Shown here: one piece after another, positions 1 through 64,000 of the stretch | Numbering within the stretch: the stretch's first letter is position 1 | Layout: each line of letters begins with the position of its first letter | Program-made: the position numbers and the translations under genes | Origin: Thermodesulfobacteriota bacterium | GTDB lineage: Bacteria > Desulfobacterota_D > UBA1144 > Nemesobacterales > UBA2774 | Direction of reading: 5' to 3' | Length of the DNA: 64,000 nucleotides | Assembly: GCA_040754335.1 (NCBI GenBank) | Contig: JBFMCV010000001.1 | Coordinates: forward strand, 310,001-374,000 | The notes under the pieces: generated by a model | The model's input: only the letters and a program-made list of their open reading frames with translations | Told to the model about the DNA's origin: nothing | The model's database searches: none

Positions 1-865
1 CCTTGAAGCTCACGGGGTTCCGGAGCAGAGAACGCGCCGCCTGTTTTAGATACGACAGCCTTCCCCGCCGGGCTGACTCGCCGGATTCTATTCTGACATT
101 GAGCGAGCCGTACCTGTCGGCTGTGAGCTTCCCCCCTGTGCCGTATACCTTTATCTTGTCTTCGTCGACGGAATTGATGGAGAAGTAGGATTGGACATGG
201 ATACCGCCTGATGTTTTATATTCGAGCATTGCGTTATCGTCCTCGGTCCTGTGCGAGCTTGTACGGGCGAATATTTGGGTGATCTCGTCATTCAGTATAA
301 ACCGTACCAGATCGATATGGTGCGATGCGAGATCTAGGAGCGCCCCTCCTCCGGTGCTCCTGAGCTTTTTCCATTCCGGGAGCTCCCTGCCCGAAGACGT
401 GAACACCGTCCGCATAAAGACCGCGTCCCCGATCGCCCCCGATCCGATGTCCTCCCTGAGAGCCCGGTATACGGGGTTGAAGCGGAGGTTAAATCCCGCC
501 ATGCCCGCGAGACCGCTCTTTTTCCATGTCCTCACGACTTCCTCGGCCTGGGTGCTGTTAATAGCGATCGGTTTTTCGAGATAGACGTGCTTGCCGTACT
601 CAAACGCAGCCACCGCAGCCTCCGAGTGCAAGTGGTTGGGCAGGCAGATGATGACGGCGCTGATGTCCGGCTCGCGGAGGAGCTCTTTGTAGTCCGTGTG
701 GAGCGCCGCCCCTGGGGCGGACACTCCGGCCTTTTCTCTCCTCACCGCGTCTGGCTCGGCGATCGCGGCCAGTCTCAGGCCGGGAATCTTGCTCAGAAAA
801 TTAAGGTAAACAAGGCTGGCGATACGCCCGCACCCGATGAGACCGACGTTCACGTTCTGCGTCAT
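1..865 (-). CDS. Gfo/Idh/MocA family oxidoreductase (partial, 3' end off window)
   Basis: An open frame starting at the ATG complementary to 863-865 runs off the left edge, so about 288 codons are visible. The N-terminus (MTQNVNVGLIGCGRIASL) carries the GCGRIA Rossmann dinucleotide-binding motif. A YLEKPIA segment near residue 95 matches the EKP motif that places the catalytic lysine in this family. The substitution domain follows, with the histidine-containing segment LASHHIDLVRF. Family members are NAD(P)-dependent dehydrogenases, often acting on sugars or nucleotide sugars; the exact substrate cannot be read. The position next to a glycosyltransferase operon fits a sugar role, by inference. 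The gene has no clear Shine-Dalgarno sequence and lacks its 3' end here. Confidence 0.85.
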   Translation of the reverse strand, partial: MTQNVNVGLIGCGRIASLVYLNFLSKIPGLRLAAIAEPDAVRREKAGVSAPGAALHTDYKELLREPDISAVIICLPNHLHSEAAVAAFEYGKHVYLEKPIAINSTQAEEVVRTWKKSGLAGMAGFNLRFNPVYRALREDIGSGAIGDAVFMRTVFTSSGRELPEWKKLRSTGGGALLDLASHHIDLVRFILNDEITQIFARTSSHRTEDDNAMLEYKTSGGIHVQSYFSINSVDEDKIKVYGTGGKLTADRYGSLNVRIESGESARRGRLSYLKQAARSLLRNPVSFK

Positions 866-1012
866 ATATCTAAGCTGTCCCGATTTAATGAAATTATAAG
901 CGCCGTCATTAATTAAGCCCGCTTTCATTCTACCTTAGTCGGGGTTTATTTTACAGGCTGCGCGGTCGCGGATGACATTGCGGATGCAAATAACAGAGGG
1001 GCAGGGCGGTTA

Positions 1013-1056
1013 TGGAGCCGGCGAGAGGGTTCGAACCTTCGGCCCGCTCATTACGA
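1013..1056 (-). pseudogene. tRNA-Thr(CGT) 3'-half fragment
   Basis: Read on the minus strand, this 44-nt stretch matches the 3' half of the intact tRNA-Thr at 2074-2148, from the anticodon CGT through the T arm, the acceptor 3' strand and an encoded CCA. Identity is 38 of 44, and all six differences are transitions. Homology stops sharply at the anticodon; no D arm or 5' acceptor strand lies upstream. It is in direct orientation with the intact tRNA about 1 kb away, with only a dehydrogenase gene between. The layout resembles an att remnant left by a tRNA-targeting integrase, but a decayed duplicate tRNA is equally possible. Confidence 0.7.
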
Positions 1057-1104
1057 CGGCTGCAATAAGAGAGAATAGATTTATTTCCGGAACCTGTTTG
1101 TAAC

Positions 1105-1899
1105 TCAGTCCACCATGAGCATGCCGCCGTTTACATGTATCGTCTGGCCGGTGATGAATGTGCTCGCATCTGAGGCCAGAAACACAGTCGTCCCGGCCAA
1201 GTCTTCAGCCATGCCCATGCGTCCCATTGGGATGTATTTTACGAATTGGTACAGCAGATCCCGGTGGTCTGCGTGCATAGGCGTGTCGACCGCTCCCGGG
1301 GCGATGTTGTTAACGCGAACTCCTTTGGGAGCCACGTCCTGGGCCGCAGCCCTGGTCAAGGTCTGAAGGGCCGCTTTCGAAGAGCAATAGTCCACACCTC
1401 CGCCGTCCTGGTTGAAAACCGAAGCCCGGGACGACCACGAGCTCCCGATATTAATTACGCTGCCCCGCCCGGCTTTCACCATCTCTTTAAGTACCGCCTT
1501 CATTATCCTCATCGGGGCCCGGACGTTTACCGAGTAAATATCATCCCAGGTCTTGTCGTCGACCGTGAGCATATCGGCGAAAGTCATGAACCCTGCGTTA
1601 TTGATAAGCACGTCGATCCTGCGGCTCATATCCATAGCTGCGTTTACGATCAACTCAGGCGCGTCCTCAGCCGTCACGTCCGTAACGACAGTTCTTGCTT
1701 TGCGCCCTGTCGCGCGTACCGTATCCGCTGCAGCATCGAGATCGCCGGGACTCCTGCCCACAAGGACGAGGTCACTCCCCTGATAAGCGAGCGCCTGGGA
1801 TAAAGTCAGGCCTATCCCCTTTCCTGCGCCTGTAACTATGCTGCAGTAACCGTTCAAGTCGAATAGATTCTTAGAAACGTCCGGTACGGGAAGGGCCAT
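1105..1899 (-). CDS. Short-chain dehydrogenase/reductase (SDR)
   Basis: Classical SDR of 264 residues. The TGAGKGIG nucleotide-binding glycine motif is near residue 23, the NNAG motif near residue 100, and the Ser...Tyr-X-X-X-Lys catalytic set lies in NIGSSWSS and YCSSK. A C-terminal NGG near the end is typical of the family. The product is a cytosolic NAD(P)H-dependent oxidoreductase; sequence alone does not separate 3-oxoacyl-ACP reductase from gluconate/glucose dehydrogenase types. The start is supported by an AAGGGGGA box about 8 nt upstream. The gene stands alone, flanked by a tRNA-Thr fragment and an intact tRNA-Thr, with a 24-bp dyad in its leader. Confidence 0.88.
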   Translation of the reverse strand: MALPVPDVSKNLFDLNGYCSIVTGAGKGIGLTLSQALAYQGSDLVLVGRSPGDLDAAADTVRATGRKARTVVTDVTAEDAPELIVNAAMDMSRRIDVLINNAGFMTFADMLTVDDKTWDDIYSVNVRAPMRIMKAVLKEMVKAGRGSVINIGSSWSSRASVFNQDGGGVDYCSSKAALQTLTRAAAQDVAPKGVRVNNIAPGAVDTPMHADHRDLLYQFVKYIPMGRMGMAEDLAGTTVFLASDASTFITGQTIHVNGGMLMVD

Positions 1900-1917
1900 T
1901 ATTGTATCCCCCTTGAA

Positions 1918-1941
1918 ACGAATTGCGCATATGCAATTCGT
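1918..1941. promoter_or_regulatory. 24-bp palindromic operator candidate
   Basis: Perfect 9-bp arms ACGAATTGC and GCAATTCGT flank a 6-nt centre. The dyad lies about 20 nt upstream of the SDR start at 1899 and just downstream of a TATAAT (minus strand, 1961-1966), so it would fall in the 5' leader or early transcribed region. A TTGAAA at 1986-1991 is a possible -35 but with a long 19-nt spacer. The size and symmetry fit a dimeric TetR/MarR/LacI-type repressor site. No regulator gene is adjacent. Confidence 0.45.
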
Positions 1942-2073
1942 AATTGGATTTTAGCGTTACATTATACAAGACTAAAATGAAATTTTTTCAAATTCTTGCT
2001 TGTTCTGAGACAGGATGTGGAAAAAAACCGCTTTAGTTGCTTAATGAATGTGTTGTAAATTCCTATGATAACT

Positions 2074-2148
2074 TGGAGCCGACGAGAGGATTTGAACCTC
2101 CGACCTGCTCATTACGAGTGAGCTGCTCTACCACTGAGCTACGTCGGC
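2074..2148 (-). tRNA. tRNA-Thr (anticodon CGT)
   Basis: A full cloverleaf of 75 nt with encoded CCA reads on the minus strand. The acceptor stem is GCCGACG/CGTCGGC, the D stem GCTC/GAGC, the anticodon stem GCTCA/TGAGC, and the loop CTCGTAA gives anticodon CGT at 34-36. The T arm is GGAGG-TTCAAAT-CCTCT. It decodes ACG threonine codons. Confidence 0.97.
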
Positions 2149-2218
2149 CTGGTTGTGAGCGTTATATTATACGGTGTAGCGGGATTTTTTCAAAAAAGGG
2201 AATGCGGATGTCGCGATC

Positions 2219-2869
2219 TTACTTGTCCTCGCATACCCATTGGTAGCTGTAAGAGATATCGTACATGTTGTTGCTCTTGTCCCTCGCGTGTCCGCATACG
2301 ACGTCGGCGTCGAGAGTGAGCTCCCCGCCTTCGTCGGAGATAAAGAATTCATACTGCGGGCTGCACTGGCCGCTGCACCTCTTGTAAAGGTCCTGTCCGT
2401 CGGTGCCCTTGCCTCTCGAAAAGTTCGAGAACCAGTCCTGAACTTCGGACATCGAGCCGAACTTTTTGTCGTATTCGAACGGAGTCTTCTCCGTCTGCTC
2501 CAGTAAGGCCTGGCACTTGGCGTAGTCGGAATAGCTTGTCAGAAACTTCTGGGGCACGGCTTTAAAGACAATGACCGGCTTGGGCACGAGCTCGCATCCA
2601 GCCGGGCACATGTCGGCCGGCTTCTCGGCGTTGGGTATGCCGGCTTGCGCTTTTTGCAGTATGGCGCCGGATTCGTATCTCACGGACCCCGGTTTATTGC
2701 TTTCGTTTGCGAAGAGGGATGCAGTCGCGTGGGTTGTCTCTTCCACGATGTCCTTCTCAATATTCGAACACTTGGTTTCCTCCGCCACGGCGGTGTAAAG
2801 CTGGAAGAGGAAAGTGAAAAGGAGAGCCGGCGGAATGAATAACAGCGTTTTACTTATTCTGTATGTCAT
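2219..2869 (-). CDS. Secreted cysteine-containing hypothetical protein
   Basis: The 216-residue start at 2869 is preferred over an upstream in-frame start because AGGAG sits 9 nt before it. The product opens with a clear signal peptide: basic MTYRISK, a long hydrophobic stretch, then TAVAEE as a likely signal peptidase I site near residue 30. The mature part has several cysteines, including CPAGC, CSGQC and a final WVCEDK, suggesting periplasmic disulphides. I do not recognise a family. It lies downstream of the glycan-type operon but is separated by about 300 nt, so co-transcription is uncertain. Confidence 0.7.
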   Translation of the reverse strand: MTYRISKTLLFIPPALLFTFLFQLYTAVAEETKCSNIEKDIVEETTHATASLFANESNKPGSVRYESGAILQKAQAGIPNAEKPADMCPAGCELVPKPVIVFKAVPQKFLTSYSDYAKCQALLEQTEKTPFEYDKKFGSMSEVQDWFSNFSRGKGTDGQDLYKRCSGQCSPQYEFFISDEGGELTLDADVVCGHARDKSNNMYDISYSYQWVCEDK

Positions 2870-3018
2870 ATAAGTTACTCCTGTGTTCTTATTATTTATG
2901 GCAGCAAGGATAGAAGGTAGCCACTTAATACCCACTAAATATACACCCAAAAAAACTCCATATTAATGTTTATTTTAATTGGGGGAGTCATTGTTTGTGC
3001 CTCGTTATTATCTTTTTC

Positions 3019-3108
3019 CAAGATGTCGTACTTTCTTAATGATGCGGCCCTGTCGAGTATTTCTTTCGGGAAGGCGAAATCGCTCGAATTATAGTACCTG
3101 CATGTCCG
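3019..3108 (-). pseudogene. Remnant of a second PP-loop protein C-terminus
   Basis: Minus-strand codons here encode RTCRYYNSSDF...EILDRA...YDIL, which aligns without gaps over about 30 residues to RSCRYLNRSDF...EIMSYA...WDIV of the neighbouring PP-loop protein (its residues 331-360, DNA 3273-3362). DNA similarity is visible as well. No other part of the PP-loop gene is recognisable here, so this is most likely the tail of a duplicated and deleted paralogue. The frame is short and has no good start of its own. Confidence 0.6.
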
Positions 3109-3170
3109 TACCCGACGCAGAGGCAAGCCCTTCTTACAGGGGCGCCGAATCATCGGTGCGATAAAGCGGG

Positions 3171-4352
3171 CTAGCTAACCTGAGTTCTTTTTATTGCGTC
3201 ATTTAGTTTTATTCTCGTAACCCTGAGCGTCTGGAGTATGCGGCTTCTGATGTATGCGTATGAGAGATTGGCGACGATGTCCCATCTTTTCTTCTGCCAG
3301 GCGTAGCTCATAATCTCGTGTGCGAATGAAAAATCGCTCCTGTTCAAGTATCTGCAGCTTCGTATGAGACCGCCGGTCAGAGGACTCTGAAATGTGGAGT
3401 AGCGTTCCAAGACCCCGAGCATGTCGAGCGTCATCATCGTGCGGAGGCACTTCTCGCATTTGGAGCAGTTGAGTGCGCTGTCGTCGAGAGCGCAGACCCT
3501 CAGTTTGTCGCAGGCCTCTTCCCAATAGGCTATCGCCTCCGTTTTTTCTGTCCTGGTGAAGCCGCTGCCGTGGTGTATCACCTGCGTCGCTTCCGTCGAA
3601 AGGAGGTAGTCAATTCCTGGATCGGAGCCCCAGGGCATGAGACTTGTAAAGCTGTGAGACGAGGGTACGTGGAACATAGCGGTCCGTCGTCCTACTGCGT
3701 GCGCGGCGCCGATCAGGGCCGAGCCGTGGAATAAACCCCAGTTCCGCCGCGTGCCGAATTGCTGGCAGTTCGTTCTGCAGCTTATCAGCTTTATCCCGAG
3801 CCTGTCGCACATAGCCGAGTAGGCATCTCTCAGAAGCGGAAAGGATTTAGGGTGTTCCAGCTTTATGTCGAAGCCTTGTACGAATAGAAGGTGCGATATC
3901 TGTACGGATTTCGGAAGCTCGTTTCTCGGCAGATAAGACTTTAAGGTGAAAAAGGAATCCACTCCGCCGGAGAACGCCGACATCACAATATCCCGGCCGT
4001 TTTCAGTGCCCGGGGGGATCAGGGATTCGCACTCTATACGGATCGGTATGAATCTCCAGGGAAACCACATGCAGAAGGGCATTTGATATTCGTTGATCCC
4101 GAGAAGAAGACGCGGGGAGACTTCTCCTCTCACCTCTATATCCTCGCCGTACTGCATGGCCACGAGCAGCATCGTGGAAAGGAAGGGGTCGGCCCTGTCT
4201 GTAACGAGGTCCGACCATTCTTCGGGAAGCTCGAACCAGAGCCTTTCGGGCATGCCGGGGAGAGGGGTTTTGAACTCGATCCTGGCCGATACTGTAAGCA
4301 TCCCGTCTTTAGAAGATATATCCGGATGATTGATTATCATTTTACGAGCCAC
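3171..4352 (-). CDS. PP-loop ATP pyrophosphatase superfamily protein with CxxCxxC metal site
   Basis: The 393-residue protein holds the SGGVDS PP-loop at residues 128-133, the ATP-pyrophosphate binding motif of N-type ATP pyrophosphatases (asparagine synthetase, QueC, GuaA, NadE). A cysteine cluster NCSKCEKC (C296, C299, C302) recalls the zinc site of QueC. The N-terminal 120 residues match no domain I recognise, and there is no glutaminase domain, so it is not a classical asparagine synthetase. Such enzymes adenylate a carboxylate or carbonyl before amide or nitrile formation. It is the last gene of a five-gene operon and its start overlaps the preceding glycosyltransferase by 16 nt. Its substrate is unknown. 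Confidence 0.8.
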   Translation of the reverse strand: MARKMIINHPDISSKDGMLTVSARIEFKTPLPGMPERLWFELPEEWSDLVTDRADPFLSTMLLVAMQYGEDIEVRGEVSPRLLLGINEYQMPFCMWFPWRFIPIRIECESLIPPGTENGRDIVMSAFSGGVDSFFTLKSYLPRNELPKSVQISHLLFVQGFDIKLEHPKSFPLLRDAYSAMCDRLGIKLISCRTNCQQFGTRRNWGLFHGSALIGAAHAVGRRTAMFHVPSSHSFTSLMPWGSDPGIDYLLSTEATQVIHHGSGFTRTEKTEAIAYWEEACDKLRVCALDDSALNCSKCEKCLRTMMTLDMLGVLERYSTFQSPLTGGLIRSCRYLNRSDFSFAHEIMSYAWQKKRWDIVANLSYAYIRSRILQTLRVTRIKLNDAIKRTQVS

Positions 4353-5854
4353 ACTCTCGAAAGCGAGCCGTTAATCATCTGTCTTCTTTCAACAGCCGAT
4401 CTCCTCGCAAAGGTTTTCTTTTCGTGTCTCAATATATAATCGGCTTCCTCTCCGATTTCCTTGTGGTTAATCCTGTAATGGTAAAGCACATAAGGTATGC
4501 GTAAAATGTCGTATTTTTCGGTCACTCTCAGGACGATGTCGTAATCCTCGGCGTAGCTTCCGAGGTTGATTTCGTCAAAACCGTTCATCTCTTCGAGGAC
4601 GGTTCGTCTCCATATGCGGGCTGCGCCGACTCCATCTGTCCTGAGGATGTTATTCCTGTCGTATTCCTCGTGTTTCACGACACGGTATTCCTCCAGCACA
4701 TTGTCGTCGGGCCCAATGCAGTCGTAATAGGAAACGCCGAGTGCGAATCCGGGGTTGGATTCCATATAGTCATACATTATAGAAAGCGCATCGGAGGTGT
4801 AAAGGTCGTCCGAGTCGAGCTGACAAATATACTTTCCCCTTGCGTGCCTTATCCCCGTATTTAGGGCGGCGGCAGTGTTGCACGCGATTTCGCTCCTGAG
4901 GACGGTTATGTCGCCCCTTCCGGTGTACTTCGATGCGGTTTCGAAGCCGCCGTCCGTGGAGCCGTTGTCCACGATTATGATCTCGTATCTTTTCCACTCG
5001 CTCTTTAAAACGCTTTCGATAGTACGCCCAATATATTTTTCACGGTTGTAGAGAGGAATGACGACGCTTATCTCAGGCCCGGCCGGGTCTTTCGATGTGC
5101 CTTCCGTCGCGCGGACGGGCTGGCCGGAGAGAAACGCCCCGCGCCTTTTAAGCGAGGCGTAGCAGGCATCCCGGTACTCGCCTTCTTCCTCCTGACTATA
5201 ATCGAGATATGAGCGGTCCGTATTTGCGGGACCTGTTAACCCCGTGCTCCCGGCGGTATGTAAAACCCTGTAAAGTGGTTCCTCGACCCGGGCTATCTCG
5301 AATCTCTCGAAAACCCTTAACCTGAGGTCATATTCGAAAGAGTATTTCAATCCGCTGTCGTAACAACCAACCGCATCGAACACCTCTCTCCTCATGGCGT
5401 GTACGGATCCTATCAAGGACGCTTCCGAGTAGTCGAAATTATCGGTTTTTGCCGTCACGGCTTCCTCGCCCTCCGCTCTTTCCTCGATGTAATTGCCGTA
5501 TACGTAACCTATCGATTCCTTAGAATACAGATATTTCATATAGCTGACTACCAGGCCCGGAAGGAGAATCACCGGTTGGGTTATCAGGAAAATCGCATCA
5601 CCTTCGGAGAGTGCGATTCCCCTGTTGAGGATGCTGCCTGCGTGCTCCGATTTGAAATCCGATTCAATAAACAACGCCAAGGCGTAATCTCTAGCTAGGG
5701 ATTCTCTCAAAGAGCTATACACTGAGTTGTCAACGAGGCATATTGTCTGATCCTCTTCTCCACACTGAGCGAAAATGCTTTTTAGTGTTTCATCCAATCC
5801 TGCGGATGCGTTTGGGACCGGCAGTATGAAAGTCGCTTTCCTCATCGTGGGCAC
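4337..5854 (-). CDS. Tandem family 2 glycosyltransferase
   Basis: A 505-residue protein with two GT-A type segments. The second, from about residue 260, is a clear GT2 domain: ISVVIPLYNREKYIGRTIES, IIIVDNGSTDGG and the metal/nucleotide-binding CQLDSDDLY. The first 250 residues follow the same layout (ATFILPVPNASAGLDETLKS, TICLVDNS) but are more divergent, so the N-terminal copy may be inactive or have another donor. No membrane spans are evident, so it is probably cytosolic. It may start at the GTG of 5854 or an ATG at 5845; neither has a strong ribosome site. It sits between the nucleotidyltransferase (19-nt gap) and the PP-loop gene (overlap). Confidence 0.88.
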   Translation of the reverse strand: MPTMRKATFILPVPNASAGLDETLKSIFAQCGEEDQTICLVDNSVYSSLRESLARDYALALFIESDFKSEHAGSILNRGIALSEGDAIFLITQPVILLPGLVVSYMKYLYSKESIGYVYGNYIEERAEGEEAVTAKTDNFDYSEASLIGSVHAMRREVFDAVGCYDSGLKYSFEYDLRLRVFERFEIARVEEPLYRVLHTAGSTGLTGPANTDRSYLDYSQEEEGEYRDACYASLKRRGAFLSGQPVRATEGTSKDPAGPEISVVIPLYNREKYIGRTIESVLKSEWKRYEIIIVDNGSTDGGFETASKYTGRGDITVLRSEIACNTAAALNTGIRHARGKYICQLDSDDLYTSDALSIMYDYMESNPGFALGVSYYDCIGPDDNVLEEYRVVKHEEYDRNNILRTDGVGAARIWRRTVLEEMNGFDEINLGSYAEDYDIVLRVTEKYDILRIPYVLYHYRINHKEIGEEADYILRHEKKTFARRSAVERRQMINGSLSRVWLVK

Positions 5855-5873
5855 ACAACCCGAATGTTATTAC

Positions 5874-7304
5874 CTAATTCTCATGATCTGAAGACAGGAA
5901 TTCCATCAAGTTATTCCTGAGCGCCTCCGATAATGCTCTCAAATCGAGGTATCTATCGTATACGCTCTTCTCATCCCGGTTCATTGCATTCTCCTTCACG
6001 ACTGCAGCTTGAAGTGCTTCATAGGCCGGTTCGCGGATGTTAGCGACCTCAAAACCCCGCACAAGCCTCTCCGCATTGTTTCTGAACGATTCGTATCTTC
6101 CATAGTCCTCAAGGTTGCGGGGGCACCTCAGCTGCGGGAATATGGCGTATGTTCGGATCAATAAGCCGTCAGTGCAAAGCTTTCCCGTTAAGGTGAGCGG
6201 TTCCCCGTTCCTGATGTCGATGAACCTCACGCTGTCTTCAGGGAGGGTAAGGCAGAATTTTTCGAATCGATCCCTCGACATGACCCTTAAGCTCCGCTCT
6301 CTTTTCCCACTGTAATACCCTATGAGTTTTTCCGAGGTTTTATAGTACGCGGGGTCATAGAGATAAACGTCATCATACATCATGCGTGAGAACAATATGG
6401 AATGTGTTCGCACTTCGCGCTCGATGGCTTCGGGAACTCCCGTCATGAACTCTTTCGATCTATGCTTCTCGCTTTCCATATTAACTGGAGCCTTCATGGT
6501 TATATCTTCACGCTCCTCCTGCGGGGAATCCGGAAAGCAGATACCCGCCGAAATATCAAAAAAATGAAGGAGTCTGATTAGTATCATCTCATAAAGGGAG
6601 TCGGTTTTATCTGTTTTGCTCATTAGCTTTCTTATCTCATTTCTCAGGCTTACATATGGAGCGGGCGTTTCCTCGTCTTTCCGGGCCTCGCGGAAGCCGT
6701 TTTCTATCGATTGAAAGCTTCTTTCCAGCACTCTCTCCCTGAGCGCGCGCTCTAGTCCGTTATCGGCCTGATAACCTAAATTCTGCTGAATTGCCTCTAG
6801 CCTCCAGTGCGCTTTGTAAAAGTGGTGCAGCCCTTTCACGATTCTCCCGAAAGTGTGGCTGTAGATCATCTCATCCTTTTGAAATAACTTCCGCGGCCGT
6901 CCATAGCTTTTACCGGAAAAAAGATCACCCACGAGAGCCCATTCGCCGGCTGAGTAAATCAGAACGTGAGTCCCCAATTTGTCTTTTCCAAAGGGCGGCA
7001 GCAGATACCTGAGTTTTGTTTCGAGCCTATTAATGAGCCTGTATTCGTCAAGCGCGCTAAGGTCCTTAATCACGATAACAAAATCTATGTCGCTCAACCC
7101 GGGTGCGATGTCTCCGTTCGACATGCTTCCGGCGAGGTATACCGAGCGTATTTCGGTGGTCAGACGGAAAACCAGGGACACGAATCCCGAGCACAATATA
7201 TATGCCCATCTTCCGATTACTCCGCCCCCTTTTGACCGGCTGATTTTAAATAAAAAAGCTTTGAGGCTCATATCACTGAAAATCGAATTGAAGATACGGT
7301 TCAA
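5874..7304 (-). CDS. Nucleotidyltransferase-fold (pol beta-like) protein
   Basis: The 476-residue protein contains LAGSMSNGDIAPGLSDIDFV: the GS motif at residues 59-60 and aspartates D72 and D74 form the signature of the pol beta-like nucleotidyltransferase superfamily. A third carboxylate is not obvious by eye. The rest is long and helix-rich, with no second family I recognise. Nucleotidyltransferases of this kind transfer NMP to small molecules, proteins or RNA; the acceptor is unknown. The gene overlaps the upstream glycosyltransferase by 4 nt (ATGA), showing translational coupling. The length is well above that of minimal MNT toxins or antitoxins, and no HEPN partner is present, which argues against a toxin-antitoxin role. 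Confidence 0.78.
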   Translation of the reverse strand: MNRIFNSIFSDMSLKAFLFKISRSKGGGVIGRWAYILCSGFVSLVFRLTTEIRSVYLAGSMSNGDIAPGLSDIDFVIVIKDLSALDEYRLINRLETKLRYLLPPFGKDKLGTHVLIYSAGEWALVGDLFSGKSYGRPRKLFQKDEMIYSHTFGRIVKGLHHFYKAHWRLEAIQQNLGYQADNGLERALRERVLERSFQSIENGFREARKDEETPAPYVSLRNEIRKLMSKTDKTDSLYEMILIRLLHFFDISAGICFPDSPQEEREDITMKAPVNMESEKHRSKEFMTGVPEAIEREVRTHSILFSRMMYDDVYLYDPAYYKTSEKLIGYYSGKRERSLRVMSRDRFEKFCLTLPEDSVRFIDIRNGEPLTLTGKLCTDGLLIRTYAIFPQLRCPRNLEDYGRYESFRNNAERLVRGFEVANIREPAYEALQAAVVKENAMNRDEKSVYDRYLDLRALSEALRNNLMEFLSSDHEN

Positions 7305-8260
7305 CCGCTAATCCGCGACTGTGTCGGCTCGTATGAAGGTACGGTCTTCCGCGACTCCGAATAAAATCCCGCGTAATAAAAGATAAGGAAAAGAGCGACG
7401 AAAGGGGATAAAAGAAGATATTCGGCTCCTCTGCCTATCGCGCTCGACAGCTTTAACCAGGAATAGTATTTTTGGATTGTCGATTTGGAAATTCCGTATA
7501 TTGTGGGCTTTCTCGTTCTTTCTCCGTCACGGGCCAGCACCGCCCTGTAAAAACTCCCGCCGTACCTGATCCTCTGGTCGAGGTAACCCTTAAGATCTTT
7601 TTCCTCGTGATGATCGATAAACTTCCTTGGGAAGAAATATACCGGTATGCCCCGGGATGCCATCCTCATGCCGAATTCTCCGTCCTCACCCGTAAGAAAA
7701 TACTCGTTGAAATTCCCAAGTGCCTCGAATATCTCTCTCCTGAAAACCGCGCCTCGCGACGGCGGCAGGCTGAAGCTCGTGACAACGTCTTTGTTGAGGT
7801 CCCGTTCGTCCAGCATCTGAATCAATGTCATCTGAAAATATATACTCTGCACGTACCTGAACACGCTCGGACCCGTGGGTCTTATATTATGCGTGATTAT
7901 CATCGCTTCCGGATGGTTCTCGAAAAACTCGATCACTTCCGTCAGATAACTGTCCGGCAGTGTGTAGTCATCGGCGATAAATCCTACGAGCTCTCCCCTC
8001 GACTTGCTAAGGCCGAAGTTCCTTGTCGAGGCGACGCCTTCGTTTGCTTTCTTGAAATATCTGATATCGAGGGAGTTCTTGAATTGATCGATAACGGGGC
8101 GATTGTCTGTTTCAGATCCGTCGTCGACTACTATCACCTCAAACGATGTATTCCCCTTTCTCATTCTGGATATCGAGTCGAGACATCTCCTCAAGGCTTC
8201 TCTGCGGTTGTAAGTTAGAACTACGAGTGATATATCGATTATCTGGTTATTCTTCGTCAT
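7301..8260 (-). CDS. Family 2 glycosyltransferase
   Basis: A 319-residue GT2 enzyme. ISLVVLTYNRREALRRCLDS and VIVVDDGSE form the nucleotide-sugar binding half, FIADDYTLP supplies the DxD-like metal site, and GEDGEFGMRMASRG is the acceptor-side ED motif. A hydrophobic stretch near residues 275-300 (EYLLLSPFVALFLIFYYAGF) may be a membrane anchor, suggesting action on a lipid-linked acceptor at the inner membrane. Three nucleotides separate it from the HprK-like gene upstream, and it overlaps the nucleotidyltransferase gene downstream. The donor and acceptor sugars cannot be deduced. Confidence 0.9.
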   Translation of the reverse strand: MTKNNQIIDISLVVLTYNRREALRRCLDSISRMRKGNTSFEVIVVDDGSETDNRPVIDQFKNSLDIRYFKKANEGVASTRNFGLSKSRGELVGFIADDYTLPDSYLTEVIEFFENHPEAMIITHNIRPTGPSVFRYVQSIYFQMTLIQMLDERDLNKDVVTSFSLPPSRGAVFRREIFEALGNFNEYFLTGEDGEFGMRMASRGIPVYFFPRKFIDHHEEKDLKGYLDQRIRYGGSFYRAVLARDGERTRKPTIYGISKSTIQKYYSWLKLSSAIGRGAEYLLLSPFVALFLIFYYAGFYSESRKTVPSYEPTQSRISG

Positions 8261-8263
8261 AGC

Positions 8264-9262
8264 TCACATCCTAAGATTGACAATAAATTCCTCGAATTTT
8301 CTAAAATTCTTCTCGGTGTCCCTCGATAATAGTATGCGATATCCGGTAGTTTCTCTAGCGAATCTTATAGCCGAGACTGTCCTTTTATAAAAAACAGATA
8401 GAAGCGACAGGGTATCTCTTAGCGGGTTGTTGAAAACAAATTCCATTCCCTGATACAGGCCGAAGCCGATAATAGCCCCCCCGATCAGGCTTTTAAATAT
8501 ACCGTATCCGGAAATCTTTTCGATGCGCGGATCTCCGTTAATCAATCTCTGGGCGACAAAATAAATTTTTTTATCGAGCTCTCTTGTTTCCAGGCGTTTT
8601 TGCCAGTAATCCAAATCGACGAAGAATTTTCGTCCGAACTCCATCCTGTCTACCTCGTAAACGTAACTTCTGGGGATGGATTTGATCTTATTCTCGTCGA
8701 GCGTTCCGACTCGAATAGGAAGAGGCAACACACATCCGGAGCTATTCACCAGCGCTTCGTCGTCCGACATGAGCTTAAAGTTGTCGCTGCCGAGCAAGAC
8801 GAACGCCATTGTTGATTTACCACCGCCTGCGCTCGCAGAAAGTATTACTGCGGTATCTCCGAATGAGAAGGTCAACGCATGAATCCTTAATATTCCGTTC
8901 TTGTCGCAATATTGTCCGAAACGGGATAAAACAAGGAGATAGACGGCCTCCTGAAGAAAATTCGGGTCTCTGCCGTAGACGGTAAATTTCCGCCCGCCGT
9001 TCTCTTCCACGACCACTCCCTTGCCGAAGTAGTCGATTATTTTTATCCCGTCCCCTCTGAACACTATGTTGCGGGGAGTAGAGAAGCTCGCCTTCATCTG
9101 CGGGAAGCTGTCATAAGGAGGCTCGGCCGGCTCGATGAAAATCTCTGCTGCGGGGACTCCGGAGTCCTTGATGAAATATTTGAAGGGCCTGATTACCTGC
9201 GCGGTAAGCTCTTCCGATTGGGAATGTATTTGTATCACAAGACCGTGTATGTCTATTAACAT
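8264..9262 (-). CDS. HprK/PEPCK-like P-loop kinase
   Basis: The 332-residue protein has a Walker A motif SASAGGGKST at residues 142-151 and, shortly after, LMSDDEAL (165-171), which matches the VADD-type motif of HPr kinase/phosphorylase and related small-molecule kinases. The N-terminal 130 residues look like a beta-rich domain seen in HprK-related proteins of biosynthetic clusters. It lacks the full HprK N-domain and there is no PTS gene nearby, so HPr is an unlikely substrate; a metabolite, peptide or glycan is more likely (inference). AAAGGAT lies just upstream of the ATG. It is the first gene of the operon running to 3171. Confidence 0.75.
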   Translation of the reverse strand: MLIDIHGLVIQIHSQSEELTAQVIRPFKYFIKDSGVPAAEIFIEPAEPPYDSFPQMKASFSTPRNIVFRGDGIKIIDYFGKGVVVEENGGRKFTVYGRDPNFLQEAVYLLVLSRFGQYCDKNGILRIHALTFSFGDTAVILSASAGGGKSTMAFVLLGSDNFKLMSDDEALVNSSGCVLPLPIRVGTLDENKIKSIPRSYVYEVDRMEFGRKFFVDLDYWQKRLETRELDKKIYFVAQRLINGDPRIEKISGYGIFKSLIGGAIIGFGLYQGMEFVFNNPLRDTLSLLSVFYKRTVSAIRFARETTGYRILLSRDTEKNFRKFEEFIVNLRM

Positions 9263-9656
9263 GATCCTTTCAAATACGAAAATTCACGCACGGCGTGTGC
9301 GATCGGAGATAGAACCTGATACCCGGGCAAGCTGCGGTTTGATTATATCATAAGTGCTCATGATTACAATTGATTATAGCGCCGGGAAGATTAAGAGAGC
9401 ACCGGCTTCTTTGATGATTGAGAGAGGCGATGAGTTACACTCCGCGGCGTCGTCCGAATACGCTCTTTCTCTCTCGTGCCTCTCGAATGAATCCGGATTT
9501 TGTTTGAATGCTCCTCAGTACAAATAGTCTCCACACCAAATGATATCCGAGAAATCCTGGTTAGTCCCCCCATTCAATCTTGTGTTGTCTAATAACATAT
9601 GATAATTTGTTTCAAGGGGAGAGGGACCCTTTCAATCTATACCTTAGAGAGACCTT
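9263..9656. other. Divergent intergenic region between HprK-like operon and minC
   Basis: The 394-nt region separates leftward and rightward transcription units. It contains one convincing minus-strand promoter (9342-9369). I see no convincing -35/-10 pair for minC; TTGTGT and GATAAT at about 9585-9612 are spaced only 15 nt. Short frames here have no ribosome sites and are not credible genes. Confidence 0.5.
9342..9369 (-). promoter_or_regulatory. Sigma-70-type promoter for the HprK-like/GT/PP-loop operon
   Basis: On the minus strand TTGTAA (9364-9369) is followed after 16 nt by a perfect TATAAT (9342-9347). This would place the transcript start about 70 nt upstream of the HprK-like ATG at 9262. 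Confidence 0.45.
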
Positions 9657-10271
9657 ATGGGAATAACAGTCAAGGGCATGACCGTACCGGCCTTACTGGT
9701 CAAGCTGGATGAAAATATATCCGTGGAAGAGAATATATCCCAGATAAAGGACAAGCTTTCGAGCGATTTTTTTAAGGGCTCCCTCGCCGTGATCGATTAC
9801 GAAGGCACGAAGATTACCGAAGAGAATTTGAAGAAGATCGAGGATGCCGTCAGGAACTCGAACACGAAATTCCTCGGGTATAAGCCCGCTCTCAGGCTCG
9901 AAAAGCCGCAGAAGACGGCTGTCCCGGCGGATAAGCAGGACATCAAGACGCTCAAGCTGATAAACAAGAATATGCGGAGCGGGCAGAACGTGGAGCACGA
10001 GGGGGACGTGCTCGTGATAGGGGACGTGAATCCGGGCTCCTATATCACCGCGTCCGGAAATATCGTTGTCATGGGCACGCTGAGAGGGATCGTCCATGCG
10101 GGGGCGGGGGGGGACGACAGCGCTATAGTGATAGCGCTCAAGCTCAGGCCCCAGCAGCTCCGGATAGCGAGATGGATAACGAGGTCCCCTGACGTATCGG
10201 ACGATCCGGAGTACCCGGAGAAAGCATATGTCAAAAACAACCAGATTTTTATTGAAAAAATTCGAAGCTGA
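9657..10271 (+). CDS. minC: Septum site-determining protein MinC
   Basis: A 204-residue MinC, slightly short for the family. The N-terminal domain (residues 1-100) includes KGSLAVIDYEG. The C-terminal beta-helix domain (from about 108) has the diagnostic GQNVEHEGDVLVIGDVNPGS and GNIVVMGTLRGIVHAG segments, which bind MinD. MinC blocks FtsZ assembly away from midcell. minD follows after a few bases and minE after that, giving the standard minCDE order and a single operon. Confidence 0.96.
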   Translation: MGITVKGMTVPALLVKLDENISVEENISQIKDKLSSDFFKGSLAVIDYEGTKITEENLKKIEDAVRNSNTKFLGYKPALRLEKPQKTAVPADKQDIKTLKLINKNMRSGQNVEHEGDVLVIGDVNPGSYITASGNIVVMGTLRGIVHAGAGGDDSAIVIALKLRPQQLRIARWITRSPDVSDDPEYPEKAYVKNNQIFIEKIRS

Positions 10272-10282
10272 GGGGTATGGAT

Positions 10283-11065
10283 ATGACCAAAGTTATTGTT
10301 GTAACGTCCGGTAAGGGAGGGGTCGGTAAAACAACCGTAACGGCTAACCTTGCGGCCGCCCTCGCGTCTCTGGGCAACAGGGTGCTGACCATAGACGCGG
10401 ACATAGGCCTCAGGAACCTCGACATGATTCTCGGCCTCGAGAACAGGATCGTCTACGATATCGTGGACGTCGTCGAAGGGGTGATACCCCCTGAGAAGGC
10501 TTTCGTGAAGGACAAGAGGAGCGAATCGCTTTATCTCCTGCCGGCGGCCCAGACCAAGAACAAGGAATCGGTGAGCGGCGAGCAGCTTTCAGCGATCGTC
10601 GAAAGGGTTAAATTTAATTTCAACTTTATATTCATTGACTCGCCGGCCGGCATTGAGGGCGGATTCAGAACGGCCGCTGCACCAGCCGAGGAAGCCCTCG
10701 TCGTGGTTAACCCGGAGGTCTCTTCCGTAAGGGACGCAGACCGCGTGATCGGGCTCCTCGAATCGATGGGCAAGGACAAGCTTAATCTGATCGTGAACAG
10801 GATAAAATCCCACCAGGTTAAGAAGGGGGAGATGCTCTCCGTCGAGGACATCGAAGACGTGCTCAGGATCAAGAAGATCGGTGTAATCCCGGATGAGGAG
10901 AAGATGGTCGATTTCACGAATAAAGGCGAGCCGATAGTGTTGTCCGACAACTCGAGCGCCGGCACCGCGCTAAAGAACATAGCCAGACGGCTCATGGGGG
11001 AGGATATACCGTTTAATGAGCTCGAAGAAAAGAAAGGATTTTTCAGCAGATTGATAGGGGGATGA
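10283..11065 (+). CDS. minD: Septum site-determining ATPase MinD
   Basis: A 260-residue ParA-family ATPase. The deviant Walker A GKGGVGKTT lies at the N-terminus after VIVVTS, switch I near DADIGLRNLD, and FIFIDSPAGIEGG carries the Walker B region. The C-terminus ends in GFFSRLIGG, the amphipathic helix that anchors MinD to the inner membrane. An ATG at 10277 is also in frame, but the GAGGGG box is better placed (about 9 nt) for the ATG at 10283, which also matches family N-termini. MinD recruits MinC and is displaced by MinE. Confidence 0.97.
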   Translation: MTKVIVVTSGKGGVGKTTVTANLAAALASLGNRVLTIDADIGLRNLDMILGLENRIVYDIVDVVEGVIPPEKAFVKDKRSESLYLLPAAQTKNKESVSGEQLSAIVERVKFNFNFIFIDSPAGIEGGFRTAAAPAEEALVVVNPEVSSVRDADRVIGLLESMGKDKLNLIVNRIKSHQVKKGEMLSVEDIEDVLRIKKIGVIPDEEKMVDFTNKGEPIVLSDNSSAGTALKNIARRLMGEDIPFNELEEKKGFFSRLIGG

Positions 11066-11068
11066 TCA

Positions 11069-11320
11069 ATGTCATTATTCGGATTTTTCAGACGGAAAAA
11101 ATCGGCTAACGTTGCGAAAGAAAGGCTCAGGATGGTGCTTTCCTACGAAAGGAAGGACCTGCCTCCGAATTTTACCGACAAGATTCAGGGCGATTTAATC
11201 AACCTGTTTCAGAAATACCCTCAGTTTAACCTGACCAACATAGAGATTAAGGTAAAGGAAGGAAACCAGCGGGACGAGCTGTATATATCTATTCCGTTTG
11301 TCGATCACGGCCATCACTGA
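11069..11320 (+). CDS. minE: Cell division topological specificity factor MinE
   Basis: An 83-residue MinE. The N-terminus MSLFGFFRRKKSANVAKERL is the membrane-targeting and MinD-binding helix region. The C-terminal topological domain contains KVKEGNQRDELYISIP. It starts 3 nt after minD and ends the minCDE operon. MinE stimulates MinD ATPase activity and drives pole-to-pole or ring dynamics. Confidence 0.95.
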   Translation: MSLFGFFRRKKSANVAKERLRMVLSYERKDLPPNFTDKIQGDLINLFQKYPQFNLTNIEIKVKEGNQRDELYISIPFVDHGHH

Positions 11321-11468
11321 CCCTTCCGCCGGGCTGTAAGGCCCTCGCAGGATAATTTTAGGCGGACAGCCCTGCTATGATTGGGGAAAAGGCGACGGTT
11401 TACGGCCACGCCCCAAATCTTCTCCTTTAAGCCCTACACAGAATAAGCCCTACTCAGAAAATCGGGAA

Positions 11469-11795
11469 TTAATATACGCAGGATCGTGCGAGCGACTGCC
11501 CGGCGGTTACGTATATGTGTACGCAGAAGGGCTGCATAAGCGCCCCCCTCGCCCTGTCCTCGATCGTGTTCGCGAGCTCCGCAGCCCTCGATTTCTGGCT
11601 CGACGATATCTGGACCCACATCGATACGGGGGATTCCCATTCAACCGTTCTGAAAGTTTTGAGCTGGGAGATGATATGTGTGAAGTGGTCCTGAGACGGC
11701 GTTAACGGAAAATACGTGCTAAGAGCGTGACTGCTCAGCGTGAATACGGAAAAAAACATAGCTGCCGAAAGCGTAAGGGATGTGATAAACTTCAT
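11469..11795 (-). CDS. Small secreted hypothetical protein
   Basis: A 108-residue protein with a signal peptide (MKFITSLTLSAAMFFSVFTL followed by SSHALS, likely cleaved after Ala). The mature part is mostly polar and helical, with two cysteines in the last 20 residues. A textbook AAAGGAGGTAAGG ribosome site precedes the ATG, which supports a real gene. No family is recognised. It is convergent with minE and stands alone. Confidence 0.65.
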   Translation of the reverse strand: MKFITSLTLSAAMFFSVFTLSSHALSTYFPLTPSQDHFTHIISQLKTFRTVEWESPVSMWVQISSSQKSRAAELANTIEDRARGALMQPFCVHIYVTAGQSLARSCVY

Positions 11796-11915
11796 CCTTA
11801 CCTCCTTTAATAAATTAGATTAACACCAATAATATATACCACTGAACCATGCCGATTGTCCAGTGGCCGTATCGTGTTGTTACTAAAATATAAACTTTTG
11901 GTTTAAGAAATCCAG

Positions 11916-12677
11916 CTACTTCGCTATCCATCCCCCGTCCACGGAAAGCATGGTCCCGGTCATAAATCCCACGTTGTCGTCGCATAGGAACAGCACCGAA
12001 TGGGCTATTTCCTCGGCGGTACCGAAGCGTCCTACGGGGTGAAAGGACTTGAAGAGCTTCTCCGCCTCGGCCCTGTCGGGCATCTGCTCGAGGAGTCCGT
12101 CCACCATCGGCGTATCTATGGTCCCGGGGCATATCGCGTTCACCCGTATCCCCTTGTCGGCATATTCGAGGGCCATGCTGCGCGTGAGCTGCGTCACGGC
12201 GCCCTTGGTGGCGTTGTACGCGGCGACGCCGGGCACAGCCTTTAGCCCTAGCACCGATGAGTTGTTGACAATGCATCCGTAGCCCGCCTTGATCATATGG
12301 GGGAGCGCATATTTCGACATCATATACGTCCCTTTCACGTTAATAGCGAATATTTTATCCCACGTTTTCGAATCGGTCTCATGTGTAAATCCGGTCGGGA
12401 GTATCCCGGCGTTATTGAACAGAATGTCGATCTTGCCGTATTTCTTTATAGCGTAATCGACCGCTTCCTTGCAGTCGTCTTCGCTGGATACGTCGCTTAC
12501 GAGGTATTCTATGTCGAACCCCTTTTTCTTTCCTTCCGCGACCGCTTCCTTGAGCGTCTTCTCAGTCCTTCCTGTGATGATAACCTTTGCGCCTTCCTCG
12601 GCAAAAAGGAATGCCGTCGCTTTTCCTAGTCCCAGGCTGCCGCCCGTTATGAGGGCTACTTTGTTTCCGAGCTTCAT
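11916..12677 (-). CDS. Short-chain dehydrogenase/reductase (SDR)
   Basis: A 253-residue classical SDR. Residues 1-20 contain ITGGSLGLG (cofactor motif), with NNAG near residue 90. The catalytic Ser is in NSSVLGLK and the YNATK set follows; a C-terminal SVDGGW is typical. The start at 12677 is chosen because MKLGNKVALITGG is the usual SDR N-terminus and AAAGGAG lies 11 nt upstream; a longer frame to 12731 lacks support. It resembles glucose 1-dehydrogenase/3-oxoacyl-ACP reductase types, but the substrate is undetermined. It is divergent from the SlyD-like gene. Confidence 0.88.
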   Translation of the reverse strand: MKLGNKVALITGGSLGLGKATAFLFAEEGAKVIITGRTEKTLKEAVAEGKKKGFDIEYLVSDVSSEDDCKEAVDYAIKKYGKIDILFNNAGILPTGFTHETDSKTWDKIFAINVKGTYMMSKYALPHMIKAGYGCIVNNSSVLGLKAVPGVAAYNATKGAVTQLTRSMALEYADKGIRVNAICPGTIDTPMVDGLLEQMPDRAEAEKLFKSFHPVGRFGTAEEIAHSVLFLCDDNVGFMTGTMLSVDGGWIAK

Positions 12678-12856
12678 GATGTGAGAGTCTCCTTTGTGGT
12701 TTTTTTCCCTGGATGAGTATAAAGGAATCACTTTTTTTATTCAAGAATTCATACGGTTGTGTTATCATCTGGTCTCGGTTTACACGCATCGGGGCCGGGA
12801 ATTCAGTCCCGGAACCCGCCGGAGTCGCAGAGCCGGGATCACGTACGGAGGTTCTT

Positions 12857-13279
12857 ATGAGCAAAAAAGCCGAGCGCGGCGATGCAGTCACTTTTAATTA
12901 CGAGGGCAGGATAGAGGACGGCTCCACGTTTCACACCTTCGAGGAATCACCAATTACCGTAGATCTCGGCTCGGGGAGCCTGGTCAAGGGCCTCGAGGAA
13001 GGGCTTATCGGAATGGCCGACGGGGAGGAGAAGGAATTCAGGGTTTCACCGGAGAACGGATATGGAGTCGAAAAACCCGAGCTTATTCACACGATTGATT
13101 CGAATCTCTTTGCCGGGACCGAGATCACGCCCGAGGTCGGCATGGTGCTTAAGACCCCTCACGGCAATTGCCACATCACCAGGATGGAGGAGGGGAAGAT
13201 CGAAATAAGCTACAACCATCCCCTTGCCGGAAGGACGCTCGATTACAGGGTCAAGGTAATAAAGGTCGTAAAAAAATAA
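12857..13279 (+). CDS. SlyD-like FKBP-type peptidyl-prolyl isomerase
   Basis: A 140-residue two-domain FKBP of the SlyD type. The FKBP core is split: AVTFNYEGRIEDGSTFHT opens it and SYNHPLAGRTLDYRVKVIKV closes it. The latter motif (NHPLAG.TL) is the SlyD hallmark, with the insert-in-flap chaperone domain between residues 65 and 120. The histidine-rich metal-binding tail of E. coli SlyD is missing. The ATG at 12857 is preceded by CGGAGG, so the longer upstream frame is rejected. It acts as a cytosolic proline isomerase and chaperone. Confidence 0.9.
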   Translation: MSKKAERGDAVTFNYEGRIEDGSTFHTFEESPITVDLGSGSLVKGLEEGLIGMADGEEKEFRVSPENGYGVEKPELIHTIDSNLFAGTEITPEVGMVLKTPHGNCHITRMEEGKIEISYNHPLAGRTLDYRVKVIKVVKK

Positions 13280-13379
13280 CCCTGCGTAACCGTCCGTGAT
13301 CTCAGGAATATCATGCCGCGCAAATACCGCTTGATAACGGTTCCCCCGCTTCATATACTATTAAGCGGAGGTGTGCGGA

Positions 13380-13961
13380 ATGGACACACTGCTTAGTGTT
13401 TTCGTGGGGGTGGGCCTTAGCGCCGCCTGCGGTTTCAGGGTATTCGTCCCCTTGCTCGTAATGAGCATAGCGTCTATTACCGGGCAGATGACATTATCCC
13501 CCGAATTCGAATGGATCGGCACCTATCCCGCTGTCGCGGCTTTCGCGATAGCGACGATATTCGAGATAGCGGCTTACTACATTCCCTGGGTGGACAACCT
13601 CCTCGATACGGTCGCAATACCCGCGGCCACTGTGGCGGGCACTATCGTAATGGCTTCAGCGGTCTCGGAGATGAGCCCCTTCCTCAAATGGGCGCTGGCT
13701 GTGATCGTGGGCGGCGGTGTCGCGGGCACTGTCCAGGGTTTCACCACCATTACCCGCATCGCGTCCACTGCCACGACCGGAGGACTGGGCAACCCCGTCG
13801 TTTCCACTGTCGAGGCGGGCGGCTCTTTACTGATGTCGATACTCGCGATCGCGGTCCCGGTTCTCGCCGTCATAGGCGCGGCTGCGATTATTTTCGTCGC
13901 GTGGAGAAAGATCTACCTCTGGCTTGCCGGCAGACACAGGCTCCAGCCCCGCCACGAATGA
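13380..13961 (+). CDS. DUF4126-type integral membrane protein
   Basis: A 193-residue hydrophobic protein with about five predicted membrane spans and many small residues. SAACGFRVFVPLLVMSIA and the segment around GNPVVSTVEAGGSL match the DUF4126 family as I recall it. Function is unknown; family members are inner-membrane proteins. The ATG at 13380 follows AGCGGAGG and is preferred over a GTG nine bases upstream. It is convergent with the protoporphyrinogen oxidase gene, with 17 nt between stops. Confidence 0.75.
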   Translation: MDTLLSVFVGVGLSAACGFRVFVPLLVMSIASITGQMTLSPEFEWIGTYPAVAAFAIATIFEIAAYYIPWVDNLLDTVAIPAATVAGTIVMASAVSEMSPFLKWALAVIVGGGVAGTVQGFTTITRIASTATTGGLGNPVVSTVEAGGSLLMSILAIAVPVLAVIGAAAIIFVAWRKIYLWLAGRHRLQPRHE

Positions 13962-13978
13962 TCCGGCCTGTAACGTCC

Positions 13979-15400
13979 TCAGATATTGCCTGAGTAAAGA
14001 GACTGGAGCAGCCTTTCGGCCGCCCTCTCCCCGGAGTTTATGCAGTCCGGTATCCCGACTCCCCCGAATGCGTTTCCGGCGACCTCTACCCCGTCGAGCT
14101 TCTTTATCTCCCTCTGTATCCTCTCGACGAGCTCTCCGTGCCCGACGTGATACTGCGGCATTGCCTCGGGGTACCTTTTTATAATCGTGAATACGGGGTC
14201 TGATTTTATACGGAGGAGCCGGCTTAACTCACCTTCGACTGCCTCGATTATACGGGCGTCTTCCATCCTGTACATATCCGGTCTCACGGCTCCGCCGACA
14301 AAGACGCGGAGATACGTATAACCCTCGGGAGCCCTCCCGGGGAATTTCTCGCTGCTGAACGAGCAGGCGATCATGCTGCTGTTCTCGAGCCTCGGTACGA
14401 CGAACCCCAATCCGTCGAGCGCGGCATCGATGTCGCCCTTATTGTATGCGAGTATCACGACGGCTGACGATGCGTATTCGATCTCTCTCAGGAGAGCCGC
14501 GCACTCTCCGGCCGCGTTCTCCAGAAGCCCGGCCGTGAGATAAGCCGGCGTCGTAACGACGACCCCGTCCGCGTTAAGTATTCCCTCCCCTGTAGTTACC
14601 TCCCAGCCGTCGTACGCCTCCTTGATTCCATCCACCGGAACACCGGTCTTTATTGACCCGTCCGGTATCTTTTTTACGAGGGCCTCTACGAGTGTTTTCA
14701 TTCCGTTCCTGTACGAAACGAAGAGGCTGTACCTGGCTCCGCTCTCGACCCCGGCTGATTTCTTTCTGCTCCTGTAGCTTTGATACATGCCCTTGATGAC
14801 GCTCCCGTATCTTTCCTCCATCTCGAGTATCTGGGGCATTGTGGCCCTGAGACTGAGTCTATCGGGGTCGGCCGTATATATGCCGCTTATCATCGGCTGG
14901 GCGGCCCGCTCCAGGGCCTCTCTGCCGAGACGCCTCGTAACGAAGGACGTGAGGCTCTCGTCGGGACGCGGGTTCTTCGGTAAAACGAGGTCCATGAGCA
15001 TCCTAGCTTTCCCCCTCCACGTGAAGAGCGGGGTCCTGAGGAAGGGCATTATACGGGTAGGCGCGAGCATAAAGAACCCTTCGGGCAACGTGACGAGCTT
15101 CCCGCCTATGAGAATATACGTGCGTCTTTTTTCCCTGTTGGTCTCGATAAGCTCGCTTTCGAGTCCGAGCCTCGACGAGAGGTTGAGACCCCAGGGTTTC
15201 GAGGTTATGAACGAATCGGGACCTTCTTCGATCGTGAACCCGTGCCTCTCTACCGTGGAGATCACTCCGCCTAACCTGTCCGATCTTTCGAGGAGGGTGA
15301 TTTCGAGGTTCAGGTTTTTGTCTCTGCCGAGCTCGGAAAGGCGGTGTGCGGCGCTTAGGCCGGTGATACCTCCCCCTATAACGATTACCCGCTTAGGCAT
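13979..15400 (-). CDS. hemY: Protoporphyrinogen/coproporphyrinogen oxidase (HemY type)
   Basis: A 473-residue FAD enzyme. The N-terminal VIGGGITGLSAAHRL is the dinucleotide-binding motif, followed by LLERSDRLGGVI and EEGPDSF, characteristic of oxygen-dependent protoporphyrinogen oxidase. The C-terminal GNAFGGVGIPDCINSGERAA is the second FAD-binding signature. It oxidises (copro)protoporphyrinogen in the late haem pathway; whether the substrate is the copro or proto form cannot be settled by eye. No other hem gene is nearby. The gene in this family is called hemG or hemY in different bacteria. Confidence 0.92.
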   Translation of the reverse strand: MPKRVIVIGGGITGLSAAHRLSELGRDKNLNLEITLLERSDRLGGVISTVERHGFTIEEGPDSFITSKPWGLNLSSRLGLESELIETNREKRRTYILIGGKLVTLPEGFFMLAPTRIMPFLRTPLFTWRGKARMLMDLVLPKNPRPDESLTSFVTRRLGREALERAAQPMISGIYTADPDRLSLRATMPQILEMEERYGSVIKGMYQSYRSRKKSAGVESGARYSLFVSYRNGMKTLVEALVKKIPDGSIKTGVPVDGIKEAYDGWEVTTGEGILNADGVVVTTPAYLTAGLLENAAGECAALLREIEYASSAVVILAYNKGDIDAALDGLGFVVPRLENSSMIACSFSSEKFPGRAPEGYTYLRVFVGGAVRPDMYRMEDARIIEAVEGELSRLLRIKSDPVFTIIKRYPEAMPQYHVGHGELVERIQREIKKLDGVEVAGNAFGGVGIPDCINSGERAAERLLQSLYSGNI

Positions 15401-15731
15401 GATGGTATTTAACCATGATTAACTGTCGATGGAAAGTGCATTAACCTGTCGGGTGAGGCTCCGGGATGTGGCCGAGACGAAGGGCGGAGGGAATTAAAAG
15501 AAAAGACAAGATATAGAGTTCTCGCTATTAGAATTTGATTCTGCATTTTCTGAGTGGTAATTCGCTTTTGTTATCTAAGCGAGGGCGGTCGGTTCTTGCG
15601 CACACTCTAAACCGTTGCTCGAAATGACAAATATTTGTAGGAGCGGCTTTCCTGAATCAAGCCAGTGCTGAACTTGATTCAGTGTTCAGGACGGCCAGCC
15701 GCGATTTGTGTTGAAATGACTGGATTCCAGA
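15401..15731. other. Intergenic region with a REP-like element
   Basis: The 331-nt gap lies between the hemY start and the 3' end of the response-regulator gene. It contains the compound palindrome at 15637-15706. No gene with a ribosome site was found, and no promoter was clear enough to list. Confidence 0.5.
15637..15706. repeat. REP-like palindrome with a nested hairpin insert
   Basis: The outer parts GTAGGAGCGGCTT and AGCCGCGAT are the same as in the compact 25-bp copy at 46293-46317. Here about 45 nt are inserted between them, containing a second palindrome with arms CTGAATCAAG and CTTGATTCAG and an outer CCTGAA/TTCAGG pair. This is a composite structure of two repeat families. Confidence 0.7.
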
Positions 15732-17087
15732 TCAGTTTTCCTTCTGCTCCTTCAGCTTATAGAGGAGAGAGCGGCGGCTTATCCCCAGTATCTTAGCGGC
15801 CTTCGTGCGGTTGCCGCGGGCATCCGCTAGGGCCTTCTCGATGTACGACCTCTCGATCCTGTGCCTGGCTTCTTCGTAGGATAGCGTGTCGAACCAGGAT
15901 TCGGGGCTCGGGCTTTTTTTCTGCTGAGCCTCGCCGAGCTCTATTTTCTGTATATATTCCGAGTCCGAGAGAATCATGGCCCTTTCTATTACGTTCTCGA
16001 GCTCTCTCACGTTGCCGGGCCAGTCATAATTCATTAAGACCGTCATCACTTCCGGTGCTGTGCCCGCGATCCGCCGTTTTAACCGTCCGTTGTATTTGGC
16101 GATGAAATGGCCGACGAGCGGGGGAATATCCTCCTTCCTCTCCCTCAGCGGAGGGATGGTGATCGGGAATACGCTCAGCCTGTAGTAGAGGTCGTTCCTG
16201 AACCTCCCGTCTTCCACATCCCGTACGAGGTCCCGGGAGGTGGCGGCGATCACCCTCGAGTCCGTCTTCATAAGCTTGGTGTCGCCGAGCCTCCTCATCT
16301 CTCCCTCCTGGAGGACCCGCAGCAGCTTCGACTGGAGCGATAACGGGAATTCTCCGATCTCGTCGAGGAACAGGGTCCCTCCGTGGGCCTCTTCAATCAA
16401 CCCTCTCTTCGAGCTGTCGGCCCCGCTGAACGCCCCCTTCGCGTACCCGAAAAGCTCGCTCTCCATGAGCGTCTCGGGTATAGCGGCGCAGTTGACGGCG
16501 ATAAACGGGCCTTCCTTCCAAGGGCCCCCGTTATGTATGGCCTTGGCTATGAGCTCCTTTCCCGTCCCGCTCTCACCCGAAATCAGGACGGTGGTCTTGA
16601 ACTGACTCGCTTTTTCCGAGAGCTTTATGACCTCTTCCATCCGTTCGCTCTCGTAGACTATATCCCGGAACTCTCCCCGGGCTCCGATTTCCTTCTCGAG
16701 GTAGATATTTTTTAGCCTGAGGCGCTGTCTCTCTACCGCCATCCGCATCCTGAGGACAAGCTCTTCCGTGTTTATCGGCTTGTTTATATAATCGTCAGCC
16801 CCCTTTTTAATAGCCTCTATGGAGCTGTCCACAGTCCCGTAGGCGGAGATCATGATTATGACGGGTGAAAGGTCCCTCTCCCTCATCTCTTCCAGGAATT
16901 CCATACCCCCCATTCCGGGGAGCTTTATATCGCATATAATGAAGTCGAACCTGTTGCCCTCGTCGATAAGCGCAAGGCCGGACTTCGCGTTATCGACGCT
17001 CTCCGCTTCGTAACCCTCCATCTTGAATATCAGCGACAACGAATCCCGTATTCCCTTCTCGTCGTCAATTACCAAAATTTTCTGCAT
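15732..17087 (-). CDS. NtrC-family sigma-54-dependent response regulator
   Basis: A 451-residue regulator with three domains. The receiver (1-118) has the phospho-acceptor D53 in ICDIKLPGMGG. The AAA+ domain (about 140-375) has Walker A GESGTGKEL and the sigma-54 contact loop GAFSGA, a conservative variant of GAFTGA. The C-terminal Fis-type helix-turn-helix is in NRTKAAKILGISRRSLLYKL. It would activate sigma-54 promoters when phosphorylated by the sensor kinase encoded just upstream, with which it overlaps by 23 nt. Its targets are unknown; the window has one strong sigma-54 promoter at 58976. Confidence 0.95.
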   Translation of the reverse strand: MQKILVIDDEKGIRDSLSLIFKMEGYEAESVDNAKSGLALIDEGNRFDFIICDIKLPGMGGMEFLEEMRERDLSPVIIMISAYGTVDSSIEAIKKGADDYINKPINTEELVLRMRMAVERQRLRLKNIYLEKEIGARGEFRDIVYESERMEEVIKLSEKASQFKTTVLISGESGTGKELIAKAIHNGGPWKEGPFIAVNCAAIPETLMESELFGYAKGAFSGADSSKRGLIEEAHGGTLFLDEIGEFPLSLQSKLLRVLQEGEMRRLGDTKLMKTDSRVIAATSRDLVRDVEDGRFRNDLYYRLSVFPITIPPLRERKEDIPPLVGHFIAKYNGRLKRRIAGTAPEVMTVLMNYDWPGNVRELENVIERAMILSDSEYIQKIELGEAQQKKSPSPESWFDTLSYEEARHRIERSYIEKALADARGNRTKAAKILGISRRSLLYKLKEQKEN

Positions 17088-18570
17088 TCATGTAACCTCT
17101 CGCGGCAGGGAAAGTTATAGTGAACAGCGCCCCGCTCCCCTGGGCGCTCTCTACCTTGATCACGCCTTCGAACGCCTCCACTATCCTGGCCGAGACCGAG
17201 AGTCCGAGGCCTGTGCCGTGACCCGGGTCTTTCGTTGTAAAGAAGGGGTCGAATATCCTGTCGATTATATCTCCGGGTATTCCCTCGCCGTTGTCCCGCA
17301 CCGATATCACCGCTCCGGTATCCCCTTCCCGCGACGTCGAGATAGCGATTTCCCCACGGCCGCGGAGTGCGTCACGGGAATTGAGCACGAGGTTGATTAT
17401 TACCTGAGCGAGCTGCCCGGGGTCGGCGATTATCGCGGGCATGTCGCCTGACAGGTCGAGAGTGAGCGTGATATCCCTGAGCGCGCCCTGGCTCCTAAGT
17501 ATCTCTGCTGTCTCCGAAATCACCGAGTTCACGTCTACGATCTGGGGCGAGCTTTTCCTCGGCCGCGAATAATCGAGAAGCGTCCTTATAATTCTGTCGA
17601 CGCGGCTCACTTCTCTGAGTATATCGCCTACGATGCCGTCCCTTTTACCGTCGTCTATACCGGGCGCTCTCTTGAGCACTTCGGCATAGCCCTTTATCGC
17701 GGAGAGGGGGTTCCCTATCTCGTGTGCGATTCCCGCAGAAAGCTGTCCCAGAGAGGCCAGCTTCTCAGCCGCTATAAGCTCCTTCTGCGTCAACTTGAGC
17801 TCTGCGTTTATCTCCTCGAGCTCACTTATCTTGTCCCTGAGCCTCTTTTTTCCGTTCTCTATCTCGTCATACATCGCACGGAGCGAAGAGTAAAGCTGGT
17901 TGATTTCCTTCACCCTGCCGATATCGGCGGATTCCGGGAACCTGCCGGCGCCTATCTTCTCAGTCGTCTTTATGAGCTCGTGCACCGGCCCCACTATCCT
18001 CCTCGAAAGTATGTAGAAACCGAAGAGCGCGATAATAATCAGGAAAAGGATTATCCAGAGAGCGATGAGCCTCTGGCTCAAGACAAGGCTGTCCTCAAGA
18101 GACGAAAGCGGCTGGTAGATGAGGACCGTACCTCTCGTATTGCCCGGCATCCTTACCGGGGCTGCGACCTTGACCGCTTCATACGAAGATAATGGAGGGA
18201 AGTTAACGCCCTCGACCTCGGTCACCCTGCTCCCCGTCCTCATCGCTTCGAGTATCAGCGGGTCTCCGCTTCCTTCTCCGCTCTTTCCGCCGGTCGTGCT
18301 GGAATAGAATCTTTCGCCGTCCCCCGCAATAAGACCCCATCCGCCCGGATCGAGAGCGCCTTTCAGGAATTCCATTCCGCCCTCTATATCGTTGTTCCTG
18401 AGGTATGAGCCCTCGAGCGCCGTGATCATTATATCGACGCCGTCTATTTTCCCCTGGACGGCGTACCTCTCCGTCACCTTAAACGCGATCACGCCTATCA
18501 GGAACATGGCGACCGCAGTTATGAAGAGTATGTTGACGAGAATTTCCGCTCTGAGCCCTATCTGTCTCAT
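17065..18570 (-). CDS. Membrane sensor histidine kinase
   Basis: A 501-residue kinase. Membrane span 1 (about 9-30) and span 2 (about 169-190) bracket a roughly 140-residue periplasmic sensor domain of no recognised type. A HAMP region follows, then a coiled coil around residues 235-270. The H box LSAGIAHEIGNPL has H283 as phosphorylation site. The ATPase domain has NLVLNSRDAL (N box), VRDNGEGI and GTGLGLSV (G boxes). The pairing with an NtrC-type regulator is of the ZraS/HydH/AtoS kind. The two-span topology differs from six-span PilS despite the adjacent prepilin peptidase gene. Confidence 0.94.
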   Translation of the reverse strand: MRQIGLRAEILVNILFITAVAMFLIGVIAFKVTERYAVQGKIDGVDIMITALEGSYLRNNDIEGGMEFLKGALDPGGWGLIAGDGERFYSSTTGGKSGEGSGDPLILEAMRTGSRVTEVEGVNFPPLSSYEAVKVAAPVRMPGNTRGTVLIYQPLSSLEDSLVLSQRLIALWIILFLIIIALFGFYILSRRIVGPVHELIKTTEKIGAGRFPESADIGRVKEINQLYSSLRAMYDEIENGKKRLRDKISELEEINAELKLTQKELIAAEKLASLGQLSAGIAHEIGNPLSAIKGYAEVLKRAPGIDDGKRDGIVGDILREVSRVDRIIRTLLDYSRPRKSSPQIVDVNSVISETAEILRSQGALRDITLTLDLSGDMPAIIADPGQLAQVIINLVLNSRDALRGRGEIAISTSREGDTGAVISVRDNGEGIPGDIIDRIFDPFFTTKDPGHGTGLGLSVSARIVEAFEGVIKVESAQGSGALFTITFPAARGYMNAENFGN

Positions 18571-18663
18571 TTTTCAGGCATACGGCACGAAGCCCCTTGG
18601 CACGGGAGGTGCGCAGCTGTCCCTTTATGCCTAAGTTTAGTTCTTTTTAGGCCGCCCGGGTAA

Positions 18664-19497
18664 TTAATTTATGAGACTGAAGCCGCCCGTAAATACGTAA
18701 ATTACGGCGGCGAGGGAAATGAAAGGGCCGAAGGGGAGGGCGTATTTAAGGTCTCCCTTCTTATAGAGGATTATGGAGAGCCCTGTAATCGTTCCGAGGA
18801 GTGAGCTCACGAGCATGACGAAAACGACGCCCTTCCAGCCGAGGAACGCCCCTATCATCGCGAGGAGCTTAACGTCCCCCATCCCCATCCCCTCCTGCTT
18901 CCTTACGGCGATGTAGAGAAAAGCGATCAGGAACAGGAGTCCACCGCCCGTGACGAGCCCGAATACGGAGTCGAGGAAGGGCACTTCGTTGAGAACCCCG
19001 AAAAAATTTTCGAGGCTCCAGCTGAACGCCCCCAGGAGATCCCTGCTCTTTCCCCAGTCAGTTACGAGCGCATTAAAGATTAATCCTACGACGGCGCCCG
19101 GTATAGTTATCGCGTTCGGGATTATCATGTGAGAGAGATCGATGAACGTGACTGCGATGAGAGAATACACTAGAAGCGCGTAGAATAAAGCATCGAGAGA
19201 GAGGCCGAATTTGTAGAATAGGCCCGTAAGGGTAATGCCCGAGATAAGCTCGACTATCGGATAACGGAGCGGTATACGCGAGCCGCAGTCGGCGCACTTC
19301 CCTCGGAGAATTATATAGCTGAGGATGGGGATATTGTTGTAGAACCTTATCCCCCTACCGCAGGACGTGCAGTGAGAGGGGGGGAATGCAATGGACTCCC
19401 CCCGAGGCAGCCTGTATATACAGACGTTCAAAAAGCTGCCGATTACGGATCCGAGTATGAATGAAAATACGTAAAGGAGTACCTCTCTTTCAGACAC
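18664..19497 (-). CDS. pilD: Type IV prepilin leader peptidase/methyltransferase
   Basis: A 277-residue A24 family aspartic peptidase. The N-terminal GSVIGSFLNVCIYRLPRG precedes two CxxC pairs (CTSCG and CADCG), the zinc-binding domain of bifunctional prepilin peptidases. The catalytic aspartates are in FIDLSHMIIPN and GMGDVKLLAMIGAFLGW. About eight membrane spans are visible. It cleaves and N-methylates type IV pilin or type II pseudopilin precursors at the inner membrane. Its start overlaps the end of the Cdc48-like gene by 8 nt. No pilin or assembly ATPase genes are in the window. Confidence 0.95.
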   Translation of the reverse strand: MSEREVLLYVFSFILGSVIGSFLNVCIYRLPRGESIAFPPSHCTSCGRGIRFYNNIPILSYIILRGKCADCGSRIPLRYPIVELISGITLTGLFYKFGLSLDALFYALLVYSLIAVTFIDLSHMIIPNAITIPGAVVGLIFNALVTDWGKSRDLLGAFSWSLENFFGVLNEVPFLDSVFGLVTGGGLLFLIAFLYIAVRKQEGMGMGDVKLLAMIGAFLGWKGVVFVMLVSSLLGTITGLSIILYKKGDLKYALPFGPFISLAAVIYVFTGGFSLIN

Positions 19498-21640
19498 TCT
19501 CTTTTTCCGGGCGCATGTTGTTGGAATCTGCGTTCGCTATGGTCTTGCTCCTGAGCTCTGAAAGCGCCTCGTCGAAGTGCCCTTCCGTTATCTTTATTGC
19601 CTTTTTCCTGTTCCTCAGGTGCTCCCTGATGGCGATGATCGATGCCCTTTGGCAAAGTAGCTCTATATCGGCGCCCGAAAGCCCCGCGGTCTTGCGGGCG
19701 ATTTCCCTGAGCATGGCTTCCTTCGCTATCGGCTTCCCGCGAGTGTGGATCTTGAGTATCTCGTGGAGCTCGTCCTCGTCGGGATAAGGGATATTGAATA
19801 TGAGATCGAACCTGCCCGAGCGGAGTAACGCAGGGTCGACGATGTCTATCCTGTTCGTTGCTGCAAGTATGAGCACCTCTCTCAGGTCTTCGACGCCGTC
19901 CATCTCCGTGAGGAGCTGGCTCACTACCCTCTCGGATACGCGTGTCCCGTCTGACTCCCTCCTCGGGGGAGCCAGCGCGTCTATCTCGTCGAAGAAAACG
20001 ATGCACGGGGCCACCTGTTTCGCCTTCTTGAACACGTCCCTCACGGCCTGCTCCGATTCCCCTACGTACTTGGACAGGAGCTCGGCCCCCTTCACGGAAA
20101 TGAAGTTCGCCCCGCTCTGGTTGGCGAGCGCTTTCGCGAGGAGCGTCTTACCCGTCCCGGGAGGGCCGCAGAGGAGTATCCCCTTGGGCGCTTTCGTTTC
20201 CGTTATTTCGAAAAGGTCTTTATGTATTATCGGCCATATCACCGCCTCAACGAGCTTGTCCTTTATATCCTTTAGTCCTCCGATGTCGTCCCACGTGACC
20301 TCTGATATCTCGACGAAGATCTCCCTTATGGCCGACGGCTCCACTTCCTTGAGCGCTTCCATGAAATCGCCCATGCCCACCTTTATAGGCGCGAGGTTGC
20401 CGTTCTTGAACAGGAGCTCTTCTTCCCCGTCTTCGTAGTCGGGGAGTGTCTTCCTTAATGATTTCATCGCCGCCTCGCGGCAGAGGTTCTCTATGTCTGC
20501 CCCAACGAACCCGTGCGTGAGGTCGGCCAGGCGCTCGATGTCGATGTCGTCGTCAAGCGGCATGCCGCGTGTGTGGACTTCGAATATCTGCGCACGCCCG
20601 TTCCTGTCGGGCACTTCGAGCGCGACTTCCCTGTCGAACCTCCCGGGCCTCCTGAGCGCAGGGTCTATGGCAGAGGGCAGGTTCGTAGCACCGATGACCA
20701 CGATATTTCCCCTGTGCTTGAGTCCGTCCATGAGCGAGAGGAGCTGGGATACAATTCTTTTTTCCACGTCGCCCGATACCTTGTCCCTCTTGGGCGCGAT
20801 CGCGTCCAGCTCGTCGAGGAAGATTATCGACGGCTGGTTCCTCGCGGCTATCTCGAATATATCCCTGAGCCTGGCTTCGCTCTCGCCATAGAACTTGTGC
20901 ATTATCTCGGGGCCGTTTATGACCTGGAAGTTGGCGTTTGTCTCGTGGGCTACGGCCTTGGCGAGGAGCGTCTTTCCGCTCCCGGGAGGACCTACAAGAA
21001 GGATTCCCCTCGGCGGGTCTATACCGAGCTTGTCGAAGAGCTGGGGGTACTTGAGAGGGATCTCGACGATCTCTCTCACCTTCGTTATCTGTTCTTTCAA
21101 TCCCCCGATGTCCTGGAAGCTCACGCGGGAGCTGTCGAACTTTACCTTGGGCTTCCTTTTTATGTCCACCTTGGTCGTGGATCTTATCGTGGACGAATCG
21201 GACGGTATCACTCCTATGACCTGGAAGTCCTCGAGCCCCGAATTAGGCAGCTTGACCCGTATCTTGTCCCCCACCGTGATGGGGTAACCGTCGAGCCTGT
21301 CGAGGAGATACTTGTTTTCGTTCCCGTTGTAGAGTATGTCCATGTTCCTCGGCGCGAGAACCACCTTGGTGGCCGATTTGTTCTCGATCTTCTTGACGAA
21401 TACGTGCTCGTCGAGCTCGACGCGCGCGTTTTCTCTGGTTACGCCGTCAATCTCTATTATCGATTTGTCGGTAAGGGACTTGTCGAGGGGCATGACGCGT
21501 ACTATGGTTTTTCTTTTCCCGCCTATCTCTACGAGGTCCCACGGATCGACCCCGATCTCGCGCATATCCCCCGGATTAAGGCGGGCGAAGCCCTTGCCCG
21601 CGTCCTTCTTCGCCAACTCGCATATCTTGAGAGCTATCAT
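19490..21640 (-). CDS. Cdc48/VCP-like double AAA+ ATPase
   Basis: A 716-residue Cdc48-type protein. The N domain (1-180) begins with [20 protein letters not shown], as in archaeal VAT/Cdc48. Two complete AAA modules follow: D1 has [13 protein letters not shown] and [10 protein letters not shown]2 has [13 protein letters not shown] and IVFFDEIDA, each with an RxGRFD arginine-finger region. The C-terminal HbYX proteasome-docking motif is absent. Such ATPases unfold or remodel proteins as hexamers. The start at 21640 fits both the N-domain alignment and a promoter whose -10 lies only about 17 nt upstream, excluding a longer frame. It heads a possible operon with pilD and the two-component genes. 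Confidence 0.93.
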
Positions 21641-21656
21641 GTGATGACCTATGAAG

Positions 21657-21685
21657 ATAATACCGTTCACCCTTTTTAGGGTCAA
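21657..21685 (-). promoter_or_regulatory. Sigma-70-type promoter of the Cdc48-like gene, near-leaderless
   Basis: On the minus strand TTGACC (21680-21685), a 17-nt spacer and TATTAT (21657-21662) form a strong promoter. Transcription should start near 21650, only about 10 nt before the ATG at 21640, leaving a very short leader with at most a weak AGG as ribosome site. Confidence 0.65.
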
Positions 21686-21712
21686 GAAACATTTGGCAGC
21701 TGGAGATTCCGA

Positions 21713-21741
21713 TTGAATAAACCTTTCTTCTTTATTATAAT
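21713..21741 (+). promoter_or_regulatory. Sigma-70-type promoter of recF
   Basis: TTGAAT (21713-21718), a 17-nt spacer and a perfect TATAAT (21736-21741) lie about 30 nt upstream of the recF GTG start. This promoter is back to back with that of the Cdc48-like gene. Confidence 0.65.
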
Positions 21742-21770
21742 TTTTCTAACCTATATTCGACCAAGACTCC

Positions 21771-22871
21771 GTGATACTGAAATCCTTGACACTTAGAAAC
21801 TTCAGGTCCTATGCGGCCGAAAATTTTTCTTTCCACGAGGGAATAAACCTTATATACGGGGACAACGCGCAGGGCAAGACAAACCTGCTCGAGGCCATAC
21901 ACCTGCTCCTGATGCAGAGACCATTCAAGCAGGTGAGGTTCGAGGAGCTCATCAGCTTCGGAGCCTCCGAATGCAGGATCAAGGGCGAGGTGGAATCGGA
22001 GGCGGGGATCGACGAGGTGCATGTTCTTCTGAACCGCGAGAAGAAAACCGTCACGCTCAACGGTAAGGTCGTGCACAAGCCGTCGAGGATACTGGGTAGG
22101 TATAACGTCGTATCCTTCCTCCCTTCTGACATCGAGCTCGTAAAGGGGAGCCCGCAGGGGAGACGCAGGTATCTGGACGCGCTCATCTGCACGCTCGAGC
22201 CCGCTCATCTCCGCGACCTCAAGCTCTACCACCGCTCGCTCCTCCAGAGAAACGCGGTCCTGGCTAAAGCGTCCGGCCTGACTCCGGGGATGCTCGAGGT
22301 GTGGGACGAGAAGCTCGCCGAAACCGGGAGCCTCGTCGTATCCAGGAGGCTCCGGTATATAGATAAGATAGTCCCTCACATGAGGCGCATATACAGGCTC
22401 ACGTCCGGCGACGATGCGGATGTGGACATGCTTTACAGGAGCTCCGCCCTCATAACGGACGGCCTGGCAGAGGCGTTCAGAAGAGAGCTCGCTTCAAGGT
22501 TCGAAAGAGACAGGAGGCGGGGGCATACGACTTTCGGGCCTCACAGGGACGCTGTTGGGTTCACGATACGCGGTAAAGACACGTCCCTCTACGCGTCCCA
22601 GGGAGAGGCGAAGAACCTCGCGCTCGCGCTGAAGTCGTCCGAGATAGAGCTCGTGAGAGCATCGCTCGGCAAAACCCCGATCCTCCTCCTCGACGACGTT
22701 ACGAGCGAACTCGACGAAAAGAGAAAGGGGTTTCTCTTCGGTCTCCTCGACGGGTTCCCTGGGCAGATATTCATCACTTCGACGAGCCTCGGGGAGATAA
22801 GACTTAAGGGTGAGATGAAGGCATTCCATATCAGGGCCGGAAGGGCGGAACAGAGGCAGGTAAAGCGGTGA
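21771..22871 (+). CDS. recF: DNA replication and repair protein RecF
   Basis: A 366-residue SMC-like ATPase with Walker A in YGDNAQGKTNLLEAI, the ABC signature region SQGEAKNLALALK and Walker B ILLLDDVTSELDE. RecF loads RecA at ssDNA gaps together with RecO and RecR. It starts at GTG. recF is usually next to dnaA, dnaN or gyrB; here none of these is present and it stands with its own promoter, divergent from the Cdc48-like gene. Confidence 0.95.
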   Translation: MILKSLTLRNFRSYAAENFSFHEGINLIYGDNAQGKTNLLEAIHLLLMQRPFKQVRFEELISFGASECRIKGEVESEAGIDEVHVLLNREKKTVTLNGKVVHKPSRILGRYNVVSFLPSDIELVKGSPQGRRRYLDALICTLEPAHLRDLKLYHRSLLQRNAVLAKASGLTPGMLEVWDEKLAETGSLVVSRRLRYIDKIVPHMRRIYRLTSGDDADVDMLYRSSALITDGLAEAFRRELASRFERDRRRGHTTFGPHRDAVGFTIRGKDTSLYASQGEAKNLALALKSSEIELVRASLGKTPILLLDDVTSELDEKRKGFLFGLLDGFPGQIFITSTSLGEIRLKGEMKAFHIRAGRAEQRQVKR

Positions 22872-22918
22872 GAGGCTTGCCGGTTAAAGAAAATTGATTT
22901 TCATTTGGAGGCTGCGTT

Positions 22919-23386
22919 ATGAGCGGGAAAGCGTTTCAGGATTACTGGGAAAAGAACAAGTGCTGGGGTTGCGGCAGCGGGAACGAGCACGGCCTCCATC
23001 TGAAGAGCTTCTGGGAGGGCGACGAATCCGTTTCGGTCTTCCTGCCGTCTAGAAACCATAAGGCGGGCCCTGACGAGTATCTGAACGGCGGGATTATCGC
23101 CACGGTCATAGACTGTCATTCCATTTGCACTGCTATAGCGGACGCGTACAGGGTGGAAGGGAGGGAGCTAAACAGCGAGCCATTCATCTGGTACGTTACG
23201 GCTTCGATGAAGATCGATTATCACAAGCCTACTCCTATAGAAAAGCCCGTGACTCTCCGGGCGGGTGTGGAAAAGAGGGAAGGGAAAAAGACCGTCGTAT
23301 CCTGCGGACTGTATTCGGACGGCGTCGAGTGCGCGCGCGGGGAAGTACTCGCCGTACGCGTATCGCCCGAGAAATGGTTTAAGTAG
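22919..23386 (+). CDS. PaaI-like hotdog-fold thioesterase
   Basis: A 155-residue protein whose central GGIIATVIDCHSICTAIADA is the hotdog helix with the catalytic-region aspartate. MKIDYHKPTPI and a C-terminal ARGEVLAVRV are typical of PaaI/YbdB-type acyl-CoA thioesterases. An N-terminal CWGCGSGNEHGLHLK segment is common in one subfamily of these proteins. It starts 9 nt after TGGAGG. It probably hydrolyses an acyl-CoA in the cytosol; the substrate is unknown. Confidence 0.85.
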   Translation: MSGKAFQDYWEKNKCWGCGSGNEHGLHLKSFWEGDESVSVFLPSRNHKAGPDEYLNGGIIATVIDCHSICTAIADAYRVEGRELNSEPFIWYVTASMKIDYHKPTPIEKPVTLRAGVEKREGKKTVVSCGLYSDGVECARGEVLAVRVSPEKWFK

Positions 23387-23442
23387 GATTTAAATAAGTA
23401 CCGGGTGCGGGGTTTTCGCCGATTGAAACGAACGGGGAAAAA

Positions 23443-24300
23443 ATGATAAGACTATTTCTAATACTTTTACTGATGTTTGCTGTAATTTCATTCGTCCGGA
23501 CCGGGGTATCCGCAAACGAGCAGCCACAGCCTGTAAAGGCCCGTATACTGGCCGGCGTCTCCGCGGTCGCGCCCGGAGAACCGTTCGACGTTGCGGTGCT
23601 GCTGGAGGTGGAGCCTCACTGGCACGTATATTGGAAGAACCCCGGGGATTCCGGTCTCCCCACGTCCGTCGAATTCGCGCTCCCTCCAGGCTTTACTGCG
23701 TCCGGGCTCAGATGGCCTGTGCCTTCGGTATTCAAAGGATCGGGAGGTCTCACCGATTACGGATACGAAGACTCGCTCCTGCTCTCGGCCCGCGTCACGC
23801 CGCCCCGCGATCTCAAGCCCGGCTCGTCAGTCGATATCAAAGCGATGGTCTCGTGGGTCAGCTGCAGGGATATATGCATACCCGGCAGGGCCGAGCTGGT
23901 GCTTACGCTCCCCGTTTCAAAGAGCGCAGGGCGGGTAAATACCGAATTGTTCACCGAGTGGAACGCCCGCTTGCCCGTGAATTATTCGGGCCGGAAACCG
24001 CCATTCGATATAGAGCTTGAAACGGTCTCTAAAGGTGAGAACGAGTACTCGGTCGTAATACTCCTCGATCCAGAAGACGCGCTCGCCGGTGTCGGGCTAT
24101 ACCCCGCGCCAGGCAGTTCGTTTATTGTAGACGGTATTGCCGTCGGGAGCGGCGGGGGCGGTAAAACATCGATCTCCTTCGACGTAAAAGCCCTTCAGCC
24201 GCACGGCGCATCGCAGAATCAGATCGAGACCCTCGTCGTTTATAAGGACAAGAGCGGCAGTATATCGGGGTATGAATTCCCCGTGACGCTGTCCCGATAA
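23443..24300 (+). CDS. Orphan DsbD N-terminal domain protein, exported
   Basis: A 285-residue protein with a signal peptide (hydrophobic LFLILLLMFAVISFV, cleavage likely after VSA near residue 28). The mature part contains PHWHVYWKNPGDSGLPT and SWVSCRDICIPGRAEL, which match the periplasmic alpha domain of DsbD/ScsB-type thiol:disulphide reductases, including the cysteine pair in CRDIC. It has neither the membrane domain nor the thioredoxin-like C-terminal domain, and no DsbD core is adjacent. It could receive electrons from an unlinked CcdA-like protein (inference). Confidence 0.8.
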   Translation: MIRLFLILLLMFAVISFVRTGVSANEQPQPVKARILAGVSAVAPGEPFDVAVLLEVEPHWHVYWKNPGDSGLPTSVEFALPPGFTASGLRWPVPSVFKGSGGLTDYGYEDSLLLSARVTPPRDLKPGSSVDIKAMVSWVSCRDICIPGRAELVLTLPVSKSAGRVNTELFTEWNARLPVNYSGRKPPFDIELETVSKGENEYSVVILLDPEDALAGVGLYPAPGSSFIVDGIAVGSGGGGKTSISFDVKALQPHGASQNQIETLVVYKDKSGSISGYEFPVTLSR

Positions 24301-24387
24301 AAAAAGTTAAACCGAAGAATATTTGCGGCCTTATCCTTAACGTAAAATTCATATCACACGGTTATTCTCAGCAGAGGGAGCGTATAG

Positions 24388-26418
24388 ATGGTCAGGAAAC
24401 AGATTATTATAATCGGCGGCGGATTCGCGGGCGTAAAATGCGCAAAGACGCTGCGTGCCAGTCTCTCGAGGGAAGAGGCGGATGTAATCCTGTTCAACGG
24501 TGAGAACTACATGGTTTTCCAGCCCCTGCTCGCCGAGGTCGTGGGAGCCTCGATAAGCCCTGAGCCCGTGGCGGTACCGCTCAGGCAGATGCTCCCCGGG
24601 GTTTACTGCAGGACCGAGGACGTGATACACATCGATGTTAACGATAATTACGTCGAGTTCCTTGGCGACCGCGGGCGGAAGGGGATGATGTATTACGACC
24701 ACCTGGTGATAGCGTGCGGCTCGGATGTCAACCTGGGCCTCATACCGGGGATGGCGGATCACGCCTTTCCACTGAAGACCGTGGGCGATGCAGTAGCTCT
24801 CCGTTACCATGTCCTCCAGCAGATGGAGAACGCGGAGATCGCCGACAACGTCGACCTCCGGAAGTGGTACCTTTCGTTCGTTATCGTGGGGGGAGGGTTC
24901 AGCGGGGTGGAGGTAGCCGGGGAAATAAACGACCTCGTCAGGGAAACCCGAAAGTATTACAGAAATATCCCTAAAGAGGAGATAAAGGTCACGCTCATCC
25001 ATTCGAGGGACCAGATCCTGCCCGAGGTCACTTCGGACCTCCGGGATTTCGCAAGGATAAAGATGGAGCAGGCGGGCGTGAAAGTGGTGCTGAACAAGCG
25101 CGTCTCTTACGTGACGCCCGAATGCGTCGGATTCTCAGACGGTGGAACTGTCGAGGGCGCTACCATCGTATGCACGGTCGGCAACGCCCCTTCCCCTATG
25201 GTCGAGAAACTCGATGCGCCAAAGGACAAGGGCAGGCTCCTCACCGAGCCCGATATGAGGGTGAGTGGGATGAAGAACGTGTGGGCGGTGGGGGACTGCG
25301 CGTTTATAATGAACGACTACGACAAGAAGCCGAGTCCTACGACGGGACAATTCGCTGAAAGGCAGGGGAGGCAGGCGGCGAACAACATAGTCAGGGTGCT
25401 TAAAGGTCAGGAGACCAGGCCCTTCAGGTTCAAGATGATCGGGCAGTTGTGCGCTATAGGCGGACACAACGCCGTTGCGGAGTTCCTGGGGCTCCATATC
25501 TCGGGCTTCCTGGCCTGGTTCTTATGGCGCTCCGTCTATTTGTTCAAGCTTCCGTCGCTCTCCCACCAGCTCAAGGTGGGGTTCGACTGGGCGTGGGAAA
25601 TATTCTATTCACGTGACCTGGCGCACCCAAAAGGGGACAAGACTGAAAGGATATCCAGAGCCCATTTCCAGCCGGGAGATTATATCTTCAGGGAAGGGGA
25701 TCCTTCGATGGGCTTCTACATCATAGAATCGGGTGAGGTCGAGGTAGTGAGGTCGGTGCCCGATAGCGGGAAGGAGACCGTGGTGGCCGTCCTCGGGCAG
25801 GGGGACTTCTTCGGCGAGATGGCGCTGCTAGAGAACAGGAACAGGAGCGCGAGCGTCCGGGCGAGGACGAACGTCGAGCTGACTATCATGGGCAGCAAGG
25901 TGTTCCAGCAGATATCGGGCACGCTTGCGCCTTTCAAGGAATTCCTCGCCGATGCCGTGAAAAGGAGGAGCGTGGATATATGGGAGCGGATCCCGGCCGC
26001 TTACAACATACTGCACGCCGAGCCGCTCGCCACTTTTGTCAAGCCATTTACAGACAGGCTTTCGCCCTCCGATACCTTTCAGACCGCGGTCAGGAAGCTG
26101 AGCGGGAGCGACCTCGAATTCTGCTGTGTCGCGGACGACTCGGGCAAGCTCCTTGGAATAGTCACTCGTACCGATATCTTCCAGGCCGTCGACGCCGGTG
26201 TGAGACCGGAAACGAACGTCTCCGCATTCATGAACAAGAACCCCGTCGTCGTGACCGCCGGGGATTCGAGCACCGTCGTCGCTGGGACCATGCGGGTGCG
26301 CGGGCTCAAGTGGGTACCCGTCGTTGAAGACCTGTCGTCTCTTCATGTAGAGGGTTATGTCAGGAGAGACGGTATGATAGGGTTCGTGCTCGAAAAGCTG
26401 AGCGTGATAGGAATCTGA
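24388..26418 (+). CDS. Type II NADH dehydrogenase fused to cNMP-binding and CBS domains
   Basis: A 676-residue three-part protein. Residues 1-410 are a type II NADH dehydrogenase: GGGFAGVKCA (FAD motif), VIVGGGFSGVEVAGEI (NADH motif), WAVGDCAF, and a hydrophobic or amphipathic WFLWRSVYLFKLPSLSHQLK tail for membrane attachment. Residues about 422-520 are a cyclic-nucleotide-binding domain (FQPGDYIFREGDPSMGFYII, GDFFGEMALLENRNRSASVR). Residues about 550-670 carry two CBS motifs (LLGIVTRTDIFQ, YVRRDGMIGFVLE). It would pass electrons from NADH to quinone under cyclic- or adenine-nucleotide control (inference). The FGEMALLE phosphate-cassette arginine is replaced: the segment reads ENRNRSASVRA. 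Confidence 0.92.
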   Translation: MVRKQIIIIGGGFAGVKCAKTLRASLSREEADVILFNGENYMVFQPLLAEVVGASISPEPVAVPLRQMLPGVYCRTEDVIHIDVNDNYVEFLGDRGRKGMMYYDHLVIACGSDVNLGLIPGMADHAFPLKTVGDAVALRYHVLQQMENAEIADNVDLRKWYLSFVIVGGGFSGVEVAGEINDLVRETRKYYRNIPKEEIKVTLIHSRDQILPEVTSDLRDFARIKMEQAGVKVVLNKRVSYVTPECVGFSDGGTVEGATIVCTVGNAPSPMVEKLDAPKDKGRLLTEPDMRVSGMKNVWAVGDCAFIMNDYDKKPSPTTGQFAERQGRQAANNIVRVLKGQETRPFRFKMIGQLCAIGGHNAVAEFLGLHISGFLAWFLWRSVYLFKLPSLSHQLKVGFDWAWEIFYSRDLAHPKGDKTERISRAHFQPGDYIFREGDPSMGFYIIESGEVEVVRSVPDSGKETVVAVLGQGDFFGEMALLENRNRSASVRARTNVELTIMGSKVFQQISGTLAPFKEFLADAVKRRSVDIWERIPAAYNILHAEPLATFVKPFTDRLSPSDTFQTAVRKLSGSDLEFCCVADDSGKLLGIVTRTDIFQAVDAGVRPETNVSAFMNKNPVVVTAGDSSTVVAGTMRVRGLKWVPVVEDLSSLHVEGYVRRDGMIGFVLEKLSVIGI

Positions 26419-26420
26419 TT

Positions 26421-26939
26421 TCAGCTCTTTCCTATGAGTATGCCCGTCGCGAGGACTATGAGACCGCCCACTATTACCTGGAAAGCCGCCGATAGAAATG
26501 GCGTGTCCATATATCTCTTTCTTATATAAGCGATCGTTATAAGCTCGGCGCCGACCACGACGGATGCTGCTGCCAGAGCGGTTTCGAACCTGTCGATCAG
26601 GAAGGGGAGCGCGTGCCCAATCGCGCCCATGAACGTCATGAAGCCCTCGACCATACCCCGGAGCCACGGGCTCCCTCTCCCGCTTATCTTCCCGTCGTCC
26701 GAAAGGGCCTCAGAGAACGCCATGCTGATACCGGCACCCACGGCTGTTGCGAGACCTACGAGGAACGCGGTCCTGCTGTCCCTCGTAGCGAGCGCCGCTG
26801 CGAATAGGGGCGCGAGCGACGACACGGTACCGTCCATGAGCCCTGCCAACCCGGGCTGGACTACCTGTAGTATGAACCGCCTCCTTTCGTCGTCCCGCTC
26901 CGGGGCTTTGCCGGTTTCACTTAAATTTTCTGCTCCCAT
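26421..26939 (-). CDS. VIT/CCC1-family membrane protein (MbfA C-terminal type)
   Basis: A 172-residue membrane protein with about five spans. GLMDGTVSSLAPLFAAAL and MAFSEALSDDGKISGRG match the vacuolar-iron-transporter fold as found in the C-terminal half of MbfA (erythrin-VIT) iron exporters; GFMTFMGAIGHALPFLI is typical too. The N-terminal ferritin-like domain of MbfA is replaced by a short polar tail. Likely a divalent metal exporter at the inner membrane, by family. Its stop faces that of the NDH-2 fusion with 2 nt between. Confidence 0.82.
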   Translation of the reverse strand: MGAENLSETGKAPERDDERRRFILQVVQPGLAGLMDGTVSSLAPLFAAALATRDSRTAFLVGLATAVGAGISMAFSEALSDDGKISGRGSPWLRGMVEGFMTFMGAIGHALPFLIDRFETALAAASVVVGAELITIAYIRKRYMDTPFLSAAFQVIVGGLIVLATGILIGKS

Positions 26940-27001
26940 CCGCTTTATTATACATCTGTTTTTAATCAGATTTTTCCCATGTTCCGTAGGAGATGTATTG
27001 C

Positions 27002-27044
27002 TTGAATTGAAATATTTTTGGGGTTAGAATGGTTTTATAAAACC
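27002..27044 (+). promoter_or_regulatory. Promoter with operator-like palindrome over the start site
   Basis: TTGAAT (27002-27007), a 17-nt spacer and TAGAAT (27025-27030) form a promoter. Immediately after, GGTTTTATAAAACC (27031-27044) is a perfect 14-bp palindrome covering the expected transcript start. This is the arrangement of a repressible promoter for the secreted protein at 27074. Confidence 0.5.
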
Positions 27045-27073
27045 GGATAAAAGATAAATTCAGGGAGGTAGAG

Positions 27074-27748
27074 ATGGGTAAAATCACACGGCTCGCGGCT
27101 TTTTTTCTGATTCTTCTTACAGGAGGACTCAATGTCGGCGCCGGCGAGGCGGACATAACGATCGCCGAGTTCCGCCAGATGTACGACAGTTTACTCGCGG
27201 GAAAAACGCTCGTCACGCAATCCAAGGAAGACGGGATGGATATAATTAAGGAAAGCAGGTTCGGCCAGCCGGTAGGTGTCGGGGACAGCGACTTCGAAGT
27301 TCCGATAGAGACCGTGATAACTAAATCGAAAGACGGGGCCCCGGTGGAGAGCATTACTATCAAAATAATCGACAGGGTCAACGACATAGGCGGTCAGCCC
27401 ATTATCTACGAGGAGGCGAGGAGGATGTCTGTCGTGAGCGCGGGCGAAGAGGCCCAGGCGACGGAAGAAGTGGAATTCATCGGTCTTTTCCGCGCCTCCA
27501 AGAACGCAAAAGGCGGGTTCGATGTCCATAACTTCGGACTCATACCGTCCGTGGTGGTCGACGGGAATACGAACAAGATCGCGGGGTCGAATATCTCTTA
27601 TTCATGCTACCCCGAAGGCGGCCTGACCAAATGTGTTTTGACGGTCAGGGACTACAAGCTCGGCAAATACACTCCGCTCGTCGGTTACAAGCTCAAGGAC
27701 CCCATCGGTGGAGATTTCGTAGAAATTTCTCAGGAAATGAGGAAATAA
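27074..27748 (+). CDS. Secreted hypothetical protein
   Basis: A 224-residue protein with a signal peptide (MGKITRLAAFFLILLTGGLN, cleavage likely after VGA or AGE). The mature part is beta-rich and polar with two cysteines (YSCYPEGGLTKC) that could pair. No family is recognised. GGGAGG lies 7 nt upstream of the ATG. It may be co-transcribed with the lipoprotein 63 nt downstream. Confidence 0.7.
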   Translation: MGKITRLAAFFLILLTGGLNVGAGEADITIAEFRQMYDSLLAGKTLVTQSKEDGMDIIKESRFGQPVGVGDSDFEVPIETVITKSKDGAPVESITIKIIDRVNDIGGQPIIYEEARRMSVVSAGEEAQATEEVEFIGLFRASKNAKGGFDVHNFGLIPSVVVDGNTNKIAGSNISYSCYPEGGLTKCVLTVRDYKLGKYTPLVGYKLKDPIGGDFVEISQEMRK

Positions 27749-27811
27749 CGGTTATTATATTGGTAGTGGCCGGATAGATGAATTCGAAGAAATAACACGG
27801 AGGTTAAAGAG

Positions 27812-28186
27812 TTGAAAAAAATTGTGTTTCTTATAGCTGTGGTTGCGATCGTTGGGTGCCAGACTTATAACCCGGTCGTAGATCCTAGGAGCGTCGGAAA
27901 TGACGACGCTTATTACAGGGACCAGGCGGAGTGCAGGGCCATAGCCCAGCAGGGGGCGCCCGGCTGGAAGAATACGGCTAAGGATACGGTCGTCGGCGGA
28001 GCGGTAGGCACCGGCACCGGCGCGCTCATCGGCACTATAGCGGGGAATACTGTAGCGGGGCTCGCATACGGCGCCGTAATAGGCGGACTTGCGGGAGGTG
28101 CCAAAGGGGTTTATGATTCGGAAAAGGGCTATGAACAGATATACAGGAACTGCATGATCGGAAGGGGCTATAACGTTCTTAACTGA
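27812..28186 (+). CDS. Glycine-zipper lipoprotein
   Basis: A 124-residue protein starting at TTG with GGAGG 8 nt upstream. The signal ends in the lipobox IVGC, so Cys16 is probably lipidated. After a polar segment, TVVGGAVGTGTGALIGTIAG and the following glycine-rich stretch form glycine zippers, as in outer-membrane SlyB/OsmB-like lipoproteins. The cysteines of AECRA and RNCMIG may pair. The role is probably in the envelope, but is not known. Confidence 0.78.
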   Translation: MKKIVFLIAVVAIVGCQTYNPVVDPRSVGNDDAYYRDQAECRAIAQQGAPGWKNTAKDTVVGGAVGTGTGALIGTIAGNTVAGLAYGAVIGGLAGGAKGVYDSEKGYEQIYRNCMIGRGYNVLN

Positions 28187-28200
28187 TTGCAATCGAGGGT

Positions 28201-29319
28201 ATGGACGACCGTAAGATCGGGAGATTCCTGGAACTCTTCGACCTCGGCCGTAATTTCACGGACGAAGAGCTGAAGGCCGCTTACAGGGACTTGGTGCAGG
28301 TATGGCACCCGGATAAGTATTCCAATAGCGAGCGGTTGAGAATCCGAGCGGAATCCAAGATAAAGCTTATCAACGAGGCTTACGGGACTCTTGAGGAAAT
28401 CCTCAGGAGAAAGGAAGTACGTTCGGACTCGCAAAGCGGTTCCGACGCCGCTTTTGCGCAGGGTCCGAATCCTAATATCTATTTCGGCAGCATATTCCAC
28501 ACGACCGACTTTTCCGAATTGAGCGACATCGCGTTTGCGCATGCTCTAAGGCTGGCGCTGTCATCGAACGCGAGGCTCGAGCTGTTCCATGTGCTGCCGA
28601 CACACGGCAAGGACGTCATATCGGAATTCCCCAGGATAAGGGACACGCTCGTGCGCTGGAACATTATTTCGAAGGAGAATGCAGAGGACGACCTCCGCTC
28701 GCTCGGTTTCTCCTATTCAAAAGTGGTGGCAGTTCACAAGGACCCCGTGGCCTCGATACTCAATTACTTGAGGACTCATCCGTCTGAAGTAAACGTGCTC
28801 GCCGCCCACACGAGGTCGGGTCCAGGAAACCTTCTCCACAGGTCGGTCGCGGGAAAGGTCTCCCGCGATTCGGGCGGCTGGACGCTCTTCATAAAGGACA
28901 ACGAGCGCGGTTTCGTGTCCTCGCAAGACGGAACTATAAGTCTCAGGAATATTCTCATACCTATTGACTCCGAGCCCGATCCTATGCTCGGCGTTTACGC
29001 CGCGTCGCGGCTCGCGCAGGTGTTTGGAAATAAAGCCTGCGTGTTCACTCTCTTATACGTCGGGGAGCCTGCGGATATGCCGGTCGTACGGCCACCCGGA
29101 AACGCCGGATGGGTGTGGAACACCGTAGCGCGCCGTGGGAGCATTGTGGAAAACATACTCGGCGTCGCGGATGAGGTCGCTGCCGACGTTATAGTTATGG
29201 GGACCAAGGGCAATCAGGGGTTTCTCGACGCCCTCAGGGGGAGCACTACCGAGCAGATACTCCGCAGGGGCCTGACCCCGCTGCTGACCGTGCCCGAGCG
29301 CCGTATACGGAAGAGATAA
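28201..29319 (+). CDS. J-domain fused to two universal stress protein domains
   Basis: A 372-residue protein. Residues 5-66 are a J-domain with the essential HPD motif (VQVWHPDKYSN) and KLINEAYGTLEEIL as its last helix. Two UspA-like domains follow, about 93-225 and 240-368. The second has an intact ATP-binding motif G-2x-G-9x-G-S in GTKGNQGFLDALRGSTTE; in the first the corresponding HTRSGPGNLLHRSVAG is degenerate. The J-domain would recruit and stimulate a DnaK/Hsp70, with the Usp part as a nucleotide-sensing or client module (inference). It starts 14 nt after the lipoprotein gene. Confidence 0.88.
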   Translation: MDDRKIGRFLELFDLGRNFTDEELKAAYRDLVQVWHPDKYSNSERLRIRAESKIKLINEAYGTLEEILRRKEVRSDSQSGSDAAFAQGPNPNIYFGSIFHTTDFSELSDIAFAHALRLALSSNARLELFHVLPTHGKDVISEFPRIRDTLVRWNIISKENAEDDLRSLGFSYSKVVAVHKDPVASILNYLRTHPSEVNVLAAHTRSGPGNLLHRSVAGKVSRDSGGWTLFIKDNERGFVSSQDGTISLRNILIPIDSEPDPMLGVYAASRLAQVFGNKACVFTLLYVGEPADMPVVRPPGNAGWVWNTVARRGSIVENILGVADEVAADVIVMGTKGNQGFLDALRGSTTEQILRRGLTPLLTVPERRIRKR

Positions 29320-29415
29320 TCAAACGTGTGTTTTCCATTATATCAATTTCTACCGGAAGCCGTTCATGCAATTCCCCCCTGCTGCTCCGGGAGCCGTTAA
29401 CCCCGGCCCGCGCTC

Positions 29416-31227
29416 TTAACCCAGATACCAGAAGCAGAGGAATATTATGACAGTCGGAAGAAGAGCCGCTGTGAACAGGCCTATGGGGGATACCGCGTCG
29501 TCGAAGTGTTTCTTCAGTATCGACTGCCCCGCGGGGTTAGGCGCGTTTGCGATAACTGTAAGCCCTCCGCCCGTGACGGCCCCCGCGACGACTGCGTATT
29601 TCAGGCTGTCCGTGAAATCGGGGACGAGAGTGCTCAGGTATGTAATCGCAGCGTTGTCGTTGAACCCTGTGAGTATTGTTGCGCCCAGCATTAAGGGGAA
29701 CTCGCTCAGTCCCCCGAGCACGGGCTCGATCCACCATCCCTGGAGTCCCCCGTGAATTACGAGGCCCGCCAGGAAAAACCCCACGAGCATCGCGGGCTGG
29801 AGATTGATCCTGTTCTGATACGGAGCCGTTATCTGGGCGAAGCCCAGGAAGAACAGGAGCCCCAGTACGAAGAGCTGAGTGTGGTGCGCGTTGATTATCG
29901 TCCAGGCCATGAACAGGATGTGCACGGCCGTTACCCAGGTGGGCACGGGGTCCTCCCGCTTGTCCCAGTCGGGGTCGACGAATTCGGGTCGCATGCTCTC
30001 GGGCAGGACGCCCGGAAGGAATCGCCTTATTTTTCTAAGCTTGATCTCCTGAAAGCGTTTTTCGAAAGCCTCCCTTATGAGCCGCTCGTCTATGCCTTCC
30101 GCCATGAGCTTGGGCAGGGACTCGGCTTCCATCCTCTCTCGTATCAGGCTTGAAAGGAGTTCTGTCTTCTCGTTTATCGACTCGATTATCCTTCTCTCTT
30201 TCTCTACCGCCGCCTTGACCCTGTCGAATTCCTTTTGTATGCGCGCCTGTGTGACGTAGGTCGCCTCGATCTTGTCTTTCAACGTGCGTAAGGCGAAAGA
30301 CTCCTGCAGCTTGGCCAGTTCCGTACGGAAGACCGCGAAATAGATGCCGTTTGAGACCAGGATGCCTATGAGTGCCTTCCATCCGAAGTGAGTGAGCATG
30401 AAGTCCGTCCCCCAGTTCCAGGGACCGGATACCATAAGCACGGGAGGCGCCGCGAAGTGCGTCAAGGTGCCGCCGACGGAGATATTGACGAAAAGGAGTC
30501 CCATTGTCGCGTATTTGAGCTTCGCGCTCGGCTTGAGGTCGTAAAATTTATTCGAGAGCACGAGCGCGGATATGGTGATTGCGGCTGGCTCCGTAATGAA
30601 CGAGCCCAGAAGCGGGCCGATGGTCAGGATCGTGAACCAGAGCGCGGCGAGAGAGCCGCCGATGAGGCCCGCGACCTTCCACATCATGGACTCCGCGAGT
30701 TTTAGTATCGGGCGCGTCGCCGCGAGGGTCATAATAACCACCACGAACGCGGGCTCTGTAAAGTTAACGCCGTGACTGAAGTAATTGACGACGGTGGGCC
30801 ATCCGAATTCCAGCAGTATCGCAACTATTAAGACTAGCGCCCAAAAGCCGAACACCACCTCTACCTCGCCGAGGAAATGAAACAGCTCAGCGCCGAAGTG
30901 CACCGAATTCTCGTCGGCTTCACCTCTCTTTATTCGCTCCTCATGCCTGTGCTCCCATTTATGCGCTATGGTCATGAATTTGCTGGCCAGGAAAGTGTGG
31001 ACAATGGCGCAAAAGAAGATGAGAGTCGCCACGAGGTTGAACGGCTCCTGTCTTATCCGGTCTTTTAATATCGCGGGGATGCTCCCGAGGTCAGAATCGT
31101 TATAGCTCTCGAGCGCAGGTGGGAACTTGGAGTTTTCGGATGCGGTATTCACGGAAGCCCACGCCGTGTAAGCGGATACAGCCAGGAATCCCAGCACGGC
31201 TAACAGATACAGGTATTTTCTCTGCAT
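29416..31227 (-). CDS. Putative Na+/H+ antiporter
   Basis: A 603-residue membrane protein with about twelve spans in two blocks. TEPAAITISALVLS and GFNDNAAITYLSTLVPDF resemble the duplicated ion-binding regions of NhaD/ArsB-type ion transporters, and the overall protein matches the putative Na+/H+ antiporter family (Pfam PF07399) as I recall it. Between the blocks, residues about 300-410 form a highly charged helical segment. The N-terminal ~60 residues look like a signal or anchor plus a periplasmic loop. It presumably exchanges Na+ for H+ at the inner membrane. Confidence 0.8.
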   Translation of the reverse strand: MQRKYLYLLAVLGFLAVSAYTAWASVNTASENSKFPPALESYNDSDLGSIPAILKDRIRQEPFNLVATLIFFCAIVHTFLASKFMTIAHKWEHRHEERIKRGEADENSVHFGAELFHFLGEVEVVFGFWALVLIVAILLEFGWPTVVNYFSHGVNFTEPAFVVVIMTLAATRPILKLAESMMWKVAGLIGGSLAALWFTILTIGPLLGSFITEPAAITISALVLSNKFYDLKPSAKLKYATMGLLFVNISVGGTLTHFAAPPVLMVSGPWNWGTDFMLTHFGWKALIGILVSNGIYFAVFRTELAKLQESFALRTLKDKIEATYVTQARIQKEFDRVKAAVEKERRIIESINEKTELLSSLIRERMEAESLPKLMAEGIDERLIREAFEKRFQEIKLRKIRRFLPGVLPESMRPEFVDPDWDKREDPVPTWVTAVHILFMAWTIINAHHTQLFVLGLLFFLGFAQITAPYQNRINLQPAMLVGFFLAGLVIHGGLQGWWIEPVLGGLSEFPLMLGATILTGFNDNAAITYLSTLVPDFTDSLKYAVVAGAVTGGGLTVIANAPNPAGQSILKKHFDDAVSPIGLFTAALLPTVIIFLCFWYLG

Positions 31228-31351
31228 GTCAGTGACTCTGGATCTTCGGGAATCAGGCGTACGGGCCGTTATAAGAATGGATTTCCATAAACCCGTAACG
31301 AAGTTGCGGGATTTATTCTACACAATCCCGCGCCGATAATAAAGGCCTGTA

Positions 31352-31918
31352 CTAGTCGTCCTCGGGTGAGGCTTTCCGGTCGTAGATCTCTTTTTGATGC
31401 TCGAGCGGGACGTCGCCGAGGTTGTTCGTTATATGGACGTTGCCCTTGTCGTCGACCCATTCGTAGAACTCGCTTTCTTTTGGGCTCTCCGGCGGAGCTT
31501 CATCCACGGAGACGCTTTCGTTCCCGGTCTCATCAGGAGGGAACAGCTCCGTGTCCTCTTCCTCTTGCGCGGCCCCCGTTTCCCCGTCTTTATCCCCTTC
31601 CTGTGTCGGAGGCTCTTTCGGCGCGTTTACCTCGATATTGCTCTTCCGCTGGAGGCTCCTGCCGAGCGTGCTTCCGCCCTGGCCCTGACCCAGTGTCGAA
31701 AGGCCGAAGTTGTCGAGGTTTTCCTCCGGCCAGTAATAGTATTCGTAAGGCTGCTGCTCGATAACCACAGGCTCGCCTGAGCCCTGGCCTGTGCTCTGAC
31801 TCTCCTCCTCGGGCATGGTTTCCTCTCCTCCGGGTTCGCTGTCCTCATACTGTGCGAACGCCGGATACGCAGGAACTAGTAACAGTAATGCCGATAAGAC
31901 TAAAAGAACATCTTTCAT
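31352..31918 (-). CDS. Exported DUF4124-type protein
   Basis: A 188-residue protein. A signal peptide (LLVLSALLLLVPAYPAFAQ) is cleaved near residue 22. A long low-complexity acidic and Gln/Pro/Glu-rich linker follows. The C-terminal 45 residues, FYEWVDDKGNVHITNNLGDV with a positive tail, match the DUF4124 motif (W.D..G..h.t). DUF4124 proteins are periplasmic; function is unknown. It stands alone. Confidence 0.78.
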   Translation of the reverse strand: MKDVLLVLSALLLLVPAYPAFAQYEDSEPGGEETMPEEESQSTGQGSGEPVVIEQQPYEYYYWPEENLDNFGLSTLGQGQGGSTLGRSLQRKSNIEVNAPKEPPTQEGDKDGETGAAQEEEDTELFPPDETGNESVSVDEAPPESPKESEFYEWVDDKGNVHITNNLGDVPLEHQKEIYDRKASPEDD

Positions 31919-32014
31919 CTTGGCGCTCCCTCTCTTTCAAGCCTGTTTAATTATAACCCGTGCCGGGGCGGGATGTGTTACATTATTTAGATGAATTTAT
32001 CGGGAGGTATATAA

Positions 32015-32392
32015 ATGAAAATGCTGACTGCTCTGCAGCTCTTTTTAATTATGATACTGCCTGCGGTTTACACTTATTCGAACGCTGCAGGTGCGGAAGG
32101 CTTGTCGACCGTAAGCTCCGAGTCTGAAACCGTATCAGCCGCGCCCGGGAAAGCCGTCTCGGCCAGGTGTACGTGTCCCGCGGGTATGGAGCTCATCGGC
32201 GGGGGAGGGGAATGCACTGGATTTCTAGTGACGGACGGCTGGGCGAGCCTTGCGAAAAGCGCCCCTGTTCCTGACGGCTCTTCATGGTATGTCGAATGCG
32301 CTAACACCGGAACGCGCCCTGGCGAGATACAGGCTAAAGCCTGGGCGATATGCGCCGACCCTGCGGTCTTCGATACGAATAAAAGGAAATGA
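32015..32392 (+). CDS. Small secreted hypothetical protein
   Basis: A 125-residue protein with a signal peptide (hydrophobic LQLFLIMILPAVYTYS, cleavage likely after NAAG or AGA near residue 27). The mature part has five cysteines (CTC, ECTG, VEC, ICADP) and a GGGGECTGFLVTDGW stretch. No family is recognised. GGGAGG lies 9 nt before the ATG, supporting translation. It converges on the RND pump gene with 12 nt between stops. Confidence 0.65.
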   Translation: MKMLTALQLFLIMILPAVYTYSNAAGAEGLSTVSSESETVSAAPGKAVSARCTCPAGMELIGGGGECTGFLVTDGWASLAKSAPVPDGSSWYVECANTGTRPGEIQAKAWAICADPAVFDTNKRK

Positions 32393-32404
32393 ATAGCCTT
32401 CCCG

Positions 32405-35400
32405 TCACCTGGACGGGTTCGGTATCTTGAAGAAGATCGTATAGAGGACGGGGACCACGACGAGCGTGAGCACGGTAGCTACGAGGAGACCGAACATGAT
32501 AGTCACCGCCATCGACACGAAAAACGCGTCCTGGAGAAGCGGTATCATGCCGAGTATCGTTGTCGCCGCGGCCATCATCACGGGGTTCAGCCTGCTCACC
32601 CCCGAATCAACGACCGACTGGTAGCGGTCCTTCCCGCTTTTTATCTCCGTGTCAATCTGGTCTATAAGCACTATTGCGTTCTTGATTAGCATTCCCGAGA
32701 GGCTGAGAAGGCCGAGGAGGGCCATGAACCCGAAAGGCTGCTTGAACAAGATGAGCCCGACCGTGACGCCTATGATCGAGAGAGGTACTGTGAGCCATAT
32801 AATCAGGGGCTGCCTCACCGAGTTGAAGAGGAACACAACTATGAGCACCATCATAGCGAAGAATACCGGAATGCTCTTTTGGAGTCCGGCGTTCGCCCTG
32901 GCGGAGTCCTCCGCCTCTCCACCCCAGGCTATATAGTAGCCGGGCAGTCCCTTTAGCGGCAGCTGGTCGGAATCGCGTATGGGTATAACCTCGTGGTCGA
33001 AGTCCTGAAAGGGGTTGTCTTCCGGACCGAAATCCTGGCCCGTCACCCTGCCTACGTCCACGTTAAGCGCTTTTTCTATCTCGGGCTTCACGCGCGCGAG
33101 AAGCTCGCTCGGGAGCTCCGTCCTAGGGTCGGCGTGTATTTTTATCATCGTCACTCTGTCCCTTCTTCCTATATTAGCGTCCTCGGTCTCTGTGTTGAAA
33201 CCCGATATCACCTGTCCTATAGGTATCATTCTGCCGGCGGCCGTGCTCCATATCTGGAGGCTCTGCAGAGTGTCCAGGTTCATCCTCTCGTATTCAGGTG
33301 CCCTGGCGATTATAGGCATCAGCTGCGGCTCGAAAGTGCTTTTGTCCCTGTATATGCCGGTCGTCGTGCCCGAGAACGATTCTTCGAACGCCCTCGCGAC
33401 CTCGGGCCTGGATATTCCGAGCTGGCTCGCCTGGGCCTCCTCCATCTGCGGCCTGACGACCTTCACCTTCTCCTTCCACTCGTCCCTCACGGCTTTAGCC
33501 TGCGGGTCTGCGTTGAGGATCTCCTTGACCTTACCCGCGAGCTCCCTGAGCACCATTCTGTCGGGCCCGCTTATGCGGAGCTGTATCTTCCCCCCTTCTC
33601 CGGGACCGAGGAGGAATTTCCTCACGTTCACGACCGCATTGGGCAGGAGCTTTTCGAGGTCGTCCTGCGTCTTCTGAAATATAGGGTCGATGACGTTGTA
33701 GTTTTCAACGGTTGCAAGGATGACGGCGTAACTGGACGATGACTTCCCCGGCACATACGTGAGCAGGAACCTCGGGTCGCCGCCTCCGATCTCCGTGATT
33801 ACGTCCGTCACGCCTTCCACGCCCCTGAGGTATTTCTCCGCTGCGTCGAGCTCCTTGGCGGTGTCCTCTATCCTATATCCCTCGGGGAAATATAGCTCGA
33901 CGAAAAACTGCGGCCTCGTCGCCGTAGGGAAGAACATGGTCTTCACGAACCCGAACCCGATGATGGACAGGATAAAAATTCCGACCACGATGCCGACAGT
34001 TACGTATCTCCGGCTGATCGCGGCTATGAGCAGTTTTTTATAAGTCTGAAAGAATCTCCCCGCGTAAGGGTCTTTCGCGTTGGAATCAACCTTCCCGGGC
34101 TTCTTTTTCCCTATCAGGAAATGTTTACAGAGGAGAGGCGTTATCGTCACCGCCGTGACCCAGCTGAACATAAGCGAGATTAAAATGACCTGAAAGAGTG
34201 ATCGGCAATACTCCCCTGTGCTGTCCTTGGATGTGCCTATCGCGGCGAACGCCAGGACCGCCACCACGGTCGCCCCGAGAAGAGGCATTGCCGTCTGTCC
34301 CACGATATCGTTAGCCGCGCTTATAGCGTCCTCTCCCTGCTCCATCTTTATCCTCATGCCGTCTACGACCACAATCGCGTTGTCTACTAGCATGCCGAGC
34401 GCGATTATAAGCGCACCTAGCGAGATCCTTTCGAGCGTTATGTTCCACATGCCCATAAAAACAAAAGTTCCGCATATCGTGATGAAGAGGACGGCTCCGA
34501 TGATAAGACCGCTCCTGAGCCCCATAGCGAAAAGCAGGACGACCACGACAATTACGATTGCTTCTATGAGGTTTATTACGAACCCGTTTATCGACTGGGT
34601 TACCGATTCCGACTGGAGAGAGATGACTTCAAGCTCCATCCCAAGCGGCGCGAGCGGCTCGAGCTCCTTTACCTTCTGCTCTATGCCTTCCCCCATTGTC
34701 ACGACGTTTCCGCCGAGGACCGTCGATATAGCGAGGCCGATCGCGGGTTTCCCGTTGTACCGGAGCATGTTTTTCGGCGGCTCCCTGTAACCTCTCCTGA
34801 CGTCGGCCACGTCCCTCAGATACACGAGGTTCTTGCCCCCGCGGCTGCTCACCAGGAGGTCCCCGAACTCTTCCTCGGAAGTAAACTCGCCCGTCGGGCT
34901 TATAGGGTATTTCTCCGTTCCCACGTCGATGTCGCCGGCGTCTGAGGGAAGGTTCTTGGCCCGGAGCGCGTTGTAGATATCCATCTGCGATATCTCGAGC
35001 GCCGCCATCTTGGGGCGCGACATCTCTACGTAAACCGCCTCGGGCTGCTCGCCGTAGAGGATTATTTTCTTGACGTCCTTGACCAGGAGCAGCTCCCTCT
35101 TGAGGAGGTCGGCGTAGTCCTTTAGCTCGGCATACGTGTATCCTTCTCCCGTGATCGCCAGATAGACGCCGTATACGTCGCCGTAGTCGTCGTTGACCAG
35201 GGACGGGCCCGCGCCCGGGGGCAGCTGGGACTGGTAATCGTTAACCTTCCTCCTGAGCTCGTCCCATACCTGGGGCAGGCTCTTCTTGTCGTATTCGTCC
35301 TTGATCACGGCCTTTACCGTCGAGAGTCCGCGGGACGAAGTGGACTCGACCCTCTTCAGCTGCCCAAGCTCCTGGACTGCTTTCTCGATCACGTTGGTTA

Positions 35401-35587
35401 CTTCCTTTTCGACTTCCGAGGCGCTCGCGCCGGGGTAGGGCGTAGTTATTATGGCTTCTTTGATTGTGAACTCGGGGTCCTCCAGCCTGGGCAGGCTCTG
35501 GAACGATTTAAACCCCGCGTAGACGACTACGATTGTGAGCGTGATCGTGATTACGTTTTTTCTTATGGACAATTCGGCTATCTTCAT
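32405..35587 (-). CDS. RND efflux pump inner-membrane permease
   Basis: A 1060-residue HAE1/AcrB-type permease with 12 spans and two large periplasmic loops. The N-terminus is standard, with LEDPEFTIKEAIITTPYPGA early on. In span 4, GMLVDNAIVVVDG keeps the first proton-relay aspartate while the second is Asn, as in one HAE1 subgroup. The second half has LLSLSGMLIKNAIVLID and the final span VLTLVVVPVLYTIFF. It is the last gene of a three-gene operon after the adaptor (27-nt gap) and TolC-type component. It exports hydrophobic compounds using the proton gradient; the substrate is unknown. Confidence 0.95.
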   Translation of the reverse strand: MKIAELSIRKNVITITLTIVVVYAGFKSFQSLPRLEDPEFTIKEAIITTPYPGASASEVEKEVTNVIEKAVQELGQLKRVESTSSRGLSTVKAVIKDEYDKKSLPQVWDELRRKVNDYQSQLPPGAGPSLVNDDYGDVYGVYLAITGEGYTYAELKDYADLLKRELLLVKDVKKIILYGEQPEAVYVEMSRPKMAALEISQMDIYNALRAKNLPSDAGDIDVGTEKYPISPTGEFTSEEEFGDLLVSSRGGKNLVYLRDVADVRRGYREPPKNMLRYNGKPAIGLAISTVLGGNVVTMGEGIEQKVKELEPLAPLGMELEVISLQSESVTQSINGFVINLIEAIVIVVVVLLFAMGLRSGLIIGAVLFITICGTFVFMGMWNITLERISLGALIIALGMLVDNAIVVVDGMRIKMEQGEDAISAANDIVGQTAMPLLGATVVAVLAFAAIGTSKDSTGEYCRSLFQVILISLMFSWVTAVTITPLLCKHFLIGKKKPGKVDSNAKDPYAGRFFQTYKKLLIAAISRRYVTVGIVVGIFILSIIGFGFVKTMFFPTATRPQFFVELYFPEGYRIEDTAKELDAAEKYLRGVEGVTDVITEIGGGDPRFLLTYVPGKSSSSYAVILATVENYNVIDPIFQKTQDDLEKLLPNAVVNVRKFLLGPGEGGKIQLRISGPDRMVLRELAGKVKEILNADPQAKAVRDEWKEKVKVVRPQMEEAQASQLGISRPEVARAFEESFSGTTTGIYRDKSTFEPQLMPIIARAPEYERMNLDTLQSLQIWSTAAGRMIPIGQVISGFNTETEDANIGRRDRVTMIKIHADPRTELPSELLARVKPEIEKALNVDVGRVTGQDFGPEDNPFQDFDHEVIPIRDSDQLPLKGLPGYYIAWGGEAEDSARANAGLQKSIPVFFAMMVLIVVFLFNSVRQPLIIWLTVPLSIIGVTVGLILFKQPFGFMALLGLLSLSGMLIKNAIVLIDQIDTEIKSGKDRYQSVVDSGVSRLNPVMMAAATTILGMIPLLQDAFFVSMAVTIMFGLLVATVLTLVVVPVLYTIFFKIPNPSR

Positions 35588-35614
35588 CCGGGGGAGACCT
35601 TCATGCCTTGAATT

Positions 35615-36691
35615 CTACTCGAGGAGCGTAACCTGCATTCCTTCCTTGAGCTGCGCGATGCCGGTAACGGCTATCATCTCGCCTACTTTAAGCCCGCCGA
35701 GTATTTCTATTTCCTTTTGTCCGGTTACCGCGCCGACTTTTACAACCCTCTTGTGTACGGTCATGTCGTTCTGGTCGACCACCCATACGTACTGGTCGGC
35801 GCCGTCGCCTGTCACGACCGCTATCGCCGGGACGATGAAGTAGCTTCCGTTGCCGGTTTCGCTGGCTTTACCCACAACGTGCACCTGAGCGGTCATTCCC
35901 GGAAGCACCCTTATCGTTCCGGGCTGGTCCATGCTGAGTGTGGCCCGGTACGTCTGTGTTCTCGGGTCGGCCTGTGCGCTTATCTCTTTTATCGTGAGGG
36001 GGAATTCTTCCCCCGGAGCGGACTGAAAAGTGGCATAGAGCTGCGCAACGTCCCCTTGCTTCGAGGACGCCAGTATATTCTCCGGCAGGTCGATAACGAT
36101 CTCTACTTTTGACAGGTCCTGCAGGCTCAGTATATCGTCGAAGGAGTTTACTTCCTGAAAGTTCTCTACGAATTTCGCGCCGACGTATCCGCTGAAGGGC
36201 GCTTTCAGATAGGTGTATTCGATATTCGCCTTCGCGTATTCGAGCTTCGCTTTGGCCGTGTCGCGCTTCGCCCTTCTGACGTCCAGGTCGGCCAGCGGCA
36301 CGGCATTACGTTCATAGAGGTCTTTATATCGCTTGTAATCCGCCTGGGCCTCGACATACTGCGCGTAAGCCTCGTCGTACGCGATCTCGTAGTCCCTCGG
36401 GTCGAGCCTCGCAAGGAGCTGGCCTTGTTTGACCTCGTCGCCCTCGTTAACGGGGAACTCTATCAACGGCCCCCTGACCCTGAAGGCGAGGTTCACTCTT
36501 TGAGACCCCTGCACCTTGCCGGGGAAGCTCCTGCCGAAACCCTGGCCGCCGCCGAGTGTGATGGTCTTTACAGGTCTTATTACCTGCACGGGCGTTTCGT
36601 CCTTTTCCTCGCCGCCGCACGAGCAAAGGATCATGATGAGAGCCAGTATTGCTATTTTTCTCAGCGGAGAGCCGCTCGTTCTATGTTTCAT
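35615..36691 (-). CDS. RND efflux periplasmic adaptor lipoprotein
   Basis: A 358-residue membrane fusion protein. The N-terminal signal ends in a lipobox (MILCSCGG), so the protein is lipidated at the inner membrane. FRVRGPLIEFPVNEGDEVKQ and GQLLARLDPRDYEIA form the lipoyl-like half, a helical hairpin follows, and IEYTYLKAPFSGYVGAKFV is the returning half-motif. The beta-barrel and membrane-proximal domains complete it. It links the permease at 32405 to the TolC-type protein at 36731. Confidence 0.94.
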   Translation of the reverse strand: MKHRTSGSPLRKIAILALIMILCSCGGEEKDETPVQVIRPVKTITLGGGQGFGRSFPGKVQGSQRVNLAFRVRGPLIEFPVNEGDEVKQGQLLARLDPRDYEIAYDEAYAQYVEAQADYKRYKDLYERNAVPLADLDVRRAKRDTAKAKLEYAKANIEYTYLKAPFSGYVGAKFVENFQEVNSFDDILSLQDLSKVEIVIDLPENILASSKQGDVAQLYATFQSAPGEEFPLTIKEISAQADPRTQTYRATLSMDQPGTIRVLPGMTAQVHVVGKASETGNGSYFIVPAIAVVTGDGADQYVWVVDQNDMTVHKRVVKVGAVTGQKEIEILGGLKVGEMIAVTGIAQLKEGMQVTLLE

Positions 36692-36730
36692 GTTTCGTCC
36701 CTCTATAATTGCATAATTCTTACATTCGGC

Positions 36731-39169
36731 CTATTCCTCGGGCGGACCTGCGGGCCCGGCGTCTGTCTTGTTGTCCGTTTCAGCGGGTTTGTTATAGAAA
36801 TCGTCGAGCATCCTGAACAGCTCGTCACGCTCCTGGGGCGATGTGAAGAAATCGAACCTGCCCGACGCGCGCTGCACGTTCATCAGGTCGATGAGGAAGT
36901 TATATACCGAATTGGCCGCGTTGAGGTCCGCCGAGAGCGCGGCGTTCTGAGCGTCAAGAAGGTCTAAGATGGACACGACGCCTCGGGAATAGGAATCGGT
37001 GACGAGCTCGAGGTTCTTATGCGCTGCCTCCGCCGCGTCGAGCGCGAACCCGATGCTCGGGTACGACGCCCCTGAGGCGTTGAGCGAAGTCCTTATCTGC
37101 TCTTCGACCTTTTCCGCGGTCGAGTCCCTTTCGTATCTGAGACGCGACAATTCGCTCCTGGCTTTCTTGTAGTCCGCTATTTTTGCTCCGCCCCTGAATA
37201 GCGGGAACGACGCCTGTATCTGTACGGTCCATTCGGTATCGTCCGCTGTCGCTATGTCTATCGGGAAATCGGGAGGGATATTTACATCGGAACCCGCTCC
37301 TCCTTCGTAGAGGAACTGCCTCAGCTCTCCGAACGCGAAGATGGTAGGCGACCAGAACGCCCTCTTGGTCGACGTGAGAATCCTGTCCTGGGCAGCTATC
37401 TCGGAGTCTATCGCTGCGATTGCGGGTGATAGCTTGAGTCCGAGGTTGACCATGAAATCCATGAAGACCTTGAACGATTCGGGATTGTCTACGTATTTCT
37501 CGAGCCTCGGGTCGCTCACTAGGAGCGACGGGTCTTCGAGACCCGTCTCCACCGTTGTGTATTCCTCTCCCTGCGGCCTGTGCAGGAGCCTGTTGACTAG
37601 TATCTCCGTATTCTTCCTGTCGGCTTCGGAGTTCACCACGTCTATCCTGTCTGACGATATCTGGCTTTCCCACCTGTACACCTCCGCGGGACTCGCTACC
37701 CCTATGTCCCGCCTGACCTTGGCTATCTCGAGATTGGACTTGGTAAGCTTCAGGTTCTCTTTCTGTATCCTCTCTATAGTCTTGGCCCGGAGCACGTTCA
37801 GGTACCCGATCGCCGTCGCGGCTATAATATCGAGCCTCACTTCGTCGCGCGTGAACTCCCTAGATTCCTGGAGCCGCTTCTGCACGGTGAGGTTCGACCA
37901 CGCCCTTTCGGAATATATGAGCTGGCTTACGTTCCCTCCGACGCTGATGTCGCGCTGCGGTTGTGTGCCGAGACTCGCCTCCGCCCTGTCCTTGTCTATG
38001 TATGTATTTGCGGCGAAAATGTCCGATTGGGGAAGGAGCTCGGCCATCGCGAGCCTGATATCCTGGGCCCCGGCAGCGACGAACTGGTCGGCGGCCAGGA
38101 GGTCGAGGTTGACTTCAACCGACTCGTTCACCGCCTGCTCGAGAGTGAGCGTCCTACCTTTCTCGGCGGGTTCTTCGTTTATGAGAGAGGCTTCCGTGAG
38201 TATGCTCCACGAGGGAGAAAACTTTATGGCGCGGGCTGTGGCCATATTGACCGTGAGCAGCTCTTCTTCCGAAAACTCGACGGGGAAATCCCCCGCCTGA
38301 TCGCCGAGCAGTATGCTCTGCACTACGAGCGCTACGCGGCGCGCCTCTCTGGTAATATTGTGCTCCGGCGTGAGGCCGATGAGGGCTCCCGTTTCGACTT
38401 CCCTCTTTCCCATCATGGAAAAAGAGGGGAGGTTCTTTTCTATGAGACCGTCATAGAGCTCCGCCATCTGGGACCCGGTATAGTTGATTATCGGCGAAAC
38501 GAAGACGGCCTCGGCGTCGGCTGGTATGGCCGAGAGAGACTCAGCGACAGACGCTCTCGCCGGCACGAGCTCTATGATTATATCGTTCTCGGCCGATATT
38601 TTTTTTACCGAGTTCTCGAGCGCCGGTATGAGCTCTGTCATGAGCGGCATGTAGAGGAGGGCCATCCTTTTAAAACCGACTATGTCCCTGAATCTTTTGA
38701 TGTCCCTTCCGATTGTCACGGGCCTCGACAGGTAATAGAGGTTCCCGACGCCGCTCCCCCCGCCCTCGGCGGGCGTGAGCCCCATTAACACGGGATCGAT
38801 GACCCACGGGGCGATCACCGGCTTCGGGAAAGCGGTCCTGCCCGCGGCTTCCGTCGAGCCGATTATCCCCAGAGTTATCAGAATATCGACTCCGGGGTCT
38901 GAGAGCTGCCTCTCTATCGCGGCCTTGACTCCCGCCGATGTCCAGTCGGAGGTTATTATCTTGTCCTCGGGAAACAGGACAGTGAATTCCCCTTCGGTAA
39001 GGTCTCCGATTTCCTTCTTGTAAGCCTCCAGCACCCTGTAATTCAAGTCGGAAGGGCCGTCGAAAACTATGCCGATATTGACCCCGCGGGCTTCCGGCGA
39101 AGCGGATATAATAGTGAAGATCAAAAGTGAAAGGAACGATACTAGAGTTTTGACTCCTGCCGGGGTCAT
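36731..39169 (-). CDS. TolC-family exporter with N-terminal ABC substrate-binding domain
   Basis: An 812-residue exported fusion. After a signal peptide (about 1-29), residues 30-330 form a periplasmic binding-protein fold of the ABC_sub_bind type: VNIGIVFDGPSDLNYRVLEA, VDILITLGIIGSTEAAG, AVFVSPIINYTG and SFSMMGKREVETGALIGLTP. Residues about 345-790 are a TolC-type outer membrane factor, with LTLEQAVNESVEVNLDLLAA opening the first repeat and NLELVTDSYSRGVVSILDLL in the second. It is first in the efflux operon. The binding domain would lie on the periplasmic side and might sense or present a substrate (inference). The total is nearly twice the usual TolC length. Confidence 0.88.
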   Translation of the reverse strand: MTPAGVKTLVSFLSLLIFTIISASPEARGVNIGIVFDGPSDLNYRVLEAYKKEIGDLTEGEFTVLFPEDKIITSDWTSAGVKAAIERQLSDPGVDILITLGIIGSTEAAGRTAFPKPVIAPWVIDPVLMGLTPAEGGGSGVGNLYYLSRPVTIGRDIKRFRDIVGFKRMALLYMPLMTELIPALENSVKKISAENDIIIELVPARASVAESLSAIPADAEAVFVSPIINYTGSQMAELYDGLIEKNLPSFSMMGKREVETGALIGLTPEHNITREARRVALVVQSILLGDQAGDFPVEFSEEELLTVNMATARAIKFSPSWSILTEASLINEEPAEKGRTLTLEQAVNESVEVNLDLLAADQFVAAGAQDIRLAMAELLPQSDIFAANTYIDKDRAEASLGTQPQRDISVGGNVSQLIYSERAWSNLTVQKRLQESREFTRDEVRLDIIAATAIGYLNVLRAKTIERIQKENLKLTKSNLEIAKVRRDIGVASPAEVYRWESQISSDRIDVVNSEADRKNTEILVNRLLHRPQGEEYTTVETGLEDPSLLVSDPRLEKYVDNPESFKVFMDFMVNLGLKLSPAIAAIDSEIAAQDRILTSTKRAFWSPTIFAFGELRQFLYEGGAGSDVNIPPDFPIDIATADDTEWTVQIQASFPLFRGGAKIADYKKARSELSRLRYERDSTAEKVEEQIRTSLNASGASYPSIGFALDAAEAAHKNLELVTDSYSRGVVSILDLLDAQNAALSADLNAANSVYNFLIDLMNVQRASGRFDFFTSPQERDELFRMLDDFYNKPAETDNKTDAGPAGPPEE

Positions 39170-39293
39170 TCAAATCTCCTCTGTAGGGCTGCCGGAAACT
39201 TGATTATACATGAGTTGATTTTGTTAAAAAAGGAACATTTGTCAATTTGCTGCGGAGCTTAAATACCCAACGTGCGTCAATCTCAGGGGTTCC

Positions 39294-39323
39294 TTGTTTT
39301 TAAAACTTTACGTGGTGTATAAT
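39294..39323 (+). promoter_or_regulatory. Sigma-70-type promoter of the cyanovirin-like gene
   Basis: TTGTTT (39294-39299), an 18-nt spacer and a perfect TATAAT (39318-39323) lie about 35 nt upstream of the ATG at 39365, which has GGGAGGA as ribosome site. Confidence 0.5.
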
Positions 39324-39364
39324 TTGGGCAAAACTGTGATCGATTGCGATAAGGGAGGACTTGT

Positions 39365-40180
39365 ATGAACTCGACTTCGCCAGTGAAACGCATAGCCGCT
39401 TTGTCATTCGCATTAATGATTTGTTTTATTATTTCAAACGTATATGCAAACGCGCAAAACCTCCCTCCCGGGAGCTATAAGGACACCTGCAGGTCTATCA
39501 ACGTGTACGGCGGTAACCTCACGGCCCAGTGTCAGAAGGCGGACGGGAGCTGGAAGAATACGTCAATTCAGTACTACGACTGCGAGGGGGGTATCACGAA
39601 CGAGAACGGCAACCTCACCTGCAAGCACAAGCCTAAGCCCGATAAGCCTCTTCCCAGGGGAAGCTACAAGCAGAGCTGCAAGGATTCTTATGTAGAGGGG
39701 AAGTGGCTATATTCCAAATGTAAGAGGACGAACGGCAACTGGAACAATACTTCGATCAAATACGCCGACTGCGGCAAGGACATTTGGAACAACAACGGTG
39801 TGCTCACATGCGGCGGCGGTACCTCTAACCTTCCGAAGGGGAGTTACAAGGAGACCTGCAAGGACGCCTACGTCGACGGGAAATGGCTCTACGCCAAGTG
39901 CCGGAAAAATAACGGGAGCTGGTACAGCACGTCGATAAAGTATACGGACTGCAATAAGGACATCTGGAACGATAACGGCGTGCTCACATGCGGCGGGGGA
40001 GGGGGCTCCGGTCTTCCCAAGGGGAGCTACAAGGAGTCTTGCAAGAACATATATGTAGAGGGTAACGTACTGGAGGCGGATTGTCTCAACAGGAACGGGA
40101 AGTATTCGCACACGAGCATCAAGTACAAGAACTGCAACAAGGGCGTCTGGAACGATAAAGGGACTCTCAGGTGTAACTGA
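39365..40180 (+). CDS. Secreted four-repeat cyanovirin-N homology (CVNH) protein
   Basis: A 271-residue protein with a signal peptide (about 1-30) followed by four repeats of 55-63 residues: 33-95, 96-155, 156-216 and 217-271. Each begins LP.GSYK..C, continues with .YV.G..L...C...NG....TSIKY..C and ends W...G.L.C. This is the half-domain pattern of cyanovirin-N (GxxxxTC, L...C.R.NG, TSI.L, I.N.DG.L). Four copies would give two CVNH folds. Each repeat has cysteines at positions 10, 24, 41 and 54, two more than cyanovirin-N. Known CVNH proteins bind mannose-rich glycans; carbohydrate binding here is inferred. Repeats 2 and 3 are most alike. The gene is a single unit with its own promoter. Confidence 0.85.
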   Translation: MNSTSPVKRIAALSFALMICFIISNVYANAQNLPPGSYKDTCRSINVYGGNLTAQCQKADGSWKNTSIQYYDCEGGITNENGNLTCKHKPKPDKPLPRGSYKQSCKDSYVEGKWLYSKCKRTNGNWNNTSIKYADCGKDIWNNNGVLTCGGGTSNLPKGSYKETCKDAYVDGKWLYAKCRKNNGSWYSTSIKYTDCNKDIWNDNGVLTCGGGGGSGLPKGSYKESCKNIYVEGNVLEADCLNRNGKYSHTSIKYKNCNKGVWNDKGTLRCN

Positions 40181-40219
40181 TCCCGGCGCGGTTCGTCTTC
40201 GCGGCCTGTATTCGTACTT

Positions 40220-41563
40220 CTAATCCCTGTTTTCCGTTTTGGAGACCACAAGGTCCCTGAGCGAGGTCCCGCCCAGCGCTGCGCTTATCGCGTTCTCGAC
40301 CTCGCCCGTGACAGCGTCAACCTCGGGCATCGAAAGATACTTTTTTTCGATCAGGTCGGTTTCGAAATTCGTCCTGGTGGCATCGATTATTTCCTTCAGG
40401 CTTATTTTTTCAAGCGAGCGCGACGGGACAAAGCATGGCGGGTCGTCCGCTGTTTCTATGACCAGGTTATTCTGCGTGAGGTCGCCGAGGGTCTCCTCGA
40501 CCGGCTCATGAGGCAGGCGCAGTCGTTCCGTGAGCGATTCCATGGTCCACTTGCCGAGGTCGTAGTAGAAGTTATAGCCGATGAGATACATTATGATGAG
40601 CGAAAGCTTCTCCTTGAGCTTAGTGCTCAGGTTGAACACTTCTTTCCTGAGGGTGATGAACCTCAGGTTTTGATGGCAGAACGTGAGCTCCGCCCCTACG
40701 AGGACTATGAGCCAGTTGAGGTAGAGCCAGATCATGAAAATTATAAGCACCGCTAGGCTCGAATAAACGGCGGCGTATCTCGTCGAGGACGCGACCGCCA
40801 GATGAAAAAACCAGCTTGTCGCGTGCCACGCGATACCTGCAGCAACTCCTCCGGCGAGAGCGGACTTAATATGCACCTTCGTATTCGGGATGATGATGTA
40901 GATGACCGTGAATACGATTATCACGAAAAGAAACGGTATGACTTTTCCGAATGCGAAGAATATCGTCCCGACCGGCTCTATATCTAGGAGCTTTCCTACT
41001 ATCGTGTTGCTCGAAAGCGTGGCCGTCACGCCGAATACGGCGAACAGGAGCACGGGCCCTATTATCAGCGTGGTTATGTAATCGCTCAGCCTCCTGGCGA
41101 TGCTCCTCCCTTTCCTAATCTTCCAGATTATGTTCATCGAATCCTCAATCTTCGTGATTACGGATATCGAGGTGTATATGAGCATGACAAGTCCCGCTAC
41201 TCCGAGGACGCCGAAGTTGATCTTTCCTATGAACTCCATGATCCTGTGGGTAACCTCTATTCCCTTTTCCCCGAGAGGTTCGAGGAACTTCAAAAGGAAG
41301 GGCTCGAGCTGGTTATCGACGACTCCGAATGCCTTCAGGATCGATATTACGAACGCGAGGAGAGGGACGAGGGAGAGGAGAGTAGTGTAAACGAGGCTCA
41401 TCGCCCTTAAAGCAAGCTCGTTTTCCCTGTATTCCCTGAGAGTTACATATGATAACCTGATAAGGTTTATGAAGATCGAATCCCGTTTCTTGAGTGTGTC
41501 GGTGTCGATCCGCCAGAGCTGACGCGAAAAGAAATAGTTAATTTTTTTGACCAGTTCCGGCAT
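40220..41563 (-). CDS. YihY/BrkB family inner-membrane protein
   Basis: A 447-residue membrane protein. LRAMSLVYTTLLSLVPLLAF near residue 50 is the signature YihY/virulence factor BrkB N-terminus, followed by five more spans, with SALAGGVAAGIAWHATSWFF and YAAVYSSLAVLIIFMIWLYL. About 150 residues of soluble C-terminal domain (LTERLRLPHEPVEETLGDLT) look like a winged-helix extension common in longer YihY proteins. Function is unsettled; older RNase BN annotation is wrong for this family. Confidence 0.88.
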   Translation of the reverse strand: MPELVKKINYFFSRQLWRIDTDTLKKRDSIFINLIRLSYVTLREYRENELALRAMSLVYTTLLSLVPLLAFVISILKAFGVVDNQLEPFLLKFLEPLGEKGIEVTHRIMEFIGKINFGVLGVAGLVMLIYTSISVITKIEDSMNIIWKIRKGRSIARRLSDYITTLIIGPVLLFAVFGVTATLSSNTIVGKLLDIEPVGTIFFAFGKVIPFLFVIIVFTVIYIIIPNTKVHIKSALAGGVAAGIAWHATSWFFHLAVASSTRYAAVYSSLAVLIIFMIWLYLNWLIVLVGAELTFCHQNLRFITLRKEVFNLSTKLKEKLSLIIMYLIGYNFYYDLGKWTMESLTERLRLPHEPVEETLGDLTQNNLVIETADDPPCFVPSRSLEKISLKEIIDATRTNFETDLIEKKYLSMPEVDAVTGEVENAISAALGGTSLRDLVVSKTENRD

Positions 41564-41658
41564 ATGCTTTCACTATTACTATAATATCATTTTACACCCG
41601 GATTTTGAATCTTAAGCTAAAGTTTTAGAGCCGGGCTGCTTAATATTCCTTTTTTTAT

Positions 41659-41774
41659 CTGTTATTTCGAGGCGCAGCCGAGAAATCTGTCTTTTGCTTT
41701 TCCGACATTCACAGAATCCGGCGGCACACAATGTGTGCTCATATGCTATCCTTCCGAATCTCCTCTGCCTAACC
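41659..41774. repeat. Composite dispersed repeat, copy A
   Basis: It shares with 57985-58099 the blocks CTGTYATTTCGA...GAGAAATCT, CACACAATGTGTG, CCTTCC and CTCTGCC..ACC in the same order and spacing over about 115 bp, with variable filler between. The filler that carries a GAGCCTGTCGAAGG hairpin in the other copy is replaced here; that hairpin lies just outside, at 41796. Confidence 0.65.
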
Positions 41775-41795
41775 TGCATCTGATTCCTAGCCGTT

Positions 41796-41818
41796 CGCCC
41801 TGAGCCTGTCGAAGGGCG
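41796..41818. repeat. Short hairpin repeat of the GAGCCTGTCGAAGG family
   Basis: CGCCCT and AGGGCG arms surround GAGCCTGTCGA. The same core with arms GTCCT/AGGAC occurs at 58030-58050; the arm change C-G to T-A is compensatory, so the hairpin rather than the sequence is conserved. Confidence 0.6.
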
Positions 41819-41863
41819 GTGCTTTTCGATGACATTACAGAATTGGCGTTAAGAAAATCAGCT

Positions 41864-42011
41864 GTTAACGCGTCAAAATCTATCACGGGACGATTCCGAG
41901 CAAGTGAGGATTCGAACGCCCTCGCTTATGGGCAACAATGTCAATTAAATCGGGGCACATATAAGCTACTACGCTGCTTATTGGGTGGAATTGATAGATT
42001 TTAGCGTTAAC
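41864..42011. repeat. MITE-like segment with terminal inverted repeats
   Basis: The left end GTTAACGCGTCAAAATCTATCA (41864-41885, 22 nt) and the right end TGATAGATTTTAGCGTTAAC (41992-42011) are inverted copies with one short indel. The 106-nt interior has no coding potential. The ends begin at GTTAAC. No second copy or obvious target duplication was seen in the window. Confidence 0.5.
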
Positions 42012-42155
42012 TTGGGATTTCTAGTCAATTCTGTACAGTCTTGATTTTTGCTTCTTTGTATCAAGACAAAGAAGAAAGAACGATAACCTTTTTTCAACCT
42101 CAAGAGCATCACGAGACAAAGCCCGGCGATGAAAATATGGGTCCCCCGCGGTCGT

Positions 42156-43082
42156 CTAATCGAGATCGAAGCAGATCTTCCTGAAGCTGCACGTCTCGCA
42201 CAATCTTTCGTTGTTGGTCCTCGGGAAGTCCTTCATGACCGCGATATTCTTATCCGGGTCTCTGAGCAGGCTCTTCATTCCCGCGATGCTGTCGTTTATG
42301 TATTCTACACCTTCATTCAGCTCACCGGCGCTGAACCTGTGCGCTCTCGGGCCGTCCCCGAGAAGGCTGTATTCTGTGAGCGAGACTTGATCTAACGGGA
42401 CCTCGAGCTCTTCGACGGCGAATATCGTATATACGAGGAACTGGAGCCTGTCCGCCTCACCGGCTCCGGTCTTCCAATCTACGATTTCCACCGTATTTCC
42501 CTTTTCATAAGCGAGGTCGAGCTTGACGAACACCGTCTCTGGAGTGAACGAAAAAGCTGAAGCGGTCATGCTCTCTATCGATATTATTTTCTCTTTAGGC
42601 AGATTTTTTACGACTTCCAGGACTTGTGAATCGTAGAAGCTTTCAAGACACCGTATCGCTTCGTCGTAGGTCTGCCTCCATACTTCGTCCGGTACTTCTG
42701 TATTGTACTCGTGCTCGAAGAGCGCTGTCACGTTTCTGAGACTCCCGTTCTTTTGCCAGTAAAGGCCGTCCCTGGAATACCTGAAATCGCTCCTCATCAG
42801 CTCGGTCACCCTTTTCTTCGATTTCTCAGGCGGGGTCAGACTGCCCGTGGATACGAGCTCCGTCAGAACCCTTTCGATCTCGTGATGTACCGTGGAGCCT
42901 TTCCACTGCCACCTGTTCTGGAGGTTCTTGAGCACATAAAGTGTTCTCGTCGTCTCATCCTGGTGGTTCTTGTCCCATCCGCCCCAAGAGCCGTAGTAGT
43001 TGTAGTAGTACTTCCGTTTGCACTCCTTGAAAAGGGAGTCCCTGGAAACCGACCAGCTGAATTCATTCTTGAAATCACTCAT
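42156..43082 (-). CDS. PD-(D/E)XK nuclease superfamily protein with Fe-S cysteines (Cas4/AddB-like)
   Basis: A 308-residue RecB/Cas4-like protein. The N-terminal SRDSLFKECKRKYYYNYYG gives the first cysteine, HHEIERVL is a conserved His-Glu motif, VFVKLDLAYEKG and VEIVDWKTGAG supply the catalytic D and DxK residues, and the C-terminal CETCSFRKIC completes a four-cysteine set typical of a 4Fe-4S cluster. Related proteins are ssDNA or dsDNA exonucleases in CRISPR adaptation, RecB or AddB. No helicase or Cas genes are adjacent, so the role is unclear. It follows the GNAT gene by 12 nt and is probably co-transcribed. Confidence 0.85.
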   Translation of the reverse strand: MSDFKNEFSWSVSRDSLFKECKRKYYYNYYGSWGGWDKNHQDETTRTLYVLKNLQNRWQWKGSTVHHEIERVLTELVSTGSLTPPEKSKKRVTELMRSDFRYSRDGLYWQKNGSLRNVTALFEHEYNTEVPDEVWRQTYDEAIRCLESFYDSQVLEVVKNLPKEKIISIESMTASAFSFTPETVFVKLDLAYEKGNTVEIVDWKTGAGEADRLQFLVYTIFAVEELEVPLDQVSLTEYSLLGDGPRAHRFSAGELNEGVEYINDSIAGMKSLLRDPDKNIAVMKDFPRTNNERLCETCSFRKICFDLD

Positions 43083-43094
43083 TAAGGTTTCCGC

Positions 43095-43697
43095 TTAAGG
43101 CAGCACGAGCTCCATTATCAGCGTACGAGGGGCGGGCCCCCGGACGCTTTCGGAAGCCGTCCTGCCCGAGAATCTGAACCCGAATTTCCTGTAGAGGCTT
43201 ATCGCGGGCCCGTTGCCCCTGTCGACTTCAAGCACTATGTTTCTGCAGCTTTTGTCCATTGCGGCTTCTATCGAGCGGTCGAGCAGCTGTGAGCCTATTC
43301 CCTTCCTCCTGTGCTTCTCGTCGACGGCCAGTGCGCTAATATAATATTCATCGTCTCCGATGTCGGGAGTGAAGCTTCCGTGGAGGAGCCTCGCTGTGAG
43401 AGTGAGGTAGCTTACGAACTCGCTCAGCCTGAGCGATATGAGCAGCCTGAGCAGCGTCGCGAGCTCGTCTTTCCCGCTCCCCCTGTAGCCTATCGCGAGG
43501 CCCGTAATTTCACTCCCGGAGCACGATACGAGGATGTTCTCGTGGCCGAGGAAATTGTTCCCGGCCCTGATGAGGTCGATCACCATTCCGTGTGATCTCC
43601 TCGGGTCGGCGTCTACGTCTCTCTGTGCATTCACGATGAGATCGGCGACCCTGCTGACGTCATGCGTGTTCAGATCGAATTTCAGGATCTCCGTCAA
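43095..43697 (-). CDS. GNAT family N-acetyltransferase
   Basis: A 200-residue GNAT protein. The acetyl-CoA binding motif is in ALAVDEKHRRKGIGSQLLDR (RxxGxG type), followed by VLEVDRGNGPAISLYRKFGF, the usual GNAT C-terminal region resembling RimI. The N-terminal 90 residues are less conserved. The acceptor is unknown. It precedes the Cas4-like nuclease gene on the same strand. Confidence 0.88.
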   Translation of the reverse strand: MTEILKFDLNTHDVSRVADLIVNAQRDVDADPRRSHGMVIDLIRAGNNFLGHENILVSCSGSEITGLAIGYRGSGKDELATLLRLLISLRLSEFVSYLTLTARLLHGSFTPDIGDDEYYISALAVDEKHRRKGIGSQLLDRSIEAAMDKSCRNIVLEVDRGNGPAISLYRKFGFRFSGRTASESVRGPAPRTLIMELVLP

Positions 43698-43783
43698 ATT
43701 CAGCCCGCCCCGATAATTTTTGTTTTTGCAGCATTAACTCTAGGTTATAATATTTCCACCCCGGATTCAAAGTTCGGTGCGCT

Positions 43784-44068
43784 ATGGCCGAGATAAAGGT
43801 GAGGGAAGCAGGCTCGGGAGAAAGCTCGTTCGATTTCGAAGTCGAGATCATTGAGGGCGGCGGCAGCACCCGGCACAGGGTTCGGGTCGGGAAAGAGGAT
43901 TACGAGAAGCTCACCGGCGGACGTGTCACCCCGGCCGAGCTCGTGGAGAAATCGTTTGAGTTCCTGCTCGAAAGGGAGCCCAAGGAATCGATCCTCCGCA
44001 GCTTCGACCTGAACGTCATCCCGGCTTACTTCAGGGATTATCCGAGGCTGATAAAGAATTATTTCTGA
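43784..44068 (+). CDS. Small conserved-looking hypothetical protein
   Basis: A 94-residue protein without signal or membrane segments. The first half is beta-like (FDFEVEIIEGG, HRVRVGKEDYEKL), the second helical (AELVEKSFEFLLEREPKESI), and it ends with an aromatic/basic FRDYPRLIKNYF. I recognise this type of small protein from other bacteria but cannot name a function. A TATAAT at 43746-43751 is a possible -10; no strong ribosome site is present. It may form a unit with the M23 gene 78 nt downstream. Confidence 0.65.
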   Translation: MAEIKVREAGSGESSFDFEVEIIEGGGSTRHRVRVGKEDYEKLTGGRVTPAELVEKSFEFLLEREPKESILRSFDLNVIPAYFRDYPRLIKNYF

Positions 44069-44146
44069 CGGCGGCGGGCGTATTACGGCTGCGGCGTATT
44101 TTAAAATAGCGGATATAATAAATTCAAGGAGACTTAATCAAGCGAT

Positions 44147-45496
44147 ATGGGCAGGTTCTTTACTCTACTTATTCTCATACTCATCATAGGCGGCGCCGTT
44201 TACATCTACCCCGACGTAGAGTGGCATTCCCCCGAGATCGATATCAAGCTCGATTCCGGCGACGTGGGCGTGAAGCCGTTCGACATCGCGGTCAGCGACA
44301 AGGGCAAGGGACTCAAGAACGTCTCTGTGCTGCTCGTGAATCAAGACGGCGAGACGGTGGTGATCGACAGGGATTACCCTGAAGGGGTAAAAGGAGACAC
44401 GCTCAACATTAAAATAGACGCGAAGAAGCTCGGCATCAAGAACGGCCCTGCCGAGCTCCGTGTGACCGCTGTAGATTACTCGAAGCTCAGGTTCTTCTCC
44501 GGCAACAAGACCGTCGCTAGCAGGAATATAAACCTCGACCTCGTCCCGCCCGCGGCAGACCTCCTAAGCACCGAGAACTACATCAACCACGGGGGCTCGG
44601 CACTCGTAGTATACAAGGCCTCTCCAGACGTAGTGAAGAGCGGCGTCACGATAGGCGGTTATTTCTTTCCCGGCTTCAAGGGCGATTTTGCCGAAGACGA
44701 CGTCTACCTCGTATTCTTCGCCTATCCTTATAATGTCCCCCCAGGCGAGAAGATCACGCTCGTCGCCGAGGACGGGGCCGGGAATTCGAAAAGCGCCAAC
44801 GTCCCCTACACGCTCAAAGACGTCGCGTACAGGCAGAGCAACCTCAATATAAGCACCGATTTCATAGAGAACATCATGAAGCCTCTTTCGGGCGAGACCG
44901 GGGAGACCGACTACAAGAAGATATTCCTCATGGTGAACAGCGACCTCAGGAAAAAGAACGACGCGAAGATAAGAGAGGTGAGCGCCGGCACCAGGGGCGA
45001 GATATTATGGAAGGGGCCGTTCCATCAGCTATCCAATTCGCAGGTAGAGGCTAATTTCGCCGACGAGAGGACGTACATATTCAACGAGGAGCCGATCGAC
45101 AAGCAGTACCACCTCGGATACGACCTCGCCGTGACGAAGAGGTACCCGATAGAAGCGGCCAACAGCGGAGTAGTCGTCCACGCGGGCGAGCTCGGCATCT
45201 ACGGGAACACGGTGATAATCGACCACGGTATGGGTGTCATGACGCTCTACGGCCACATGAGCACAATAGACGTGAAGGTCGGCGACGAGGTGAAGACGAA
45301 TCAGATTATAGGCAAGACCGGGCAGACCGGCCTCGCTGCGGGCGACCACCTCCACTACGGCGTGTACGTTAGCGGGGTCGCGGTGCGCCCCGTCGAATGG
45401 TGGGACGACAAGTGGATAAAGGACAACGTGATATTGAAAATAGACCAGGCAAAATCCGAGTTCGGGACCAAGAGCTCGGATACTACCCAGAATTAA
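44147..45496 (+). CDS. M23 family metallopeptidase (LytM type)
   Basis: A 449-residue protein with an N-terminal anchor (FFTLLILILIIGGAVYIY), a long beta-rich region (about 30-310) and a C-terminal M23 domain. Zinc ligands are in YHLGYDLA (HxxxD) and HLHYGVY (HxH), with VIIDHGMGVMTLYGHM between. All catalytic residues are present, so it is probably an active endopeptidase of peptidoglycan cross-links, tethered on the periplasmic face. AAGGAG lies upstream of the ATG. The rlmB gene follows after 18 nt. Confidence 0.92.
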   Translation: MGRFFTLLILILIIGGAVYIYPDVEWHSPEIDIKLDSGDVGVKPFDIAVSDKGKGLKNVSVLLVNQDGETVVIDRDYPEGVKGDTLNIKIDAKKLGIKNGPAELRVTAVDYSKLRFFSGNKTVASRNINLDLVPPAADLLSTENYINHGGSALVVYKASPDVVKSGVTIGGYFFPGFKGDFAEDDVYLVFFAYPYNVPPGEKITLVAEDGAGNSKSANVPYTLKDVAYRQSNLNISTDFIENIMKPLSGETGETDYKKIFLMVNSDLRKKNDAKIREVSAGTRGEILWKGPFHQLSNSQVEANFADERTYIFNEEPIDKQYHLGYDLAVTKRYPIEAANSGVVVHAGELGIYGNTVIIDHGMGVMTLYGHMSTIDVKVGDEVKTNQIIGKTGQTGLAAGDHLHYGVYVSGVAVRPVEWWDDKWIKDNVILKIDQAKSEFGTKSSDTTQN

Positions 45497-45514
45497 CCCC
45501 GGGGAGCGTGAAGA

Positions 45515-46261
45515 TTGATCATATACGGAAGGAACCCCGTCAAGGAACTGCTCTCCGCCCCCGATTCCGAGATTGAAGAAATCCTCATACTGAAAGACGG
45601 CAGTAAGGAAGGTACTGCCGACATCGTCTCGCTCGCGAGGGAGAGGGGGATAAAGATTCTCTTCCTTCCGAAAGACGCTATTACGAGGATTTCGGGGACT
45701 ACGTCCCATCAGGGTGTCGCAGCCCGCATCTCCGATTTCGAATACTCGAGCGTAGAGGGTATCCTGGACGTTGCAGAAGGGAGGGGGGAAAAGCTCCTCC
45801 TAGTCCTCCTCGACCACATAGAGGACCCTCAGAACCTCGGGGCGATAATAAGAACTGTGAACGTGCTCGGCGCGCACGGAGTCATAATCCCGAAGGACAG
45901 GGCGGCGTCCGTTACGCCTGCCGTAGTCAAGGCTTCGGCCGGCGCAGTGAACCACGTGCTTATCGCCAGGGTCGTCAACCTCTCGTCGATTATAGAGGTG
46001 CTCAAGAAAAAAGGGGTCTGGATCGTGGGGGCCGACCCCGGGGCGCCTGTGCCTGTCTTCGGGGAAGACCTCGGAAAGTTAGACATCGCTCTTGTAATTG
46101 GCAGTGAAGGCAAGGGGATAGGACAGAAACTTAAAGAACAATGCGACTTCCTCGTATCCATCCCGCAAGCGGGAAAAGTGACCTCTCTCAACGCATCCGT
46201 CTCAGCCGGGATACTCATTTACGAGATTTTGAGGCAGAGAGGAAATTTTAAATCGCGGTAA
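45515..46261 (+). CDS. rlmB: 23S rRNA (guanosine-2'-O-)-methyltransferase RlmB (TrmH family)
   Basis: A 248-residue SPOUT enzyme. The N-terminal IIYGRNPVKELLSA is the substrate-binding domain start. LLDHIEDPQNLGAIIRTVNV, IALVIGSEGKGI and SLNASVSAGILIYEILRQR are motifs 1-3 of the SpoU/TrmH family. It starts at TTG behind GGGGAG. It methylates a conserved guanosine in 23S rRNA using S-adenosylmethionine; naming as RlmB rather than TrmL/TrmH is by similarity. Confidence 0.9.
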   Translation: MIIYGRNPVKELLSAPDSEIEEILILKDGSKEGTADIVSLARERGIKILFLPKDAITRISGTTSHQGVAARISDFEYSSVEGILDVAEGRGEKLLLVLLDHIEDPQNLGAIIRTVNVLGAHGVIIPKDRAASVTPAVVKASAGAVNHVLIARVVNLSSIIEVLKKKGVWIVGADPGAPVPVFGEDLGKLDIALVIGSEGKGIGQKLKEQCDFLVSIPQAGKVTSLNASVSAGILIYEILRQRGNFKSR

Positions 46262-46292
46262 GCATCATCCGTCAGGATCGAACCCGAACCAT

Positions 46293-46317
46293 GTAGGAGC
46301 GGCTTCCAGCCGCGATC
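46293..46317. repeat. Compact REP palindrome
   Basis: GTAGGAGCGGCTTCCAGCCGCGATC (25 nt, cited here by ends): GCGGCT and AGCCGC arms with a three-base loop. It is the uninterrupted form of the element at 15637-15706. Confidence 0.65.
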
Positions 46318-46326
46318 TCATTTTAT

Positions 46327-46444
46327 CTGTCATTCTGAACTACGGTTCTGAACACGTGCAAGAACCGGACATCATAGGTGGAATGCAATGAAGCACATAT
46401 CCCTTGGATATTATTGGTTAACCCAAAATATTCAGAATCTCGTC
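46327..46444. repeat. Dispersed repeat, copy 1 (CTGTCATTCTGAAC family)
   Basis: Aligns with 49628-49746 over its full length: CTGTCATTCTGAACTACG at one end, CAAAATATTCAGAATCTCGTC-like sequence at the other, with GAACC.GAC...GCTGAAT-type blocks between. The ends are loosely inverted (ATTCTGAA/TTCAGAAT), suggesting a hairpin-forming non-autonomous element. Confidence 0.6.
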
Positions 46445-46790
46445 TTTTAAACCCGTTCGTCCTGCCTGCCGGGCGTAGCTTTAGCGTAGACGGGAGCCTG
46501 TCGATAGGCGTCTGCTTCAATTCCCTCTCCCCTTTTTGGGAGGGAGAGGGCCAGGAGCCTGTCCTGAACTTGATTCAGGATGAGGGGGTACATCAATTAT
46601 CGGCCTGTCTTTGCGAGCAACGATTTCAAGCGTGCGAGGAATCGGTCGCCCTCGGCTGATTGCAAACAAGCACATTCATCAACACACATAAGTAACTAAA
46701 ATCAAATTATGAAGCAAAGCGCGGCAATCTAATCCTTCATACGCCTTGAATCAGATAGAGCGCCAGCGTAAATCGTAGTATATTCATTAG

Positions 46791-47357
46791 GTGAACAAAG
46801 AGCCGAAGGACGAATACAGGGAAGAGGACGTAAGCGAGGAATCAGTAAACCACCTGATAGAGCACCGCATCCCGTGGCTCCTGGTGGGGCTCCTGGGGGG
46901 ACTGCTCGCCACCCTGATCGTTTCCAAATACGAGGCTATACTCGCCTCGGACGTGAGGCTCGCTTTCTTCATCCCGATAATCGTCTACCTGAGCGACGCC
47001 GTAGGCACCCAGACGGAGACCATATACGTTAGGGCGCTGTCCACAAAGAAGAATCTCTCGTTCTGGAAATATATATTGAAGGAAAGTTTCGTAGGGGCGG
47101 GACTTGGGTTAATCTCAGGGGCGGTCTTGGGGATTTTCGCCAATTACTGGCTTAAGTCTTACGCGATAGGGCTGACGATAGGGCTCACGATGCTGATAAA
47201 CCTTACACTCGCGCCTGTCCTCGCCGTTGTTATACCGAACTTGATATATAAGAGGCACCTCGACCCCGCTCTAGGCTCCGGCCCTGTGGCGACGATAATT
47301 CAGGACCTTATAAGCCTGATCGTCTACTTCCTTGTCGCGAGCGTTTTTCTCTTGTGA
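46791..47357 (+). CDS. Stand-alone MgtE-type membrane domain (Mg2+ channel)
   Basis: A 188-residue protein with about five spans. IPWLLVGLLGGLLATLIVSK, LAFFIPIIVYLSDAVGTQ and the C-terminal DPALGSGPVATIIQDLISLI match the membrane domain of MgtE magnesium channels; the last segment keeps the Asp that lines the pore in MgtE. The N-domain and CBS pair that gate MgtE by intracellular Mg2+ are missing and replaced by about 25 acidic residues. The usual GGN before VGTQ is SDA here. It starts at GTG with a weak ribosome site. Confidence 0.8.
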   Translation: MNKEPKDEYREEDVSEESVNHLIEHRIPWLLVGLLGGLLATLIVSKYEAILASDVRLAFFIPIIVYLSDAVGTQTETIYVRALSTKKNLSFWKYILKESFVGAGLGLISGAVLGIFANYWLKSYAIGLTIGLTMLINLTLAPVLAVVIPNLIYKRHLDPALGSGPVATIIQDLISLIVYFLVASVFLL

Positions 47358-47402
47358 CTGATTAAATAAGATTGCGGGTCTCTTTCCGGGTTTTTTATCG
47401 AG

Positions 47403-49565
<2,163 letters not shown>

Positions 49566-49571
49566 TTAATT

Positions 49572-49592
49572 CCCTCCTTTGAAAAAGGAGGG
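49572..49592. repeat. Perfect hairpin CCCTCCTTT/AAAGGAGGG
   Basis: Nine-base arms CCCTCCTTT and AAAGGAGGG with a three-base loop; ATAGGGAGGATTTGTCTTTT follows. Similar G-run repeats occur at 57662-57680. A T-rich run comes too late and mixed for a classical terminator. Confidence 0.6.
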
Positions 49593-49627
49593 ATAGGGAG
49601 GATTTGTCTTTTTTGCATTTTTTTAAT

Positions 49628-49746
49628 CTGTCATCCTGAACTACGTTTCTGAGCGTGCGTAAGAAACGGACGCCCCAGGCTGAATCCAATGATGTAACTA
49701 TTCTCCGCTTATTCATTTATCAAACCAAAATATTCAGGATCTCATC
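49628..49746. repeat. Dispersed repeat, copy 2 (CTGTCATTCTGAAC family)
   Basis: Second copy of the element at 46327-46444, in the same orientation: CTGTCATCCTGAACTACG at the left, CAAAATATTCAGGATCTCATC-like sequence at the right. The interior has diverged more than the ends. Confidence 0.6.
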
Positions 49747-49786
49747 TTGTTCTCTTAGTTATTCCTTCAGAATCCGGAATCCTCCT

Positions 49787-51508
49787 CTACTTCCTCATCT
49801 TCCTGAGCCTTTCCATCAATTCTTTATAAGATAGCGCGTTAAGCACGTCCTTTTTCTCCACCCACCCCCTCCGGGCAGTGCCCACGCCGTACCTCATGAA
49901 TTTGAGCTGGTCCGTGCTGTGGGCGTCCGTCGAAATGATTACCTTCACTCCCGCGTCGATCGCCTTCTTCGCGTGGAGGTCGTTCATATCGAGCCTCCAG
50001 TAAGAGCCGTTCACCTCGAGCGCCTTCCCGTACTCTAAAGCGGCCTCGATCACCTTGTCTATGTCTACGTCGTAGGGGTCCCTTTCGCCTATGAGCCTCC
50101 CCGTCGGGTGTCCTATCGCATGGACGTATGGGTTCTTCACGGCCCTGATGATACGGTTCGTCATTGTCTCCCTTTCCATCTTGAAGCCGCTGTGGACAGA
50201 CGCTATGACTACGTCGAGCTCCTTGAGCACGCTGTCCGGATAGTCGAGGGTGCCGTCGCTCTTTATATCGACTTCCGTCCCCATGAGGATTTTTATGTTC
50301 CTGAATCTTCTGGCGACTGATTCCAGCTCTTTCTGCTTCGCTCTCAGCCTGTCGATCGAAAGACCGTTCGCTATTGTCTGGGATGGCGAGTGGTCCGTGA
50401 TCGCGATGTACTCGTACCCGAGCTCCAGCGCGCTTTCCGCCATTTCCTCTATAGTCGCCTTGCCGTCGCTCCATTTCGTGTGCGTGTGGAGGTCGCCCCT
50501 GATATCCCCGAGCTCTATCAGGTCGGGGAGCTTTCCTTCAATCGCGGCCTCAATCTCGCCCCTGTCCTCTCTTAATTCGGGAGGTATGAACGGGAGTCCG
50601 AGCGTCTTGTACATCTCCTTTTCCGTCTCTCCGGCGATCCTCTTCTCGTCCCTGTATAGTCCGTACTCGTTCAGCTTTAGGCCTTTTTTCACGGCGAGCG
50701 TCCTCAGCTTCACGTTGTGAGACTTCGACCCCGTGAAGTACATTAGGGCTGCGCCGTAAGATTCGGGCCCTACCACGCGGAGGTCGGCCTGCATCCCTCC
50801 CTTGAGTATCACGCTCCCCTTCGTTCCGCCCGATGCGAGCACGTCCTTGACGGACTTCATTCCCGTGAAAGCGTCCACTACAGGCTCCGTCTTGTCCGCG
50901 ATAGTGAGTATGTCCATGTCGCCGATCGTCTCCCGCATGCGTCTCAACGAGCCCGCGATTATCGTCCCCTCCGTGCCCGGTATTTTCGCGATCTCTCTCA
51001 CGACCTCTTCAGCGAGAGGCATGGCTGCCCCGAGGAGAGTCCTCTCCTTGCTTTCCTTGAATATCTCGACCCCTCTTTTGATGTCGTCTATTTTCTTCTT
51101 CCCCATCCCCTTGAACTTGAGTATCTCTTCCCCTCCGAGCGCCTTCTCGAGGCCGGCGAGGTTCCTGACGTTGAGCTCCTTGAAGAGGAGGGCGAGCGTC
51201 TTGGGCCCAAGCCCTTGAATATGGAGCAGGTCTACCAAGTCGAGCGGCACCTTCTCCCTGAGCTTGTCATACTCCTTGATCTTCCCCGTCTTGATATACG
51301 CGTTTATCTTCTCGGCGAGGTCCTTTCCCACCCCCGGTATCTCCGTGAGCTCATCGCGGGCGGCTATTTCCTCAATGTCCTCTCCGAGCTCGAGTATGTT
51401 CTCGGCGGCGTTCCTGTAAGCCCTTACCTTGAACGGGTTCTCGCCGAGCACGTTGAGCATATCGGACATGTGCCCGAATATTTCCGCTATTTCCGTATTC
51501 TTGCTCAT
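49787..51508 (-). CDS. polX: Bacterial/archaeal family X DNA polymerase with PHP domain
   Basis: A 573-residue PolX. Residues 1-150 hold the 8-kDa-like domain and helix-hairpin-helix motifs (TEIPGVGKDLAEKI, LHIQGLGPKTLALLF). The palm has IAGSLRRMRETIGDMDIL with the GS and GDxD motifs and a later aspartate in MQADLRVV. The C-terminal PHP domain (about 338-565) begins GDLHTHTKWSDGKATI with the metal-binding HxH and includes STDAHS. It fills short gaps in base-excision repair; the PHP part gives 3'-5' exonuclease or AP-endonuclease activity in studied homologues. Confidence 0.96.
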   Translation of the reverse strand: MSKNTEIAEIFGHMSDMLNVLGENPFKVRAYRNAAENILELGEDIEEIAARDELTEIPGVGKDLAEKINAYIKTGKIKEYDKLREKVPLDLVDLLHIQGLGPKTLALLFKELNVRNLAGLEKALGGEEILKFKGMGKKKIDDIKRGVEIFKESKERTLLGAAMPLAEEVVREIAKIPGTEGTIIAGSLRRMRETIGDMDILTIADKTEPVVDAFTGMKSVKDVLASGGTKGSVILKGGMQADLRVVGPESYGAALMYFTGSKSHNVKLRTLAVKKGLKLNEYGLYRDEKRIAGETEKEMYKTLGLPFIPPELREDRGEIEAAIEGKLPDLIELGDIRGDLHTHTKWSDGKATIEEMAESALELGYEYIAITDHSPSQTIANGLSIDRLRAKQKELESVARRFRNIKILMGTEVDIKSDGTLDYPDSVLKELDVVIASVHSGFKMERETMTNRIIRAVKNPYVHAIGHPTGRLIGERDPYDVDIDKVIEAALEYGKALEVNGSYWRLDMNDLHAKKAIDAGVKVIISTDAHSTDQLKFMRYGVGTARRGWVEKKDVLNALSYKELMERLRKMRK

Positions 51509-51679
51509 GACAATTCAATTATACATTGGAGAGGATTATGAATAATAACATTTTCACGCGCTCGTTTTTAGCGCGGATTAATAGCCGGCCTGCCCTGATC
51601 GGGTAGTATAAACGGTTGATTATAACCGGCTCCGGAAGGTGATCACGGGGCACGGTATGTTGAATTAGACACGGTCGTT

Positions 51680-52639
51680 ATGGATATCGATGACCTCCTC
51701 GGTAAGAAGCTCATTGTTGTCACGGGTAAGGGCGGCGTCGGGAAGACGGCTGTCTCCCTCTCGCTTTCCTATCTGAATGCCAGGCACAAGAGACGCCCGC
51801 TCTACGTAACACTGAAAAAGGTCGATCGTGGCTCCTATTTCTTCGGCCTTGACGGCGGCTTAGATAGCGTCGAAAGGCCCATAGATAAGGGGATAAACGC
51901 GGTGTATATCGACCCCAACGCGGCCCTCAGCGAGTACATACGCGAGAATTTCGTGAGGCTCTATCCTGTCTATTCGGCGATACTCAAATCCAGGACACTA
52001 CAGACGTTCTTCGAAGCTGCCCCCGGACTGAAGGAGCTCATAACGATAGGAAAGGTCTGGCACCTGGGGACGAGGGGCGGGCGGCACAAAGCCCCCGCAC
52101 AAGGATACGACCAGGTGATATTCGACGCCCCTTCGACGGGACATGCGATCCCTGTCCTCGACCTGCCGACGAAAGTCCTCCAGATGGTAAGGGGCGGCGC
52201 ATTCAGGAGCCACATAGAATGGGTGGAGGGGTTTCTCAAGGACCCGGAGAAAACTGCGGTCGTCGTCGTTTCCGCGCCCGAGGAAATGGTCGTAGGAGAG
52301 ACTCTAGAGCTTATAGATGCAGTCAGGTCCATAGGCATATCCGTCCTCTTTACGGCGGTCAATAAGGTCTACGAAAACCCGTTCACGAAAAGCGAAGAGG
52401 AAACTATTCTCGGACTCTTCGGCTCGGACGAGTTCCCAAATGCGGAGCGAATTCTGAATATTGCGAAAAAACACATCGAGAGGGCGAATACGTCGGACAG
52501 GCACATAAAAAAACTTAGTGCCGGTTTAAAGGACGGCGTCCTCGTGGTGCCCAAGATTTTTAAAAAAGACCTGACGCCGGCTGATTTGAAACACATGGCT
52601 TCGAGTCTCGAGGCGCAGACGGGCGGTGGCAACCGATGA
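51680..52639 (+). CDS. ArsA/Get3-like ATPase, first of a pair
   Basis: A 319-residue ArsA-like P-loop ATPase. GKGGVGKT at residues 15-22 is the deviant Walker A with the signature lysine. Switch II-type DAPSTGHAIPVL (normally DTAPTGHTLRLL) and VSAPEEMVVGETLELID match the family. The DP(A/S) switch I is replaced by TLKKVDRGSYFF. The ATP-dependent dimeric protein might handle a membrane protein or metal, but the client is unknown, and no arsR, arsB or arsC genes are present. It overlaps the next ArsA-like gene by 4 nt (ATGA). Confidence 0.85.
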   Translation: MDIDDLLGKKLIVVTGKGGVGKTAVSLSLSYLNARHKRRPLYVTLKKVDRGSYFFGLDGGLDSVERPIDKGINAVYIDPNAALSEYIRENFVRLYPVYSAILKSRTLQTFFEAAPGLKELITIGKVWHLGTRGGRHKAPAQGYDQVIFDAPSTGHAIPVLDLPTKVLQMVRGGAFRSHIEWVEGFLKDPEKTAVVVVSAPEEMVVGETLELIDAVRSIGISVLFTAVNKVYENPFTKSEEETILGLFGSDEFPNAERILNIAKKHIERANTSDRHIKKLSAGLKDGVLVVPKIFKKDLTPADLKHMASSLEAQTGGGNR

Positions 52640-53721
52640 ATCTCGGCCGTATTGTGGAAGAAAAACGGATAGTCATCTGCATCGGATCGGGAGGTGCCGG
52701 CAAGACCACGATCTCTTCGGCGGTCGCGCTAGAGGCGGCATCGATGGGGAAGAGGACGCTCGCCCTGACCGTAGATCCATCCAGGAGGCTCGCGCAGTCC
52801 CTCGGCTTGTCGCCGGGAGCCATGACCGGGAAGGTCTCTGCAAGACGCATGAAAGAAGCGGGGTATAACGGGAAGGGTGAGCTTACTGTCAGGCTCCTCG
52901 ATGTGAAAAAGACTTTCGACGAGCTGATTATCAAGGTCTCCGGGTCCGAGGACGCCGCATCCAGGATACTCGCGAATAATTATTACAGGAGTGTCGCAGA
53001 TTCGATCGCAGGCGCGCACGAGTTCATGGCCATGGAAGCCCTCTACTCGTCGTACTCGGAAGGGAGCTACGACCTGATTGTCGTGGATACGCCTCCCTCC
53101 GAGCACCTGTCCGATCTCCTCACGGCTCCCCTCAGGTTAAGCGCCATTCTGGATTCCCAGGGGTTCAGGTCTTTTTTCCTGATGGACAGGATGAGCTTCG
53201 GCCTCACGAGGATGGTCACGTCGCTATCGCTCAGGTTCATACAGAGGGTAGTCGGGATCGAGGTCATCCACGATATGTGGGAGTTCTTTTCCGAATTCGA
53301 ATCGGTGAGCGAGGGGATAAAGACGAGGGCGGAGAAGACTTACGGCCTATTGAAATCCCCTTCCGCGTCTTTCCTTATAGTCACTAACCTGAGCGAGGCT
53401 TCGATGGAGAACACGCTCGGGTGGGAGAAGGATCTGAGCTCCGGGGATTACCCGGTCGGGGCTGTAATCGTAAACAGGACAAGCCCGGACCTCGACCTCC
53501 CTGCTGTTAAGGATATCAAAGGCCTAGAAGTCGTCGCCTCAGACGGGCTCCGGGAGAAGCTCGTCCGTCTCTACAAAGAGCACGGGAACGAAGCGGACGC
53601 CGAGAAAAAGGCGCTGAAAAAGCTCGGGTCAAAATTCCCGTGCATACCGGTGCCGGAGATAGATTCAGAGGTTATAGGTTTGAGAGAAATCCGGAGACTC
53701 GGGGAGTACCTGTTCGGCTAG
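52636..53721 (+). CDS. ArsA/Get3-like ATPase, second of a pair
   Basis: A 361-residue ArsA-like ATPase. Its Walker A is GSGGAGKTT, in which the signature lysine is Ser. Switch I is TVDPSRRLAQSLGL and switch II VVDTPPSEHLSDLL. Thus this partner keeps the canonical DPS and DTPP motifs that the first lacks, while the first keeps the signature lysine. The two probably form a heterodimer (inference). Similar tandem pairs occur in Actinobacteria and Myxobacteria. It is convergent with the amidase gene. Confidence 0.87.
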   Translation: MNLGRIVEEKRIVICIGSGGAGKTTISSAVALEAASMGKRTLALTVDPSRRLAQSLGLSPGAMTGKVSARRMKEAGYNGKGELTVRLLDVKKTFDELIIKVSGSEDAASRILANNYYRSVADSIAGAHEFMAMEALYSSYSEGSYDLIVVDTPPSEHLSDLLTAPLRLSAILDSQGFRSFFLMDRMSFGLTRMVTSLSLRFIQRVVGIEVIHDMWEFFSEFESVSEGIKTRAEKTYGLLKSPSASFLIVTNLSEASMENTLGWEKDLSSGDYPVGAVIVNRTSPDLDLPAVKDIKGLEVVASDGLREKLVRLYKEHGNEADAEKKALKKLGSKFPCIPVPEIDSEVIGLREIRRLGEYLFG

Positions 53722-53728
53722 GCACTGC

Positions 53729-55453
53729 TTATTCGAGCGATGCGGTCTGGACTTCCGAGGAGAACTTTACTATCCCGCTGAATATCCCGTCCGCCATCTC
53801 GTCGATGTAGTCGTCCGACTTGAGCCTCTGCTCGTCCCTCGGGTTCGTGATGAAAGCTGTTTCGACAAGTATGCTCGGGATGTCGGCCCCTATGAGGACG
53901 ACGAATGGCGCCCTTTTTACGCCCTTGTTTTTGACAGGTTGGTATTTCCCCGACATGTTGCTCACTACGGAATTCTGGACGTGGCCCGCCAGGCGCTGTG
54001 ATTCCTCGATCTTCGCGCTCAGGAGATACTGCTTTAAGACCTTCGACATCTCGCCGCGCGATATGCTGGTGGTCGCGTTCTCACGTGCCGCCACGGCGAG
54101 AGACCGCTGGTCTTTAGTAAGGCTCAGGAAGTAGGTCTCAGTCCCGTACGCCTGCTTGTCCCTGGCGGCGTTACAGTGTATGGAGATGAAAAGGTCGGCC
54201 CCCTGCTTCTTGGCGATGCCCGTCCTTTCCTCAAGCGGTATGAACCGGTCGTCGCTCCTCGTGAGATAGACGTTCGTGATACCGTATTTCCTCCCGTCCC
54301 TGTCGAGCTTTTCCTTGAGCGCCTTCGCGATGTCGAGCGTTACCTGCTTTTCCTTGAGTCCGGAAGGGCCGATCGCCCCGGGGTCGTGCCCGCCGTGACC
54401 GGCGTCTATAACGACCGTCCTAATCTTGAGACCGAGCGCCTGTGAAAGGCTAGATACCTGGTCTTCGGGCAGGCCGGCTTCGTATTTATAGTCCTCTGTA
54501 TTCTTTTTTACGGCGTAGTACTCGTCGTGCCCTTTTGGGTTCCCCTGTATGTCCATCACAATTCTGAAGGGATCTTTCAAGGCGAAGACCTTGTAGTCCT
54601 CGAAGCTCTTTATGTAAAGCACCACCCTCACGCGGTCGCTCGTGTTCCTGGCGAACCTTATCTCTTCCAGGAGCCCCTTGGTGATGGGCTCGACGTAGAG
54701 GTTCTTATCCACTTTCGTGCCGTATATATCGACCAGCAGGCGAGGGGGCTTCCCGTTCGCCTTGTCTTCCTTGAGGAACATCGATTTAAATGGCGTCTCC
54801 TCGTCCACGTGTATGACGACCCTCGTGAAATTATCCGTTGACCAGTGCCGTATCTGGCTCACGCTCGCAAGGCCGCTCGTCTCTCCAGATTTATCCGTTT
54901 CGGTCTCGCCGGTACTTGCGGCTGTTTTCCCCGCAGCCGGCTTGAAAGGCGAGAGCTCTGCGGTCTTGTTCTTCGCGATTGTCTTCATATCGCCGTTAGG
55001 GAATTCGACCGTGATTTTCTCGTATTCGACGTAAGCCGCGCTCTTGCTCTCTTTCTCGACTATCCTCGCTACCCGGAGCTGCGCATCGTCCGCGAGGCTG
55101 CTCTCTGGGTATCTCGTTACAAAGAGCCTCGAATAATCGACGGCTCTTTCGAGGTCCTCCTCGGAACCGAACCTTTCCCCCATTTCCTCGTACATTTTTC
55201 CTGAAATGAACAGTGAATTGGGGGCCTTCTCGCTATCGGGATAGTTGATGTAAATGCTGTAAAAGGCCCGCGCTATGGTCTCCCAGATCTCTTTATTGTT
55301 TACCTTTTCTTCGTTTCCTGCGAGGGACTTGTAGAGCGTGAACGTTTCGGCGTATAATTTCTCGCCCTTGTCGGCGGCGTAGGAATAGTGTGAGAACAGG
55401 ATAATGACGAAAATGGAAACTACGATTGCGGAAAATCGCGGTTTTGCGCTCAC
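53729..55453 (-). CDS. amiC: AMIN-domain N-acetylmuramoyl-L-alanine amidase
   Basis: A 574-residue exported amidase. After a signal peptide (FSAIVVSIFVIILFSHYSYA), residues 30-170 are a TPR-like helical region. An AMIN domain (about 195-300) includes SVSQIRHWSTDNFTRVVIHV. The amidase_3 domain (about 335-565) has VVIDAGHGGHDPGAIG, SIHCNAA and LVETAFITNP with the zinc ligands and catalytic Glu. It cleaves the amide between MurNAc and the peptide at division. TPR repeats ahead of AMIN are not found in E. coli AmiC. Confidence 0.92.
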   Translation of the reverse strand: MSAKPRFSAIVVSIFVIILFSHYSYAADKGEKLYAETFTLYKSLAGNEEKVNNKEIWETIARAFYSIYINYPDSEKAPNSLFISGKMYEEMGERFGSEEDLERAVDYSRLFVTRYPESSLADDAQLRVARIVEKESKSAAYVEYEKITVEFPNGDMKTIAKNKTAELSPFKPAAGKTAASTGETETDKSGETSGLASVSQIRHWSTDNFTRVVIHVDEETPFKSMFLKEDKANGKPPRLLVDIYGTKVDKNLYVEPITKGLLEEIRFARNTSDRVRVVLYIKSFEDYKVFALKDPFRIVMDIQGNPKGHDEYYAVKKNTEDYKYEAGLPEDQVSSLSQALGLKIRTVVIDAGHGGHDPGAIGPSGLKEKQVTLDIAKALKEKLDRDGRKYGITNVYLTRSDDRFIPLEERTGIAKKQGADLFISIHCNAARDKQAYGTETYFLSLTKDQRSLAVAARENATTSISRGEMSKVLKQYLLSAKIEESQRLAGHVQNSVVSNMSGKYQPVKNKGVKRAPFVVLIGADIPSILVETAFITNPRDEQRLKSDDYIDEMADGIFSGIVKFSSEVQTASLE

Positions 55454-55591
55454 TTTACTATTTATAATTATATTAGCTCCATGGTTATTTGTAAATGGTA
55501 TTTTATAAAGTACTTTAACATTTTACCGGATTTTCTTTCATTTTAAAGTGTAAATCTTTTGAAATAATTGGTTCTTGATGATAAATTTCTA

Positions 55592-56368
55592 ATGATGAAG
55601 GTCACTATACTCGGCTCGGCCACCTCGACGGGCGTTCCCATTATCGGATGCTCCTGTCCAGTGTGCACTTCTGCAAATCCCCGTAATAAAAGGACAAGGT
55701 GCTCGGTCTTCATTGAGGTCAGGGGCAGGAATATTCTCATCGATACGTCCACCGATCTCAGATGCCAGGCCCTGAGACACGGGATAACGAAGCTCGACGC
55801 CGTCCTTTACACCCATTCCCACGCCGACCACACCCACGGGATAGACGAGCTAAGGGTTTACAATTTCGTGAACAAGAGCCCGATCATGTGTTACGGGAAC
55901 CCGCAAACAATAGACAACATTAAAAATAACTTCAAATACATTTTCGACGGCGTGGAATCGGCCGGCGGAAAGCCCATGCTTACGCTGACCGAAGTCTCGG
56001 AAGTGTTCAGTCTCGGCAGCGTAGAGATCATACCCGTAGATGTGTTTCACGCCGACTGGACGATACTCGGCTACAGGATAGGGGGCATGGCGTACCTCAC
56101 AGACTGCAGCGGGATCCCCGACTGGTCGTGGGAGAGGCTCCGGGACCTCGACGTGCTCATCATAAGCGCCCTAAGGTATAAGCCCCATCCGGCCCATCTC
56201 AACGTGGAGCAGGCGGTCGAAGTCGCCCGGAGGTTAAAACCCGGCCTCACCGTATTCACGCACATGGGCCACGAGCTCGACTACGATACGCTCTCGAAAG
56301 AGCTCCCTCCCTCCATAGTCCCTGCATACGACGGAATGGAGCTCGAGCTCCCCGACCCGCTCACTTGA
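55592..56368 (+). CDS. PhnP-like metallo-beta-lactamase-fold hydrolase
   Basis: A 258-residue MBL-fold protein. TILGSATSTGVPIIGC and CSCPVCTSANPRNKRTR are the N-terminal zinc-binding segment of PhnP-type enzymes, followed by the THSHADHTHGID metal motif, a later DCS and a C-terminal THMGHELDY. PhnP is a cyclic ribose phosphodiesterase of the C-P lyase pathway, but no phn genes are near, so a different phosphodiester substrate is likely. Two ATG codons (55592, 55595) are candidate starts; neither has a good ribosome site. Confidence 0.88.
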   Translation: MMKVTILGSATSTGVPIIGCSCPVCTSANPRNKRTRCSVFIEVRGRNILIDTSTDLRCQALRHGITKLDAVLYTHSHADHTHGIDELRVYNFVNKSPIMCYGNPQTIDNIKNNFKYIFDGVESAGGKPMLTLTEVSEVFSLGSVEIIPVDVFHADWTILGYRIGGMAYLTDCSGIPDWSWERLRDLDVLIISALRYKPHPAHLNVEQAVEVARRLKPGLTVFTHMGHELDYDTLSKELPPSIVPAYDGMELELPDPLT

Positions 56369-56419
56369 TTCCCCGCGCAGGTAAGGGAAAATGTTGTATC
56401 GGATAAGAGAGGTGTGACT

Positions 56420-57643
56420 ATGCAGGAAGTGATAAGGAAAATCCTTCAGCCCAACGATACCAAGATCGTCCTCTGCGTGTTAGACGGTCTCGGCGGGCTT
56501 CCCAAAAACGGGAAGACCGAGCTTGAGGCCGCCTCGACCCCCAACCTCGATGAGCTTGCGAGAAAAGGCGCGTGCGGGCAGCACCTCCCGGTCGCGATAG
56601 GCATCACGCCCGGAAGCGGCGCCGCTCACCTGGGACTCTTCGGCTACGACCCTCTCAAGTATGAAATAGGCCGAGGGGTGCTCGAAGCTTTGGGTCTCGG
56701 GCTCGAGCTCACGCCGAACGACCTCGCGATAAGGGGGAACTTCGCGACCGTGAGATACGAAGGGGATACTCCTTTCGTGACGGACAGGCGCGCGGGGAGG
56801 ATTCCCACTCAGGAAAATATACGCATAGTCGCACGCATCGCGGAGAAGGTGAAGGAGATTGACGGCGTAAAGGTCTCCATAACGTCGGGCATGGAGCACA
56901 GGGTGGCCGTCATATTCACTTTCCCCGAGCCTATACCTCCGGGCGGAGACGACATACACGACACGGACCCCCAGCTCGAGGGCAAGAGCCCTCTCATACC
57001 AAAGGGAAACAACCCCAAGGCGGCGAAGGTCGCGAAGGTCATAGAGAAATTCATAAATCAGGCGGCGAAAGTAATCCGCGACGAGGAGAGGGCGAATTAT
57101 CTTCTCCTGAGAGGGTTCGCCGTTCACCCCAACCTGACCTCTTACAAGGATGCATACGGACTCAACGCGGCGTGCATTGCGACGTACCCGATGTATAGAG
57201 GCGTCGCGAAGCTCGTGGGCATGGACGTTCTCGAGGTCGAGGACATGACGATAAAGAGCGAGGTCGAGACGCTGAAGAGGGACTTCGACAAGTACGACTT
57301 CTTTTACCTCCACGTGAAGAAGACGGACAGCTACGGGGAGGACGGGAATTTCGACGCGAAGGCAAAGGTCATAGAGGAGTTCGACAGCCTCCTTCCCGAG
57401 ATCACCGCGCTCAAGCCGGACGTCATAGTCGTCACGGGCGACCACTCGACCCCTGCCGCCATGAAGTCCCACAGCTGGCATCCCGTGCCGATCCTCATAA
57501 GCTCGAAGTATGCGAGGGGAGGGGGGTCTCAGGGTTTCGGGGAGCACGACTGCGCGAGAGGCGAGCTCGGCACATTCAGGGCCGTCGATCTCATGACACT
57601 GATACTCGCCCACGCCGGCCGGCTCCAGAAATACGGGGCTTGA
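56420..57643 (+). CDS. apgM: Cofactor-independent phosphoglycerate mutase, archaeal (ApgM) type
   Basis: A 407-residue alkaline-phosphatase superfamily enzyme. IVLCVLDGLGGLP holds the first metal-binding Asp, ITPGSGAAHLGLFGYDP contains the active-site Ser, and VVTGDHSTPAAMKSHSWHPV and GFGEHDCARG provide the remaining metal ligands. It interconverts 3- and 2-phosphoglycerate in glycolysis. It belongs to the shorter ApgM branch, common in archaea and scattered bacteria, rather than the ~510-residue GpmI. The ATG at 56420 has GAGAGGTG five bases upstream; a GTG six bases earlier is the alternative. Confidence 0.93.
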   Translation: MQEVIRKILQPNDTKIVLCVLDGLGGLPKNGKTELEAASTPNLDELARKGACGQHLPVAIGITPGSGAAHLGLFGYDPLKYEIGRGVLEALGLGLELTPNDLAIRGNFATVRYEGDTPFVTDRRAGRIPTQENIRIVARIAEKVKEIDGVKVSITSGMEHRVAVIFTFPEPIPPGGDDIHDTDPQLEGKSPLIPKGNNPKAAKVAKVIEKFINQAAKVIRDEERANYLLLRGFAVHPNLTSYKDAYGLNAACIATYPMYRGVAKLVGMDVLEVEDMTIKSEVETLKRDFDKYDFFYLHVKKTDSYGEDGNFDAKAKVIEEFDSLLPEITALKPDVIVVTGDHSTPAAMKSHSWHPVPILISSKYARGGGSQGFGEHDCARGELGTFRAVDLMTLILAHAGRLQKYGA

Positions 57644-57661
57644 TTTCTTTTCTTTCAATTT

Positions 57662-57680
57662 CCCCCTTAGAAAAAGGGGG
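57662..57680. repeat. G-run hairpin CCCCCTT/AAGGGGG
   Basis: Arms CCCCCTT (57662-57668) and AAGGGGG (57674-57680) with a five-base loop, followed by ATTAAGGGGGATTT. It directly follows apgM and could reduce read-through, but lacks a U-run immediately after the stem. Confidence 0.55.
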
Positions 57681-57701
57681 ATTAAGGGGGATTTAATTTT
57701 T

Positions 57702-57740
57702 GTCATTGCGAGGTTCCAAAGGAACCGCAGCAATCTCGTC
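57702..57740. repeat. TGTCATTGCGAGG...CAATCTC repeat
   Basis: GTCATTGCGAGGTTCC and GGAACCGCAGCAATCTC form an imperfect palindrome with GGTTCC/GGAACC arms. A second, less palindromic copy with the same ends is at 57791-57832. Confidence 0.6.
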
Positions 57741-57917
57741 TTTTCCTTTTTGTCATTCCCGACACCGGTCGGGAATCCAGTTCCTTATTCTGTCATTGCG
57801 AGGGAGCATAGAATGCGAACGCGGCAATCTCATGAAAAGACTATATGCTGAAACAAGTTCAGCATGACGGAAAAAAGAACGGCAAGTTCGTTTCAGTATC
57901 TCATCTTTTTTTCAATT

Positions 57918-57963
57918 CCCTCCTTTTGTAAAGAGCCTGTCCTGAGCTCGTCGAAGGGAGGGG
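57918..57963. repeat. CCCTCCTTCGAC element, reverse copy
   Basis: Reverse-complement counterpart of 49516-49556: CCCTCC, TTTTGTAAAGAG, CCTGTCCTGAGCTCGTCGAA, GGGAGGG. The flanking CCCTCC and GGGAGGG form terminal inverted repeats. Confidence 0.6.
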
Positions 57964-57984
57964 TAGTGTGGATTTGTTTTTTAT

Positions 57985-58099
57985 CTGTCATTTCGAACGA
58001 ATGTGAGAAATCTATTTTTTTACCCGTTCGTCCTGAGCCTGTCGAAGGACACACAATGTGTGTTGACGTACGGTCCTTCCCATTCATCTCTGCCCTACC
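57985..58099. repeat. Composite dispersed repeat, copy B
   Basis: Counterpart of 41659-41774. It carries CTGTCATTTCGAAC...GAGAAATCT, then a GTCCT-GAGCCTGTCGA-AGGAC hairpin (58030-58050), then CACACAATGTGTG, CCTTCC and CTCTGCCCTACC. Confidence 0.65.
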
Positions 58100-58201
58100 A
58101 ACATATCGTATGTCAGAGGCGACTCGCCGCCCCTTGAAATCTCCCGCCTTTGTGCTAACTTATCTTTTCCCTCGACTTATGCTAGTCTTTATCTGACGAG
58201 T

Positions 58202-58287
58202 GCCGAAGTGGCGGAACTGGCAGACGCGCCATCTTGAGGGGGTGGTGCCTTCCGGGCGTGTGGGTTCGACTCCCACCTTCGGCACCA
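58202..58287 (+). tRNA. tRNA-Leu (anticodon GAG)
   Basis: An 86-nt class II tRNA with encoded CCA. The acceptor stem is GCCGAAG/CTTCGGC, the anticodon stem CCATC/GGTGG (one G-T pair) with loop TTGAGGG giving anticodon GAG, then a long variable arm and the T arm GTGGG-TTCGACT-CCCAC. It decodes CTC/CTT leucine codons. Confidence 0.97.
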
Positions 58288-58382
58288 ATTTCCCTCGTTT
58301 CTTTCCCCTTAACACTCCCTTAACATTTCTTCTTTATAATCGGTGATTCTAATTTTATAATAGGTGTGGAGGAGAGACACTC

Positions 58383-58625
58383 ATGGATCCGAATTCCGGA
58401 GCTAAACGGCTGATGGGGTACGCATATCTGGTGGTATTCGCGAACGACGATACCATCAGCGAGGGGGAGCTTCAGATGCTCGAGAAGATCGCGCTCGAGG
58501 ACAAGGTTATCGACGAAGACGAGAAGAGGATATTGAGGATGATATTCTCCCGCGTCACGAAAGAGCAATTAGCCGATGCCGTCTGGAAAGAGATTTCCAA
58601 ATTCCGGGAAGAGAACGATATCTAG
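58383..58625 (+). CDS. Small TerB-like helical protein
   Basis: An 80-residue acidic, all-helical protein. FANDDTISEGELQMLEKIAL followed by EDKVIDEDEKRILRMIF shows the repeated Asp/Glu-rich turn pattern of TerB/DjlA-type domains. There is no signal or membrane segment. GGAGGAGA lies 8 nt before the ATG. It follows tRNA-Leu and stands alone. The family assignment is tentative and function unknown. Confidence 0.65.
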   Translation: MDPNSGAKRLMGYAYLVVFANDDTISEGELQMLEKIALEDKVIDEDEKRILRMIFSRVTKEQLADAVWKEISKFREENDI

Positions 58626-58752
58626 CCAAGGTTAGGTCGTATGTAGTCTCTCATTATGTTGCACACGCCTCCTGTGGGCACCTCATACCTGCAAGTTACA
58701 GCTTAATCATCCATTACGTCTGCGGCTAGTCGCTATAGACTTATGAACGTAC

Positions 58753-58791
58753 AACCCGTTCATACTTCGACATGCTCAGCACGAACGGGTT
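58753..58791. repeat. REP-type hairpin AACCCGTTC/GAACGGGTT
   Basis: Perfect nine-base arms around CATACTTCGACATGCTCAG-type sequence, a relative of the CTTCGACAAGCTCAGGA family seen at 49521 and 58030. Confidence 0.65.
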
Positions 58792-58862
58792 AGGCTTGGT
58801 TGTTGGTTTATATTGAAGAGGGCAAAGTCCTGATTACTTTATATACAAAATGTTGCATTTAT

Positions 58863-58908
58863 GTACAGCTATTTTCGGTCAAATTCAGCGCGTGATATCG
58901 TGCTGTAC
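58863..58908. promoter_or_regulatory. Possible enhancer-binding site upstream of sigma-54 promoter
   Basis: GTACAGC (58863-58869) and GCTGTAC (58902-58908) are exact inverted copies 32 nt apart, centred about 118 nt upstream of the predicted transcript start. Distance and symmetry fit a bacterial enhancer-binding protein, by inference. Confidence 0.3.
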
Positions 58909-58975
58909 GCAGCCTGTGGTGATTAATCCTGCGATTGCGGATGATTAGCGACTGTAGATTCCACCGGCCTGCATC

Positions 58976-58991
58976 TGGTACGATATTTGCA
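58976..58991 (+). promoter_or_regulatory. Sigma-54 (RpoN) promoter of the sulfite/nitrite reductase gene
   Basis: TGGTACGATATTTGCA has the invariant GG and GC ten bases apart and differs from the consensus TGGCACG-N4-TTGCA at one position (C to T). The start site would be near 59003, leaving about 100 nt of leader before the ATG at 59104. Confidence 0.75.
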
Positions 58992-59103
58992 CTACTTTTG
59001 GAGGATGAGGCGCTGGATTTGCGTAAATGCCCATCAGTATATAAAATAAACATAAAACCGCAGTGCTCGTTAACAACCACAACTACATACGTAGGGAGAA
59101 GTC

Positions 59104-61272
59104 ATGGAGGTTAAGGTAAAGAAGAAATCTATGAAAGAAATAAAGGCGGGCCTGCCCCCGGTAGTCAGGGAGGAGCTCGACCTTTTCGATAACCAGATTC
59201 AGGACTACCTGTCCGGGCTTACCGGGGAAATAAAGTTCCAGAAGATTCGCCTCCAGCTGGGCACTTACGCCCAGCGCCAGGAAGGCGTCCAGATGCAGCG
59301 CATCAAGATACCCTTCGGCGGACTCACTTCCGACCAGCTGAGGAGGCTCGCGGACGTTTCCGATAAATACGCGAGCGGTTTCATGCACCTCACGACGAGA
59401 CAGGACGTCCAGCTTTATTACATCAAGCTAAGCACAGTGCCCAACATGATGCGGGAGCTCGCGGACGTGGGTATCACCACCCGAGAGGCCTGCGGAAACA
59501 CGGTCAGGAACGTTACCGCGTGCCATCAGTCGGGCGTCTCGCCGACTGAGACCTTCGACGTCACTCCCTACGCCGAGGCGTTCAAGAATTTCATGCTCAG
59601 GAACCCGATCTGCCAGAACATGGGGAGGAAGTTCAAGGTATGTTTCGAGGGCTGCCAGGACATAGACCACGCCGGGGTCAGGATACACGACCTCGGGTTC
59701 CGCGCGCGGGTCAAGATGATAGACGGCGAGCTCAGGCGCGGCTTTCAGGTCCACGTAGGCGGCGGTTTAGGCGCCTCTCCCTCGCTCGGCTACCTGTGGA
59801 CCGAATTCCTGCCAGTCGAGGACATGATTCCTTTCTCTGCGGCGGTAGTACGCGTATTCGACCGTTACGGGGAGCGCAAGGTGCGTATGAAGGCGCGCAT
59901 GAAATTCCTCGTCAGGAGCTTGGGCTGGGACGAATTTAAGAAGAGAGTGGAGGAAGAATGGCTCAACCTCAGGGTCGACCCGTCGTGGAATAATTATCTG
60001 AACGAGATAAAAGAAGACAATACGCCTCCGGATTTCCCGGCCTCTATTCCTCCAGCTCCTCAGGGGATCGAATCCGACCCTGAATACATAAAGTGGAGGG
60101 AATCGAACGTACTTCCCCACGCGAAAGAAAACTACTCGATGGTGAATGTCAGGATTCACCTCGGTGACCTCAAATCCGGCAAGGCGAGGGAGCTTGCAGA
60201 CATCGTGGACGTCTATTCGGCGGGCGAGCTTCGCATCTCGATACTACAGAATTTCATACTCCGCTGGGTCCCGAAGACTGCGCTTCCGTCTCTCTACGCG
60301 GCGCTTAAAGAAGCCGATCTCGCCTACACGGGGGCAGACACGTTCGGGGACATCACCGCGTGCCCCGGCGCGGACACGTGCCGCCTCGGGATAACCTCGG
60401 CCAAAGGCCTCGCAGATCACCTCACCGGCGGTATGCAGAACGGCCTCGGGGAATTCAGGGAGCTTGCCAAAGACCTGAGAATAAAAATATCCGGCTGCCC
60501 GAATTCATGCGCGCAGCACGTCACCGCGAGCATAGGCTTTCAGGGTGCGTCGCTATCCAGGGACGGGCGGAACGTCCCGGCAGAGCAGGTGTTCGTCGGC
60601 GGGGGTTTGTACGGGGACGACACGAGGCTCGCTACCTCTATAATCAAGGTTCCCACGAGGAACGCTCCCAAGGTCGTAAAGAGGCTCCTCGAGATCTACC
60701 GCGACGAGCGGGAGGGCGACGAGCACTTCGACCTGTTTATGGAGAGGATCGGAAGGGACCGTATTAAGGACGAAATAAACCATTTCACCGAAATCCCATC
60801 GTTCGAGGAAGACCCCTCTTTCTACGACGACTGGGGACACGAGCAGGAAAATTTCGAGCTCCTTAAGGGCATGAAAGGGGAATGCGCCGGCGCGACCGTC
60901 GAGGAGAAGATACCGACGTTCTCGGACGCGCAGAAGCGTATCCAGCAGGCCGAGGCGCTGCTTACACACGGCGAGTACGCTACCTCGATCATGGAGTCCT
61001 ATCACTCCTGCGCATCGAGCGCCCACGTCCCTCTCTATACGAAGCTCGTCGACCCGTTCACTTCCGAGCAGACCATGTGGGAGTTCGAGAACCTGCTCGT
61101 GAGGACTGGCGAAGCCGACGGCAGGTGGATGGACATAAGCTCGACCCTTAAAGACAAGATAAGCCTTGAGCCCACGGCTGAGCTCGCTTCGGAGATGCTG
61201 TCTATCGCGAAGGATATATACGCCGAGTGCGAGAGGCTCCAGGCCGAGCTCGCGAAATCGTCCAAGAATTAA
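59104..61272 (+). CDS. Siroheme sulfite/nitrite reductase with C-terminal helical extension
   Basis: A 722-residue enzyme with the duplicated ferredoxin-like and siroheme-binding halves. HLTTRQDVQLYYI and REACGNTVRNVTAC are typical of the first half. The 4Fe-4S/siroheme cysteines are in ACPGADTCRLG (C-x5-C) and SGCPNSCAQH (C-x3-C). It reduces sulfite to sulfide or nitrite to ammonia; the two cannot be separated by eye. Residues about 590-720 are an extra all-helical part, AEALLTHGEYATSIMESYHS and onward, reminiscent of a HEPN-type bundle. The gene has an RpoN promoter and is followed by a 70-residue protein gene. Confidence 0.93.
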   Translation: MEVKVKKKSMKEIKAGLPPVVREELDLFDNQIQDYLSGLTGEIKFQKIRLQLGTYAQRQEGVQMQRIKIPFGGLTSDQLRRLADVSDKYASGFMHLTTRQDVQLYYIKLSTVPNMMRELADVGITTREACGNTVRNVTACHQSGVSPTETFDVTPYAEAFKNFMLRNPICQNMGRKFKVCFEGCQDIDHAGVRIHDLGFRARVKMIDGELRRGFQVHVGGGLGASPSLGYLWTEFLPVEDMIPFSAAVVRVFDRYGERKVRMKARMKFLVRSLGWDEFKKRVEEEWLNLRVDPSWNNYLNEIKEDNTPPDFPASIPPAPQGIESDPEYIKWRESNVLPHAKENYSMVNVRIHLGDLKSGKARELADIVDVYSAGELRISILQNFILRWVPKTALPSLYAALKEADLAYTGADTFGDITACPGADTCRLGITSAKGLADHLTGGMQNGLGEFRELAKDLRIKISGCPNSCAQHVTASIGFQGASLSRDGRNVPAEQVFVGGGLYGDDTRLATSIIKVPTRNAPKVVKRLLEIYRDEREGDEHFDLFMERIGRDRIKDEINHFTEIPSFEEDPSFYDDWGHEQENFELLKGMKGECAGATVEEKIPTFSDAQKRIQQAEALLTHGEYATSIMESYHSCASSAHVPLYTKLVDPFTSEQTMWEFENLLVRTGEADGRWMDISSTLKDKISLEPTAELASEMLSIAKDIYAECERLQAELAKSSKN

Positions 61273-61311
61273 CGGTGTCTGCGCCCCGGGATCCGTCGGA
61301 GAGAATCAGCC

Positions 61312-61524
61312 ATGTACATGCCGGGTACGAAATTCAGGGTCGTCCTGAAGATAAAAACGGGGGAGCAGGTTTTCGAGCCGGGGCTTGTAGGCGAGATCGT
61401 CGGCAGCGTGAGCAAAATGGTCGGTAAATCTTACAAGGTCAAGTTCGAAGACGGCAGGACCGCCGAAATACACATGGTGATAATGAACAACCAGACCCAG
61501 GTGTTGAAGGACAGCCTGAATTAG
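61312..61524 (+). CDS. Small beta-rich protein in the sulfite/nitrite reductase operon
   Basis: A 70-residue protein with GTKFRVVLKIKTGEQVFEPG and YKVKFEDGRTAEIHMVIMNN, a pattern that suggests a small SH3-like barrel. There is no signal peptide. It starts 39 nt after the reductase with GGAGAG upstream and is probably co-transcribed. I do not recognise a named family; a regulatory or electron-transfer accessory role is a guess. Confidence 0.65.
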   Translation: MYMPGTKFRVVLKIKTGEQVFEPGLVGEIVGSVSKMVGKSYKVKFEDGRTAEIHMVIMNNQTQVLKDSLN

Positions 61525-61645
61525 CATCCCCTCGTACGAGCTTCATACTCTGCGGGATACATTTTGACGTCTGTTGAACTATCCGGAAGAAAATAGTGGG
61601 ATCAATTGGCGAAACTCTGGAATACGAGAGAGGGCGGAGCCTGCG

Positions 61646-63427
61646 TTATTTTACATCCTTCGCTGCAAGGTCCGTCTTTCTCGATCCCGACTGCAGGAGC
61701 GCGTTCTGGAGCACCTGATCGAGACCGTAGATGTCCTTGTGGAAGCTCACCGAGCCGTCCTCGTTGGCCCAGGCCGTGAAATACATGATATAGACCGTCA
61801 CTGGGACGGGCAGATCGACGGTCCGGGTACTGCCCCTGTTTATTGCGGAGCGTAATGTCTCGTCGGTCCATCCCGGGTCCGAAGCGAGCACGAACTCCGC
61901 AAGCTCAATCGGCTTTTCCACCCTGATGCAGCCGTGGCTGAAATTCCTCTGCGCCCTCTGGAAATACCCCCTGTTCGGCGTATCGTGCAGGTATACGGAG
62001 TGCTTGTTCGGGAAGAGGAATTTCACCCTGCCTAGAGGGTTGGAAGGGCCCGGGTTCTGGCGGAGCCTGTAATTACCGGTAAGCACCTTTGACAGATATT
62101 CCTCCTTGGCCGAGGCTATCACGGTCTCGTCCGCGCTTTCCGTCTCCTCCATTTCGAGTCCGACTGCCTGTATGTTCCTGTTGGCCATGTAATCGGGATC
62201 CGACTTGATCATCGGGGCTATGTCGTCCCTGAAAATGCTGGGAGGAATGTTCCAGTAAGGGTTGAGGACGATATGGGTCATCTGCTCGCTGAAAATAGGC
62301 GTGTTCCATTTGGGCTTGCCCACGACGATCCTCATATTTATAGAGTCCTTATTATTCTCTACCGCATAGAGGTGGTAGTTCGCGATGTTGACGAGGACGA
62401 ATTTCTGCCCGAGGCTCTTGGGCAGAATGCGCCAGCGCTCGAGTGTCAGCTCGATCTGGTTCACTCGTTCGCTTGCCGGCACGTTCAGCGATTCGAGAGT
62501 TGAATCTCCTACGACTCCGTCAACGTAGAGTCCGTTCGTCTCCTGATATTTCCTCACGGCCTCTTCGAGCGTCTGGTCGAAAACGTCGCTCCCGAGCGCC
62601 TGTCCGTCGAGCTCCCCGGTAACAACTAGCCTCTCCTTAAGCGCTGTGACCCTCTCGCCCCTCGCTCCTTTTCTCAGCTTCTGTCCCCCGGGTACGGGTT
62701 TCCATCCGCCCGCGGCTTCATATTCCCTGTATTCGACGAGCGCGGTCTTCAATCTGCCGTAGACCGGATAATCCGGAAGGAGACCGTTCAGCGTTTCGTC
62801 GATCTTGTTTTCGTTCACCGCCGTGACGAGCAGCCCGTTCAGGTCGACGGGCTTTTCCCCGAAAACGAGCTCGAGGTTGATCTGCTCGGGGCTTATTTGC
62901 CCGTATAGCAGGTCGCTCGCGTATTTAAGGAACGAGTTCGAGAGCAGTATGTCGAGCTCGGCGAGCAGTTCCGGAGTGGGCAGTTTGCCCGATCCGCTTA
63001 CAGCTTTTATTCTCGAAAGCGTATGATCGATCTGTTTGATGTTGTATTTATCGGGGTTGAGGCCTTCCCTGTAGCTGTCCTGGATCGCCTCCACCATATC
63101 GCTGCACTGGGGCTTGGGGCCGTCGTCTCCGACCCAGACCGGCTGATAGCTCAGGCTCCGGTATAAGGCGGGTAAGGAGCCGTAGAATTTCACGCTCTCG
63201 TTATCGATGACGATTGACTTGGGAGCCTCCGGATTATCCACCTTCTGCCTTATTATGCCGCTTGTAAGACTGAGCAGCGTTTCCGGGGACTGCGGGGACG
63301 AAACGCCTGTTTTGTCGGACGTCTTTTCCTGCGGCTGAATGCAGCCCGCCATTATCATGCCCGAAAGCGCGAGCGCAGCTATGACTGCCGCCAGTCTTTT
63401 TCTTCTGAATACAGTCATTTTATTCAT
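61646..63427 (-). CDS. Murein L,D-transpeptidase lipoprotein (LdtD/YcbB type)
   Basis: A 593-residue protein. The signal ends in the lipobox IMAGC, so it is a lipoprotein. A helical scaffold domain (about 60-240) precedes a peptidoglycan-binding domain (KLRKGARGERVTALKERLVV, about 255-320). The YkuD catalytic domain follows, with FSHGCIRVEKP holding nucleophile Cys500. It forms 3-3 cross-links in peptidoglycan, by family. The ATG at 63427 or a second ATG nine bases later may be used; neither has a clear ribosome site. Confidence 0.93.
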   Translation of the reverse strand: MNKMTVFRRKRLAAVIAALALSGMIMAGCIQPQEKTSDKTGVSSPQSPETLLSLTSGIIRQKVDNPEAPKSIVIDNESVKFYGSLPALYRSLSYQPVWVGDDGPKPQCSDMVEAIQDSYREGLNPDKYNIKQIDHTLSRIKAVSGSGKLPTPELLAELDILLSNSFLKYASDLLYGQISPEQINLELVFGEKPVDLNGLLVTAVNENKIDETLNGLLPDYPVYGRLKTALVEYREYEAAGGWKPVPGGQKLRKGARGERVTALKERLVVTGELDGQALGSDVFDQTLEEAVRKYQETNGLYVDGVVGDSTLESLNVPASERVNQIELTLERWRILPKSLGQKFVLVNIANYHLYAVENNKDSINMRIVVGKPKWNTPIFSEQMTHIVLNPYWNIPPSIFRDDIAPMIKSDPDYMANRNIQAVGLEMEETESADETVIASAKEEYLSKVLTGNYRLRQNPGPSNPLGRVKFLFPNKHSVYLHDTPNRGYFQRAQRNFSHGCIRVEKPIELAEFVLASDPGWTDETLRSAINRGSTRTVDLPVPVTVYIMYFTAWANEDGSVSFHKDIYGLDQVLQNALLQSGSRKTDLAAKDVK

Positions 63428-63504
63428 TGCCGATTATCAGATTTCAGCCGAATTGTCATTCAGCCCGCGTACATAACCCCGGTTTAATCAATAATCAAGA
63501 ATAG

Positions 63505-63537
63505 CTGAAATTTCCGTGCGTGTTAACGAAATTTCAG
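63505..63537. promoter_or_regulatory. Inverted repeat upstream of the L,D-transpeptidase gene
   Basis: CTGAAATTTC (63505-63514) and GAAATTTCAG (63528-63537) are perfect ten-base arms. They are enclosed by a second pair, CCGAATTG (63449-63456) and CAATTCGG (63539-63546). A minus-strand TATAAT lies just beyond, near 63553-63559. This may be an operator pair or a leader hairpin. Confidence 0.4.
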
Positions 63538-63611
63538 TCAATTCGGCATTTTTATTATAATGCCAAACTTATATATTGGCTATCCCGGATAGCACAAATT
63601 TCTGTCGGTTT

Positions 63612-64000
63612 TTACAATACCCTGGTATCCTGGGAAAGACATAATCCCCTGAAAAGATAGCGTTTTATTTTACGCGTAGTCGTTTTGGGGAACTCTTCGA
63701 GCCTCAACGCGAAATGTCTTATCTTCTTGTAGGGTTCAAGCTCCCTGTTGGTTTTCCTGATCTCTTCGCGGAGAAGCTCCCATATTTTCTCAGGTGTCGG
63801 ATGCTCTCCCATCTGCCCGAGCCTCTTCTCCGCTTCTTCCATCTGGGGGTAGATAAGGGCCTGTATATTCACGTCGTCCGGACTGAAGACAAGAGCTTCT
63901 TCTATCAAGGGGGATTTCGTCAGCTTCTCCTCGATTTCTTCGGGAAACACATTCTTTCCTCCCCTCGTCACTATTACGAATTTCTTCCTCCCCGTTATGT
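63612..64000 (-). CDS. AMP-forming acyl-CoA synthetase, C-terminal part (partial)
   Basis: The frame enters from the right edge and ends at 63612, giving about 129 codons. ITGRKKFVIVTRGGKNVFPE is the hinge and A8 region of the ANL superfamily (GRKK...G..V.P.EIE), and the C-terminal TTRKIKRYLF contains the catalytic A10 lysine region. It is most like long-chain fatty acyl-CoA synthetases (FadD), but the N-terminal AMP-binding domain is outside the window, so the substrate class is uncertain. Confidence 0.85.
   Translation of the reverse strand, partial: ITGRKKFVIVTRGGKNVFPEEIEEKLTKSPLIEEALVFSPDDVNIQALIYPQMEEAEKRLGQMGEHPTPEKIWELLREEIRKTNRELEPYKKIRHFALRLEEFPKTTTRKIKRYLFRGLCLSQDTRVL

Follow-up and report, generated by a model that had tools for sequence, protein, structure and literature searches.

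Five closely packed genes at positions 3171-9262 of the analyzed DNA, a stretch of 64,000 nt referred to below as the window, probably form an accessory cassette that was inserted in a surface-polysaccharide locus and serves the extension and decoration of a glycan. A role of the cassette in a glycan is in itself quite likely, and the roles proposed for individual enzymes are graded separately below. The genes encode an HprK-like kinase, two GT2 glycosyltransferase proteins, a Pol-beta-type nucleotidyltransferase (NTase), and a PP-loop protein with a predicted QueC/QatC fold. This unfamiliar mixture of kinase, NTase and PP-loop enzyme with glycosyltransferases (GTs) had been singled out in an earlier note on the same DNA, and its interpretation as a multi-gene unit is supported by our analysis. 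To our knowledge, a cassette of a kinase, a Pol-beta NTase and a QueC-fold PP-loop protein is not usual in Wzx-type O-antigen or capsule loci.

Layout and genomic setting of the proposed cassette

The window originates from an uncultured Candidatus Dadabacteria-type bacterium. All five open reading frames were confirmed on its minus strand, where they are transcribed from position 9262 to position 3171. By longest ORF, they are separated by 3, -4, 19 and -16 nt, as described in the earlier note. These values shift with the choice of start codon, since alignments of homologs favor later starts for gene 3 (ATG 7271), gene 4 (ATG 5845) and gene 5 (ATG 4340); with these starts the spacings are 3, 29, 28 and -4 nt, and the packing is still tight. 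The single promoter proposed for the unit corresponds to a promoter-like site before gene 1 (9342..9369, minus strand; TTGTAA-16-TATAAT, with TG ahead of the second hexamer), but such matches occur at near-chance density in the sequence (14 found vs 8.8 +/- 3.4 expected). Where it could be computed, the ratio dN/dS indicates purifying selection, with values of about 0.1-0.22 for genes 1, 2, 4 and 5, and of 0.37 for the C-terminus of the NTase.

The left edge of the cassette is marked by a conserved secreted protein of unknown function (2219..2950, minus strand) and the right edge by the conserved minC gene together with ~78 bp of the DNA immediately upstream of it (9579..10271, plus strand). 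Further left, SDR and Gfo/Idh genes (2..1899, minus strand) run off the window and are followed beyond its edge by genes for GT2, GT4, HTTM, an AlkP-like protein, a Wzx flippase (PF13440, E=7e-19) and another GT2. The PF13440, PF00535 and PF00534 genes lie within 8.3 kb of the left edge of the window in the same strand run as the cassette; one HTTM-like membrane protein in this DNA falls just below the cut-off, and neither a Wzy polymerase nor an initiating transferase was recognized left of the window. The flippase, GT2/GT4, Gfo/Idh and HTTM genes of this DNA, whose inspection the earlier note had proposed, identify a surface-glycan locus, and the set of flippase, GT2/GT4, Gfo/Idh and SDR genes resembles Wzx-type O-antigen and capsule loci.

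Comparison with related genomes shows that in four genomes, representing two genera, the block begins at minC, and that gene order is kept as far as the contigs reach. Genome G001 has HprK-GT2-NTase on a contig that ends inside the NTase gene; G009, from another genus, has HprK-GT2-NTase-GT2GT2 followed by the contig end; and in G003 one contig carries NTase-GT2GT2-PP-loop, while HprK lies next to minC at the edge of a second contig. All five genes occur on one contig only in the genome of the window. G001 (86% complete) and G009 (59% complete), whose contigs end early, yielded no PP-loop gene, which thus may not be a constant part of the cassette. In the related genome G006, minC lies directly beside the secreted-protein gene and all five cassette genes are missing, whereas the Gfo/GT2/GT4 genes further left are retained; the 75-78% identity of G000, G001 and G003 with G006 stops at the right edge, that is, at minC with its ~78 bp.

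These data bear on the explanation that the five genes are ordinary O-antigen or capsule genes, acquired piecemeal in a variable Wzx-type locus and sharing no joint pathway. It is consistent with the presence of a flippase and GTs in one strand run with the cassette, with the GC content of four of the five cassette genes (0.47-0.50 vs 0.54 in the surroundings), and with the mosaic synonymous divergence from G003, where pS is low (0.41-0.60) for the PP-loop gene, the C-terminus of the NTase and the N-terminal portion of gene 4, and high (0.64-0.87) for both HprK and the GT domain at the C-terminus of gene 4. However, the insertion point at minC is common to two genera, the genes are absent at the same place in G006, and HprK and NTase occur together in another family as well, which makes this explanation rather unlikely. 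The earlier note had named a standard O-antigen cluster with no conserved five-gene core as the outcome that would speak against its proposal: the locus is indeed a flippase-containing glycan locus, but a block is conserved at minC in four genomes and missing from a fifth in which its flanks are adjacent.

The PP-loop protein and its relatives

Gene 5 (3171..4352, minus strand; 393 aa) is the best-identified member of the cassette, and a confident model (pLDDT 89) makes it a PP-loop enzyme with a predicted QueC/QatC fold and zinc motif. No Pfam or NCBIfam model matches it; PF06508 gives no match for gene 5 itself and weak matches for five of ten members of its family (best E=0.006). Foldseek alone returned no PDB match under E 0.001, and VIA-align run over Foldseek's candidates ranked QatC, QueC and Cap9 first. 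QatC aligns with the model over nearly its full length (Z 15.1, rmsd 4.7, 298 residues within model positions 1-373, 12% identity), QueC over 178 residues (Z 12.6), and Cap9 with Z 11.8. A profile search of PDB sequences with the gene 5 family gave weak PP-loop matches only, QatC among them at E=0.4, and single-protein searches of the same sequences with genes 1, 3 and 5 gave nothing usable.

Gene 5 carries the SGGxDS PP-loop as SGGVDS and the QueC zinc motif C(x)8CxxCxxC as CALDDSALNCSKCEKC. The zinc site aligns with that of QueC by profile, and its four cysteines are among ten positions that are invariant in 15 diverse sequences of the family. Gene 5 resembles QueC (7-cyano-7-deazaguanine synthase, PF06508) in its core fold, PP-loop and C-x8-C-x2-C-x2-C motif, but differs in the absence of YxQxHxxE, VPxRN and YPDC, which mark canonical QueC (PMC13329287). 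These signatures are absent from the 22 relatives examined as well, whereas the host genome's own QueC has all three.

The likeness to QatC, the QueC-family component of qatABCD, comprises a nearly full-length predicted fold, the SGGxDS motif and a C-terminal cysteine zinc motif, which in QatC reads C-x19-CGxCxxRR (PMC13329287). An alternative explanation is anti-phage defense, with the QatC-like PP-loop protein, the MNT-type NTase and the kinase acting as a Qat/CBASS-like system. Over the full length of gene 5, QatC gives the best fold match, gene 3 has sub-threshold similarity to MntA and to candidate defense NTases, and the host encodes QueC, QueD-like and QueE-like genes, so a deazaguanine precursor is likely made. 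We consider such a function improbable nonetheless: PADLOC has no match for gene 5; no QatA, QatB or QatD was recognized among the cassette genes, Pfam finding no TatD nuclease or Qat-type ATPase in the other four ORFs (a divergent QatB could escape) and no recognized effector among the five; and gene 5 sits with glycosyltransferases in a glycan locus, with two GT2 genes in between. Moreover, a glycan locus is the setting of several gene 5 relatives: in cyanobacteria, Azospirillum, Priestia, Gemmobacter and contigs L101 and L102, the neighbors are GTs or pyruvyl transferases of PF04230. Relatives also occur in phage-like contigs of IMG/VR, whereas a search of the phage-record collection gave none.

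Kinase, nucleotidyltransferase and glycosyltransferases

Gene 1 (8264..9262, minus strand; 332 aa) shares with the RiPP-type HprK kinases (TIGR04352, TIGR04355) a P-loop (Walker A SASAGGGKST), a preceding His (RIHA) and a DD motif (SDDEAL), but its matches to these models are sub-threshold only (E=2.5e-7 and E=3e-5, respectively) and far below the cut-offs (30.1 bits against the 200 set for HprK-related proteins in NCBIfam), and no PqqD, B2 or precursor was recognized. Full-length homologs were identified in G001, G003, G009, G034 and G367. Unlike the RiPP-type kinases, full-length members of this subfamily are accompanied by GTs and a Pol-beta NTase, except that the one in G367 stands alone, away from glycan genes. 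Matches outside the order mostly cover the P-loop region only and were not counted as the same family. Searches with the kinase gave no relatives in viral contigs and, in plasmids, three matches that are weak, partial and confined to the surroundings of the P-loop; the G034 homolog had no match in plasmids. The parallel with RiPP clusters drawn in the earlier note fails because the RiPP-type HprKs of the phylum are a different, PqqD-associated set, while its statement that precursor, leader-binding and protease genes are lacking agrees with the Pfam and NCBIfam results for the five ORFs. Peptide maturation of the RiPP type by the kinase and NTase, with an unannotated precursor, is the least credible explanation. 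HprK-like kinases do adjoin PqqD-like and Asn-synthase-like ORFs elsewhere in the phylum (G018 and G021), but those kinases match the gene 1 family around the P-loop only, and PqqD, lasso protease and Asn-synthase models match none of the five ORFs.

Gene 3 (5874..7304, minus strand; 476 aa, with a long C-terminal region) exceeds the PF01909 cut-off (23.9 bits vs 21) and contains the MNT/Pol-beta motif GS...DxD as GSMSNGDIAPGLSDID, with GS...DID kept in the homologs. The third catalytic carboxylate is not evident, as the next strand reads THVLIY, and the conserved acids nearby are E87, E95, D108 and E121; a structure model built from 2 sequences was unusable (pLDDT 38). A search of plasmids gave no member of the family. 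Among 387 genomes, it is nearly full-length in four and represented by a contig-cut C-terminal fragment in G003; HprK is full-length in six and present in all five NTase-bearing genomes. A simple count of this co-occurrence gives P ~1e-10 but ignores genome relatedness and was given no weight. The two genes lie ~1 kb apart wherever they share a contig, including G034 from another family, where only the HprK/NTase pairing is kept and a flippase-like gene adjoins. We favor the view that kinase and NTase act as a pair.

The assignment of two GT2 proteins was correct. Gene 2 (7301..8260, minus strand; 319 aa, with IADDY and a C-terminal hydrophobic segment) matches PF00535 with E=3.4e-26, and its homologs in G001 and G009 are 63% and 57% identical. 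Gene 4 (4337..5854, minus strand; 505 aa) matches PF00535 in two stretches (E=3.9e-40) and thus holds two GT2 domains: the N-terminal domain lacks DxD and has ITQ in all three homologs, and the C-terminal domain has LDSDD.

Proposed route to a decorated surface glycan

In the proposed scheme, gene 2 and the C-terminal domain of gene 4 would act as the GT2 enzymes that add sugars to a lipid-linked oligosaccharide, which would be exported by the Wzx flippase. The kinase and NTase would phosphorylate and/or nucleotidylate a hydroxyl of a sugar or of its substituent, and the PP-loop enzyme would use ATP to activate a carboxylate and form an amide between it and an amine. Amide-forming chemistry is plausible for gene 5, although we stop just short of expecting it. 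The earlier proposal that the pathway phosphorylates, nucleotidylates and amidates a glycan or glycosylated small molecule was overstated, as it reads reactions from enzyme classes and the third carboxylate of the NTase is not evident.

A point against this scheme is that known or proposed roles of QueC-fold relatives concern nucleobases or protein N-termini, not sugars; QueC-fold enzymes have recently been tied to protein modification in phage defense (PMC13329287; PMC13279940); a survey of the fold mentions neither polysaccharides nor glycosyltransferases. A search of the open literature on DUF6395, on HprK combined with NTase at glycan loci, and on QueC-like proteins in loci for polysaccharides returned nothing relevant. 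More speculatively, the QueC/QatC-fold family, whose members are found both in phage-like contigs and in cyanobacterial, alphaproteobacterial and Bacillota glycan loci, might represent an undescribed ligase that places an amine, amino acid or nucleobase onto a carbohydrate carboxylate, and that here, with a dedicated kinase and NTase, would produce surface glycans with a new class of decoration. If true, QueC-fold chemistry would be extended to carbohydrates by a widespread branch that belongs to glycan loci and keeps the zinc motif intact, and the HprK-like kinases and Pol-beta NTases, which are recurrent yet unexplained in gene clusters, would gain a testable role. The cassette would give the coat a different chemistry, and the mosaic pattern of the cassette sequence is in keeping with an exchange of coat types.

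The probable cassette and its setting

We consider it reasonably likely that five minus-strand ORFs spanning 9262 to 3171 constitute an accessory decoration cassette within a surface-glycan locus. The genome carrying them (3.26 Mb, 98% complete; the window is G000:C1:310001-374000) encodes, in order, an HprK-like kinase (gene 1, 9262-8264), a GT2 glycosyltransferase (gene 2, 8260-7301), a nucleotidyltransferase (NTase; gene 3, 7304-5874), a protein with two GT2 stretches (gene 4, 5854-4337), and a PP-loop protein (gene 5, 4352-3171). Among named records, a Candidatus Dadabacteria MAG contig is the closest. The GT2 proteins and nucleotidyltransferase proposed in the earlier note are confirmed by Pfam/NCBIfam, which assign genes 2 and 4 to GT2 and gene 3 to the Pol-beta nucleotidyltransferases; the HprK-related matches of gene 1 are all sub-threshold, and gene 5 has no match in either database. 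The N-terminal domain of gene 4 carries GDAIFLITQ at the expected DxD position, as it does in two compared genomes, G003 and G009. Since aligned homologues of genes 3, 4, and 5 start later, the spacings are likely 3, 29, 28, and -4 nt, which retains only the first of the previously given 3, -4, 19, and -16 nt. Where dN/dS was computable, genes 1, 2, 4, and 5 have ratios of approximately 0.1-0.22 and the gene 3 C-terminus one of 0.37; over its full length, gene 3 is saturated at synonymous sites.

The right-hand neighbours of the cassette, minC, minD, and a minE-like gene, are encoded on the plus strand. To the left, on the cassette's strand, follow genes for a secreted protein, tRNA-Thr, an SDR, and Gfo/Idh, and, beyond the window's left edge, GT2, GT4, an HTTM-like membrane protein, an AlkP-like protein (assigned by eye, without a Pfam match), a Wzx-type flippase, and a further GT2. 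Of the polymerase and flippase to be sought left of the window, the flippase is present; neither a polymerase nor an initiating transferase was recognised in this surface-glycan locus. The secreted protein (window 2219-2950; L109 17764-18420; L007 3268-3921) is conserved, has no Pfam match, and adjoins the cassette, or minC where the cassette is missing. In two relatives NodZ/fucosyltransferase-like genes lie to its left (L007 4193-7740; L109 16476-17519), with several copies in G003; at the corresponding position the window's genome has the SDR and, separating it from the secreted-protein gene, the minus-strand tRNA-Thr (CGT, 2074-2148). The plus-strand ORF 2037-2246, which overlaps the tRNA, is probably no gene.

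Conservation of the block and the kinase/nucleotidyltransferase pair

All five genes are seen on a single contig in the window's genome only. HprK-GT2-NTase adjoins minC in G001 (same genus; the contig stops within NTase), and HprK-GT2-NTase-GT2GT2 does so in G009 (another genus; the contig stops within gene 4). In G003, one contig has HprK adjoining minC at its edge and another has the NTase C-terminus, GT2GT2, PP-loop, and secreted protein, a content consistent with the five-gene span. In G006 (same family, another genus) the cassette is missing and minC adjoins the secreted-protein gene; to the left of these, G006 has Gfo/Idh, GT2, and GT4 genes that correspond to those of the window's locus, interspersed with others. 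Upstream of minC, G006 shares 75-78% identity with G000, G001, and G003 until approximately window position 9579, where homology ends. Measured against G003, synonymous divergence (pS) of the window's genes is 0.64 in HprK, 0.46 in the NTase C-terminus, and 0.41 in PP-loop; in gene 4 it lies at 0.41-0.60 as far as codon 180 and at 0.67-0.87 thereafter, compared with 0.42 for minC. This mosaic pattern fits recombination, which is expected for coat loci.

Beyond the family, G034 (same order) encodes a full-length HprK homologue (27-28% identical), one NTase aligning over almost its entire length, and a second matching around the catalytic motif only, all within 7 kb, beside glycosyltransferases and a flippase-like membrane protein (by eye). 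Of 387 genomes in a common sample, five carry the NTase family (four nearly full-length, G003 as a contig-cut fragment), all with HprK, although a formal co-occurrence probability would be misleading given their relatedness. Full-length HprK is found in six; the sixth, G367, has no glycan genes nearby, and its copy (L125 3348-4385, G367:C73) adjoins no recognised glycan, NTase, or peptide-maturation gene. The parallel with RiPP clusters drawn earlier was not supported, and a RiPP set is an unlikely identity for the cassette: other HprK-like genes of the phylum adjoin PqqD-like ORFs (G018, G021), Asn-synthase-like ORFs lie nearby in G021 and G029, as judged by eye from translations, and these kinases match the gene 1 family around the P-loop only. 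A second HprK-like gene, a distant one, is encoded by the window's genome at L084 8533-9942 (G000:C8); next to it is a 207 aa protein that begins like a leader and weakly matches a Hint domain, and glycosyltransferase-like genes follow.

Gene 5, its relatives, and a proposed pathway

Relatives of gene 5 were drawn from plasmids and phage-like contigs. An alignment of 15 sequences has ten invariant columns: P-loop G130 and D132, the pair R267/K270, and the zinc motif C287, N295, C296, C299, K301, and C302. The AlphaFold2 model (mean pLDDT 89, pTM 0.88) matches QatC best (Z 15.1, rmsd 4.7, 298 residues, model 1-373), followed by QueC (Z 12.6), Cap9 (Z 11.8), and other PP-loop enzymes (at most 9.5), as aligned by VIA-align among Foldseek candidates. 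When profiles are compared, the zinc site lines up with its counterpart in the genome's QueC (E=3e-4, probability just 39.5%). The canonical QueC signatures YxQxHxxE, VPxRN, and YPDC (PMC13329287) were not found in gene 5 or the relatives examined, whereas the genome's own QueC, adjoining a QueE-like gene, carries them; gene 5 is therefore QueC-like in fold and zinc motif but not a canonical QueC. QatC and Cap9 have been connected with the modification of proteins at their N-termini (PMC13279940).

Relatives lie next to or near glycosyltransferases or PF04230 pyruvyl transferases in two Gloeothece species, Azospirillum, Priestia, Gemmobacter, and contigs L101 and L102, adjoin GT2-type genes in L099 and L100, and stand within apparent polysaccharide export loci (by eye) in G133 and G149. 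A Nostoc copy is 5 kb away from glycan genes, and no glycan genes adjoin the relative on a Paracoccus plasmid. This QueC/QatC-fold family in glycan loci most deserves specialist attention.

The analysis establishes only the setting, the enzyme classes, and the predicted fold of gene 5; all substrates in the pathway we favour are inferred. In it, the GT2 enzymes would lengthen a lipid-linked oligosaccharide, a hydroxyl would be phosphorylated or nucleotidylated by the kinase and NTase, gene 5 would activate a carboxylate and form an amide, and the product would be flipped and then displayed. Because a pyruvyl transferase often partners gene 5 relatives elsewhere, a ketal-pyruvate carboxylate is one candidate substrate; none was recognised among the genes of the Dadabacterial cassette.

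PF04230 adjoins or lies at most two genes from the relative in L017, L149, L016, L148, L019, L022, L101, and L102; the Azospirillum genes resemble an isolated pair. In several phage-like contigs the relative is close to tail genes. Single-gene copies occur in the phage-like contigs L091 (5878-7155), L092 (2057-3238), L095 (5746-6978), L096 (5920-7104), L098 (3703-4989), and L103 (5902-6969), and are possibly morons; Pfam identifies phage tail or baseplate genes nearby in the first three.

Follow-up and report, generated by a model that had tools for sequence, protein, structure and literature searches.

CVNH lectins have been studied as antiviral glycan binders, and they provide a textbook case of domain swapping. 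Those with solved structures are two-repeat folds that exchange hairpins (PMC6359319). The type member, cyanovirin-N (CV-N; PDB 3ezm, 1iiy), has two repeats with one disulfide in each, joined by a hinge of 4 residues. It contacts dimannose through the NH and CO of N42, the OH of T57, the NH of D44, and the carbonyls of S52, N53, and K74 (PMC8091458). Chains with at least four repeats have been engineered, as tandem or nested CV-N (3s3z CVN2L10; Nested CV-N, PMC4926178) and as microvirin oligomers (PMC6434159), some with glycine-rich linkers. These four-site proteins demonstrate that a single chain can make use of added sites, which can raise avidity within limits set by linker geometry (PMC4926178, PMC6434159).

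The window considered here, a stretch of 64,000 nucleotides, comes from a member of the little-studied Candidatus Dadabacteria. It carries a gene for a CVNH protein of four repeats, some of them joined, like those of certain engineered chains, by glycine-rich linkers (Table 1). The engineered proteins are man-made duplications of two-repeat lectins, whereas this one is natural and apparently grew by single repeats. The lectin family is known; what is new is the natural build from single repeats in two, three, or four copies. No paper on CVNH proteins in Dadabacteria or on bacterial CVNH repeats with four cysteines was found in a literature search that mostly did not reach subscription papers, and so offers weak evidence of novelty.

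Table 1. The CVNH gene, its upstream signals, and the parts of its product, with positions in the window.
Feature	Position	Strand	Remarks
-35-like hexamer TTGTTT	39294..39299	+	weak, 3/6 matches, 18-nt spacer to -10; by sequence reading
-10 hexamer TATAAT	39318..39323	+	perfect match, TG directly before; by sequence reading
Ribosome-binding site GGGAGGA	39353..39359	+	ATG 5 nt further on; by sequence reading
CVNH gene	39365..40180	+	271 aa; apparent single-gene unit
Signal peptide (residues 1-30)	39365..39454	+	predicted cleavage ANA/Q; hydrophobic core and A-x-A/Q site, by eye
Repeat 1 (33-95)	39461..39649	+	Cys 42, 56, 73, 86; Lys/Pro linker; PF08881 1-49, 28.8 bits alone
Repeat 2 (96-155)	39650..39829	+	Cys 105, 119, 136, 149; Gly-rich linker; PF08881 1-49, 24.2 bits alone
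Repeat 3 (156-216)	39830..40012	+	Cys 165, 179, 196, 209; GGGGGSG linker; PF08881 1-49, 29.1 bits alone
Repeat 4 (217-271)	40013..40177	+	Cys 226, 240, 257, 270; PF08881 1-49, 27.0 bits alone

The gene and the cysteine-rich repeat

The gene, its ribosome site, its signal peptide, and its four repeats had all been picked out in an earlier, sequence-only reading, and all of them hold. The bounds of the reading frame are exact, and on the opposite strand stops interrupt the register read. GGAGG-type ribosome sites are found upstream of the relatives' genes as well. The promoter claimed for the gene stands in part. Its -10 hexamer is perfect, but this is paired with a weak -35, and a consensus promoter scan does not report the promoter. 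Despite this, the putative -10 is credible, because TGTATAAT recurs at the equivalent upstream position in four relatives (L043, L049, L045, L007).

Most relatives retain the A-Q context of the predicted cleavage site, while the rest of the leader differs. A lipoprotein was considered and rejected: no lipobox accompanies Cys20, which falls inside the hydrophobic stretch and shows no conservation. With a pI of 9.1 the mature protein is basic; it contains 12% Lys and 6.6% Cys and bears no surface anchor. As far as the sequence can tell, it would be exported by Sec and soluble.

There can be scarcely any doubt that the protein belongs to the CVNH family, as had been suggested. The whole protein matches the Pfam CVNH profile PF08881 at 82.1 bits (E=5.4e-23; curated cut-off 24.5 bits) and the NCBIfam model NF052356, 'mannose-binding lectin', at 126.6 bits (equivalog cut-off 80 bits). 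The latter model, of 103 positions, covers two repeats, and the four of the window protein yield several matching stretches. A sequence search of the PDB returned CV-N, engineered CV-N, microvirin, Cyt-CVNH, and fungal and fern CVNHs. The likeness to CV-N extends to a repeat of about 50 residues, Cys8-Cys22 type spacing (14), a G-x-[FY]-x-x-[ST]-C start, an I-x-N-x-[DN]-G-x-L hairpin, and the columns of Asn42 and Thr7/57.

All four repeats have cysteines at positions 10, 24, 41, and 54. This is twice the CV-N number, as had been noticed, the extra ones being Cys41 and Cys54, both of which CV-N lacks. Cys54 stands in place of Trp49/Tyr100. Cys41 lies at the end of beta3 and is followed by an insertion of 3 residues, making a longer beta3-beta4 link, and the linkers between repeats exceed the CV-N hinge by about 8 residues. 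A set of 84 repeats from 24 Dadabacterial proteins shows no variation at Cys24, Cys41, or Cys54, and 99% of these repeats have Cys10. The hairpin N-x-x-G likewise never varies in its Asn and Gly, nor the opening P-x-G in its Pro and Gly. Repeat 4 is the best conserved among orthologues (mean identity between orthologues 74%). One two-repeat CVNH protein (L019, 1387-1833) has Ser for Cys10 in its second repeat and retains Cys24, Cys41, and Cys54, leaving one cysteine unpaired.

A nearly identical four-cysteine pattern occurs in a protein encoded on plasmid p_3 of Rhizobium lusitanum (WP_183686486.1; L037, 4893-5696), whose first repeat has Cys at 10/24/42/55 and which matches PF08881 at E=3.8e-13. 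Its N-terminus is leader-like. It differs in having three repeats and a proline-rich tail, and its identity to the window protein is 35%. Either there has been transfer between bacteria or the family is wider than sampled. The two-repeat CVNH on plasmid pn1 of Nostoc sp. UHCC 0926 is alike in the core of the repeat but lacks Cys41 and Cys54, and no signal peptide was seen in it. Type III CVNH-LysM lectins carry a LysM domain inserted between repeats, whereas a Pfam scan of the window protein finds neither LysM nor any other domain besides CVNH, and its linkers span 6-9 residues.

Exchanged pairs or single modules

It had been supposed that the four repeats make two CVNH folds by strand swap. 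In the strict form of this idea they amount to just two intertwined CV-N domains of the classical kind, (1+2) and (3+4), which is what one would expect from the solved structures, and every adjacent pair does match the full two-repeat Pfam profile (1+2 at 45.2 bits, 2+3 at 43.0, and 3+4 at 50.1). Yet the pair 2+3 scores nearly as well as the two supposed domains, and each of the four repeats on its own aligns to the first half of the profile. Nor does similarity within orthologues alternate, R1 resembling R3 and R2 resembling R4. Identity peaks instead between neighbours (R2-R3 62%, R3-R4 58%, R1-R2 50%, as against R1-R3 46% and R2-R4 50%), a pattern of single-repeat duplication rather than of the doubling of a two-repeat unit. 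The linkers, at 5-13 residues, differ little in length from one junction to the next, and none is as short as the CV-N hinge.

Then there are the family members with three repeats. A second CVNH paralogue of this kind is found seven times in genera g2 and g5 of the host's family (L006, L011, L013/L041, L020/L046, L021, L022, L027/L051). It is about 211-216 aa in length, with a signal peptide and an 'RHHHNM'-like linker ahead of repeat 3, and it occupies a different genomic place. Another family of the order contributes one more protein with three repeats, and one protein has two. A chain of three repeats is not pairable within itself, so the odd number argues against strict pairing. Taken with the neighbour similarity and the long linkers, this leans against two strand-swapped folds, which I regard as a possible arrangement though a somewhat doubtful one.

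Structure prediction bears out the CVNH-like repeats that had been anticipated and does not settle their packing. An AlphaFold model built on a five-sequence alignment (pLDDT 76.6) gives every repeat a helical turn and five strands in CVNH order. The 25 best PDB matches that Foldseek found for this model are all CVNH proteins, with E down to 3e-8. The TM-score of the model against CV-N chains is about 0.36, and its geometry between repeats is untrustworthy at a pTM of 0.32. A single-sequence model of repeats 3-4 (pLDDT 51) was too poor and was discarded.

The comparison of sequences points to the single repeat as the building module of the family. Repeats that close on themselves, a ring, and exchanged pairs are all possible packings. 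I tentatively propose that each 54-residue repeat, with its two disulfides, may be an autonomous mini-CVNH, self-closing and with no exchange of hairpins, and that growth by single repeats may have given rise to lectins of two, three, and four sites. If this is true, then the mini-domain is a naturally occurring model for the one-repeat stage implied by the two-repeat cyanovirin fold. With this family it could be tested directly whether a lone CVNH repeat is able to fold and to bind sugar.

Sugar site and proposed role

Two columns of the CV-N sugar site are fixed in the 84 repeats: that of N42/N93 is Asn in 100% of them and that of T7/T57 is Ser/Thr in 100%. The D44/D95 column, where CV-N makes contact through its backbone, is Asn in 92%, and the columns of E41, E23/K74, and T25/R76 vary. 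Specificity may thus differ from that of CV-N, considering the change to Asn and the variation at E23/K74 and T25/R76. Judging from these columns, the binding of glycans has probably been retained, and the chances that the ligand is mannose are about even.

I propose that the protein is an exported, multivalent CVNH lectin that, at the cell surface or close to it, cross-links glycans of the mannose type, a proposal that, taken whole, I consider rather likely. Once the signal peptide has been cleaved off, two disulfides would be closed in each repeat by the periplasmic machinery for disulfides, a step favored by the five DsbA-family matches in the host genome. Cys10 would pair with Cys24, as in cyanovirin-N, and Cys41 with Cys54, the latter bond fastening the beta4-beta5 hairpin at its base. 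Up to four terminal mannose-type glycans could then be bound by the four flexibly linked repeats, at candidate sites that use an Asn (CV-N Asn42/93) and a Thr/Ser (CV-N Thr7/57), both conserved. The glycans bound and cross-linked might belong to the cell's own polysaccharide, or else to detritus or eukaryotic neighbours. Being basic and unanchored, the protein would most likely do this at the cell surface or in its vicinity. This cross-linking role rests on analogy, since besides the missing anchor no polysaccharide cluster is recognised next to the gene. The suggestion that the protein is a candidate exported lectin of the CVNH family is supported by the profile matches, the signal peptide pattern, and the four repeats.

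An alternative view is that the fold was kept and sugar binding lost, the protein serving as a disulfide-stapled scaffold for a protein or cell-wall partner. The charged columns of the CV-N site (E23, K74, T25, R76, E41) are indeed not conserved, and the Asn and Ser/Thr columns may have been retained for the sake of the fold instead. It is unlikely, nonetheless, that a mere scaffold would keep the Asn42 column invariant and the Thr57 column Ser/Thr in 84/84 repeats, and most of the remaining CV-N contacts run through the backbone in any case. Still harder to credit is a lectin of defence, one that would bind the glycans of predators such as amoebae and flagellates, of fungi, or of glycosylated phage and so deter or trap them: CV-N and its relatives do bind viral oligomannose (PMC4926178), and the protein is multivalent and predicted to be exported, but it has no match of note in the defence library, has no relatives in phage genomes or viral contigs, and is encoded at a stable position in the core genome rather than in a defence island. 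A phage origin for the gene was set aside for want of such relatives, the PHROGs matches to the protein being weak, short, partial, and mutually unrelated, and an anti-phage system for want of any PADLOC hit of note.

If the multivalent lectin proposed here is real, then a natural family of two, three, and four repeats with a second cysteine pair represents a source of ready-made multivalent lectins. It also gives a candidate phylum an exported protein conserved throughout a family, where the literature searched describes no lectins.

Distribution and gene neighbourhood

The protein had been called unusual for a bacterium of this type. That is so outside the host phylum, where none of 329 sampled genomes has a CVNH match at 1e-5; a search of the phylum of genome G060 likewise found none. 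Within the host's own family CVNH proteins are the rule, occurring in 14 of 16 genomes (the two genomes without a match are 86% and 59% complete). Elsewhere in the order there are three genomes with matches, making 17 of 58 in the phylum. The host genome itself has one CVNH gene. Named relatives, 54-85% identical, are from Candidatus Dadabacteria and related MAGs.

Across five genera the four-repeat gene converges on a BrkB/YihY gene, beyond which genes for a PD-(D/E)XK protein, a GNAT protein, an M23 peptidase, and a SpoU protein follow in the same order. Comparison with four orthologues gives dN/dS of 0.07-0.25, a mark of purifying selection. That, together with the near-invariant cysteine pattern, identifies a real conserved gene far beyond what chance would produce. 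Because it is present family-wide, in fixed gene order, and under purifying selection, the gene is an old one, vertically kept within the family and no recent import.

On its other side, the gene is divergent from an RND efflux operon, which adjoins it in four genera and is absent beside it in genus g2. A functional link with the operon was given no weight, since the two are not neighbours in g2. What replaces the operon upstream of the g2 gene (L045, L034) is a relative of a protein encoded elsewhere in the window (28201-29319, +), which combines a DnaJ domain with universal-stress-protein domains. The operon includes a gene for a protein of 812 aa (36731-39169, -) with OEP/TolC domains (PF02321) in its C-terminal part and, in its N-terminal part, a weak match to ABC_sub_bind (PF04392, E=2.8e-5, just below cut-off). 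It appears to be an outer-membrane efflux factor fused to a periplasmic binding-protein domain.
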